Origin: Hyphomicrobiaceae bacterium
Lineage (GTDB): Bacteria; Pseudomonadota; Alphaproteobacteria; Rhizobiales; Hyphomicrobiaceae
NCBI GenBank assembly: GCA_025359165.1
Contig: JANYHG010000001.1
Coordinates: 1 to 37,208 of the forward strand
Length of the DNA: 37,208 nt
Reading direction: 5' to 3'
In this document: one piece after another, positions 1 through 37,208 of the stretch
How the letters are laid out: each line of letters begins with the position of its first letter
How positions within the stretch are numbered: position 1 is the first letter of the stretch
The notes under the pieces: model-generated
The model's database searches: none
What the model was told of the DNA's origin: nothing
What the model saw: only the letters and a program-made list of their open reading frames with translations
Translations under genes and position numbers: made by a program

Positions 1-58
1 CCCGCCCCGGCCGGAGCGCGAGCGGATGCACTATTGCATCAGCGGCAAGCGCGTGAGG
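1..58. repeat. 58-bp direct repeat, copy 1
   Basis: These 58 bases recur without mismatch at 151-208, giving a 150-bp spacing. The copy may begin left of the window, so the true length is unknown. It contains a perfect inverted repeat, GATGCA-CTAT-TGCATC, at 25-40. It is GC-rich and non-coding as far as I can tell. It resembles a dispersed intergenic palindromic (REP-like) unit more than a gene fragment. Confidence 0.85.
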
Positions 59-109
59 TGTCTACAAGCATCCGCGCGGGTTCGGATGTGGTTAGCTGCA
101 ACGCCCACC

Positions 110-148
110 TGCGGCTTGGCCGCACGTAGGCGACCGCCGTCGGGCGGT
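110..148. repeat. Two adjacent hairpins between the direct repeats
   Basis: The spacer between the two 58-bp repeats carries two further perfect inverted repeats: TGCGGC-TTG-GCCGCA at 110-124 and ACCGCC-GTCG-GGCGGT at 133-148. With the palindromes inside the repeats, 1-208 is a chain of four short hairpins. No T-run follows either stem on either strand, so they are not classical intrinsic terminators. Confidence 0.6.
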
Positions 149-150
149 AG

Positions 151-208
151 CCCGCCCCGGCCGGAGCGCGAGCGGATGCACTATTGCATCAGCGGCAAGC
201 GCGTGAGG
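151..208. repeat. 58-bp direct repeat, copy 2
   Basis: This copy is identical to 1-58 and ends six bases before the stop codon of the efflux transporter gene that lies on the minus strand. Its internal palindrome GATGCA-CTAT-TGCATC is at 175-190. Lying just after the transporter's 3' end, it could form a hairpin in that transcript and act as a terminator or RNA-stabilising element. That role is inferred from position only. Confidence 0.85.
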
Positions 209-213
209 CCACT

Positions 214-1800
214 CTAATGCGCGTCCACTGGAGGCGCGTTCGAGGCGGGCCGATCGATGAAATAGACCGCGAGCGCCAACGCCCAATAGAGCAGCGCCAG
301 GACCAGAAAAACGTCGGCGAACGCGAGAACCACCCCCTGCCTGTGCGTCAGCTGATACAACTGCTTGAGCGCCATGTCTTGCGCGTCCGAACCGAACGCA
401 GACAGGTTGCGCGTCAGATTGGACAAGGTCTCGACCACGGGCAACCGCGACCATGTCAGGCTTTCGTGCAGGCGGGCGGTGTGGAGATCGGTGCGGTCGT
501 TGAGCATCGTGTTGAGCACCGCAAGTCCCACCGCGCCACCGAGGTTGCGTGTCAGGTTGAACAATCCAGACGCGTTTTTCAGCCGTTCGGGCGGCAACGC
601 TCCGAGAGCGATGTTGTTGACGGGGATCATGGCGAACATCAGCCCGAAGCCGCGCAAGACCTGCGGCACGAGGAGTTCCCAGAAATCCCAGTCGCGGGTG
701 ATGCCGGTCATCAGGTAACTGCTGAGCGCCAGCGAGAACAGACCGATCACCATCATGATGCGCGGATCGATCTTGCCCATCAATTTACCGGCGAGTGGTG
801 CCGTAAAAAATTGCGTCAGCCCCGTCACGAACAGCGCTTCGCCGATCATGAGCGCGTTGTAGCCGCGGATCTGGCCGAGATAGACCGGGTAGAGGTAGGT
901 GAGGCCGTAGAGACCGATGCCGACGGTGAACGAGAAAATCGAGCCGAGCGCGAAATTGCGGTTCGTGAACGCGCGTATGTCGACGATCGGCTCGTCGGCC
1001 GTGAGCACGCGCCAGAAGAACACGACCGCCGAAATCGCCGACAGCCAGGCCAGCAGGAATACGACCTCGTCGTTGAACCAATCGTTTCGCGGGCCCTCTT
1101 CGAGGACGTATTCGAGCGCGCCGAGGAACCCCGCCATCGAGATCAAGCCGACCCAGTCGAAGCGGTCGAGCAGACTCCAGTTGGGCTGGTCGAAATCGAT
1201 GCGCGTGTAAGCGGCATACGTGACGATAATGCCCGGAATGACGTTGATGAAAAACAGCCAGTGCCAGGACAGCGCGTCGGTCAGGTAGCCGCCCACGGTC
1301 GGGCCGATGGTCGGCGCGAGTGTGGCGACAAGACCGATCAGCGGTGTCACCGACGGCAACATCGACTTGGGAAAGATCGAGTAGGAGGTGGCGAACACGG
1401 TCGGGATCATGCCGCCGCCGATGAAGCCCTGCACAGCGCGCCAGAAAATCATGCCGGAGATCGACGTAGAGAGTCCGCACATCAGGCTGGCGAATGTAAA
1501 TCCTCCGGCCGCGATCGTGAACATGTAACGCGTGCCGATGGCGCGCGACAGGAAGCCGGAAAGCGGGATCATGATCACTTCGGCAATCAGGTAGGATGTC
1601 TGAACCCAGGTAATTTCGCTCGCACTTGCCGACAAGCCGGCCTGTATTTCCGACAACGACGCCGAAACGATCTGGATATCGAGAATGGCCATGAACATGC
1701 CGAGGACCATCAGCAGGAACGTGACCAGCTTGCGCTTGTCGACGCCTGCACCGGTCGCGACAGGAACTGCGGGGACTGCGGGCATTGTTGTCGTGACCAT
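214..1800 (-). CDS. emrB: DHA2-family MFS efflux transporter (EmrB/QacA type)
   Basis: This 528-residue polytopic inner-membrane protein is a drug:H+ antiporter of the 14-helix DHA2 family, which usually exports hydrophobic toxins. The N-terminal cytoplasmic stretch is short, and the first helix carries LDIQIVSASL (about residues 40-49), the family's motif after the first transmembrane span. TIGPTVGGYLT is the antiporter motif C of helix 5. Length matches EmrB (about 510 residues). The ATG at 1800 lies two bases after the stop codon of the upstream HlyD-type gene, so the two are surely co-transcribed and should form an EmrAB-like pair working with an outer-membrane TolC-type channel encoded elsewhere. 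The divergent TetR gene at 3170 is the likely regulator. Substrate cannot be read from the sequence. Confidence 0.93.
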   Translation of the reverse strand: MVTTTMPAVPAVPVATGAGVDKRKLVTFLLMVLGMFMAILDIQIVSASLSEIQAGLSASASEITWVQTSYLIAEVIMIPLSGFLSRAIGTRYMFTIAAGGFTFASLMCGLSTSISGMIFWRAVQGFIGGGMIPTVFATSYSIFPKSMLPSVTPLIGLVATLAPTIGPTVGGYLTDALSWHWLFFINVIPGIIVTYAAYTRIDFDQPNWSLLDRFDWVGLISMAGFLGALEYVLEEGPRNDWFNDEVVFLLAWLSAISAVVFFWRVLTADEPIVDIRAFTNRNFALGSIFSFTVGIGLYGLTYLYPVYLGQIRGYNALMIGEALFVTGLTQFFTAPLAGKLMGKIDPRIMMVIGLFSLALSSYLMTGITRDWDFWELLVPQVLRGFGLMFAMIPVNNIALGALPPERLKNASGLFNLTRNLGGAVGLAVLNTMLNDRTDLHTARLHESLTWSRLPVVETLSNLTRNLSAFGSDAQDMALKQLYQLTHRQGVVLAFADVFLVLALLYWALALAVYFIDRPASNAPPVDAH

Positions 1801-1802
1801 GA

Positions 1803-2996
1803 TCAGCGACTTGCGGCTGCGGTATTACGTTCGGCCTTGGTGTCGACGCTGACCACGACGCTCATGCCGGGGCGCAGCACGGACTTGGCCGCAGTTTCCG
1901 CCGGCACGGCGATGCGAACCGGCACGCGTTGCACGACCTTGGTGAAGTTGCCGGTGGCGTTGTCGGGCGGGAGTAGCGAGAACACCGACCCGGAAGCTGG
2001 CGCAACGCTGACGACGCGGCCTTCGATAACGGTGCCGGATTGCGCGTCGACGGTGATCTTGACGCGCTGACCAGTTTGCAGCCGCGACAGCTGCGTTTCC
2101 TTGAAATTGGCGTCGATGTAAACTTCCCTGAGCGGCACAAGGCTGGCGAGGCGCTGGGCCGGCTGCACATAGTCGCCTATCTGCATGGCCCGGTTGCCGA
2201 GCACGCCGTCGAAGGGTGCGCGAATGTCGGTGAAAGACAGGTCGCGCTGGGCGCGGGCAAGCGAAGTTTCATTCTGCTTGAGCACGTTCTCGGCTTCCTG
2301 ACGCTGGGCCGTGTATACTGCCACGTTGGCGATCGCGGCAGTGACCGCAGCATCTGCTGCCGTAACGTTGGCTGCGGCCTGATCACGATTGGCTTTGGCC
2401 TGATCGAAGGTCGCGGCACTGTTGATCTGGCGTGCTGCCAGTTCGGTCTGCCGCTTGAAATCGGCTTCGGCTTTTGTCGAGGCAGCGCGTGATGCGGTTG
2501 CCTGAGCGCGGGCCTGCTCGACCATGGCCTGCTGCGCAAGGATCTGCTGACCGATGCGCGCCATCGTGGCGTGCTGCAGGGCGATTTGGTCCTGGGAAGC
2601 GCGAACGGCGAGTTGATAATCGACCGGATCGATGCGCGCGATCAGATCGCCAGCCTTGACGGCGGCGTTGTCGGCAACTGCGATTTCAGTGACGTAACCG
2701 CTGACTTTGGGCGATAGCGTCGCCGACCGAACGCCCACGTAGGCATCGTCGGTCGTCACCTGGAAGCGACCGACGGTCCAATAGTTGAGCGCGTAATAGC
2801 CGCCGAGTGCGATCGCGACGACAATGGCCGCGCCGAGCAGATTTCGTTTCAGCGGCGACATTTTCAAAACCGCAGTCGGCATCGATGACGGCGGTGCCGA
2901 AGCGGCGCGCACATCCGCCGGTCTAGGCGCGCTGCGTTTGCGCGGATCGGTGCGTTCGTCGGGACGTAGAGATTCTGCGGAGCTGTCGTCGAGCAT
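1803..2996 (-). CDS. emrA: HlyD/EmrA-family membrane fusion protein
   Basis: This is the periplasmic adaptor of a tripartite efflux pump, about 397 residues. A charged cytoplasmic N terminus precedes one transmembrane anchor (LLGAAIVVAIALGGYYAL). A split lipoyl domain follows (VSGYVTEIAVADNAAVKAGD and later DIRAPFDGVLGN), flanking a long alanine/glutamine-rich coiled-coil hairpin, and then a beta-barrel region (VYIDANFKETQLSRLQTGQ). This is the standard EmrA order. Start: ATG at 2996 gives MLDDSSAES; a GTG at 3008 in the same frame would add four residues, and neither has a strong ribosome-binding site. The emrB-like gene follows after two bases. The two palindromes at 3077-3150 lie upstream, between this gene and the TetR gene, which points to TetR repression. 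Confidence 0.92.
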   Translation of the reverse strand: MLDDSSAESLRPDERTDPRKRSAPRPADVRAASAPPSSMPTAVLKMSPLKRNLLGAAIVVAIALGGYYALNYWTVGRFQVTTDDAYVGVRSATLSPKVSGYVTEIAVADNAAVKAGDLIARIDPVDYQLAVRASQDQIALQHATMARIGQQILAQQAMVEQARAQATASRAASTKAEADFKRQTELAARQINSAATFDQAKANRDQAAANVTAADAAVTAAIANVAVYTAQRQEAENVLKQNETSLARAQRDLSFTDIRAPFDGVLGNRAMQIGDYVQPAQRLASLVPLREVYIDANFKETQLSRLQTGQRVKITVDAQSGTVIEGRVVSVAPASGSVFSLLPPDNATGNFTKVVQRVPVRIAVPAETAAKSVLRPGMSVVVSVDTKAERNTAAASR

Positions 2997-3076
2997 GAAA
3001 CGGATCACTCGTGTGGATGTCTAAGGTAAGGTCGGAAAACGCTTCGGCTTCGTGGTGCACAGCAGGAACGCATCCA

Positions 3077-3095
3077 TGACCGAACGGTTCAGTCA
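3077..3095. promoter_or_regulatory. TetR operator, site 1 (imperfect 19-bp palindrome)
   Basis: TGACCGAACGGTTCAGTCA is a palindrome with one mismatched pair plus the central base. It differs from the site at 3132-3150 at a single position. It lies 80 bases upstream of the efflux adaptor start, in the region shared with the divergent TetR gene. Two copies of a symmetric site between a TetR gene and its probable target are the usual layout for autoregulated repressors. Binding is inferred. Confidence 0.8.
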
Positions 3096-3131
3096 ACGAC
3101 TTGACTTAATCAACTGTGACGCCTAAGTCAA

Positions 3132-3150
3132 TGACCGAACGGTTCGGTCA
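3132..3150. promoter_or_regulatory. TetR operator, site 2 (perfect 19-bp palindrome)
   Basis: TGACCGAACGGTTCGGTCA is fully symmetric about its central base. Its centre is 55 bp from that of site 1, about five helical turns, so two bound dimers would face the same side of the DNA. It contains an ATG (3131) that is in frame with the TetR gene, which argues that this ATG is operator DNA and not the start codon. A TTGACT hexamer at 3101-3106 lies between the sites and may be a -35 element. Confidence 0.82.
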
Positions 3151-3169
3151 ACAAACTGTGAAGTCAATC

Positions 3170-3859
3170 ATGCCAGATACAAACATATCGATCGCAGAGA
3201 ATTTGCCGCTCGGCGACATCGATGCTGGTGCGTCGGCACCCGAATGTTCCGAGGAACCGCGCGTCGACAATACGAAACGGCGTCAAATTCTGGATGGCGC
3301 CAACCGGATCTTTCTGAGCCAGGGCTTCGATGCCGCCAGCATGGGTGCGATCGCGCAGCAGGCCGGCGTTTCGAAGGGAACGCTCTACGTCTACTTCAAA
3401 AACAAAGAAGAATTGTTCGGTACCATCGTCGAGGACAAGCGGCGCGAACAAGCCGGACAGTTGTTCGTGTTCGATGCCGGCGAAGACATCGAAGTGGCCT
3501 TGATGCGGCTGGGGCGCAGTTTCATCACCTTCTTGTGTCGCGAAGACGGGCTGTCGTCGTTGCGGACCGTCATCGCTATTTCCAGCCGCATGCCCGCCAT
3601 CGGCGAGCAGTTCTATCGAAGCGGCCCCCTGATGGGCATCGCGCGTCTTCGCGAATATCTCGAAAGCAAGGTCACGGCGGGCGTGCTGGAACCGCACGAC
3701 TGTGAAGTAGCAGCAGCTCAGCTCATCGAGGGCTGTGCGGCGCTCATTTTCAAACCGATGCTGTTCAACGCGGGGCGAATGCCGGATCCGGCTCTGGTCG
3801 AGCGCGTGGTCGGCATGGCTGTGCAGACATATCTGCGCGCATGGCGGCGGCAGCTCTGA
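3170..3859 (+). CDS. TetR/AcrR-family transcriptional regulator
   Basis: The product is a dimeric repressor of about 229 residues. The N-terminal helix-turn-helix is clear: RRQILDGANRIFLSQGF, then MGAIAQQAGVSKGTLYVYFK, the recognition-helix signature of the family. It is followed by a helical ligand-binding domain resembling the AefR-like C-terminal class (RMPAIGEQFY...GPLMGIARLREYL). I chose the ATG at 3170 (MPDTNISIAEN); in-frame ATGs at 3116 and 3131 lie between and inside the palindromic operators. The gene is divergent from the EmrAB-like pair and is its probable repressor and autoregulator. The inducer is unknown. The residues between the start and the HTH (about 40) form a polar leader without recognisable fold. 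Confidence 0.92.
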   Translation: MPDTNISIAENLPLGDIDAGASAPECSEEPRVDNTKRRQILDGANRIFLSQGFDAASMGAIAQQAGVSKGTLYVYFKNKEELFGTIVEDKRREQAGQLFVFDAGEDIEVALMRLGRSFITFLCREDGLSSLRTVIAISSRMPAIGEQFYRSGPLMGIARLREYLESKVTAGVLEPHDCEVAAAQLIEGCAALIFKPMLFNAGRMPDPALVERVVGMAVQTYLRAWRRQL

Positions 3860-3965
3860 GCTGCCAGCCGTCGATCCCGGCTCCCGATCACGGCTCCTTG
3901 CAATATCTGCGCAATAGGGCTTGATTGCCTCACACCACAACAGCGCTCGCATACACGGGGACATT

Positions 3966-4937
3966 ATGGCCGCATCGAAATCTGCTAGTCTCCAAATTGC
4001 TGTTTCCAAACACGCCGTCGACGAGGCGTTCAAGACGCTTTCGAACTGGGGAAAATGGGGCAAAGACGATCAGATCGGCACACTCAACAACGTGACACCT
4101 GCCGATATCGTCGCGGCCGGCAAGCTGATCAAGTCAGGCAAAGTGTTTGCGCTGGGCATTCCCCTGGGGCAGACGGGTCCGCAGCGCGGCCTGTTCGGCA
4201 AACGCTGGAACCCGATCCACACCATGCTGGCGACTGGCACCGATGCGATGGCGGGACGGCAAGGCGGGCTGCTGTATTCCGACGACGCCATCAACATGCC
4301 GATTCAATCGGCGACGCACTGGGATTCGCTCGGTCACATCTTCTATCATGATCAGATGTACAACGGCCATCACGCCAGAGACGTCGACAGCAACGGCCTG
4401 TCGAAACTCGGCATCGAGCACGCCAAGGACAAGATCGCTGGTCGGGGCGTGATGCTCGATATGGCACGCTTCAAGGGCGTCGAATACATGCCCGATGGGA
4501 CCGGGATCTCGAACGACGATCTCGACAAGTGTGCCGCTGCCCAGAAGGTCGAGATCCGCAAAGGTGATTTCGTGCTCGTGCGTACCGGGCAGATGGAAAA
4601 TTGCCTCAAGCGCGGCGAGTGGGGCGGATACGCCGGTGGCGACGCGCCCGGTCTGAAGTTCGAGACGTGCTACTGGTTCCACGAAAAGCAAGTTGCCGGG
4701 GTGTGCATGGATACGTGGGGCTGCGAAGTGCGGCCGAACGAAACCAGCGACGTCAACCAGCCCTGGCACTGGGTGGTCATTCCCGCCATGGGGCTCTACA
4801 TGGGCGAGATGTTCGACCTGTCCGCTCTCGCTGCCGACTGTCACAGCGACAAGGTCTACGAATTTTTCTTTTCGGGTGCGCCATTGATCATTCCGGGCGG
4901 CACCGGGTCGCCGGTAAATCCGCAGGCCATCAAATAA
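3966..4937 (+). CDS. Cyclase-family metal-dependent hydrolase (kynurenine formamidase-like)
   Basis: This 323-residue protein belongs to the cyclase family (PF04199), whose members include bacterial kynurenine formamidase and isatin hydrolase. The metal-binding motif is visible as SATHWDSLGH (H118, D120, H124), the variant found in the larger branch of the family; the smaller KynB branch has HxGTHxDxPxH. Other family features are an N-terminal KWGKDDQIGTLNNVTP segment and a C-terminal LPPGG-like stretch (IIPGGTGSPVNP). The ATG at 3966 is preceded by a purine-rich ACGGGGAC; an upstream in-frame start at 3921 would add 15 unlikely residues. It lies 106 bases after tetR and 85 bases before a GST gene on the same strand. 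The substrate is not predictable; polyketide-like or aryl-amide hydrolysis are both known in relatives. Confidence 0.85.
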   Translation: MAASKSASLQIAVSKHAVDEAFKTLSNWGKWGKDDQIGTLNNVTPADIVAAGKLIKSGKVFALGIPLGQTGPQRGLFGKRWNPIHTMLATGTDAMAGRQGGLLYSDDAINMPIQSATHWDSLGHIFYHDQMYNGHHARDVDSNGLSKLGIEHAKDKIAGRGVMLDMARFKGVEYMPDGTGISNDDLDKCAAAQKVEIRKGDFVLVRTGQMENCLKRGEWGGYAGGDAPGLKFETCYWFHEKQVAGVCMDTWGCEVRPNETSDVNQPWHWVVIPAMGLYMGEMFDLSALAADCHSDKVYEFFFSGAPLIIPGGTGSPVNPQAIK

Positions 4938-5022
4938 TGGTGATTTGTCGTTCGCGTAGTCGGTGGACACGTTCCATCGCTACGTGCAAGCGCTGTCGTA
5001 AGCTTATTCGCAAGGACCTGTC

Positions 5023-5892
5023 ATGAGTGATGCCTCTGGCTACACGCCGCCAAAAATCTGGGAATGGAACAAGGAGAACGGCGGCAAGTTCGCGAGCATC
5101 AACCGGCCGATCGCCGGCGCGACAAGCGACAAGGAACTGCCGGTCGGTAAACATCCGCTGCAGCTCTACTCACTGGCGACGCCGAATGGCGTCAAAGTCA
5201 CCGTCATGCTGGAGGAGTTGCTGGCGCTCGGTCACACAGGCGCCGAATACGATGCCTGGCTGATCCGCATCGGTGATGGCGACCAGTTCGGCAGCGGGTT
5301 TGTCGGCGCAAATCCAAACTCGAAAATACCGGCGCTGGTCGATCGCAGTGGCGCAAAACCGCGCCGCGTCTTCGAGTCGGGCGCGATCCTTTTGTATCTT
5401 GCCGAAAAGTTCGGCGCGTTTTTGCCGAAAGACCCAGACGCGCGTACCGAAGCGCTCAACTGGCTGTTCTGGCAGATGGGGAGTGCGCCGTATCTCGGAG
5501 GCGGCTTCGGGCATTTCTATGCCTACGCACCGACCAAGATCGAGTATGCGATCGATCGCTTCGCCATGGAAACCAAGCGGCAGATGGACGTTCTCGATCG
5601 CCAGCTCGCTGAAAACGAGTACCTCGCAGGCAAAGAATACACGATCGCAGATATGGCGACCTGGCCATGGTACGGCGCGCTGGCCAAAGGTGTGATCTAC
5701 GGTGCCGCAGAGTTCCTGCAAGTGCACGACTACAAGCACGTCAACCGTTGGGCCGATGCCATCGGCGCTCGACCGGCGGTCAAGCGTGGACGCATGGTCA
5801 ACCGCGTCATGGGCGATCCGGCGAGCCAACTGCACGAGCGGCACGACGCCACCGACTTCGACACCAAGACGCAAGACAAATTGGCGAAATGA
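5023..5892 (+). CDS. yghU: YghU-type (Nu-class) glutathione transferase / disulfide reductase
   Basis: The 289-residue protein follows the E. coli YghU sequence almost throughout. NKENGGKFASINRPIAG and LPVGKHPLQLYSLATPNG form the N-terminal arm and the thioredoxin-fold glutathione site (Thr-Pro-Asn in place of a catalytic Cys or Ser). AWLIRIGDGDQFGSGFV and NPNSKIPAL complete that domain, with ESGAILLYLAEKFG as the gamma-glutamyl contact. The C-terminal helical domain contains YTIADMATWPWYG and ends in HERHDATDF. Members of this class have low transferase but good GSH-dependent disulfide reductase activity and are cytosolic. The ATG at 5023 follows an AAGGA box. It shares its strand with the cyclase gene upstream and is convergent with the NUDIX gene, 22 bases away. 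Confidence 0.96.
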   Translation: MSDASGYTPPKIWEWNKENGGKFASINRPIAGATSDKELPVGKHPLQLYSLATPNGVKVTVMLEELLALGHTGAEYDAWLIRIGDGDQFGSGFVGANPNSKIPALVDRSGAKPRRVFESGAILLYLAEKFGAFLPKDPDARTEALNWLFWQMGSAPYLGGGFGHFYAYAPTKIEYAIDRFAMETKRQMDVLDRQLAENEYLAGKEYTIADMATWPWYGALAKGVIYGAAEFLQVHDYKHVNRWADAIGARPAVKRGRMVNRVMGDPASQLHERHDATDFDTKTQDKLAK

Positions 5893-5914
5893 TCTGACGT
5901 AACGGCGGCGTGGT

Positions 5915-6334
5915 CTAGCTGATCGCGTCGCGGCCGAATTCGAGCAGCAGACGTTTGAGGTCGGGCTCGGTCACCAGATCCGCAGCCTCGACCGGCGTGA
6001 ACCACCGGCGCTCACGCTGTTTATGTTCGGGCCAGACGGCTGCTTCTTCCGCTACCTCGAGCAGATAGACGAACACCTCGAGCGGACGCAGCTTGCTTTT
6101 GACGCGTTTGCAGTAAGTGAACGACCCGACGCAGTGTTGTTTGACCGTACCCTTGACGCCGGCCTCCTCCCAGGCCTCACCCGCGGCGGCGTCGTAGTCT
6201 TTCAACTTTCGCCACGGCCACCCTTTCGGTACCACCCAGCGTCGCGTCTCCCGCGAGGTGACGAGCAGAACTTCGCGTGCGCCTGATGAGTTGCGTCGGA
6301 TGGGAATCGCCGCGACTTGATAGGGTTTGGCCAT
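5915..6334 (-). CDS. NUDIX hydrolase (DIPP/Ap(n)A-like subgroup)
   Basis: This small 139-residue cytosolic hydrolase should act on nucleoside-diphosphate-linked or diphosphoinositol-type compounds. The NUDIX box starts at VVPKGWPWRKLKDYDAAA and ends GEAWEEAGV (about residues 34-60). Compared with the consensus Gx5Ex7REUxEExGU, the first Glu is Leu and the Arg is Gly, but the metal-binding EExG glutamates are present. This variant is usual in the alphaproteobacterial 'KGWP' subgroup, so I read the gene as intact. The C terminus matches that group (WFTPVEAADLV). It is the third gene of a minus-strand run after the PhoU-like and Pit genes (49-base gap from pit), suggesting a link to phosphate metabolism. 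The exact substrate is unknown. Confidence 0.87.
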   Translation of the reverse strand: MAKPYQVAAIPIRRNSSGAREVLLVTSRETRRWVVPKGWPWRKLKDYDAAAGEAWEEAGVKGTVKQHCVGSFTYCKRVKSKLRPLEVFVYLLEVAEEAAVWPEHKQRERRWFTPVEAADLVTEPDLKRLLLEFGRDAIS

Positions 6335-6383
6335 CCATCCATCCTAACGGGACTTCTGCATATTCCAACCGGAGATGCAGCGC

Positions 6384-7379
6384 CTATTTCGCGAAATGAT
6401 TGACGATGGATGCCGCTACGAACGCGATGGCGGCACATGCCGGGAACGTGGCGAACCAGGCCAACACGATCTTTCGCAGCACACCCCACCGCACGTCGGA
6501 AAACCGGCGGCTGGCTCCAACGCCGACAACGGCACTCGTGATGGTGTGCGTGGTCGAGAGCGGGATGCCGTAGGACGATGCGGCATAGATGGTTGTGGAG
6601 GCGGCCATGGTCGCGGCGAAACCTTGCCATGACGTGAGGCGGGTCATCTTCGCACCGACGGTCTGGATGATGCGCCAGCCGCCGAAGCTGGTGCCGACGC
6701 CCATCGTCAGCGCGCAGATCACGATGACCCACCAATCGATCCGGAACGACGTGATGGCGCCACCGGCAACCAAGGTCATGGCGAACACGCCCATGAATTT
6801 CTGCCCGTCGTTGAGGCCATGGTTGAACGCCATGAAGGCCGCCGAACACATCTGGGCGCGATCGAAGTTCTTCTTGGCGCGGGTCGGGGGCGCGTTGGCG
6901 GCGAGCTTGGTGATGATCCGACCGAGCGCGAAAGATCCACCGAAGCCGAACATGAGAGACGCGACGAGGCCGATGCCGACTTTCTCCCAGCCGCTCCACT
7001 GCAGCGCTGAAAATCCGCCACCGGCGAGTCCCGCGCCCGCGAGGCCCGCCAGCAGCGCATGCGATTTGCTCACGGGGATGCCGAAACGCGCAGCCAAACT
7101 GCCCCAGATGATGATGGAGATCATCGTCGCGGTGATCGAATACACCGTCAGAACTGAGGGGACGACGATCCCCTTGCCGACTGTCGCGGCGACGGCAGTG
7201 CCGGACATGGCACCGATGGTGTTGAAAACAACGGCCATCAAAACGGCCTGTCGCGGCGTCATCACACCGGTCGATACCACCGTTGCGATGGCATTCGGCG
7301 CGTCGGTCCAGCCGTTGACGAATTCCGCCGACAGCACTGCGAACAGCGCGATCAGCAGCCCGATCGTGAGAATGACCAT
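6384..7379 (-). CDS. pit: Low-affinity inorganic phosphate transporter (Pit family)
   Basis: This 331-residue polytopic inner-membrane symporter of PF01384 carries phosphate, usually as a metal-phosphate complex with H+. Its two inverted halves are both visible. FVNGWTDAPNAIATVVSTGVM is the first signature, and AFMAFNHGLNDGQKFMGV with GIPLSTTHTITSAVVGVG belongs to the second half. It is the short form (about 330 residues, against about 500 in E. coli PitA) that pairs with DUF47 proteins. The start codon overlaps the stop of the upstream PhoU-like gene in a TGATG arrangement, so translation is probably coupled. No Pho box is apparent upstream of the operon by eye. Confidence 0.93.
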   Translation of the reverse strand: MVILTIGLLIALFAVLSAEFVNGWTDAPNAIATVVSTGVMTPRQAVLMAVVFNTIGAMSGTAVAATVGKGIVVPSVLTVYSITATMISIIIWGSLAARFGIPVSKSHALLAGLAGAGLAGGGFSALQWSGWEKVGIGLVASLMFGFGGSFALGRIITKLAANAPPTRAKKNFDRAQMCSAAFMAFNHGLNDGQKFMGVFAMTLVAGGAITSFRIDWWVIVICALTMGVGTSFGGWRIIQTVGAKMTRLTSWQGFAATMAASTTIYAASSYGIPLSTTHTITSAVVGVGASRRFSDVRWGVLRKIVLAWFATFPACAAIAFVAASIVNHFAK

Positions 7380-8035
7380 CAGGCTTCCTTGCGCGCGAGC
7401 GACAGAATGAGACCCGCGCAGTGGTTGGCGTCATCCGTAATCTGTTCGAGCTGATGAAACAGCTGATGCCAGGCGATGAAGCCGAGCCCGGTGGCACCCG
7501 GCACGGAGAATTCTTCGACCAACTTGCGTTCGTGCACCGCGACGATCTTGTCGGCCTGCGACTCCATTTCATCGATCTTGTCGTGCAGTTCGCGCACGCG
7601 GGCCAGAACCAGGCGTGGCTCGGCCAGCATAGCCAGCATCTTGTCCAGAAGCACCAGCATGTCGCCGCCGAGGTTCATCAGCTCGACGGCTTCGGGGCGC
7701 ATCTTCGACAGGAACGTGTGATAGGCGTCGATGTGCAGTGCGACCTTGCGCATGCCATCGATCACGTCGTCGAGTTCGTCGGTGAGCCGCATCGAATCCG
7801 GGATGTCGAAGCGCATGATGAACGAGTTGTCGAGCATCTCGTGAATGCTATCGACGACGCGGTCGGCTTTGCGCTCGTACTCGATGATGCTGGGGACGTC
7901 GCTCCCCTGCGTCTTGCGGAAGTGCGCCGAGCATTCGAGTCCGATGCTCGAAATCTGGCGCAGGAGTGCAACGAACTGATCATTGCTGGATGGGCCGAAA
8001 AAATTCGCCCACGCCCCCTGTACGGTCTTTAGCAT
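7379..8035 (-). CDS. DUF47 (PhoU-like) protein, Pit partner
   Basis: This 218-residue, mainly helical cytosolic protein belongs to the DUF47/TIGR00153 family, distant relatives of PhoU that are usually encoded with a Pit transporter and are thought to modulate it. Typical segments are YERKADRVVDSIHEML near residue 50 and MESQADKIVAVHERKL toward the C terminus; the paired acidic/basic helices resemble the metal-binding E(D)xxxD motifs of PhoU. The ATG at 8035 (MLKTVQGAWANFF) is preceded by GGGGGAGA at a proper distance; the reading frame continues upstream without support. It heads a minus-strand operon with pit (TGATG overlap) and the NUDIX gene. Confidence 0.92.
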   Translation of the reverse strand: MLKTVQGAWANFFGPSSNDQFVALLRQISSIGLECSAHFRKTQGSDVPSIIEYERKADRVVDSIHEMLDNSFIMRFDIPDSMRLTDELDDVIDGMRKVALHIDAYHTFLSKMRPEAVELMNLGGDMLVLLDKMLAMLAEPRLVLARVRELHDKIDEMESQADKIVAVHERKLVEEFSVPGATGLGFIAWHQLFHQLEQITDDANHCAGLILSLARKEA

Positions 8036-8227
8036 GAAGTCTCCCCCGTCGCCGACTAGGCGGCCTCGCTGTGTCGCCGAGTACGCGCACGATGTCGTTG
8101 CCCGCCATAGCGCCGGCACGGTCTCCCGCGCAACCCCTGCTCTGGGGTAATTTGCAGTCGCTGTGTCGGATCTGTCCGCCGCAGTCCCCAATCGGCAGAT
8201 CATCGGCGGAGATGCGTCCGGCCTCGC

Positions 8228-9034
8228 TCACGCGATGGCTTTGGCCACCAAGCCGAGCATCTTTTCGATATCGTGAGGAGATGAGAGCCTGTGGTCACCC
8301 TCCGGCACGGCCTCGACGTGAACGTGATCGCCGGACAGGATCGACACCAGATCCAGCGTGTGTTCCCACGGCACATCTTCGTCTTGCAGTCCATGCAACA
8401 CGTAGATCGTGCGTCCGGGATTGAAGCCCTGGGGACCTATGAGATGCCTGTTGCCCTCGTCGATGAAGTTGCGGGTGATCGCGTACGGGCCATCGCCGTA
8501 GGACGACGGCCGCAGATAGACGCCGTCCTCCGTGATCGCGCGCTTGGCAGCGGCGGAGAAGTTGTCCCACATCAGCTTGGTCAGATCCCAGGCCGGCGCG
8601 ATCAGTACCAGCCCCCTGATGCGCGCGGCCTTCTCGGGTGCCGTATCGAGGTATCGCTTCAGCAGCAGTAGTGCCAGATAGCCACCGGTCGACGAACCCA
8701 CCAGAATCTGTGGGCCTGCGGTCAATTGCGTCACGACCGCGTCCACTTCATCGAGCCAGGCACCGATCGTGCCGTCTTCGAATAGTCCCGACGATTGGCC
8801 GTGGCCGGAGTAATCCAGCCGCGTGCAATCGAGATGCTCCCGCGCCGCCCATTCGGCAATTGCCGACGCCTTCGTGCTGGTCATTTCGGATTTCAGCCCC
8901 GGCAGCCAGACGACACCGCACGTGGTCGATGGCCGCTCCGGCCGTTGCAACAGTGTCGCGATCGTGCGCTCGGCACCGGCTGGGCCGACGAGAAGTGATT
9001 TTGCAGTGGGCATCGATGTTTCCTGCGTCGTCAT
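8228..9034 (-). CDS. Alpha/beta-hydrolase (serine hydrolase), acylglycerol-lipase-like
   Basis: The product is a cytosolic alpha/beta-hydrolase of 268 residues. The nucleophile elbow is [10 protein letters not shown] (Ser115 as nucleophile), the acid is in [10 protein letters not shown], and the histidine is in EGDHRLS near the C terminus, so the triad is complete. YSGHGQSSG precedes the elbow as in monoacylglycerol-lipase or palmitoyl-thioesterase-like (ABHD10) enzymes. I use the ATG at 9034 ([12 protein letters not shown]), which overlaps the aldolase stop by four bases (ATGA); an internal ATG at 9013 is the alternative. The coupling to KDPG aldolase is probably just operon sharing. The substrate is an ester or thioester that cannot be named from the sequence. 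Confidence 0.85.
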
Positions 9035-9675
9035 GAGCGCCGCGGCGTGCTGGCGGTAAGCGCCAGGCGTTCGATAGCGGCCCAGTCGCCCGCGTCGACG
9101 AGGGCCTGCGGCGCGACCCAGGAACCGCCGACGCAGACGACGTTGGGGCACGCGAGATAAGCGGCGAGATTGGCCGGGCTGACACCGCCGGTCGGGCAGA
9201 ATTTTGCGTCCGCCAGCGGCGGAGCCAACGCCTTGAGCGCCGATACGCCGCCGGATTGCTCGGCTGGAAAAAACTTCATGAAGCGAATGCCGTGATCCAG
9301 CAGCGCCATCACTTCGCTCGCGGTCGCGGCACCCGGCAGCAGCGGGACGGAGAAATTCTGTGCGGCGGAGAGGAGCGCCGATGTACTGCCCGGCGAGACC
9401 AGGAACCGGGCACCGACGCCGATTGCCTGTTCGCCGTGCCGTGCGTCGAGAACGGTGCCGGCCCCGACGAACGCGCCCTCGACCTCTTCCGCGATCCGCC
9501 TGATCGCATCGAGCGCCACCGGCGTCCGGAGGGTGATTTCAAGGGCCGTCAGCCCGCCCGCCACCAGCGCGCGCGCCAATGGCACGGCGTGTGCGACATC
9601 GACGATCGTCAAAACCGGCACAACGCGCACGGCAGCGCAGCTGGACAAAAGCTTTTGATTGAGACTGGATTGCAT
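9031..9675 (-). CDS. eda: 2-dehydro-3-deoxyphosphogluconate (KDPG) aldolase
   Basis: This 214-residue class I aldolase of the Entner-Doudoroff pathway cleaves KDPG to pyruvate and glyceraldehyde 3-phosphate, and often also acts on 4-hydroxy-2-oxoglutarate. Catalytic residues line up with E. coli Eda at an offset of one: Glu46 and Arg50 in ALEITLRTP, and the Schiff-base Lys134 in FMKFFPAE. Other signatures are [19 protein letters not shown], and the phosphate-binding [11 protein letters not shown]. No edd or zwf lies nearby, so the rest of the pathway is elsewhere. The gene overlaps the alpha/beta-hydrolase gene by four bases. Confidence 0.95.
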
Positions 9676-9843
9676 TCTGTTCCCGCGACTGCTCAGCTAT
9701 GGACAAGATAACATCAGGCGCTCTCGCTCCGGTAATCAATTCGGCCACCGCAGCGCTGCATCATGCGCAGCACCGACAGGGGCTCGCCATTGCCGGATCA
9801 CGAAGCTACCATAGCACGAGACGTCACCAATTCAGAGGCTCTC

Positions 9844-10197
9844 ATGCTCCCGCGCATCGTGCTGACAATCATGCAAATCGCCGTCGGCTGGAATCTCGGC
9901 GGGCAAGTGCGCGCTGTCGTTCCCGTCAACATTGGCGCGCTCGATATTTTCCTCACGGCGGTTGTGATCGCGGTGCTGGTATGGCTGACCGGGCACCTCG
10001 GCGCGCTCGTCCTGAAAGATACGCCACCGCCGTCGGCAGGTGCTCTGACTGCGTGCCTCGTGCTGGCGCTGGCGGGTGCGGCGTTGACGCTTGTGCCACC
10101 CGTCACTCAGGCGATCGGTGGGTTGCTCAAAGGCGGCGTTCCGTTGCGCGCCTATCCGCTGATCGGCGCAGTCATCGGATATCTTGCGCGTCGATAG
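9844..10197 (+). CDS. Small three-span membrane protein of unknown function
   Basis: I do not recognise this 117-residue protein. From the ATG at 9844 (MLPRIVLTIMQIAVGWNLGG) it has hydrophobic stretches around residues 35-58 (FLTAVVIAVLVWLTGHLGAL) and 67-88 (LTACLVLALAGAALTLVPPV), plus a weaker amphipathic or third span at the C terminus (AYPLIGAVIGYLARR). A short cytoplasmic end rich in Arg closes it. It is divergent from eda with a 168-base gap. The frame is open further upstream, but those residues are polar and unconvincing. High third-position GC and the clear membrane pattern support it as a real gene. Confidence 0.65.
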   Translation: MLPRIVLTIMQIAVGWNLGGQVRAVVPVNIGALDIFLTAVVIAVLVWLTGHLGALVLKDTPPPSAGALTACLVLALAGAALTLVPPVTQAIGGLLKGGVPLRAYPLIGAVIGYLARR

Positions 10198-10254
10198 CTG
10201 AATAGATGTCGCAATAATTTCTGTTAAAACCTGCGTTTATAATCTGCCAAAAAC

Positions 10255-10344
10255 TCAAATCAAATTAAATACGATGGCTGCGAGAAAAGAAAAAGCCGAA
10301 AGGGCGGCGATCGTATGAAAGCTTTGTTTGAATGTTGTCGGCAT
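10255..10344 (-). CDS. 29-residue single-span membrane miniprotein
   Basis: A 30-codon frame on the minus strand starts at the ATG at 10344 and ends TGA. It encodes MPTTFKQSFHTIAALSAF, continuing SFLAAIVFNLI: a short amphipathic start with a basic residue, then one hydrophobic helix to the end. A good Shine-Dalgarno sequence, GGAGAG, lies at 10355-10350, five bases before the start. I recall similar tiny HTIAAL-type hydrophobic proteins of about 28-30 residues in Bradyrhizobium and relatives, but cannot verify it here. It lies alone in a low-GC gap, so it has its own transcript. Function unknown. Confidence 0.6.
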   Translation of the reverse strand: MPTTFKQSFHTIAALSAFSFLAAIVFNLI

Positions 10345-10625
10345 GGTCACTCTCCGGCAAATGGCGCTTTAATCGACCGATCGAAACGTCAGCGTCGAAC
10401 TGCGGCGGACGTTAACCAAAAGAAAAACCGTCTGGCAAGCAAATAAGGTGCTGCGCCGCAACATAGTCACAAAAAACGCCAGATGTGCGATTGACACGGC
10501 GAAATATGAGAATTTTAAGCAGTAAAAACAATTGGTTGGCCGACATCTACGAAGTGCCTATCCTGGCCTATGTCTGATGGTCAGCTAGTCATAACATAGC
10601 CGTCGTGACGCAATTTTCGACTAAT
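10345..10625. other. AT-rich intergenic region, no further gene seen
   Basis: This stretch is visibly richer in A and T than the rest of the window and has A-tracts (for example AACCAAAAGAAAAACCG near 10415). A TTGACA hexamer at 10491-10496 on the plus strand could be a -35 element, but no good -10 lies 16-18 bases further on. A 23-codon frame at 10506 has no ribosome-binding site. It presumably contains the promoter of the 29-residue protein on the minus strand. Confidence 0.4.
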
Positions 10626-11093
10626 TCATGTCAATTCGTAAAACCGGATCAATACTCGGTCCGGAAATCTGAAGCCTGCGGAAACAAATATCCTGCGTGT
10701 CAGCCATTGATAATCTTTGGCGGCGGTTTCGAACCTCGGAATGGCCCTGAAGTAAATCTGCGCGTGATCCACCAGCTCGCCGCGCGCCTGTGCCGCCAGC
10801 AGGTCAGGTGGTCCGTCCCGCAAGCCGGTGTTTTCCACATAAACGAGCGATTTGTCGGCGGTTTCGATGACGTAGCGCGCCTGCAACTCGAGCACGCCGT
10901 CGCGTCGGATGATCTGGTAGTCGTTGGCCCCACCCAGAATGCGCCCGCTCAACCGTTCCCCGGTGAATGTGCCGCCGAGGATCGGAATGATACGACGGCG
11001 ACCGTGCGGCCCATCCCCGACATCAATGGGCGTTGCGACGTCGGCGGACAGTTCGCCGAGCGGCAGCAGTGTCGGAGCGGTCATCTCGGGCAT
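10626..11093 (-). CDS. DUF3237-family protein
   Basis: This protein of about 155 residues matches the small beta-barrel family DUF3237. It shows GGTFTGERLSGRILGGANDY, the DGVLELQARYVIETADK segment, DKSLVYVENTGLR, then YFRAIPRFETAAKDYQWL and the family's closing FVSAGFRFPDRVLIRFYEL. The family is cytosolic and has no assigned reaction, but is often found beside catabolic genes. The start is uncertain: ATG codons at 11093 and 11084 both fit the family length, while the frame is open to 11201. It is divergent from the RraA-family gene at 11293, about 200 bases away, so the two may share a control region. Confidence 0.82.
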   Translation of the reverse strand: MPEMTAPTLLPLGELSADVATPIDVGDGPHGRRRIIPILGGTFTGERLSGRILGGANDYQIIRRDGVLELQARYVIETADKSLVYVENTGLRDGPPDLLAAQARGELVDHAQIYFRAIPRFETAAKDYQWLTRRIFVSAGFRFPDRVLIRFYELT

Positions 11094-11292
11094 GAGTGGT
11101 CCGTCGAGCTGTGTAAGGGCGGTGGCGGTCGAGCATGGTGGCACCGGAACGTGGCTCGCTGCGCGGCGCTCGTCAACCGCGGCTCCCGAATCTGGTGTCA
11201 CCGGTGTGGTGTGGCTTGGATGTACGCCATTGACAGCATTGGCGTCGCAGCGGATAGGGTCGGCACCTTTTCACGTGTCGGAGCCGTTGCCC

Positions 11293-12024
11293 ATGTCCGC
11301 CCACCCGATCGCCAAGCCAGAGCCCTTGTCGCCCCACATCGTCAAGGCGTTGTCAGCGGTGACGACGGCAACGATCACCACGATCCTGCTCACCAAAGGC
11401 CTTCGGAACGTCTGGATGCGAGGCACCACGCCGTTGCTGCCGGGGCAGCCGCGTCTGGTCGGCCGTGCCTTTACATTGCGGTTTGTCCCGTCGCGTGAAG
11501 ATCTGGCGACACCGGAAAGCTGGGCCTCGCCCATCTCGACGCGCGCTGCGATCGAAGCAATGCCTGACGGCGTCATTGCAGTCGTCGATGCCATGGGCGT
11601 CACCGACGCCGGCATCTTCGGCGATATACTGTGCGCGCGCATGAGAAAACGTGGTGTGGCCGGTCTTGTCTCCGACGGCGTGGTGCGTGATCTCGCAGGC
11701 GTCATCGGCACGGGCCTCCCGGTCTGGTGTCAGGGCGCAGCGGCACCGGCGTCGGTGACCAGTCTGACGTTCGTGTCGTGGCAGGAGCCGATCGCCTGCG
11801 GCGGCGTCGCGGTGTTCCCTAATGACGTGGTCGTGGTGGACGACGACGGCGCCGTGCTGATCCCGGCAGCGCTCGTCGATGCGGTGGTCGCGGCAGCACC
11901 CGAGCAGGAAAGCAAGGAAGCCTGGATCATGACGCAGATCGAGAAGGGGCTCCCGCTGCCGGGACTTTATCCGATGAATGCCGAGACCAAGGCGCGCTAC
12001 GAAAAAGAGACCAAGAAGAGCTGA
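11293..12024 (+). CDS. RraA / HMG-CHA aldolase family protein
   Basis: This 243-residue protein has the RraA/MenG-like fold. Members are either RNase E inhibitors or class II aldolases acting on 4-hydroxy-4-methyl-2-oxoglutarate and 4-carboxy-4-hydroxy-2-oxoadipate (GalC/LigK). Seen here: TATITTILLTKGLRNVWM, GIFGDILCARMRKRGVAGLVS and DGVVRDLAGV, with Arg132-Asp133 in the aldolase-type GxxRD position. The Arg and Asp that bind pyruvate and metal in HMG aldolase are thus present, favouring an aldolase over an RNase regulator. CGGVAVFPNDVVVVDDDGAV is the conserved C-terminal strand pair. The ATG at 11293 (MSAHPIAKPEPLS) fits family length. With the PrpF/GalD-type gene at 13183-14265 it may belong to degradation of an oxalomesaconate-type intermediate. 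Confidence 0.83.
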   Translation: MSAHPIAKPEPLSPHIVKALSAVTTATITTILLTKGLRNVWMRGTTPLLPGQPRLVGRAFTLRFVPSREDLATPESWASPISTRAAIEAMPDGVIAVVDAMGVTDAGIFGDILCARMRKRGVAGLVSDGVVRDLAGVIGTGLPVWCQGAAAPASVTSLTFVSWQEPIACGGVAVFPNDVVVVDDDGAVLIPAALVDAVVAAAPEQESKEAWIMTQIEKGLPLPGLYPMNAETKARYEKETKKS

Positions 12025-12090
12025 GCGTCTGAAGCCAGCGGGAAGCTCTGGACGCCCTTGCGGGTTTCATCATGCTCGCTGCGAGACATC

Positions 12091-13164
12091 ATGCGCACCG
12101 ACGTTTTCGACTTCGATCTGCCGGATGACCGCATTGCGCTCGAGCCTGTGCGGCCTCGCGATGCAGCACGGATGCTCGTGGTGCGTCCTGGTGCGCCGCT
12201 GGCGGACGAAACCGTTCGTGATCTCGCATCTCATTTTCGGTCCGGCGATGCCCTTGTCGTGAATGATACGCGCGTGATCCGCGCGGCCCTCGAAGGCCTG
12301 CGACAGCGCGACGATGGACCTGCCGCCAAAGTTGCCGTGACCTTGATCAAGCGGGTTGACGACAACACCTGGCGCGCCTTTGCGCGACCGGCAAAGCGGC
12401 TCGCGCCCGGTGACCGGATCAGGTTCGGCAGCAATGGCGGCGTCTGCCTCGCCGGTGCCCTCGACGCGACGGTTCGTCAGAAGGGCGATGCGGGCGAAAT
12501 CGAGCTGGCTTTCGACTTCTCCGGTGAAGTGCTGGACGAGGCGATCGCATCGTTCGGTTCGATGCCTCTGCCGCCCTACATCGCGCTGAAGCGTCCGGCG
12601 CGAAGCAGTGACGCCAGCGATTATCAGACCGTGTTTGCAGAGCGTGACGGCGCAGTGGCGGCACCAACCGCTAGCCTGCATTTCACGCCGGAGCTGGTTG
12701 CGGCCATCTGCGCCCGTGGCGTGACGCTGCATCGAGTGACGTTGCACGTCGGCGCGGGGACATTCCTGCCGGTCAAGGTCGACGATACCGACGCGCACAA
12801 GATGCACAGCGAGTGGGGCGAGGTATCGGCCGAGACGGCTGCCGACCTCACTGCGGTCCGCGCGCGCGGCGGGCGGATTTTCTCCGCCGGCACGACGGCG
12901 TTGCGCATTCTGGAAACGGCGACCACGCCGGATAAAATCGTAATGCCGTTCGCCGGCGAAACCGCTATCTTCATTACGCCCGGCTACGACTTCCGCTGCG
13001 TCGACGCCTTGCTGACCAATTTTCACCTGCCGCGCTCGACGCTGTTCATGCTCGTCTCGGCCTTCGCCGGGCTCGCGCCGATGCGGGCAGCCTATGCGCA
13101 TGCCATCGAGGCGAAGTATCGCTTCTATTCCTACGGCGATGCGTCGTTGTTGTTCCGTTCTTGA
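12091..13164 (+). CDS. queA: tRNA preQ1(34) S-adenosylmethionine ribosyltransferase-isomerase QueA
   Basis: This cytosolic enzyme transfers and isomerises the ribosyl group of SAM onto preQ1 at tRNA position 34, giving epoxyqueuosine. The 357 residues show all family blocks: [22 protein letters not shown] at the N terminus, [53 protein letters not shown], and the C-terminal [19 protein letters not shown]. The ATG at 12091 ([11 protein letters not shown]) was chosen because QueA proteins begin there. In many alphaproteobacteria tgt follows queA; here the next gene is a convergent tautomerase gene 18 bases away, so the queuosine genes are split. Confidence 0.97.
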
Positions 13165-13182
13165 GCAGTGCCGCGTACAGCG

Positions 13183-14265
13183 TCAGAGAAGGCGCTTCGG
13201 CACCAGCACGTCACCGCGCATGATCGGCCGTGCGGTCCGCAACGTGCCGGCGACGACATCCATGGCGGCCCCTGTGCCGGTCGTCGTCAGCCGAACGTCG
13301 ATCTGACCCGAGGGATGCTCGATCCAAATGGTGCGCGGGTTTTCGCGGCTCGGCGTCGCGACGGCATGGGCGACCGAGCCTTCGAGTGCGCACGCGGAGG
13401 CCACGCAGACGCCGCCGGTCACCGCATGGGCCGCGTGCAGCGCCAACGGTGTGAGATAGCGCGACGTGATCGTGCCCCCGTTGCGCGGGGCGGAGAGAAT
13501 CCCAACCTTGGGGATCACTTTGTTGCTGACGTCGCCGAAACCCATCATCACGCCGGCTTCGCGGCGGATCAGTTCGATGCGCGCCATCATCGCCGTGTTG
13601 CCGTCGATGCCCGCCTTCAATTCCGTGCCGTCGAGCCCCAGATCGGCGGCGGCGATCAGCATCATCGGCATGGCGACATCGATCAGCGTAACTTCCACGC
13701 CCTGGATGGTGTCGCGGACGTTGCCGGTCGGCAGCATCTGGCCAGACTTCGAGCCGACGACGTCCATGAAGTTGAGCACGATGGGTGCTGCGGTGCCGGG
13801 CACGCCGTCGATCGCTGCCTCGCCGTCATAGACGATTTCGCCTGCGGGCGTCTGCACGATCGCCTCGATACGCGCTTCGGTGTTGATGTTGAAGATCATG
13901 GCGCGGGTTTGACCCGGCACCGCAGATACCATGCCCGTCTCGATGGCGAACGGCAGCACGCCCGACAGCATGTTGCCACAACTCGGGCTGGTGTCGACGA
14001 GCGCCTTGAGGATGTCGACCTGTGCAAACAGGTAGTCGAGATCGACGCCGGGGCGCGCCGATTTGGAGACGATGGCGACTTTGCTGGTCGTGGTGTCGCC
14101 GCCGCCGAGGCCGTTGATCTGGCGCACGTCGGGCGAGCCCATGACAGTCAGCAACACGCGATCGCGCGCGGCGATGTCCGTGGGTAAGTCGGCGGCATTG
14201 AAGAACGGCCCGCGCGACGTGCCACCGCGCATGAAGATGCAGGGAATGCCGGTTTGGTCGCTCAT
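13183..14265 (-). CDS. PrpF-family tautomerase/isomerase (4-oxalomesaconate tautomerase-like, GalD/LigU)
   Basis: This 360-residue protein has the double diaminopimelate-epimerase-like fold of the PrpF family. PrpF-type enzymes shift double bonds in tricarboxylates (aconitate isomerisation in the 2-methylcitrate cycle); GalD and LigU tautomerise or isomerise 4-oxalomesaconate in gallate and protocatechuate 4,5-cleavage. Visible signatures are FMRGGTSRGPFF at residues 11-22, GLGGGDTTTSKVAIV, and the active-site loop TSPSCGNMLSG with Cys96. The GALD branch is favoured over propionate PrpF because no prpBCD genes are nearby and an RraA/GalC-like gene is 1.2 kb away. It lies 208 bases downstream of the TRAP permease genes on the same strand and may share their transcript. 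Confidence 0.85.
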   Translation of the reverse strand: MSDQTGIPCIFMRGGTSRGPFFNAADLPTDIAARDRVLLTVMGSPDVRQINGLGGGDTTTSKVAIVSKSARPGVDLDYLFAQVDILKALVDTSPSCGNMLSGVLPFAIETGMVSAVPGQTRAMIFNINTEARIEAIVQTPAGEIVYDGEAAIDGVPGTAAPIVLNFMDVVGSKSGQMLPTGNVRDTIQGVEVTLIDVAMPMMLIAAADLGLDGTELKAGIDGNTAMMARIELIRREAGVMMGFGDVSNKVIPKVGILSAPRNGGTITSRYLTPLALHAAHAVTGGVCVASACALEGSVAHAVATPSRENPRTIWIEHPSGQIDVRLTTTGTGAAMDVVAGTLRTARPIMRGDVLVPKRLL

Positions 14266-14473
14266 GTGTGGCGCTCATTTTGAACGTCCACCGTGAGGGA
14301 CGTCAGCTACGGCTTCGATCGGAAAATCCGGCCGATATCCATCTTCAAGCACATCTGGATCACACCGTGGGTTGGGTCAAGCATTTCTGCGCGACCCGCA
14401 TCGCGTGCTCGGTTGCTGACGGTGCCGAGTCGCGGCTTCCGCCCTGACTCGACACCCTTTCAGCGGCCCCGGA

Positions 14474-15952
14474 TCAGAACATTTTGCTCAGCCAGATCGG
14501 GATGATCGGCTCGTGCCCTGGCGTCATTTCGAGCATTTGTGGCACGACGAGCGTCAGCCACGGCCAGTAGGTGACGATGACTAGGAACACCAGCATCGTC
14601 AGCAGCCATGGCATGACAGCCTTGGTCAGGTCGGTGATGCCGACTTTGGCGATGGTGGAGGCGACATAGAGGTTGAGACCGACAGGAGGGTGGCACAAGC
14701 CCACCTCCATGTTGACGTCGATCATGATGCCGAAGTGCACCGGATCAATGCCCAGTTTCATGGCTGTCGGGAACAGGATCGGTGCCATGATCAGGATGAT
14801 CGACGACGGCTCCATGAAATTGCCCGCAGTCAGCAATAACAGGTTGACCACGAACAGGAAGCCGAGCGGACCGAGGTTGAGTGCGATCATCCAGTCGGAC
14901 AACGCGTTCGGGATATTCTCGTTGGTCAACACGAACTGGAACAGTACGGCGTTACCGATGATGTAGAGCAGCATCGCGCTCATGTTGGCCGAGCGGATCA
15001 ACACCTTCGGCACTTCGCGCAGCGGGGTCGCCTTATAGACCCAGACGGCGATGAAGAAGGCATACACCGCGCTCATGGCCGCGGCTTCCGTGGCCGTGAA
15101 GGCACCGGAGTAGATGCCGCCGATGATGATCACGATCAGCATCAGGCCCCAGAAGCTTTCCTTGAAAGCTTTCGCGCTCTGGGCCCAGGTGGCCTTGGCC
15201 TGACGCGGGTAATTGTTCTTCTTGGCGATGTACCACGTGGTGACGCAAAGCATGAACGTCAGTAACGTGCCGGGCAGCACGCCAGCGACGAACAGCGCAC
15301 CGATCGAGGTATTGGTCGATATCGCGTAGATCACCTTCGGGATCGACGGCAGCATCAGAATGCCGAGCGATCCGGCCACCGTAATGACGGCCGCGCCGAA
15401 ACGCATGGGATAGCCGGCCTTCACCATTTCCGGCAGGATGATCGAGCCGATCGCGACCACGGTCGCCACCGACGAGCCGCAGACAAGCGCGAACATTGCG
15501 CACGAGATGACGCCGGCCAGCGCCAATCCGCCGTGGAAATGGCCGATCAGCGTCGCCGCAAAATCGATCATGCGCTTGGCGATGCCGCCGTGGGTCAGAA
15601 AGTTACCGGCGAGAATGAAGAAGGGGATCGCCATGATCTCCCACTTTTCCATGCCGGTGAACAGTTTGAGCGCCACCGCGTCGAGCGGCACCGTCGTTGT
15701 GGTCGCCACGAAGATCAGCACCGTCGAGCCGAGCGCGATCGAAATCGGCATGCCTGTCAGCATGATCGAAATCAGCATCGCGAACAGGACCAAGGCACGT
15801 GCCGAGGGCGGCAACGTGAGGATTCCCATTTTATGCGCGAACGAGACCGCCACGAACATCAGCGGTAGTGCCAGCAGCGCGAGGCCACCGAGACTTAGAG
15901 GGCCGCCGATGGTCGCGGGCGGACGTTGGACCAGGGATGCGGGAGCGCTCAT
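14474..15952 (-). CDS. dctM: TRAP transporter large permease subunit (DctM)
   Basis: This 492-residue inner-membrane protein is the Na+-coupled transport subunit of a tripartite ATP-independent periplasmic transporter. About a dozen transmembrane helices are visible. Family marks include MEKWEIMAIPFFILAGNFLT, SGSS-like CGSSVATVVAIGSIILPEM, GILMLPSIPKVIYAISTNTS, and GNFMEPSSIILIMAPILFP with HFGIMIDVNMEVGLCHPPVG. It is longer than the common form of about 430 residues because of about 50 extra N-terminal residues with an additional helix (LSLGGLALLALPLMFVAVSF). The usual IPPS in the first hairpin is LPS here. It overlaps the DctQ stop by four bases (ATGA). No DctP gene is adjacent. Confidence 0.94.
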   Translation of the reverse strand: MSAPASLVQRPPATIGGPLSLGGLALLALPLMFVAVSFAHKMGILTLPPSARALVLFAMLISIMLTGMPISIALGSTVLIFVATTTTVPLDAVALKLFTGMEKWEIMAIPFFILAGNFLTHGGIAKRMIDFAATLIGHFHGGLALAGVISCAMFALVCGSSVATVVAIGSIILPEMVKAGYPMRFGAAVITVAGSLGILMLPSIPKVIYAISTNTSIGALFVAGVLPGTLLTFMLCVTTWYIAKKNNYPRQAKATWAQSAKAFKESFWGLMLIVIIIGGIYSGAFTATEAAAMSAVYAFFIAVWVYKATPLREVPKVLIRSANMSAMLLYIIGNAVLFQFVLTNENIPNALSDWMIALNLGPLGFLFVVNLLLLTAGNFMEPSSIILIMAPILFPTAMKLGIDPVHFGIMIDVNMEVGLCHPPVGLNLYVASTIAKVGITDLTKAVMPWLLTMLVFLVIVTYWPWLTLVVPQMLEMTPGHEPIIPIWLSKMF

Positions 15953-16626
15953 CGGACACCTCCGGCACTGGCGGTCGTGCCGTGCGGATGCAGGTCGCTG
16001 GCAGGGGCCAACTCTTCGAGGCCGTCGACGTGGCTCTCATCGGTATGCGGCAGTTCCCCAGTGCGTGAGAACGTGTACATCACCTGCAGAAAACGGAAGC
16101 ACATCAGGAAGCTGCCGAGTGGAATTGCGAGATAGACGATCCACATCGGCACTTCGAGATCGTTGGATGTCTGGCTGGTGGCGAACATGTGAGACACGAA
16201 GTTCGCGCCGAACGCGCCGATCGTGAACGTGAACAACGCGCCTGCCAGCAGGCCGAAAATGACGACCCAGTAGCGTGACGGGCCGCTGATAGAGTTCGTG
16301 ACCACGTCGACACCGACGTGCACACCGGTCCGCACGCCGTAGGCTGCGCCGAATTTTGCCATCCACACGAACATGTAGATGCAGAGTTCCTGCGACCAGC
16401 TCAAATCCCAGGAGCTGAACCATTTGAACACGCTGGTTAAAAAGGCCGCCAAACCGGCCATGCCGTGGGCCGTGGCCCATTTGGCACCGTTGATCGACAT
16501 ACCCGTGCCGTAGCGGTGCACGACGGCGATGAAAATGAGCAGCGTCGCCCCCGCGATGAGGAAGGCGATCAGCCATTCCTCCAGGTGATCGAGCACCCGC
16601 CCTAGACGTGACATCATCGGAGACAT
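15949..16626 (-). CDS. dctQ: TRAP transporter small permease subunit (DctQ)
   Basis: This 225-residue inner-membrane subunit has four predicted helices, which is the DctQ pattern: LIAFLIAGATLLIFIAVVHR (about 15-34), a second around WELCIYMFVWMAKFGAAYG, a third in YWVVIFGLLAGALFTFTIGA and a fourth in WIVYLAIPLGSFLMCFRFLQ. The conserved loop GAAYGVRTGVHVGVDVV after helix 2 is the clearest DctQ signature. An extended polar C terminus (HTDESHVDGLEELAP) makes it longer than typical members. The ATG at 16626 is the likely start, though an internal ATG a few codons later is possible. It leads the dctQM pair with an ATGA overlap; the substrate-binding protein must be encoded outside this window. Confidence 0.9.
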   Translation of the reverse strand: MSPMMSRLGRVLDHLEEWLIAFLIAGATLLIFIAVVHRYGTGMSINGAKWATAHGMAGLAAFLTSVFKWFSSWDLSWSQELCIYMFVWMAKFGAAYGVRTGVHVGVDVVTNSISGPSRYWVVIFGLLAGALFTFTIGAFGANFVSHMFATSQTSNDLEVPMWIVYLAIPLGSFLMCFRFLQVMYTFSRTGELPHTDESHVDGLEELAPASDLHPHGTTASAGGVR

Positions 16627-16820
16627 TTCCTCAACGCGCGCGAGCTTCTGCGACCGCCATGATCGCGTCCCGCCATTTTCGAGTTCTACAGTATGGCAAA
16701 TTCAACACAAGCCGGTGGTGTGCATTTTTGACCCGACGGCGCAACAATTGACCGACAGTCACCGCGAAGTCACAAACAAAGCGGCTGCGCAGGCGTCGGG
16801 GAAAAATCCAGATTGACCTC

Positions 16821-17081
16821 TCAGCTGAACTGATGCTGCCGCAGCGCGTCCAGAAACTCTTCAGTCAGCGGAAAACCAGCGGCGTCGCCGAGAACGCTTT
16901 CGACGTCGCAATGGGGACAGACGGCGCTGGTGCCGGTCTCGCCCTCGACCCAGTCCTCGATTTCGGACACGTCGAAGATTTCCAGGCAGTGAAAGCACCC
17001 GGCTTGGTCGGAGGCTTTGACTTCATCCTCGTTGTTGACTGCGTGCTTCAAAGCGGCGGCGATTTGGGCTTTCGAGGCCAT
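16821..17081 (-). CDS. Small zinc-ribbon-like cytoplasmic protein
   Basis: This 86-residue soluble protein has two CxxC knuckles, AGCFHCLEIF (Cys29, Cys32) and VCPHCDVESV (Cys55, Cys58), spaced as in a single zinc ribbon. A helical N terminus (MASKAQIAAALKHAVNN) and an acidic stretch EIEDWVEGETG lie around them, and the end is DAAGFPLTEEFLDALRQHQF. It belongs to a family of short uncharacterised proteins seen in many proteobacteria that share the F-C-L-x-I-F and CPHC pattern; no function is assigned. It sits alone between the TRAP genes and dapA. Zinc binding is inferred from the cysteines. Confidence 0.78.
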   Translation of the reverse strand: MASKAQIAAALKHAVNNEDEVKASDQAGCFHCLEIFDVSEIEDWVEGETGTSAVCPHCDVESVLGDAAGFPLTEEFLDALRQHQFS

Positions 17082-17111
17082 GCGTGACGTTTCCTGAGAG
17101 GCATAAGAGGC

Positions 17112-17146
17112 GAATTGCGAATTGTGAATTGCGAATAGTGAATTGC
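17112..17146. repeat. Tandem heptamer array GAATTGC, arm 1
   Basis: Five consecutive 7-bp units follow one another: GAATTGC, GAATTGT, GAATTGC, GAATAGT, GAATTGC. The array ends in GAAAAGG. Its first 13 bases with the preceding GC (GCGAATTGCGAAT, 17110-17122) are perfectly complementary to 17209-17221, so the two arms could pair in the transcript of dapA's 3' region. Confidence 0.85.
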
Positions 17147-17193
17147 GAAAAGGGATAGCGAAGGCTTAGCGTCGGGTCATCTTCCCTACTTGC

Positions 17194-17221
17194 AACTCGC
17201 CATTCGCCATTCGCAATTCGC
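17194..17221. repeat. Heptamer array arm 2, inverted
   Basis: Four 7-bp units AACTCGC, CATTCGC, CATTCGC, AATTCGC end one base before the dapA stop codon. Read on the other strand they are GCGAATT-type units, the inverse of the array at 17112-17146. The spacer between the arms is about 47 bases with no repeat content. The structure may serve as dapA's transcript end, as it lies directly downstream of the gene on the minus strand. Confidence 0.82.
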
Positions 17222-18169
17222 TTACTCTGCGGCTTTGGCGGTCAGGAGACCAACCTTCGCGAGGGCGGCGTCGACGGCTTTCTTGCTCGCGTCCGTCAGC
17301 GGGGCCAAGGGAAGGCGGCACTCCGGGCTATCTATCAGACCAAGCCGCCAGGCCGCGTATTTGACCGGGGCAGGATTGGTTTCGATGAACAACGCGTCGT
17401 GCAGCGGCATCAGCCGATCGTGGAGCACCAGCGCCGTCTTGTAGTCGCCGGCCGCGCACGCGGCCTGGAATTGCGCGCACAATTTGGGTGCGATATTCGA
17501 CGTGACCGAGATGCAACCGGTGCCTCCGTGCGCATTATAACCGAGTGCGGTCGCATCTTCGCCCGACAGCGCGGCATGGGGCCGGTCGAAAAGTTGCCGG
17601 TGCTGGGAGGCGCGCGCCATGTTGGCGGTCGCGTCCTTGATGCCGGCGAAGTTCTTCAACTCAGCGATCCGCGCCATCGTGACTGCAGATATGTCGACGA
17701 TCGTGCGTACCGGCACGTTGTAGACGATGAACGGCAGGTCGACGGCGTCGTTGATGGCCTTGAAATGCAGGAAAAGGCCTTCCTGCGTGGGCTTGTTGTA
17801 GTATCCGGTGGAGTGCAAGGTGGCATCGGCACCGACCGTCTTGGCGAATTGTGTGAACCGGATCGCTTCAGCGGTCGAGTTCGAGCCGGCCCCGGCGATG
17901 ACCGGGACGCGGCGCTTGGCGGCCTTCACACACAACTCGATGACCTGATCGTGCTCGTCGTGCGACAGCGTCGGAGTTTCCCCGGTGGTGCCTACAGGAA
18001 CCAGGCCGTCGCTCCCTTGGGCAATCTGCCATTCCACGAACCGCTGGAAACCAGCAGCATCGATCGCGCCGTTTTTGAACGGCGTGATCAAGGCCGTGCA
18101 CGAACCTTTTATCCGCAGCGCCGCCTGCGTCAGAGGAGGGGACGCAGGCTTGGTCGTCGGGGTCGGCAT
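17222..18169 (-). CDS. dapA: 4-hydroxy-tetrahydrodipicolinate synthase
   Basis: This cytosolic enzyme condenses pyruvate with aspartate semialdehyde in lysine and diaminopimelate synthesis. The 315 residues include all catalytic positions at a constant offset of 17 from E. coli DapA: Thr61-Thr62 in VGTTGETPTL, Tyr124 in GYYNKPTQEG, Tyr150 and Arg155 in YNVPVRT, and Lys178 in FAGIKDATANM. This favours a true DapA over the related N-acetylneuraminate or KDG aldolases. The 20-odd extra N-terminal residues (MPTPTTKPASPPLTQAAL) are Pro-rich. The ATG at 18169 has GGAG seven bases upstream. The divergent neighbour is the Slt transglycosylase gene, a synteny common in Hyphomicrobiales; the smpB gene that often follows dapA there is absent. 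Confidence 0.95.
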   Translation of the reverse strand: MPTPTTKPASPPLTQAALRIKGSCTALITPFKNGAIDAAGFQRFVEWQIAQGSDGLVPVGTTGETPTLSHDEHDQVIELCVKAAKRRVPVIAGAGSNSTAEAIRFTQFAKTVGADATLHSTGYYNKPTQEGLFLHFKAINDAVDLPFIVYNVPVRTIVDISAVTMARIAELKNFAGIKDATANMARASQHRQLFDRPHAALSGEDATALGYNAHGGTGCISVTSNIAPKLCAQFQAACAAGDYKTALVLHDRLMPLHDALFIETNPAPVKYAAWRLGLIDSPECRLPLAPLTDASKKAVDAALAKVGLLTAKAAE

Positions 18170-18511
18170 GATGAGCTCCAGGCTAGGCGGCGAGTATCAG
18201 GGCGCGCGGGTATCGGGCTGACGGCAGCTATGCTGAAGTCTTGGCCGAGCCGGGGACGCCGATGTCCGGCCCGAATGTGCTGGTGCAATTGGTTGCACCG
18301 CGTTTGCCTTGTGATTGCAAGTCTTGTCGACGTCAATAGGTCATATTTTAGACCGCTTCTATCGCGGCGTGACGAGACGAACACGATTTTTCGACCCTTC
18401 CCGCTGCATTCATAATGGTAGCGGTAGTTTATCGCGGTGCGGTGTGCAGAAGTGGTTGTTTGCAGATCGTGCCGGTCGACATAACCTGTTGCGATGTGGG
18501 AATAGCGTAGA
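18170..18511. other. Divergent promoter region of dapA and slt
   Basis: No convincing gene is present in these 342 bases. The notable element is the perfect inverted repeat at 18282-18299. The sequence becomes more AT-rich toward the right, for example ATAGGTCATATTTTAGACC near 18340. No strong sigma-70 pair was found by eye on either strand. Confidence 0.4.
18282..18299. promoter_or_regulatory. Perfect inverted repeat, possible operator
   Basis: GGTGCAA-TTGG-TTGCACC is a seven-base-pair perfect dyad with a four-base centre that is itself near-palindromic. It is about 115 bases upstream of dapA and about 215 upstream of the slt start. The symmetry and size fit a dimeric repressor site (LacI or TetR type), or a small hairpin. 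No regulator gene is adjacent. Confidence 0.4.
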
Positions 18512-21478
18512 GTGTTGGGTGGCAATGTAGTGGCAGCGGTTAAGGCTGTGCCGGAGCATGACGTGATTTCGATGCCTGAGAGACCAGCGACGCCCCTGAT
18601 CCCGGTCTTGCCGGGGCCAGCGCCGCGTGGGCCGCTGCCTGCTGTACAAGCGCCTATCGAGGGCGGCGTCCTCAGGGTTGTGGACGAACCCCCGACGATC
18701 GCGTTGACGGAGGTTGCCGTGCTGACGCCTGTGGATATCTCGGGGATGCCGGGATCGTCGCGACAGGGCAGGGAGTCGCTTCCCGAAACCGTCGTCGATG
18801 CAACGTTCGTCGACCCGACCACCGTCGTCGATGTGCCGGCAGCGGCGGCACCGGTCGCGGATGCAGTCGGCAAAAAAGCACGCGAAAAGCTTGCGAAGGC
18901 GCGTCGTGCTGCCACGACATCGTCGGAAAGCGAGCGATTGGTGCATCGACGCCGCCAGAGCCGCCTGCTGTTGTCGATATCCAGTTTGTTCAATCTGGCA
19001 GCCTTCGGCGGCTTGACGATGTCTGCATTCGGGTATGCGGAACTGCCATCGAGCGTGCGAGAGGCTTTGCTCGCACAGCGTCCGGTCGCGGCAGCCTCCA
19101 CCATCGCCTCGGCACCAGTGCCGACCGTGTCGGCACCGGCTGGTGGTGGTCCGCCGGAAGGGCCAGGGAGTCTGCCGCCATCCACGCCTTCGTTTCCGGT
19201 CACGGCGGGTCTGCCGGCCCCGCAGTCACCGGCACCCGCACCTGTCCCGAGCGATGGCACGGCGGAACCGACGGCGGCAACTCCAGTGGCTGCGCCGATG
19301 CCGACGGTTCTGCCCGGATCGCAGCCGCGCCCACCCTCATCAGGCACGCCGCAGCCGTCGGTCGCCAGCACGCCACCACCGACCGAACCGATCGCCAAGC
19401 CGTCGTTGCTGGCGTCCGAGATCGCACACGTCGCCCGCTTCGACGCACTCATTGCGCCTGTGCGCGACGCGCAACCCTCGCTGGAAGACGCCACACGTCT
19501 CCGCGATGCCATGGCCTCGACCGTCAACGTCGTGCAGACACGCGCCCTTCGCGATCAGCTCAAGGAGCCCGCGGCCCGCAAGCTGATCGACTGGGCGCTG
19601 TCGCGGGGTGGCAGCGGCACGGCGCGTGACATCAAAGCCTTCGCCGAGGCCAATCCGAATTGGCCGAGCCGCGACCTGATCATTCAACGCTCGGAGGAGC
19701 AACTATTCGTGTCGGGCGGCAGCGCCCGCGAGTTAAAATCCTTCTTCGATAAGGGCGCACCTAAAACCGCTATCGGGCATGCAGCGTTGGCGTCGGCATT
19801 TCTGGCGGAAGGCGACGAGGCAGAGGCGGCGCGACTTGCAGGAGCGGCATGGCGGCGCAGTGATCTGCCGGGCTCGTTGGAAACCGGATTTCTTGAACGC
19901 TTCGGAAAATTGTTACGGGAAGACGACCACAAGGCGCGGTTCGACCGCTATATGATCGACAATACCCGCTGGACCAACGAGCGCACCGACCGGGCGGCGA
20001 TCGCCAAGCGCGTGTTACCCTTCCTGGGCGAGGTCGAACGCAAAAAAGCCGAGGCTCGGCTTGCTGCCTACCTGCGGCAATCCAATGCCGATGCACTGCT
20101 GACGGCCCTGCCGCCGGACGCCATGGCCGCGCCGAAGCCTGATTGGGGCTTGGCATTTCAGTTGGCGCAATCGCATCGACGCGCCGGGCGGTACGATGCG
20201 GCGTTCAAGATCCTGCGTGACGCACCCATAGATCCGGCCGTTGTCGGGAACCTCGACGAGTGGTGGGAGGAGCGGCGGCTGGCCGCTTACGACGCACTCA
20301 AAACCGGCAAGCCTGCGGTCGCCTACGATATCGTCAAGTCACCGGGCCCGCTCGGCGTCAATCAGTCGAAGGATCAGACGTTCCTCGCCGGTTGGATCGC
20401 GCTCAGGCATCTCGACGACGCGAAGAGTGCGGAACCTCACTTCGTCGCCCTCGAGGCCGTGGCCGATGGACCGCTGTCCCGCGCGAAAGCGGGCTACTGG
20501 CTGGCGCGCACCTACGAGGCGCAAAAAGCGCCGCAGAAAATGCGTGCACCGCTCGAACGGGCGGCGCGCAACATCGACACCTTCTATGGCCAACTCGCCC
20601 GTCTGGAACTCGATCCCAAACAGGTCTCGATCAAGATCTCGCCGCCCCGCACGCCGACGGCGGACGAAGCGCAACGGTTCAATGCCAACGAGCTGGTGCG
20701 TGCGGCCGTGCTGAGCCGCAAGTCGAACCTCGAACAATGGGTCACCCGCGCCTTGTTGATCCGGCTCAGTCAGACACTGGAAAGCGAGGCGGAGCAGGGC
20801 TTGCTTGCACATCTGGCGGAGGCACTCGGTGATTCGCAGATGGCGGTGCGGATCGGCAAGTCGGCGATCGCGCGGGGTCACAACCTGATCATGTACGCCT
20901 ATCCGATCAACGCGATGCCGGCGTATCAGGCTTTGCGTCCGCCGCCCGAGCCCGCACTGATCCTCGGCATCACGCGGCAGGAGTCGGAATTCGACACCAC
21001 CATCGTATCGGGCGCGGGCGCACGCGGATTGATGCAGGTGATGCAGGTCACCGCGCAGCATGTCTGCCGCGATTATAAGGTCAAGTGCGAGATCGAGCGG
21101 CTGGGTCGCGACCCCGCCTATAACGCGATGATGGCGTCGGCCTACATTGCCGATCGCATGGACGAGTTTCAGGGGTCCTACGTTCTCACTATTTCCGGCT
21201 ATAACGCCGGTCCCGGGCGCACCCGGCAGTGGATCCGGGAGTTTGGTGATCCGCGCGCGCCTGGTGCCGATCCCGTCGATTGGATCCACCGCATCCCCTT
21301 CGAGGAGACGCGCGAGTACGTGCAAAAAGTGCTGTCCAACATGCAGATCTATCGCGCCCGGCTCGGCAACGAAGCCGACGCGTTGAGGCTGACGAGCGAC
21401 CTGCGCCGCGTTGCGATCGGACAGGGGCGGCGGGCGACGGGGCCTGTCGTGACGCCGCCAGCTGCCGCGAACAATTGA
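18512..21478 (+). CDS. slt: Soluble-type lytic murein transglycosylase with membrane anchor and proline-rich extension
   Basis: This 988-residue enzyme cleaves peptidoglycan glycan strands to 1,6-anhydromuropeptides. The C-terminal SLT domain is clear: LILGITRQESEFDTT with catalytic Glu824, then GARGLMQVMQVTAQ, an AYIADRMDEF helix and SGYNAGPGRTRQWI. Before it lies a long helical superhelix (about residues 300-790) as in Slt70. The N terminus is unusual: about 150 cytosolic Pro/Val/Ala-rich residues, a single transmembrane segment at about 152-175 (LLLSISSLFNLAAFGGLTMS), then roughly 120 residues of Pro/Ala-rich spacer. So this is a bitopic protein with its catalytic part in the periplasm. 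Start GTG at 18512 is tentative; ATG at 18572 (MPERPATPL) is the best alternative. It is divergent from dapA. Confidence 0.9.
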   Translation: MLGGNVVAAVKAVPEHDVISMPERPATPLIPVLPGPAPRGPLPAVQAPIEGGVLRVVDEPPTIALTEVAVLTPVDISGMPGSSRQGRESLPETVVDATFVDPTTVVDVPAAAAPVADAVGKKAREKLAKARRAATTSSESERLVHRRRQSRLLLSISSLFNLAAFGGLTMSAFGYAELPSSVREALLAQRPVAAASTIASAPVPTVSAPAGGGPPEGPGSLPPSTPSFPVTAGLPAPQSPAPAPVPSDGTAEPTAATPVAAPMPTVLPGSQPRPPSSGTPQPSVASTPPPTEPIAKPSLLASEIAHVARFDALIAPVRDAQPSLEDATRLRDAMASTVNVVQTRALRDQLKEPAARKLIDWALSRGGSGTARDIKAFAEANPNWPSRDLIIQRSEEQLFVSGGSARELKSFFDKGAPKTAIGHAALASAFLAEGDEAEAARLAGAAWRRSDLPGSLETGFLERFGKLLREDDHKARFDRYMIDNTRWTNERTDRAAIAKRVLPFLGEVERKKAEARLAAYLRQSNADALLTALPPDAMAAPKPDWGLAFQLAQSHRRAGRYDAAFKILRDAPIDPAVVGNLDEWWEERRLAAYDALKTGKPAVAYDIVKSPGPLGVNQSKDQTFLAGWIALRHLDDAKSAEPHFVALEAVADGPLSRAKAGYWLARTYEAQKAPQKMRAPLERAARNIDTFYGQLARLELDPKQVSIKISPPRTPTADEAQRFNANELVRAAVLSRKSNLEQWVTRALLIRLSQTLESEAEQGLLAHLAEALGDSQMAVRIGKSAIARGHNLIMYAYPINAMPAYQALRPPPEPALILGITRQESEFDTTIVSGAGARGLMQVMQVTAQHVCRDYKVKCEIERLGRDPAYNAMMASAYIADRMDEFQGSYVLTISGYNAGPGRTRQWIREFGDPRAPGADPVDWIHRIPFEETREYVQKVLSNMQIYRARLGNEADALRLTSDLRRVAIGQGRRATGPVVTPPAAANN

Positions 21479-21534
21479 GTGATGTAGTGACCGTGACCGG
21501 TCGAGTAGCTGGACTTCAGCAATCAGGAATTCCT

Positions 21535-22440
21535 ATGCCCGCAGCACCCGCCTGGACCGACATTGCTTTCACGGCGCAGGATGGGCTCAAGCTCTATGCC
21601 CGCCACTATGCCGCCAGACCCGATCCGGCAAAATCCGGCGCGAGGATGTTGCGGCCGGTGCTGTGCCTGCCCGGTTTGACCCGCAACGGCAGAGATTTTC
21701 ACGACATCGCGCTGGCGCTGTCCACCAGCGAAAATCCGCGTGACGTCTACACCCTCGATAGCCGCGGGCGCGGCGGCTCCGACAACGATCCGAAGTGGCA
21801 GAATTATTCGGTGCCGGTCGAAACACGCGATGCGCTGGATTTTCTGACCAGTCGCGGGGCGCACGGCGCGGCGGTGATTGGAACGTCGCGCGGCGGAATT
21901 CTGGCGATGATGATGGCGGCGGCGCGTCCCTCGTCGATCGGCGCTGTCGTTCTCAACGACGTCGGCCCGGTGATCGAGCGCAATGGGCTGGCCCGCATCA
22001 TGGCTTACGTCGGACGCATCCCGGTCCCGGCGGATTGGGCCGAAGCTGCGCGCATGACCTACGACATGACGGTGGAACAATTTCCGCGTCTGACGAAAGA
22101 TGAAGCCGGCGTGCTTGCGCGGCAATTGTTCAACGAGGTCGAGGGCAGGCCGGTGCCAGGATACGACGCGGCCATCGCCAAATCGCTGACACTGCCGAGC
22201 GGTCCGATGCCGGCACTCTGGAAACAGTTCGGTGCGCTCGCTCATGTGCCGGTTCTAGTCTTGCGCGGCGGCACCTCGGATCTGTTGACTGAGGCGAGCG
22301 TCGCGGAGATGGCGGTGCGACACCCCAATCTCGTCCATCACACGGTGCCCGATCAGGGGCATGCCCCACTGCTGCGCGATGCGCCGACCATTGCCGTCGT
22401 CGCCGATTTTCTCAGTAGGGCGGATGCACCGAGCGCATGA
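21535..22440 (+). CDS. Alpha/beta-hydrolase
   Basis: The product is a 301-residue hydrolase of the alpha/beta fold. GLTRNGRDFHDIA forms the oxyanion-hole region, LDSRGRGGSDND precedes the elbow, and VIGTSRGGILAM carries the nucleophile Ser118. The acid is in VLRGGTSDLLT and the histidine in VPDQGHAPLL; the triad is therefore complete. The domain is similar to ester or lactone hydrolases such as 3-oxoadipate enol-lactonase-like and haloalkane-type families; the Ser nucleophile excludes dehalogenases. The ATG at 21535 has AGGAATT upstream. It follows slt by 56 bases on the same strand. Its stop overlaps, in an ATGA, a possible 59-residue frame. Confidence 0.86.
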   Translation: MPAAPAWTDIAFTAQDGLKLYARHYAARPDPAKSGARMLRPVLCLPGLTRNGRDFHDIALALSTSENPRDVYTLDSRGRGGSDNDPKWQNYSVPVETRDALDFLTSRGAHGAAVIGTSRGGILAMMMAAARPSSIGAVVLNDVGPVIERNGLARIMAYVGRIPVPADWAEAARMTYDMTVEQFPRLTKDEAGVLARQLFNEVEGRPVPGYDAAIAKSLTLPSGPMPALWKQFGALAHVPVLVLRGGTSDLLTEASVAEMAVRHPNLVHHTVPDQGHAPLLRDAPTIAVVADFLSRADAPSA

Positions 22441-22616
22441 CGTCTAAGCTGCTGCGCATTCAGGACCCTGAAGTCGCCTCGGTCGTGATGGCGCTGTCCT
22501 TGCACCGCGCAGATCGCAACCTTGCCGGGCATGATGTCGGCGCACGCGGCGAGCTCGCCGCCGTTGAAACGTCGGCGGCGCTTTCGACGGCTTCGAAAAT
22601 CGGCCAGGTCGTGTAA
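22437..22616 (+). CDS. Possible 59-residue protein, unknown
   Basis: A frame of 59 codons starts with the ATG that overlaps the stop codon of the alpha/beta-hydrolase (ATGA) and ends TAA at 22614. It reads [20 protein letters not shown], with no recognisable domain, and has a third-position GC of roughly two-thirds. The overlap is the arrangement usual for coupled genes in this window, which is the main support. It could as easily be a chance frame in the 280-base gap before NAD kinase. Confidence 0.3.
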
Positions 22617-22722
22617 AGAAAGGGGGCTTGTCGCCGTCCACAGTCGCTGCCGCCGCCGGTCATCGCCGCCGTCGCCAGCTATTCTGAGTGTCGTCCGCTG
22701 GCAACAGGATAGGACCAGCAGT

Positions 22723-23517
22723 ATGTCAGCCGCCAAATTTGCACTTCCCGCGACATACGAAAAGATCGCGCTCGTCGCGAGTGAAAGCCCGGAGGCGCAG
22801 GCAGCCCTGCATCGCCTGCAGAATCGCTATGGCAACGTTCCCGCGTCGAGCGCCGACGCCATCGTCGCGCTCGGAGGCGATGGGTTCATGCTGGAGACGC
22901 TGCACACGCACATGCACGATCGCATTCCGATCTACGGTATGAATCGCGGCTCCGTCGGCTTTCTCATGAACGAGTACGACGAAGAGAATTTGTCGGCCCG
23001 CATCGCCGGCGCGGAAATCAGCCGCATCCACCCGCTCAACATGACGGCGCATACGCACGAGGGCGGCACGTTTCAAAGTCTGGCGATCAACGAAGTTTCG
23101 CTGTTCCGGCAGACCTATCAGGCAGCCAAGTTACGGATCTCGGTCGATGGCAAAGTGCGCCTCGGCGAACTTTCGTGCGACGGTCTGCTGGTCGCCACGC
23201 CCGCCGGCTCGACGGCTTATAATCTATCGGCGCACGGACCGATTTTGCCGATCGACGCACCGCTGCTGGCGTTGACGCCGATCAGTCCGTTTCGACCACG
23301 GCGCTGGCGTGGCGCGCTGTTGCCCAACGCGGCGCAGATCGCGGTCGATGTGCTGGAAGGCGACAAGCGGCCGGTTTCCGCCGTGGCTGACAATAGCGAA
23401 ACGCGCTTCGTGCTGCGCGTCGAGATCGAGCAGGCGGCGCACATTGATCTCTTCATGATGTTCGATCCCGGCCATAGCCTCGACGAACGTATTCTGTCCG
23501 AACAGTTTCTGTACTGA
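22723..23517 (+). CDS. nadK: NAD kinase
   Basis: This cytosolic enzyme phosphorylates NAD+ to NADP+. The 264 residues contain the GGDG motif ([15 protein letters not shown], residues 51-54), the NE motif in [12 protein letters not shown], and the glycine/threonine loop [34 protein letters not shown] is the signature of the alphaproteobacterial NAD kinases, which are of this size. The ATG at 22723 ([20 protein letters not shown]) fits the family start. It is the fourth gene on the strand after slt. The next gene is 451 bases away and probably has its own promoter. Confidence 0.96.
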
Positions 23518-23535
23518 AATCGGAGATACCCGACA

Positions 23536-23615
23536 ACGACAGTCCCGGGCGCGGCGATGACGCGCAAATGGTACGCCGCACCGGAGCATGGCTCCGGTCG
23601 CACCGGGACTGTTGT
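23536..23615. repeat. Nested stem-loop after nadK
   Basis: The outer arms 23536-23548 and 23603-23615 pair over 13 positions with a single G-U wobble. Inside them ACCGGAGC (23580-23587) pairs perfectly with GCTCCGGT (23591-23598) across a three-base ATG loop. The element begins 19 bases after the nadK stop. It lacks a U-run, so it is not a standard intrinsic terminator; it may stabilise the transcript's 3' end or be an unknown structured RNA. Confidence 0.65.
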
Positions 23616-23811
23616 TCTGCCCCGGGGGAACCGAAGGCTGGATCGAGGGGCGTGACGGACGTCGATCTTGCAAAACAGAGAGATCTTAGATCCGCGAAAA
23701 GCGACAAACGCTTGAACAGCAACATTCAGGATGACGCTGGGACTTCAGTGCTGGGGCTACGCTCGACGTTGTCGCCGACACTGTCGTTAGAATGCCCGTG
23801 ACAGATGAAAG

Positions 23812-23824
23812 GTTGGTTACCAAC
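23812..23824. promoter_or_regulatory. 13-bp palindrome, candidate operator
   Basis: GTTGGT-T-ACCAAC is a perfect dyad about 145 bases upstream of the amidohydrolase start. The TGGT...ACCA core resembles sites used by GntR/FadR-type regulators, but the spacing of one base is unusual. No regulator gene is nearby, so this is a weak call. Confidence 0.35.
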
Positions 23825-23968
23825 TGTTCGACGCAGCGCATAAAGATCCGATCGCATCGCGCACAAGTCGGGCGAAGTCTCGACGTGGTATGATTTGCGC
23901 TGCTGGCCGCATGCGCTAGTCTGGGCGAGGACGATGCCCGAGCGGCGTCGATAGAGATAAGATCCGCC

Positions 23969-25609
23969 ATGACCGTCACGATCTTCGAAGCGTCAAAAAT
24001 CATCACGATGAACCCTGCGCGTCCGGTCGCGACGCACGTTGCGGTGCGCGATGGTCGCATCCTGGGGGCGGGCTCGCTGACCGAGTTGGCCGGGTGGGGG
24101 ACGCATACGCTCGATCGGCGGTTCCAGGACAAAATCCTGATGCCCGGGTTGGTCGAAGGTCACAGCCACGTATCGGAAGGGGTGCAGTGGCGGTTCGTCT
24201 ATTGCGGTTTTCACGACCGCAGCGATCCCGATGGCAAGACGTGGCCGGGTCTGCGTTCGGTCGACGCCGTCGTCGCCCGTCTGAGTGCCGCCGAGCGCGC
24301 CATGACGGAGCCGCTGCAGCCTTTGAGCGGCTGGGCGCTGGACCCGATCTATTTCGACAACCGGCGTGTGACCCGGCACGACCTCGACCGCGTGTCGAAG
24401 GAACGCCCGATCGGCATCATGCATGCCAGCGGTCACATCATGAATGTGAATTCCAAGGCGCTCGAGTTGGCGCAGATGTTGCGGCCCGGCATCGATCATC
24501 CTGGCGTGCCGTTGGGTGACGATGGATTGCCGACCGGCGAGATGAAAGGGCCTGATGCCATGACGCCGCTGGGCCGGCACGTCGGGCTCGATCGCGGCCT
24601 TCTGGCCTCCGACGAGCCGGGGTTGCGCGCGTTCGCCAGGCTATGCGTGCGCAAGGGCGTGACGACTGCCGCGGATCTCGCAAACCTGCTGCCCGACGCG
24701 GCCGTGGCGATGATGGCGCGGGTCGGTGCCGAGCCGATGTTTCCGGCACGCATCGTTTCGTTGCGCGTCCTGCGCGGGATCGGCCCGCAAGAAGCGATCG
24801 ACCACGCCATCGCCCTGAAGAAGCAGAGCACGGACCGGATGCGGTTCGGTGCGGTGAAGATCGTCGTAGACGGATCGATCCAGGGGTTCTCTGCGCGGCT
24901 GCGCTGGCCCGGTTATTACAACGGTGCGCCGGCGGGTCTTTGGTACGTGACCCCCGAGCAGTTGGCGGAAACGCTTGAACGCGCCCTCGAGGCAGGCGTG
25001 CAGATCCACACCCACACCAACGGCGACGAGGCGACCGAATTGGTTCTCGACGTGCTGGAAGCAGCGCTTCGAAAGCATCCATCGTCCGATCATCGCTTCA
25101 CCTTGCAGCACTGCCAGCTAGCCAATGCCGCACAGTTCAGGCGCATGAAAAGCTTGGGCATGTGCGTGAACCTGTTTCCCAATCACCACTTTTACTGGGG
25201 CGACGAACATTACCGGCTGACGGTCGGACCGGAGCGTGCCGAGCGTATGAACGCCTGCGCGACAGCGCTTGCGACAGGCGTGCCGCTGGCGATCCATTCC
25301 GATGCGCCGGTGACGCCGTTGGGTCCGCTGTTCACCGCGTGGTGTGCAGTCAACCGGATGACGTCGAGTGGCCGCGTACTGGGCGAAGCCGAATGCATCA
25401 GTGTCGAAGATGCGTTGCGGACGATCACGCTCGGGGCGGCCTATACATTGAAGCTCGACAGCGAGATCGGATCGATCGAGGTCGGCAAGCGTGCGGATTT
25501 CGCTGTGCTGGAAGACGATCCGACAACGATCGGCGGCGACAGGCTGCGCGATGTCCGCGTGTGGGGCACGGTGCAGGGAGGACGCGTGTTCGCGGCGGAC
25601 ACGATCTGA
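23969..25609 (+). CDS. YtcJ-like metal-dependent amidohydrolase
   Basis: This 546-residue enzyme belongs to the amidohydrolase superfamily, YtcJ/AepA branch (Amidohydro_3). The first metal motif is LVEGHSHVSEG (His65, His67). The composite beta-sandwich is formed by the N-terminal SKIITMNPARPVATHVAVRDGRI-like strand set and by the C-terminal GSIEVGKRADFAVLEDDP, both typical. GAVKIVVDGSIQGFSA, QIHTHTNGDEA and LQHCQLAN supply further ligands, and IHSDAPVTPLGPL the catalytic Asp. The family hydrolyses cyclic or acyl amides and is cytosolic. The last codons overlap the start of the COG0523 GTPase gene (TGATG). The substrate is unknown. Confidence 0.9.
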   Translation: MTVTIFEASKIITMNPARPVATHVAVRDGRILGAGSLTELAGWGTHTLDRRFQDKILMPGLVEGHSHVSEGVQWRFVYCGFHDRSDPDGKTWPGLRSVDAVVARLSAAERAMTEPLQPLSGWALDPIYFDNRRVTRHDLDRVSKERPIGIMHASGHIMNVNSKALELAQMLRPGIDHPGVPLGDDGLPTGEMKGPDAMTPLGRHVGLDRGLLASDEPGLRAFARLCVRKGVTTAADLANLLPDAAVAMMARVGAEPMFPARIVSLRVLRGIGPQEAIDHAIALKKQSTDRMRFGAVKIVVDGSIQGFSARLRWPGYYNGAPAGLWYVTPEQLAETLERALEAGVQIHTHTNGDEATELVLDVLEAALRKHPSSDHRFTLQHCQLANAAQFRRMKSLGMCVNLFPNHHFYWGDEHYRLTVGPERAERMNACATALATGVPLAIHSDAPVTPLGPLFTAWCAVNRMTSSGRVLGEAECISVEDALRTITLGAAYTLKLDSEIGSIEVGKRADFAVLEDDPTTIGGDRLRDVRVWGTVQGGRVFAADTI

Positions 25610-26565
25610 TGGCCGCAGTCGCGCAACTTCCCGTGACGGTGTTGGGCGGTTATCTCGGTGCCGGGAAAACGACGCTGGTCAACCATCTGCTGCGCCATGC
25701 CGGGGGGCGGCGGATCGCCGTTGCCGTCAACGACTTCGGGGCCTTGCCGATCGACAAAGATCTGATCGAGGGTGCCGAGGGGAACGTGTTGACGCTGTCA
25801 GGCGGCTGCATCTGCTGCACGTTCGGCAGCGATCTGGTGGCAGGTCTGATGGAGTTGGCGGCTAGAGCCGACACGATCGATCACGTTGTCATCGAAGCCA
25901 GCGGCGTCGCCTTGCCCGGTGCCATCGGCCAGTCGCTGTCGCTCGTCGCCGGCCTCGTGCTCGATGCGGTCGTGGTGGTGGTCGACGCTGAAACGGTTCA
26001 GGAGCGGGCCGCCGATCTCTATATGTCAGATACGATCACGCGACAGCTGGCAGACGCCGATCTGCTGATCGTCAACAAAATCGATCTGGTCGCAGCCGAT
26101 ACGGTCGGGCGCTTGGAGGCATGGCTCGCGCAGCGCGCGCCGACGGCTCGTCTCATCCGCGCAGAAATGTCGGCCGTCGCAACCGATGTCGTACTTGGTT
26201 ATTCTGGCCCGCGTGCGCTTGATGGTAAGACGCCGCCGCAGCCGCTGCATTCCACTGCGGCCTACGACACCGTGAGCATCGCCTTCGCAGAGCGCGTGGA
26301 TGCGCTCCGGCTGGCGAAAGGTCTCGCTGATCCGGCGCTTGGATTGGTGCGCGCAAAGGGTTTTGTACACGACGCCGTGCGGGGTTGGTTGACCGTGAAT
26401 GTCGTTGGAAAGCGGTATAGCCTGGCGCCGATGCCGGATGCTGCGGCTCGGGCCGGTCGTCTGGTGTGTATCGCGCACGGACGGCCGATCGATCGATCCG
26501 CGCTTGCGAACGTTTTGAAATTAGCTGCAGTCGACAAAGTCCTCGAGGTGATTCCATGTCCGTAA
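25609..26565 (+). CDS. COG0523 / CobW-family G3E GTPase (putative metallochaperone)
   Basis: This 318-residue cytosolic P-loop GTPase belongs to the G3E group. It has the Walker A GGYLGAGKTT (residues 13-22), the CxCC metal site in LSGGCICCTFG (Cys67, Cys69, Cys70), an EASGVALPGAIGQSLSL block typical of the family, Walker B-like VVVVVDAETV and the guanine-specificity NKID. A CobW C-terminal domain follows (GLVRAKGFVHDAVRGWLTVN). Members deliver zinc, cobalt or iron to target enzymes, or act in cobalamin synthesis. No His-rich stretch is present. It overlaps the preceding amidohydrolase gene by one base (TGATG) and the following M20 gene by ten bases, which makes metal supply to these metallohydrolases a reasonable guess. 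Confidence 0.9.
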   Translation: MAAVAQLPVTVLGGYLGAGKTTLVNHLLRHAGGRRIAVAVNDFGALPIDKDLIEGAEGNVLTLSGGCICCTFGSDLVAGLMELAARADTIDHVVIEASGVALPGAIGQSLSLVAGLVLDAVVVVVDAETVQERAADLYMSDTITRQLADADLLIVNKIDLVAADTVGRLEAWLAQRAPTARLIRAEMSAVATDVVLGYSGPRALDGKTPPQPLHSTAAYDTVSIAFAERVDALRLAKGLADPALGLVRAKGFVHDAVRGWLTVNVVGKRYSLAPMPDAAARAGRLVCIAHGRPIDRSALANVLKLAAVDKVLEVIPCP

Positions 26566-27752
26566 CATCCAACGCCAGCGCCGTATTCGATCGCGTGCGC
26601 AGTTATCAGTCCGACCTCGCCGGCATTCGCCAAGATATACACGCCCACCCCGAGTTGGGTCTCGATACGCATCGCACCGCCGATGTCGTGGCGAAGCTGC
26701 TGTCGTCGTGGGGTCTGGAGGTGCACCGCATGGTGAAAGGCGCGGCTGTCGTGGGTGTATTGCGCTCCGGCAATGGTCCGCGCGCCATCGGTCTCAGAGC
26801 CGACATGGACGCGTTGCCGATCCAGGAGTTGACAGGGGCGACCTACAAAAGCGGAACTCCGGGAAAGATGCATGCCTGCGGCCATGATGGTCACACCACC
26901 ATGCTGCTCGGCGCAGCGCGCTATCTCGCTGAAACCAGGCAGTTCAACGGCACGGTCAATTTCATCTTCCAGCCGGGCGAAGAAGGAATGGGTGGCGCAC
27001 TCGCAATGCTCGAGGAAGGACTGATCGAGCGCTTTCCCTCCAATGAACTCTACGGACTGCACAATCGGCCGGGCATGCCGGTTGGGCACTTCTCGATCTC
27101 GCCCGGCGTGGCGATGGCGGGCGGCGGGTTCTTCGATATCGCGATCAAGGGGCGCGGTGCCCACGGTGCCTGGCCGAACGCGTCGATCGACCCGGTCATC
27201 GCGGCCTGCCATATCGGCACGGCGTTGCAGACGGTTGTTTCGCGCAACATCGCGCCTGCGGACATGGCGGTGCTGAGCGTGACCAAGATCGCCAGCGGCG
27301 ACGCCTACAATGTGATCCCGGAACGGGCGGCGATGGCGGGTACGGTGCGCGCCATGACGCGCGAGACCTTGAGCCAGATCGAGGCCGGCCTGAAACGGGT
27401 CGTGCGCGGTGTCGCCGAGGGACTTGGGGCGACGGCGGAAGTCGATTACCGGTTGATCTTCGCACCGCTGGTGAACGCGCCCGAGGCGACCAAGGCGATC
27501 GCGGATACGGCAGCGGAATTGGTCGGCGAGGCCAAGCTCGAACGCAACAAAGCGCCGGCGTCGGCGTCGGAAGATTTCGCCTTCATGCTTGAAAAGGTGC
27601 CGGGGGCCTACATCAATCTGGGCAATGGCGAAGCGAGCGCCCCCGTGCACAACGACCGCTACGATTTCAACGACGATGCCATTCCCTACGGAGCCGCGAT
27701 GTTTGCGCGATTGGTCGAGCGGTCGCTGACGGCGGAGCCGGGTGCCGCTTGA
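26556..27752 (+). CDS. M20-family amidohydrolase (hippurate hydrolase / N-acyl amino acid hydrolase-like)
   Basis: This 398-residue metallopeptidase of the M20D type hydrolyses N-acyl amino acids such as hippurate. Metal and catalytic motifs are intact: RADMDALPIQE near residue 81, MHACGHDGHTTMLLG with Cys108 and His110, and FIFQPGEEGMGGA with the general-base glutamate. The lid or dimerisation domain begins with FDIAIKGRGAHGAWPNASID, and the final metal ligand region is NDRYDFNDDAIPYGA. The ATG at 26556 (MSVTSNASAVFDRV) lies inside the end of the GTPase gene (ten-base overlap); a ribosome-binding site GAGG is present in that overlap. A cytosolic enzyme that probably shares its transcript with the two genes before it and the EthD gene after it. 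Confidence 0.93.
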   Translation: MSVTSNASAVFDRVRSYQSDLAGIRQDIHAHPELGLDTHRTADVVAKLLSSWGLEVHRMVKGAAVVGVLRSGNGPRAIGLRADMDALPIQELTGATYKSGTPGKMHACGHDGHTTMLLGAARYLAETRQFNGTVNFIFQPGEEGMGGALAMLEEGLIERFPSNELYGLHNRPGMPVGHFSISPGVAMAGGGFFDIAIKGRGAHGAWPNASIDPVIAACHIGTALQTVVSRNIAPADMAVLSVTKIASGDAYNVIPERAAMAGTVRAMTRETLSQIEAGLKRVVRGVAEGLGATAEVDYRLIFAPLVNAPEATKAIADTAAELVGEAKLERNKAPASASEDFAFMLEKVPGAYINLGNGEASAPVHNDRYDFNDDAIPYGAAMFARLVERSLTAEPGAA

Positions 27753-27805
27753 TTGGTGCCGGTGCGCCCGTCATAGTTCGCATCTGTTGTGGCTGAGGAA
27801 ACATC

Positions 27806-28114
27806 ATGGCCCGCCTTCTCGCGATGTATAAAACGCCGGCCGATCCAGCCGTGTTCGACGCGTACTATTTCGAGCGCCACGTCCCATTGGCGAAAACCAT
27901 TCCCGGTTTGCGCAAATATGAGGTCAACGCTGGGCCGGTGATGGGCATGACTGGCCCGGCGGCCACCTATCTGGTTGCCACGCTGCATTTCGATTCCATG
28001 GCCGATCTGACCGCAGCGCTCGGCACCGATCAAGGCAAAGCCACCGCCGCCGATCTGGGCAAGTTTGCCAGCGCCGGGGTCGAGATCGTGTTCTTCGACG
28101 ACAAGGTCGTTTGA
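27806..28114 (+). CDS. EthD-family protein
   Basis: This 102-residue dimeric alpha/beta ferredoxin-like barrel protein belongs to the EthD family, small proteins often encoded beside oxidative or degradative genes. Visible features are the opening MARLLAMYKTPADPAVFDAY, the central YFERHVPLAKTIPGLRKYEV with the family's H-x-P motif, and the closing FASAGVEIVFFDDKV. Residue FDAYYFERHVPLA contains the conserved His. It follows the M20 gene by 53 bases on the same strand and ends 27 bases before paaI's stop on the other strand. No reaction is assigned to the family as a whole. Confidence 0.88.
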   Translation: MARLLAMYKTPADPAVFDAYYFERHVPLAKTIPGLRKYEVNAGPVMGMTGPAATYLVATLHFDSMADLTAALGTDQGKATAADLGKFASAGVEIVFFDDKVV

Positions 28115-28141
28115 GTTTTGGCGTCCGGGCGGCTGAGTGTG

Positions 28142-28564
28142 TCAGTCGATCAGTTTGCCCGGGATCGCGCGCGAGTGGCCGCGAAATTCTGCGATGACGG
28201 TGCCGGTCTCGTCACGCACCGTGACGTCGTAAATGCCGGAGCGTTCGGCACGGTGACGTTCGCGCGCCTCGGCCGTCAACACCATCCCGAGCTTGCCGGC
28301 GGCCACGTAAGTGATCTGACACTGTTGTGCGACGTTGCGCTGGTTATAGCTGTTGCATGCAAAAGCGAAGGCGCTGTCGGCGAGCGTGTAGATGAAGCCT
28401 CCGTGCGCCAGTCCGTGCCCGTTGACCATCGCCTGCGTGACGGGCATCGATAGCACCGCGATACCGGGCTCGACGCGCACGAGCGTCATTCCAAGACCGC
28501 GGCTCGCGTGGTCGTCGGCCCACATCGCCCTGGCGGATCGCGTGGCTACGTCGTCGTCGGTCAT
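28142..28564 (-). CDS. paaI: PaaI-type hydroxyphenylacetyl-CoA thioesterase
   Basis: This 140-residue hot-dog-fold thioesterase matches PaaI, which clears dead-end phenylacetyl-CoA derivatives. Characteristic segments are MVNGHGLAHGGFIYTLADSAFAFACNSY with the conserved Asn/Gly-His-Gly and Asp, followed by AQQCQITYVAAGKLGMVLTAEA and DVTVRDETGTVIAEFRGHSR. PaaI proteins end IPGKLID-like exactly as here. The ATG at 28564 (MTDDDVATRSARAMWADDH) begins eight bases after the paaG stop, so the two are in one operon. A long upstream extension of the frame is inside paaG and not plausible. Confidence 0.9.
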   Translation of the reverse strand: MTDDDVATRSARAMWADDHASRGLGMTLVRVEPGIAVLSMPVTQAMVNGHGLAHGGFIYTLADSAFAFACNSYNQRNVAQQCQITYVAAGKLGMVLTAEARERHRAERSGIYDVTVRDETGTVIAEFRGHSRAIPGKLID

Positions 28565-28571
28565 CGAAGTC

Positions 28572-29372
28572 TCACCCACGTCCTGTGAACCTGGGGCTGC
28601 GCTTTTCGAGAAACGCCTTGATGCCTTCGACGTTGTCGGGCGTGCCGATGAGACGGCCCTGGCCCACGCGTTCGACTTCCAACTGCTGGTCGAGCGTGTT
28701 GGTCTCTGACGCATTCAGCGCGGCCCTGATCGCCACCAGCGCGCCCGTCGGGGCCGCCGCGAACTTCCGCGCCATCGCCTCGGCAGTTTCCATCAATCTG
28801 ACGTCTTCGACCGCTTGATAGATCATCCCCCAGCTCGCTGCCGTCGTGGCGTCGATCGGTTCGGCGAGCATGGCGAGCGCGCGCGCCCGGGCGGGTCCGA
28901 CCAAGCGCGGTAACGTCCATGTGCCGCCCGCGTCAGGCATCAGACCTATTTTCGCGAAAGCCTGCAGAAACTTCGCCGAATGCGCTGCGATCACGATATC
29001 GCACGCGAGTGCAAGGTTGGCACCCGCGCCCGCCGCCACACCGTTGACGGCGCAGATCACAGGCACCGGAAATGCGGCCAGCCGCCGGATCAGTGGATTG
29101 TAGTAGAGTTCCAGCCGGTCGACTGGTTTGGCACCAGAGGCGCTCGAAGCTGCGCTGTCGGCGAGATCCTGGCCGGCGCAGAAGCCGCGACCAGCACCGG
29201 TCAAGATCACGGCGCGACAAGCTGTATCGGCTTCTGCCGCATCCAAGGCTGCCCGCAAACCCAAGTGCAGAGCTTCGGTAAAACTGTTCAAGCGCTCGGG
29301 ACGGTTCAAGGTGATGGTACGAAACCCGGCGTGGGTACTCGTCAGAACTGGCGCTGCTTCAGACGTCGACAT
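28572..29372 (-). CDS. paaG: Ring-1,2-epoxyphenylacetyl-CoA isomerase PaaG (crotonase fold)
   Basis: This 266-residue cytosolic crotonase of phenylacetate degradation converts the ring epoxide to oxepin-CoA. Match to E. coli PaaG is extensive: LNRPERLNSFTEALH, LTGAGRGFCAGQDLADSA, YYNPLIRRLAAFPVPVICAV, NGVAAGAGANLALACDIVIA, FAKIGLMPDAGGTWTLPRLV with the catalytic Asp, WGMIYQAV, AALNASETNTLDQQLEVER and FLEKRSPRFTGRG. The start at 29372 (MSTSEAAPVLTS) has GGAG eight bases upstream. It overlaps none of its neighbours and leads a two-gene unit with paaI. The rest of the pathway (paaABCDE, paaK, paaZ, paaJ) is not in the window. Confidence 0.94.
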   Translation of the reverse strand: MSTSEAAPVLTSTHAGFRTITLNRPERLNSFTEALHLGLRAALDAAEADTACRAVILTGAGRGFCAGQDLADSAASSASGAKPVDRLELYYNPLIRRLAAFPVPVICAVNGVAAGAGANLALACDIVIAAHSAKFLQAFAKIGLMPDAGGTWTLPRLVGPARARALAMLAEPIDATTAASWGMIYQAVEDVRLMETAEAMARKFAAAPTGALVAIRAALNASETNTLDQQLEVERVGQGRLIGTPDNVEGIKAFLEKRSPRFTGRG

Positions 29373-29880
29373 AGGAGGGCTCCGCGTGCTGCCGAATAGT
29401 GCGAGATGTCACCTGCCGGACGATACACAGTTTGCGGCGGTGCGCAAAACAGGGTGCTACGCTTCGCGGTCGAATAATCGGCTCGCGACTGTTGCGCATT
29501 CGACACGCGAGGAATCGATTTCGACGTCCCTGACCTGAGCGAATACGGTCGAAGTTTATGCAACTCGGGCAAAAGCTTGGCCGATTGAACTAGCTCTTTC
29601 GCGCGACCTGACACTTGGAAGGTAACGCAATCTCAATTATAGTAATCGAGGGGGCGCAACTCATTGTCCGGATTACGCTGGTTGGAAGCCTTCCTGAAAG
29701 GCTTGCGGCACCGGCGAAAGGTGCGTGACATCGGGTGTGTCTGACATAAGGCCTGCGGCAGCTAGACTGCGGTAGGTAGAATGAGCGGATTTGTGTGACC
29801 GGAGGATGACTCCGGGGGTTCCTGCAGGCAAGGCCAGGCTGAAGTCCCGGACCCGCCGCAGGAGTGTTGGAGTTGGTGGC
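29373..29880. other. Intergenic region with sigma-70-like promoter, no gene seen
   Basis: These 508 bases separate divergent paaG and the OmpA/BON gene. No supported frame is present. The left half carries paaG's control region. A promoter-like pair lies at 29615-29643. A weak hairpin AGCCTT...AAGGCT surrounds 29692-29707. An in-frame TTG at 29791 and ATG at 29806 could extend the OmpA gene leftward. Confidence 0.5.
29615..29643 (+). promoter_or_regulatory. Sigma-70-like promoter for the OmpA/BON gene
   Basis: TTGGAA at 29615-29620 is followed after 17 bases by TATAGT at 29638-29643, which match the -35 and -10 consensus at four and five of six positions. Initiation would be near 29650, leaving a leader of about 230 bases before the ATG at 29881. 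The upstream part is AT-richer than its surroundings. Strength is unknown. Confidence 0.55.
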
Positions 29881-32145
29881 ATGAGATGCAATCCGGCGCG
29901 TTGGTTGTGGGGTTTGCTGCCGGTGGCGCTGCTCGCATGGGGTGCGGCGCAAGTCATGCACACCGATATCGAGGCCGATCTCAAGGCTCGTGTCGACGAA
30001 CAGCTCAAAGGGTCCGGATTCAAGTGGGCCCGCACCGGTTTCTCCGGTCGCGATGGGCTGCTGACGGGAACCGCGACGGACGAGGCTGATCCGGGACGCG
30101 CCTACGACATCGCCCGCAGCATCTGGGGCGTGCGCGTGGTCGACAACAAGGCCGCGATAATCGAGAAGGTCGAGACCTACGAGTGGTCGGTCGCGCGCAA
30201 CGGCACCAGCGTCAAGCTCGGCGGATACGTCCCCAACGAGACCGTGCGTGCCGACATCGTGAAGCTGGCAAAATCCAGTTTTGCCGGTGCCGACGTCGTC
30301 GACGAAATGAAACTGGCGCGTGGCGTGCCCTCGCCAGACACTTGGCTGAGCGCGGTCAACTTCGGTATCAAGCAGGTTGCGGCGCTCAAATCGGGAGAGG
30401 CCAAGCTGAGTGGCCTTGCGCTCACTGTCGCGGGTGCGGCAGCCGATCTCAAAGGGTACAGCGGCGTCAAGACCGCACTCGCGAACGACTTGCCCAAGGG
30501 CGTGAAACTGACCGACGACCGCGTCATGGCACCGGTCGTCAAGCCGTTCGTGTGGGCCGCCAATCATGCTGGCAATCAAGTGACGCTTACAGGCTACGTC
30601 CCCGGCGAACGCGCCCGGACGGACGTCGTCGCAGCAGCCAAAGCTGCATTCCCGCGTCTCGGTGTCGTCGACCGTATGGAAATCGCGGACGGGGCAGCGA
30701 CCGGGCATCTCGCGGCCGTTACGCTTGCGCTCAAGCAACTGGCGGCCCTCGAAGACGGTGCTGCCGAAATTCGCGATCAGGCGCTGTCGTTGCAGGGAAT
30801 GGCGGCCGATGCCAAGATCGCTGACGCAACACGACAGACACTGGCCAAATCGATTCCGGCAGGGTTTCGTCTGACCGAGGCCATCAAGGCGCGTGAAGTG
30901 CTGCCGAAGGTCGTCAGTCCCTATACCACTGCGCTGACAGCAGACAGTGCTGCCGTCGTCTTGACAGGCTATGCACCCTCGGATGCGGCCCGAGAGCAAC
31001 TCGCGCAGAGCGCACGGTCGCGCTTTCCTGGCCGCCGCGTCGACAACCGTGTGGAAGTCGCAGCAGGCGCACCCGAGGGATGGCTGCGCTGCATGGACGG
31101 CGGAATGGCCGGCGTCGGTCGTATCGGTGCCGGCAAAATCGCCCTGACGGATCGCCGGCTGGATGTCGCCGGATCAACCGACGACGAAGACCTCGCGGGT
31201 GCTTTACCGGCCGATATCAAAACTGCGGTCCGCAGCGATTGCGACGCCAATGTCCGTATCGACGTCTTGGCCGAAGCAGTGCCGGAACTCGTCTGGCGCG
31301 CGATTTACAACGGCGCGGAACTCGTGCTCGACGGGGACGTCTCGAGCAGTGCAGCCAAAAGCCTGCTCGCGGCGTCGGGGTCGCGTCTATTCCCTGGCAA
31401 AGCGGTCGTCGACCGGATGCGGATCGTCGAGACGCGCACCCGCAAGTGGACGTTGGCGGCGGAACAGGGATTGATATCGCTGGCGGAACTGCAGAAGGGC
31501 GAGGTCGAACTCAATCGCCAGCAACTCACCATAAGCGGACAGGCCGCAACGGCTGCCAACGTCACACGCGTGCAAGACCGTGTCGCGCGCGGCTTGCCCA
31601 AGGGCTATGCCGGTCGCGAACACGTTGTTGTCGCGTCCGTGGCGGCGGCACCGGTCGCAACGCCGCCGCCCGCCGTAGTTACGCCACCCCCCCCTCCGGT
31701 GGCGCCGCCGGTTACCCCGCCGGCCGCACAGCCGGCCGCCGTCGCACCGGCCACACGGGCACCGCTGTCGCCGGTCGCCGTCGCCTGTCAGGGTGCCCTG
31801 CAGTCGACTGCGCGTGAAGGCATGATCAGGTTCGAGCGCGCGAGTGCGACCCTGGCGGCCGAGAGTTTCGCAACGCTTTCGAAGTTGGCGGGCGTGGTGA
31901 AATCCTGTCCCGACGTAACTGTCGAAATCGAGGGACACACGGATTCCGAAGGCACGCCCGAACGCAATCAGGCGCTCTCTGATCGGCGCGCGGCGTCCAT
32001 CGTCGATTTCCTGCAACGCGGCGGTGTCGATCCGAAAAAGCTGGTTGCCGTCGGCTATGGCGAGACACGCCCTTTGGTGCCCAACGATACCCCGCAAAAT
32101 CGGGCCAAGAACCGCCGTATCGAATTCACCGTCAAGGCGCAGTGA
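29881..32145 (+). CDS. Envelope protein with four BON-like repeat units and C-terminal OmpA domain
   Basis: The 754-residue protein starts with a signal-anchor (ARWLWGLLPVALLAWGAAQV), so the rest is periplasmic. A first BON-like segment follows (about 25-95). Then a unit of about 110 residues recurs four times, starting near 100, 222, 347 and 468. Each has a Y/VxLxGYVP-type BON strand, a V-DxM turn, and a second half ending in LPKG/IPAG (third copy weaker). A Pro/Ala linker occupies about 590-630, and a C-terminal OmpA domain has VEIEGHTDSEG with Asp688 and LSDRRAAS with Arg703; their spacing of 15 matches the diaminopimelate-binding pair of OmpA. BON domains bind phospholipid and OmpA domains peptidoglycan, so this should bridge membrane and cell wall, similar in plan to mycobacterial ArfA. 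The start could be up to 30 codons earlier (29791). Confidence 0.88.
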   Translation: MRCNPARWLWGLLPVALLAWGAAQVMHTDIEADLKARVDEQLKGSGFKWARTGFSGRDGLLTGTATDEADPGRAYDIARSIWGVRVVDNKAAIIEKVETYEWSVARNGTSVKLGGYVPNETVRADIVKLAKSSFAGADVVDEMKLARGVPSPDTWLSAVNFGIKQVAALKSGEAKLSGLALTVAGAAADLKGYSGVKTALANDLPKGVKLTDDRVMAPVVKPFVWAANHAGNQVTLTGYVPGERARTDVVAAAKAAFPRLGVVDRMEIADGAATGHLAAVTLALKQLAALEDGAAEIRDQALSLQGMAADAKIADATRQTLAKSIPAGFRLTEAIKAREVLPKVVSPYTTALTADSAAVVLTGYAPSDAAREQLAQSARSRFPGRRVDNRVEVAAGAPEGWLRCMDGGMAGVGRIGAGKIALTDRRLDVAGSTDDEDLAGALPADIKTAVRSDCDANVRIDVLAEAVPELVWRAIYNGAELVLDGDVSSSAAKSLLAASGSRLFPGKAVVDRMRIVETRTRKWTLAAEQGLISLAELQKGEVELNRQQLTISGQAATAANVTRVQDRVARGLPKGYAGREHVVVASVAAAPVATPPPAVVTPPPPPVAPPVTPPAAQPAAVAPATRAPLSPVAVACQGALQSTAREGMIRFERASATLAAESFATLSKLAGVVKSCPDVTVEIEGHTDSEGTPERNQALSDRRAASIVDFLQRGGVDPKKLVAVGYGETRPLVPNDTPQNRAKNRRIEFTVKAQ

Positions 32146-32206
32146 TCGGCCTTTTTTTGCGCCGGACTGCTCCCTTTGAACCGCTAGAGACGCACTGGAA
32201 ACGACC

Positions 32207-32311
32207 ATGGACTATCTGCTGATCAAGCTCTGGTACTGGGTGCTGATGGCGCTGGCGATCGGGTTCGTAACCGGGTGGCTGTCGTGCGGCCGGGTGAACG
32301 ACAAGCGCTGA
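32207..32311 (+). CDS. 34-residue single-span membrane protein (frame interrupted by TGA)
   Basis: The ATG at 32207 opens a 34-codon frame reading MDYLLIKLWYWVLMALAIGF, then VTGWLSCGRVNDKR, and ending TGA at 32309-32311. It is one hydrophobic helix with a GW-C-GR end, followed by basic residues. Its architecture, short leader plus helix plus basic tail, is the same as the N terminus of the next protein at 32449. No strong Shine-Dalgarno sequence is apparent (GGAAACG nine bases before). Beyond the TGA the same frame stays open for 46 more codons until 32450-32452, where its next stop overlaps the start of the downstream gene. So the gene is either short by nature, broken, or read through. Confidence 0.5.
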   Translation: MDYLLIKLWYWVLMALAIGFVTGWLSCGRVNDKR

Positions 32312-32448
32312 TATGTCTCCGAGTCGGTCGCTCCGGACGTATCCAGGGCTGCCGGCCGACGGGTGGGACGGGAATATCCGGTTCGCGTGCTGGTGATGAA
32401 CGACGGAAGCCGGCACGCGTTGGCCGGGACAGTGTTGGAGAGTGACGA

Positions 32449-34776
32449 ATGACTGCGCTTTTACTGCAAACTCTGCTGCTGATGGTTCCGGCGTTCTTCA
32501 TCGGTGCGGCCCTGGCGTGTGGACTTCGCAAGATGCTGCGGCCTGCTGAGGAAGCATCGCTCGCGCCCGCTCCGGCCCGTGCACCGGCAACGAAAGTCGA
32601 GCCTTTGCCGCAGTACGCCGAGCGGGCGACGCCTGCCCCCGCCACGCCGATCGTGAACGCACCGCCGGCCGCAGTGGTGCCAGCTAAGCCCGCCGCTGCT
32701 GCAGCACCTCAAGCGCCGGCCAACCGTTTCGACGAGACGCTGTCGGCGCGTCCGGCAGCCGCACCGGTAAGTGCCGTGCAGCCGACTCCCGTTGCCGCAG
32801 CCAGGGCAGCGGACGCCAAGCCAGCAGAAGTTTCGAAAAGTCCGGCACCGCCGCCTCCACCCGCACCGACGGCAGCCAGGCCCGATCAGGTCGCGCCGCC
32901 CGCTGGGAAACCTGCCGCACCGGTCACGGCGACGGCAGAAATGGTCGCGAGCGCCGCTGCCGCCATGGCTGCAGCCGCTGCGGCGGTAGCCGCGCAGGCG
33001 CGGGCTGCGACTGCTCCCGTCAGCGTCGCCGCGCCCGCACCGAAGGCAGCCGCACCCGCGTCGGCACCAGTGGCGAAGCCTGTTGCGCCAACTGCACCGG
33101 TGGCACCTGCTGCCGCTTTGCCAGTTGCGCCTGCGGTTGTCGTAACTCCCGCCATAGCTCCCACCGTGGCTCCGGTTATCAGGTCGGTCGTCGAGCCACC
33201 TGCGCGCGAGATGATGCTGCAGTCCAAGCCGACTGCCGATGACCTGACGCGCATCAGCGTTATCGACACGGCGGTCAACGCCCAACTCGATAAACTCGGT
33301 GTCACGCGCTTCAGCCAGATCGCCGCATGGCGCAAGTCGGATGTCGACACCGTCAGCCGGTCGCTTGGTTTTCAGGGCCGTATCGAGCAGGAAAACTGGA
33401 TCGAGCAGGCGCAAATCCTGGCTGGCGGCGGCGAGACCTTTTATTCTGCACGCCGTTCGGCGGCCACGACCGCGCCGGGCGTATCGGCTCCCGCGAGTCG
33501 CCCGGCTGTGGTCTCGACCGGTGCTGCGGTCGCTGCGGTGACACCAAGCCCGCAAGTGCAGCCGGCCACCCCGCAGCCAGCGGCACTCCAATCGGCGGCA
33601 GCGTCATCGTCGGTCGCAACGCCGCCGAACGTCGAACTACGCGCCGCGTTCGCCGACCGGGCATCCGCTCCTGCCGCGTTCAGCGCACCTCCGTCGACGC
33701 TGCCATTGCCTCTGGATCGTGCCGTCGTGCACCCGTCGCCCGTCTCGGCCCCCGTCTCGGCCCCCGTCTCGGCGTCCGTCAAGGCCGTCCCGGCGGCGGT
33801 TGCAGCAACGGTGACACCTACCCCGCCCGTAAAGGCACCGGCACAGACGGCGATGCCTTCAGCCGTAGGTGCCGCAGCCGCTGCGGCCATGGCGGCTGCG
33901 ACAGCGGTCGCCGCAAAATCCGCCCCGCCACCGGTAGCTGCGACGCCGGCACCTGTCGCTCCGCCTGTCCCCGCATCCACCACAGGCGGACTGCCGACGC
34001 CCGCCACCTCGGTGCGTCCGGCCATGGCCCCGTCACGCGATGCGCTGCAACGGATCGGCGCGATCAATGGCGAGATCGAGAAAATGTTGGGCGCGCACGG
34101 CGTCACACGGTTCACGCAGATCGCCGGCTGGAGCCCCGTCGAGATCGAGCGCTTCGACCGATTGCTCGGCTCGCAGGGGCGCATAACCCGAGAAAACTGG
34201 GTCGAGCAGGCTCAGATCCTGGCCAAGGGCGGCGATACCGCGCATTCGCGCGACTACGATCGTCGGCTGTCGGAAAGCCAGCGCGACGCCAGCGTCAGGC
34301 CGAAAAGCATTACCGAAGCGATCAAGGCCAATGCCGGTGCCGCAGCTGCAGCCGCAGCAGCCAGTGTGGCCCCGGCAGCCCCGCTCGCCGGTCGACCTGA
34401 TATCGCCGGTCTGAGGTCGGTGCGTTCTGAAGCCTACCGTCCCTCGCCGAGCGAGATTGCGACGGCAGCTGCTGCCGCCGCTGGCGCGGGTAGCGCCCGG
34501 GTCGTACGCTCTGCGGAGATCGACGACCTCAAACGCATCCGAGGCATCGGCGTGCTGATCGAGAAGCGGCTCAACTCTGTCGGGATCGTGTCGTATGGCC
34601 AGATTGCCGACTGGACCACCGACGACATCGATCGCGTCAGTGCCAGCCTTGACTTCAAAGGTCGCATCGAGCGCGAGAACTGGGTCGAGCAGGCGCGCAT
34701 CCTGTCGGCGGGCGGTCAGACCGAGTTCTCGCGGCGGGTCGATCGCGGCGAAGTCGAGACGTCGAAGTCGCGTTGA
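32449..34776 (+). CDS. Membrane-anchored Ala/Pro-rich protein with three helix-hairpin-helix-like domains
   Basis: This 775-residue protein has an N-terminal hydrophobic helix (LLQTLLLMVPAFFIGAALAC, about 4-23) followed by basic residues and long Ala/Pro-rich spacers. Three copies of a 75-residue domain are spaced along it, at about 261-336, 528-605 and 690-770. Each has a helix pair around an L-x-R-I block, then F/YxQIAxW and GRI...ENW-EQAxIL. Only the last copy keeps a true HhH core (RIRGIGVLIEKRLNSVGI); in the first two the G-I-G is replaced (SVID, GAIN). The domain is known to me from C-terminal parts of alphaproteobacterial NuoE and L21-like proteins, where its role is unknown. A basic region after the helix suggests the bulk is cytosolic (positive-inside), although a periplasmic location is not excluded. 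Confidence 0.85.
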   Translation: MTALLLQTLLLMVPAFFIGAALACGLRKMLRPAEEASLAPAPARAPATKVEPLPQYAERATPAPATPIVNAPPAAVVPAKPAAAAAPQAPANRFDETLSARPAAAPVSAVQPTPVAAARAADAKPAEVSKSPAPPPPPAPTAARPDQVAPPAGKPAAPVTATAEMVASAAAAMAAAAAAVAAQARAATAPVSVAAPAPKAAAPASAPVAKPVAPTAPVAPAAALPVAPAVVVTPAIAPTVAPVIRSVVEPPAREMMLQSKPTADDLTRISVIDTAVNAQLDKLGVTRFSQIAAWRKSDVDTVSRSLGFQGRIEQENWIEQAQILAGGGETFYSARRSAATTAPGVSAPASRPAVVSTGAAVAAVTPSPQVQPATPQPAALQSAAASSSVATPPNVELRAAFADRASAPAAFSAPPSTLPLPLDRAVVHPSPVSAPVSAPVSASVKAVPAAVAATVTPTPPVKAPAQTAMPSAVGAAAAAAMAAATAVAAKSAPPPVAATPAPVAPPVPASTTGGLPTPATSVRPAMAPSRDALQRIGAINGEIEKMLGAHGVTRFTQIAGWSPVEIERFDRLLGSQGRITRENWVEQAQILAKGGDTAHSRDYDRRLSESQRDASVRPKSITEAIKANAGAAAAAAAASVAPAAPLAGRPDIAGLRSVRSEAYRPSPSEIATAAAAAAGAGSARVVRSAEIDDLKRIRGIGVLIEKRLNSVGIVSYGQIADWTTDDIDRVSASLDFKGRIERENWVEQARILSAGGQTEFSRRVDRGEVETSKSR

Positions 34777-34944
34777 GCGGTGGCGCGGCTCGACTGTTCC
34801 GCCCCTCGTGCGGCGCAACAAACGACCGCGAGGCCACACCGCAGCGCCTTGCAAAGACTGACAGCGAAGAGTGCGCCAGTTGACGCCACTGCCGAACTCG
34901 TGAACCTTTGGGCTGCAACCTCAGCTGTTTCAAAGGATTCCGGC

Positions 34945-36156
34945 ATGCCTGCCGACCGAAGTCATGCCGGCCTCTCTGCTGCCGGTGCGCGACCATTGAA
35001 GATGACCGCCAAGGACATCTTGGGGCACTTGGTTGCATTCGATACGACGAGCGACAAGACGAATATTCCGATGGCCGAGTGGATCCGCGCATATCTTGCC
35101 GGATTAGGCATCGAGAGCCATCTGCTGCCGTCCGGCAATGGCATTCACACCAACCTGTTCGCGACCGTTCCGGCCAAGGGAGGGGGCACCGCCGGCGGTA
35201 TCGGTCTGTCCGGGCACATGGATGTCGTGCCCACGACCGGTCAGCCCTGGGAAACCGATCCATACGAGATGGTCGAAAAGGGCTCGCGCCTGTATGGCCG
35301 CGGCACCGCCGACATGAAGGGGTTTCTCGCCTGCATGCTGGCGTCCGTGCCGGCCTTCCAGGCGCGGCCCTTGTCGCAACCGATCCACCTCATCTTTTCC
35401 TATGACGAAGAAGTGGGCTGCACCGGCGTGATCCCGATGGTCGCCGAGTTCGGCAAGACATTGCCAAAGCCCGACATCGTCATCGTCGGCGAGCCCAGCA
35501 TGATGTCGGTCGTCGACGGCCATAAGGGTGGCTCGCGTTTTCGCACCGAGATCATCGGCAAGGATGCCCACTCTTCGCGACCGGAACTCGGCGTCGGTTC
35601 GATCTTCGTCGCATCCGACCTGATCCAGGAGCTGAAACGCATCGAGGCGCGCGTGCAGCGAGAGTATCCCGCCCCGCGTTTCGCGCCGCCCTATCCGACG
35701 ATCACGGTCAGCTCCATCGAAGGCGGTATCGCCCACAACATCATCCCGCCGCGCTGTTCCTTCACGTGGGGCGTCCGCCTGACACCCGGCTTCGACAACA
35801 GCGAGGCCCCATGCGCCCTGCAAGCCTATGCCGAACGCGAACTGCTACCAGCGATGCGCCGCGTGCATCCCGATTGCGACATCCGAACCGAGTTGCTGGG
35901 CTTGCTGCCCGCGTTCGCATCGGGGGAGGGCTCACCCGCGACGTCGCTGGCGCTGAAGCTCGCGGGACAGAACGACGTCTACACCGTGCCCTACGGCACC
36001 GAGGCCAGCCACTTCCAGGCCGCCGGCGTTTCGTCCGTCGTCTGTGGTCCCGGCGATATCGCGCAGGCCCATCAGCCCAACGAGTTCATCGAAATCGCCG
36101 AGCTCGACAACTGCATGGCGTTTCTCGGACGTGTGCGCGATTGGGCGGCTGCCTGA
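34945..36156 (+). CDS. argE: Acetylornithine deacetylase
   Basis: This 403-residue M20A metalloenzyme removes acetate from N-acetylornithine in arginine synthesis. Motifs are complete: GLSGHMDVVP (His91, Asp93), GRGTADMKGFLACML (Asp123), SYDEEVGCTG (catalytic Glu155, metal Glu156), GEPSMMSVVDGHKG, KDAHSSRPELG and GTEASHF, with the terminal GPGDIAQAHQPNEFIEI. The sequence fits ArgE better than DapE because of the HKGG and ASHF blocks. The ATG at 34945 (MPADRSHAGLSAAG) has AAAGGA eight bases upstream; ATG at 35002 (MTAKDILGHLVAFDTT) would be the alternative and is closer to usual homologue starts. It follows the HhH-like gene by 168 bases. Confidence 0.92.
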   Translation: MPADRSHAGLSAAGARPLKMTAKDILGHLVAFDTTSDKTNIPMAEWIRAYLAGLGIESHLLPSGNGIHTNLFATVPAKGGGTAGGIGLSGHMDVVPTTGQPWETDPYEMVEKGSRLYGRGTADMKGFLACMLASVPAFQARPLSQPIHLIFSYDEEVGCTGVIPMVAEFGKTLPKPDIVIVGEPSMMSVVDGHKGGSRFRTEIIGKDAHSSRPELGVGSIFVASDLIQELKRIEARVQREYPAPRFAPPYPTITVSSIEGGIAHNIIPPRCSFTWGVRLTPGFDNSEAPCALQAYAERELLPAMRRVHPDCDIRTELLGLLPAFASGEGSPATSLALKLAGQNDVYTVPYGTEASHFQAAGVSSVVCGPGDIAQAHQPNEFIEIAELDNCMAFLGRVRDWAAA

Positions 36157-36189
36157 GACTTCATCGCGACGCGGACCCTTGAAACGCCA

Positions 36190-36222
36190 CACCCCGCAGC
36201 GGCTGGAAGCCACCACGGGGTG
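36190..36222. repeat. Stem-loop after argE
   Basis: CACCCCG at 36190-36196 and CGGGGTG at 36216-36222 are complementary with a loop of 19 bases. It precedes the stronger hairpin at 36243-36268. Together they separate the convergent argE and vWA genes. Confidence 0.5.
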
Positions 36223-36242
36223 CGATGCAGGAGGGGCATCAG

Positions 36243-36271
36243 GCCCTGACGGATGTTGTCGTCAGGGCTTT
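36243..36271 (+). terminator. Probable terminator between convergent argE and vWA genes
   Basis: GCCCTGACG (36243-36251) and CGTCAGGGC (36260-36268) form a perfect nine-base-pair stem with an eight-base loop, followed by TTT at 36269-36271 on the plus strand. It lies about 90 bases after the argE stop and 14 bases before the vWA gene's stop codon on the other strand. A short T-run makes it a moderate terminator for argE. Confidence 0.6.
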
Positions 36272-36281
36272 GGCATTGGCA

Positions 36282-37208
36282 TCATTGCGTGATGCGCAGG
36301 GTGGAGATCTTCAGTGCGATGTCACGGAAGGCAGCGCGGAGTGCGTCGCCGGTCGAGGCATTGTAGAAATGGCTCGTGTCGGTGGCGCAGTTCGTCAGTA
36401 GCGTCTGTGCCGTCGAACTCAGGCCGCCACCCGCAGAAAACGCAACCGTATAGACTTCGATGTTGGTGCCGTCCTGCTTCATGGCATTGCACAGTGCAAT
36501 GGCCTGATTGCTGGAGGTGTCGTTACCGGGACTGCCGCCGAAGTAGGTCATTTTGCCGGCGCTTGTGTATTCCTGGTTATAGTCACCGTCGGTCATCAGA
36601 ATGGCGATTTTTTTGAGCTTAATTTTGGTCGGGTCGCCATGCTTGGTATTGGGGTTGTAAGCGAGATCGTAAGGCGCAGCCTGATTTACGGTCGGCCATA
36701 GGGAATTCCAATTCGGCGACAGCATGTACCAAGCCCAGGCCGTACCCAGATGACCCGACGTGCCGCCTTGTGGCTGCAGGGTCGTTATCAGGTTGTGCAG
36801 CACGGTCTTGTTCGTCGTCAGTGGCGTGGCAACCGCGCCCGGTCCGACGTCGCACTCGGTGCCCCAACCGGACCACAAGAACTCCTGCATGACGTAGCCG
36901 TTCGCGGCACTCGGGGCAGCATCCGTGTACTTGTTCACACCCAAACGCTCGGCGACGCAGTATTTGCCCGGATATTTATAGAAGTTGTACCCATAGGCAG
37001 AGCCTGACTGTACTGGCGTCGTGACCGTGGAACCGGTAGCCGCCAGAAAGGCTGCAGCCGTCGGCAACTGAACATCCTGCGCGAACGGCACGATGGCCAC
37101 CTTCGACGTCTGTTTGCTTTGGTCGGCCCAGATCAGAATGTCGATGGCGTCGCTGGCAGCGGACTGCAGATCGAGGATCTTCTGGCCAGCCATCGAACCG
37201 GTGATGTC
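36282..37208 (-). CDS. Tad-type vWA-domain protein (TadG-like), 5'-truncated by window edge
   Basis: The visible 309 residues are the C-terminal part of a larger protein. The frame stays open to the last base and begins DITGSMAGQKILDLQ, the MIDAS signature DxTGSM of a von Willebrand A domain, so the start lies right of the window. MTDGDYNQEY supplies the second MIDAS loop, and an insert with two cysteines (YCVAERLG and WGTECDVG) sits between them. The end IALKISTLRITQ is the usual close of TadG-like pilus-assembly proteins in Hyphomicrobiales. Such proteins have an N-terminal TadE-like helix and are secreted to or anchored in the envelope for Flp pili. Confidence 0.85.
   Translation of the reverse strand, partial: DITGSMAGQKILDLQSAASDAIDILIWADQSKQTSKVAIVPFAQDVQLPTAAAFLAATGSTVTTPVQSGSAYGYNFYKYPGKYCVAERLGVNKYTDAAPSAANGYVMQEFLWSGWGTECDVGPGAVATPLTTNKTVLHNLITTLQPQGGTSGHLGTAWAWYMLSPNWNSLWPTVNQAAPYDLAYNPNTKHGDPTKIKLKKIAILMTDGDYNQEYTSAGKMTYFGGSPGNDTSSNQAIALCNAMKQDGTNIEVYTVAFSAGGGLSSTAQTLLTNCATDTSHFYNASTGDALRAAFRDIALKISTLRITQ

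Follow-up and report, generated by a model that had tools for sequence, protein, structure and literature searches.

Three co-oriented plus-strand genes lie in tandem within the window, the whole stretch of 37,208 nucleotides that was analyzed (Table 1). They encode a BON/OmpA protein (gene 1), a 34-residue protein (gene 2), and a large protein with HhH-like domains (gene 3), and their adjacency, strand and coordinates agree with the preliminary description of the locus. The intergenic gaps are 61 nt between genes 1 and 2 and 137 nt between genes 2 and 3. By eye, GGAG is found 8 bases upstream of the starts of genes 1 and 3, and GGAA alone precedes the start of gene 2. The promoter-like pair previously placed in front of the set lost its weight, as two such pairs were found in positions 29373-36300 (0.9 +/- 1.0 expected), which is at chance level. 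Results of the terminator scan were also at chance level.

Table 1. Features of the three-gene locus (feature, window coordinates, strand, basis).
Gene 1, ArfA-like BON/OmpA protein, 754 aa	29881..32145	+	Pfam, NCBIfam NF051434
Gene 2, 34-aa single-span microprotein of MDYL type, predicted N-out/C-in	32207..32311	+	Synteny, dN/dS
Gene 3, 775 aa, three HhH-like domains, single N-terminal membrane anchor (predicted N-out/C-in), long Pro/Ala-rich linkers	32449..34776	+	NCBIfam, own HMM, charge bias
HhH-like copy 1, hairpin GhG lost	33235..33453	+	Own model; sequence by eye
HhH-like copy 2, hairpin GhG lost	34036..34254	+	Own model; sequence by eye
HhH-like copy 3, hairpin GIG kept	34519..34737	+	Own model; sequence by eye
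First promoter-like pair in front of gene 1, at chance level	29615..29643	+	Promoter scan
Second promoter-like pair in front of gene 1, at chance level	29741..29768	+	Promoter scan

For gene 1, the BON/OmpA assignment made from the letters was borne out by Pfam (OmpA, 3.9e-23; BON, 6.9e-16 over four stretches; BON_like, 1.9e-11). From its N-terminus on, the protein shows a membrane anchor, one BON domain (aa 32-91), four units resembling the ArfA domain (aa 106-206, 229-326, 357-436, and 477-574, as delimited by an HMM built from three of them), a Pro/Ala linker, and a C-terminal OmpA domain (aa 650-745). It passes the NCBIfam ArfA/OmpATb model NF051434 with 130.4 bits against a cut-off of 81, a score that is summed over four stretches, none of which exceeds the cut-off by itself (best in the same genome, 49.8 bits). 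The best solved chain is Rv0899 (PDB 2l26, 9.7e-23). In 2011, Marassi reportedly described a wide occurrence of Rv0899-like proteins among nitrogen-fixing bacteria, and the family of gene 1 is accordingly already known. Two OmpA paralogs in the same genome (C170 and C86) were rejected as relatives of gene 1, being DUF937-OmpA proteins without BON. In passages of a paper on aluminium stress in Rhizobium phaseoli, the protein named OmpATb has a single BON domain and no operon is mentioned (PMC8909678).

Gene 2 is a real gene rather than a chance reading frame, as judged from its recurrence between genes 1 and 3 of relatives together with purifying selection. For six within-genus pairs from four loci of one genus, dN/dS is 0.13-0.40 (dN 0.14-0.25, dS 0.45-1.84). 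The single-span protein proposed in the preliminary description is thus retained. A conserved gene of only 34 residues will probably escape annotation. The approximate pattern of its product in relatives is MDYLxxKLxWYxxxAFxxGxxVGWxSC. Pfam returned weak matches below cut-off and no others, including the LapA domain PF06305 (18.2 bits, gathering cut-off 28); LapA, AimP and mitoregulin were all rejected as names for the product, the matches being weak and below the cut-offs. A plasmid search with the 34-aa protein gave no match at E up to 1, and neither gene 2 nor gene 3 has a match in PHROGs. The helix of gene 2 and the gene 3 anchor resemble each other. When gene 3 anchors were compared with the small-protein HMM, 12 of 45 score better than all of their 200 shuffles, and in 27 of 45 the real score is reached by 10 or fewer of the 200; a single hhalign comparison of the two gave 90.9%. 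These similarities make homology of the two helices likely, short of proof.

The three genes are supported as one conserved module by comparative sequence data. Among 60 genomes (the present one counted), gene 1 has matches at 1e-20 in 52 and the HhH-like domain at 1e-4 in 59, and the triad, with genes 2 and 3 separate or fused, was found in 46. Sixty stretches were compared, and most triad loci were picked because the matches shared one contig. Genes 1 and 3 are neighbors on one strand in 47 loci, the window counted; all come from these 46 genomes, with G012 contributing two. Gene 1 is truncated by a contig end in L091, L097 and L102, as is gene 3 in L056. Gene 2 is a separate gene in 45 of the 47 loci (43 in the first comparison, with L064 and L109 added afterwards); in L092 and L114, the remaining two, it is joined to gene 3. 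Six of the 52 genomes with gene 1 are outside the triad count, among them the fragmentary G021 and G030. In G003, genes 1 and 2 stand at a contig end together with the beginning of gene 3; in G005, genes 1 and 2 are followed by a contig end. A gene-1-like ORF without gene 2 or 3 neighbors is present in G011 and G047, and the second BON/OmpA ORF of G053 (L113) also lacks these neighbors. The flanking genes of the window are rarely conserved in the 50 other loci searched (tblastn at 1e-8; acetylornithine deacetylase-like 0, EthD 0, enoyl-CoA hydratase 2, PaaI 2, VWA 2), which indicates that the triad is kept as a unit.

Beyond these genomes, the small-protein model has matches at 0.01 in 124 of 249 genomes of the order, and the ArfA model at 0.001 in 156 of 249, where no single stretch exceeds its cut-off. 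Part of the matches listed for the two models, from genomes beyond the first 60, was compared further (72 and 64 genomes, respectively), and 40 genomes were common to both. In 37 of these 40, a small gene is located downstream of gene 1 within 4 kb on the same strand (exceptions, G083, G133 and G140). In a class-wide sample, the small protein was found in 11 of 190 genomes, mostly as weak matches (the present genome and two of the same order counted). In two loci from this sample (L255 and L257), a gene-1-like ORF precedes a related helix whose charged tail is longer, and in a third (L262) a gene-1-like ORF lies beside a gene-3-like anchor with a DUF4332 domain. The survey of gene neighborhoods that the preliminary description had called for therefore shows that the homologs are not scattered, given the triads in 46 of 60 genomes, the adjacency of genes 1 and 2 in the further genomes, and the existence of gene 2-gene 3 fusions.

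These fusions are also informative about topology. In addition to L092 and L114, a fused ORF follows gene 1 in L254 (357 aa) and L256 (493 aa), and Rhizobium lusitanum (L323) has a fusion of 397 aa. In Methylobacterium bullatum (L324), the ORF that follows gene 1 has 132 aa and corresponds to the fused membrane part without the HhH-like domain. The relatives known by name in which gene 1 has a fused partner belong to the Hyphomicrobiales, in keeping with the order named in the preliminary description. By K/R bias, gene 2 is oriented C-in in 33 of 43 proteins and C-out in none, with 10 ties; for gene 3 (n = 46), the corresponding counts are 42 C-in, three C-out and one tie. Since both separate anchors would run N-out/C-in, a fusion would need a joining helix, and exactly three helices are indeed predicted in the fusions of L092, L114 and L254, against two above threshold in L256. 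Charge bias and three-helix fusions together predict that the HhH-like domains are cytoplasmic rather than periplasmic. The scaffold suggested earlier is accordingly not expected to be wholly periplasmic, with the BON/OmpA protein as the only one expected outside. For gene 1, the periplasmic side is inferred from the OmpA and BON families; its orientation by charge is mixed (9/7/6 of 22), in a test for which a helix was above threshold in only 22 of 46 proteins, with starts as called. The C-in orientation also agrees with the location of other carriers of the domain, as ribosomal proteins and NuoE are cytoplasmic.

The gene order is that of the mycobacterial arfABC operon (ompATb operon, Rv0899-Rv0901), on which Song is said to have published a study in 2011. 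The locus, previously taken for a possible uncharacterized module, consequently has relatives. A scan with a piece of Rv0899 gave 80 loci, of which three are named mycobacterial loci (L116-L118). Each of the three has ArfA, a 49-51-aa protein of MDFVIQW type, and then a protein with one helix, a low-complexity linker and a C-terminal domain; NCBIfam labels the latter two, where scanned, ArfB and ArfC sunset variant. The same A-B-C order on one strand is found in the window and the 46 other loci. The first protein of arfABC, like gene 1, combines BON and OmpA and passes NF051434; the second is a single-span protein in both; and the third, like gene 3, is built of a single helix at the N-terminus, a linker of low complexity and a domain at the C-terminus. 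However, the second is a protein of MDF type and about 50 aa and its counterpart here has 34 aa; the M. palustre ArfA protein has one stretch where gene 1 has four ArfA-domain-like units plus BON; and gene 3 has HhH-like copies where ArfC has the unrelated sunset domain. Gene 2 is not among the matches to the ArfB model NF051435 at E up to 10, and neither ArfC_N (NF051455) nor ArfC sunset (NF051433) is among the five NCBIfam matches of gene 3 at E up to 0.1. As the curated ArfB and ArfC models are not reached, the triad is laid out like ArfABC by sequence comparison but is not classed as ArfABC.

When a model built from 43 small proteins was run against 375 ORFs of five mycobacterial loci, the five ArfB and three ArfC proteins took the top eight places, and the other two ArfC scored 1.9 and 0.1 bits. 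The ArfB proteins reach no more than 5.1-12.2 bits, and the highest score among 6122 control ORFs was 11.0. Among 1000 composition shuffles, the real score was reached by 0-8 for each of the five ArfB and by 0-14 for each ArfC start; with the gene 3 anchor model, the signal against ArfB and ArfC was weaker (0-164 of 1000). Gene 2 therefore weakly resembles ArfB, with a positional similarity that appears to go beyond composition.

The HhH-like domain of gene 3 is matched by models that cover the tails of other proteins. The only Pfam match of gene 3 is HHH_5, below cut-off (0.088; 13.7 bits, cut-off 27). NCBIfam models match its tail-type regions in three stretches each, namely NF009040 for NuoE (2.9e-63), NF008915 for L21 (1.6e-46), phasin PhaH (3.4e-40), and NF008966 for S2 (3.5e-35); the whole-protein cut-offs of the NuoE, L21 and S2 models are not reached since the tail alone matches. 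The three copies counted in the preliminary description match a model made from these same copies at 2e-40 to 4e-41, and are 46-49% identical to the reference copy of two alignments. Among the loci compared, the number of copies per protein varies from one to seven. The domain had earlier been linked to NuoE- and L21-like proteins, and NCBIfam agrees and adds S2 and phasin; L19 is a further carrier. The tails of NuoE, L21, S2 and PhaH (PRK12373, PRK12278, PRK12311 and NF045508) carry the same domain as gene 3, but on soluble proteins, whereas gene 3 is membrane-anchored and has the domain in triplicate. AlphaFold2 models of the three window copies (mean pLDDT 65.9) were rejected as evidence for the fold, and a Foldseek search with them against the PDB gave no match below 0.001 (best, a SAM domain at 0.85).

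In the genome of the window, the HhH-like model at 1e-4 finds five places, three of them in gene 3, and by protein search the others are C-terminal tails of S2 and L19 (Ribosomal_S2, 5.2e-90; Ribosomal_L19, 1.4e-38). Among the matches listed outside triads, 40 stretches of relatives were judged by their N-termini, giving 16 NuoE-like, 11 L21-like, five L19-like and three S2-like carriers, one PHB depolymerase (L217; PHB_depo_C, 1.2e-93), and four others. The tails can occur without the operon, since seven of the eight genomes without a gene 1 match at 1e-20 carry the domain. In G561, the anchored protein carries DUF4332 instead, as the sole match over cut-off in that genome. A W at column 55 is present in all 154 aligned HhH-like domains. 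Retention of the hairpin GhG differs by position, with 45 of 47 last copies of gene 3, 40 of 43 tails, and 7 of 64 earlier copies having it, which means that the internal copies of gene 3 have diverged and the last copies resemble the tails. By eye, the S2 and L19 tails of the window genome are among the three tails without it. The literature searched, with few subscription journals covered, gave no function for the tails of ribosomal proteins or NuoE. Among solved chains, gene 3 matches best to chain O of PDB 8yy9 (phmmer 7.3e-23), which is protein-O in the RC-LH1 complex from Dinoroseobacter shibae. According to passages of its description, protein-O is like gene 3 in having a membrane part, a flexible loop and the same C-terminal domain, but has one matched domain stretch and is a member of a photosynthetic complex; its C-terminal domain is unseen in the map, and the functions of the domains shared with it are called obscure (PMC12079452).

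An operon of ArfABC type may encode a trans-envelope complex whose gene 3 product displays a docking domain shared with ribosomes and complex I, a proposal that we regard as evenly balanced. Gene 1 would have its anchor in the inner membrane, BON-type units across the periplasm, and the OmpA domain on peptidoglycan, as suggested by the families of its domains. The products of genes 2 and 3 would be inner-membrane partners with similar, parallel anchor helices in N-out/C-in orientation, and long flexible linkers would let the HhH-like domains of gene 3 reach into the cytoplasm, offering several copies of the shared docking domain. At the inner membrane, the tail-bearing machines and this wall-anchored hub could then share a partner or come into contact with one another. 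To the computed features (conserved module, layout, topology bias and domain sharing) the proposal adds complex formation, wall binding and docking, which we infer. The tail domain and an arf-type third protein meet in one conserved operon, and an unrelated domain occupies the same place in Actinobacteria, which makes the function of the tails testable.

Several observations were counted against the hub. The HhH-like domain can be absent (M. bullatum) or replaced (DUF4332 in G561), tails occur in genomes without a gene 1 match at 1e-20, and the S2 and L19 tails of the window genome lack the hairpin. The ArfB and ArfC models do not match genes 2 and 3, the ArfB scores are low, and in two mycobacteria the sunset domain is found off the ribosomal proteins. 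The topology of gene 1 is mixed by charge, and gene 3 has two hydrophobic stretches in its first 160 residues in L064 and L083.

Alternatively, the HhH-like domains may bind nucleic acid, such that gene 3 would tie the nucleoid or RNA to the wall-anchored inner membrane and the ribosomal tails would serve contact with rRNA or mRNA, with no docking to gene 3 implied. A GhG hairpin usually contacts phosphate, and its conservation in last copies and tails is consistent with this explanation, as is the fold family: the homolog L083 passes HHH_5 (34.6 bits, cut-off 27) and a fused homolog passes IMS_HHH (25.2, cut-off 24.4). However, the earlier copies, which mostly lose the hairpin, retain the W and QA and look more like a protein surface. 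The carriers also include NuoE-like proteins and PHB depolymerase, for which we know of no work on nucleic acid. Binding of nucleic acid seems unlikely overall, although it deserves consideration.

The operon might instead act as a channel or in acid adaptation, the roles claimed for ArfABC of mycobacteria, with genes 2 and 3 as accessories and an incidental cytoplasmic domain. The matching gene layout speaks for this, and a proteomics table links ArfA and ArfC to acid tolerance while listing ArfC as of unknown function (PMC4885829). Passages of another paper report ammonia secretion and call porin activity not obvious and controversial (PMC3816664), and such a system would leave the tail domain that gene 3 shares with ribosomal proteins unexplained. 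We find it improbable. Among the papers listed, with few subscription journals covered, none gave a function for the third protein of arfABC, and PMC4885829 alone appeared relevant.

To our knowledge, DolP and OsmY, which have BON domains in common with gene 1, have no OmpA domain and no partner genes of the triad kind. A general envelope-integrity module would have BON units attached to anionic lipid, OmpA attached to the wall, and an HhH-like domain that serves only to stabilize or oligomerize gene 3. Such a module would fit the binding of anionic phospholipid by BON2 in DolP, an E. coli lipoprotein with two BON domains (PMC7806268), and a copy number of 1-7 with the domain missing or replaced in places, as for a loose oligomerizer. 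In the window genome, however, the domain is confined at 1e-4 to gene 3, S2 and L19, which suggests a shared partner, and we give this module little likelihood.

Returning to the docking hub, the sunset proteins of Actinobacteria are similar in that a C-terminal domain on a low-complexity linker is common to ArfC and ribosomal proteins, as the HhH-like domain is here; unlike them, gene 3 has no sunset match. Two phyla may have independently put a domain of ribosomal-tail type on an Arf-type third protein (HhH-like in Alphaproteobacteria such as R. lusitanum, sunset in Actinobacteria), and the Arf complex could then be a general platform, fixed to the wall, at which a shared tail domain would bring ribosomes, complex I and storage-granule proteins together on the inner membrane. 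We consider this broader proposal doubtful; if true, the Arf complex would be a bacterial trans-envelope organizer of the cytoplasm. The literature searched, with few subscription journals covered, held nothing relevant on the sunset domain. A general rule of shared tails for HhH-like and sunset domains was rejected as incomplete: it holds in the window genome (S2 and L19) but fails in two mycobacteria, G561 and M. bullatum. In the two mycobacteria, the sunset places at 1e-4 are only ArfC and another membrane protein, and none is on a ribosomal protein. In that other protein, the domain ends the tail after the helix, and its repeats are presumably LGFP repeats. The NCBIfam library has sunset variants of L17, L4, S2 and L20. 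Among 148 genomes of the mycobacterial class, the ArfB model passes its cut-off in three and the sunset domain occurs in 17, with L4 (458.9 bits, cut-off 385) and, by eye, L17-like proteins among the carriers. In the actinobacterial genome G394, no BON/OmpA is present within 3.1 kb around a membrane-anchored sunset protein; an L4-sunset protein occurs in the same genome, and the anchor of the membrane protein was found by the small-protein model at 1.8e-4.

In the genome of the window itself (G000), ribosomal proteins S2 and L19 carry the HhH-like domain as a C-terminal tail (loci L002 on contig C81 and L003 on C165, respectively), and the hairpin is degenerate in both tails. The domain also forms the end of a PHB depolymerase (L217; G041:C141), and the tail is thus common to a storage-polymer enzyme.

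In three actinobacterial proteins (L312 in genome G394, L318 in G408, and L319 in G281), a linker connects a single N-terminal helix to a sunset domain. The L312 protein did not pass the ArfC model, and its anchor matched the model of the 34-residue small protein at 1.8e-4.

The genome of the window also encodes two long DUF937-OmpA proteins (L103, G000:C170; L104, G000:C86), whose matches at the OmpA end show 41–44% identity to the BON/OmpA protein of gene 1. Outside the order Hyphomicrobiales, a gene-1-like ORF is adjoined by an anchored DUF4332 protein in L262 (G561) and by a related helix that bears a charged tail in L255 (G491) and L257 (G610). In Methylobacterium bullatum (L324), the BON/OmpA gene is followed by a 132-residue fused membrane part, from which the HhH-like domain is absent.

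The phenylacetate gene pair flanking the triad adjoins it in only two of the 50 other loci (L076 and L077).

Genes flanking the triad in the window
Feature	Position	Orientation and location	Function
PaaG-like and PaaI-like genes	28142-29372	Opposite strand to the triad, upstream	Phenylacetate breakdown
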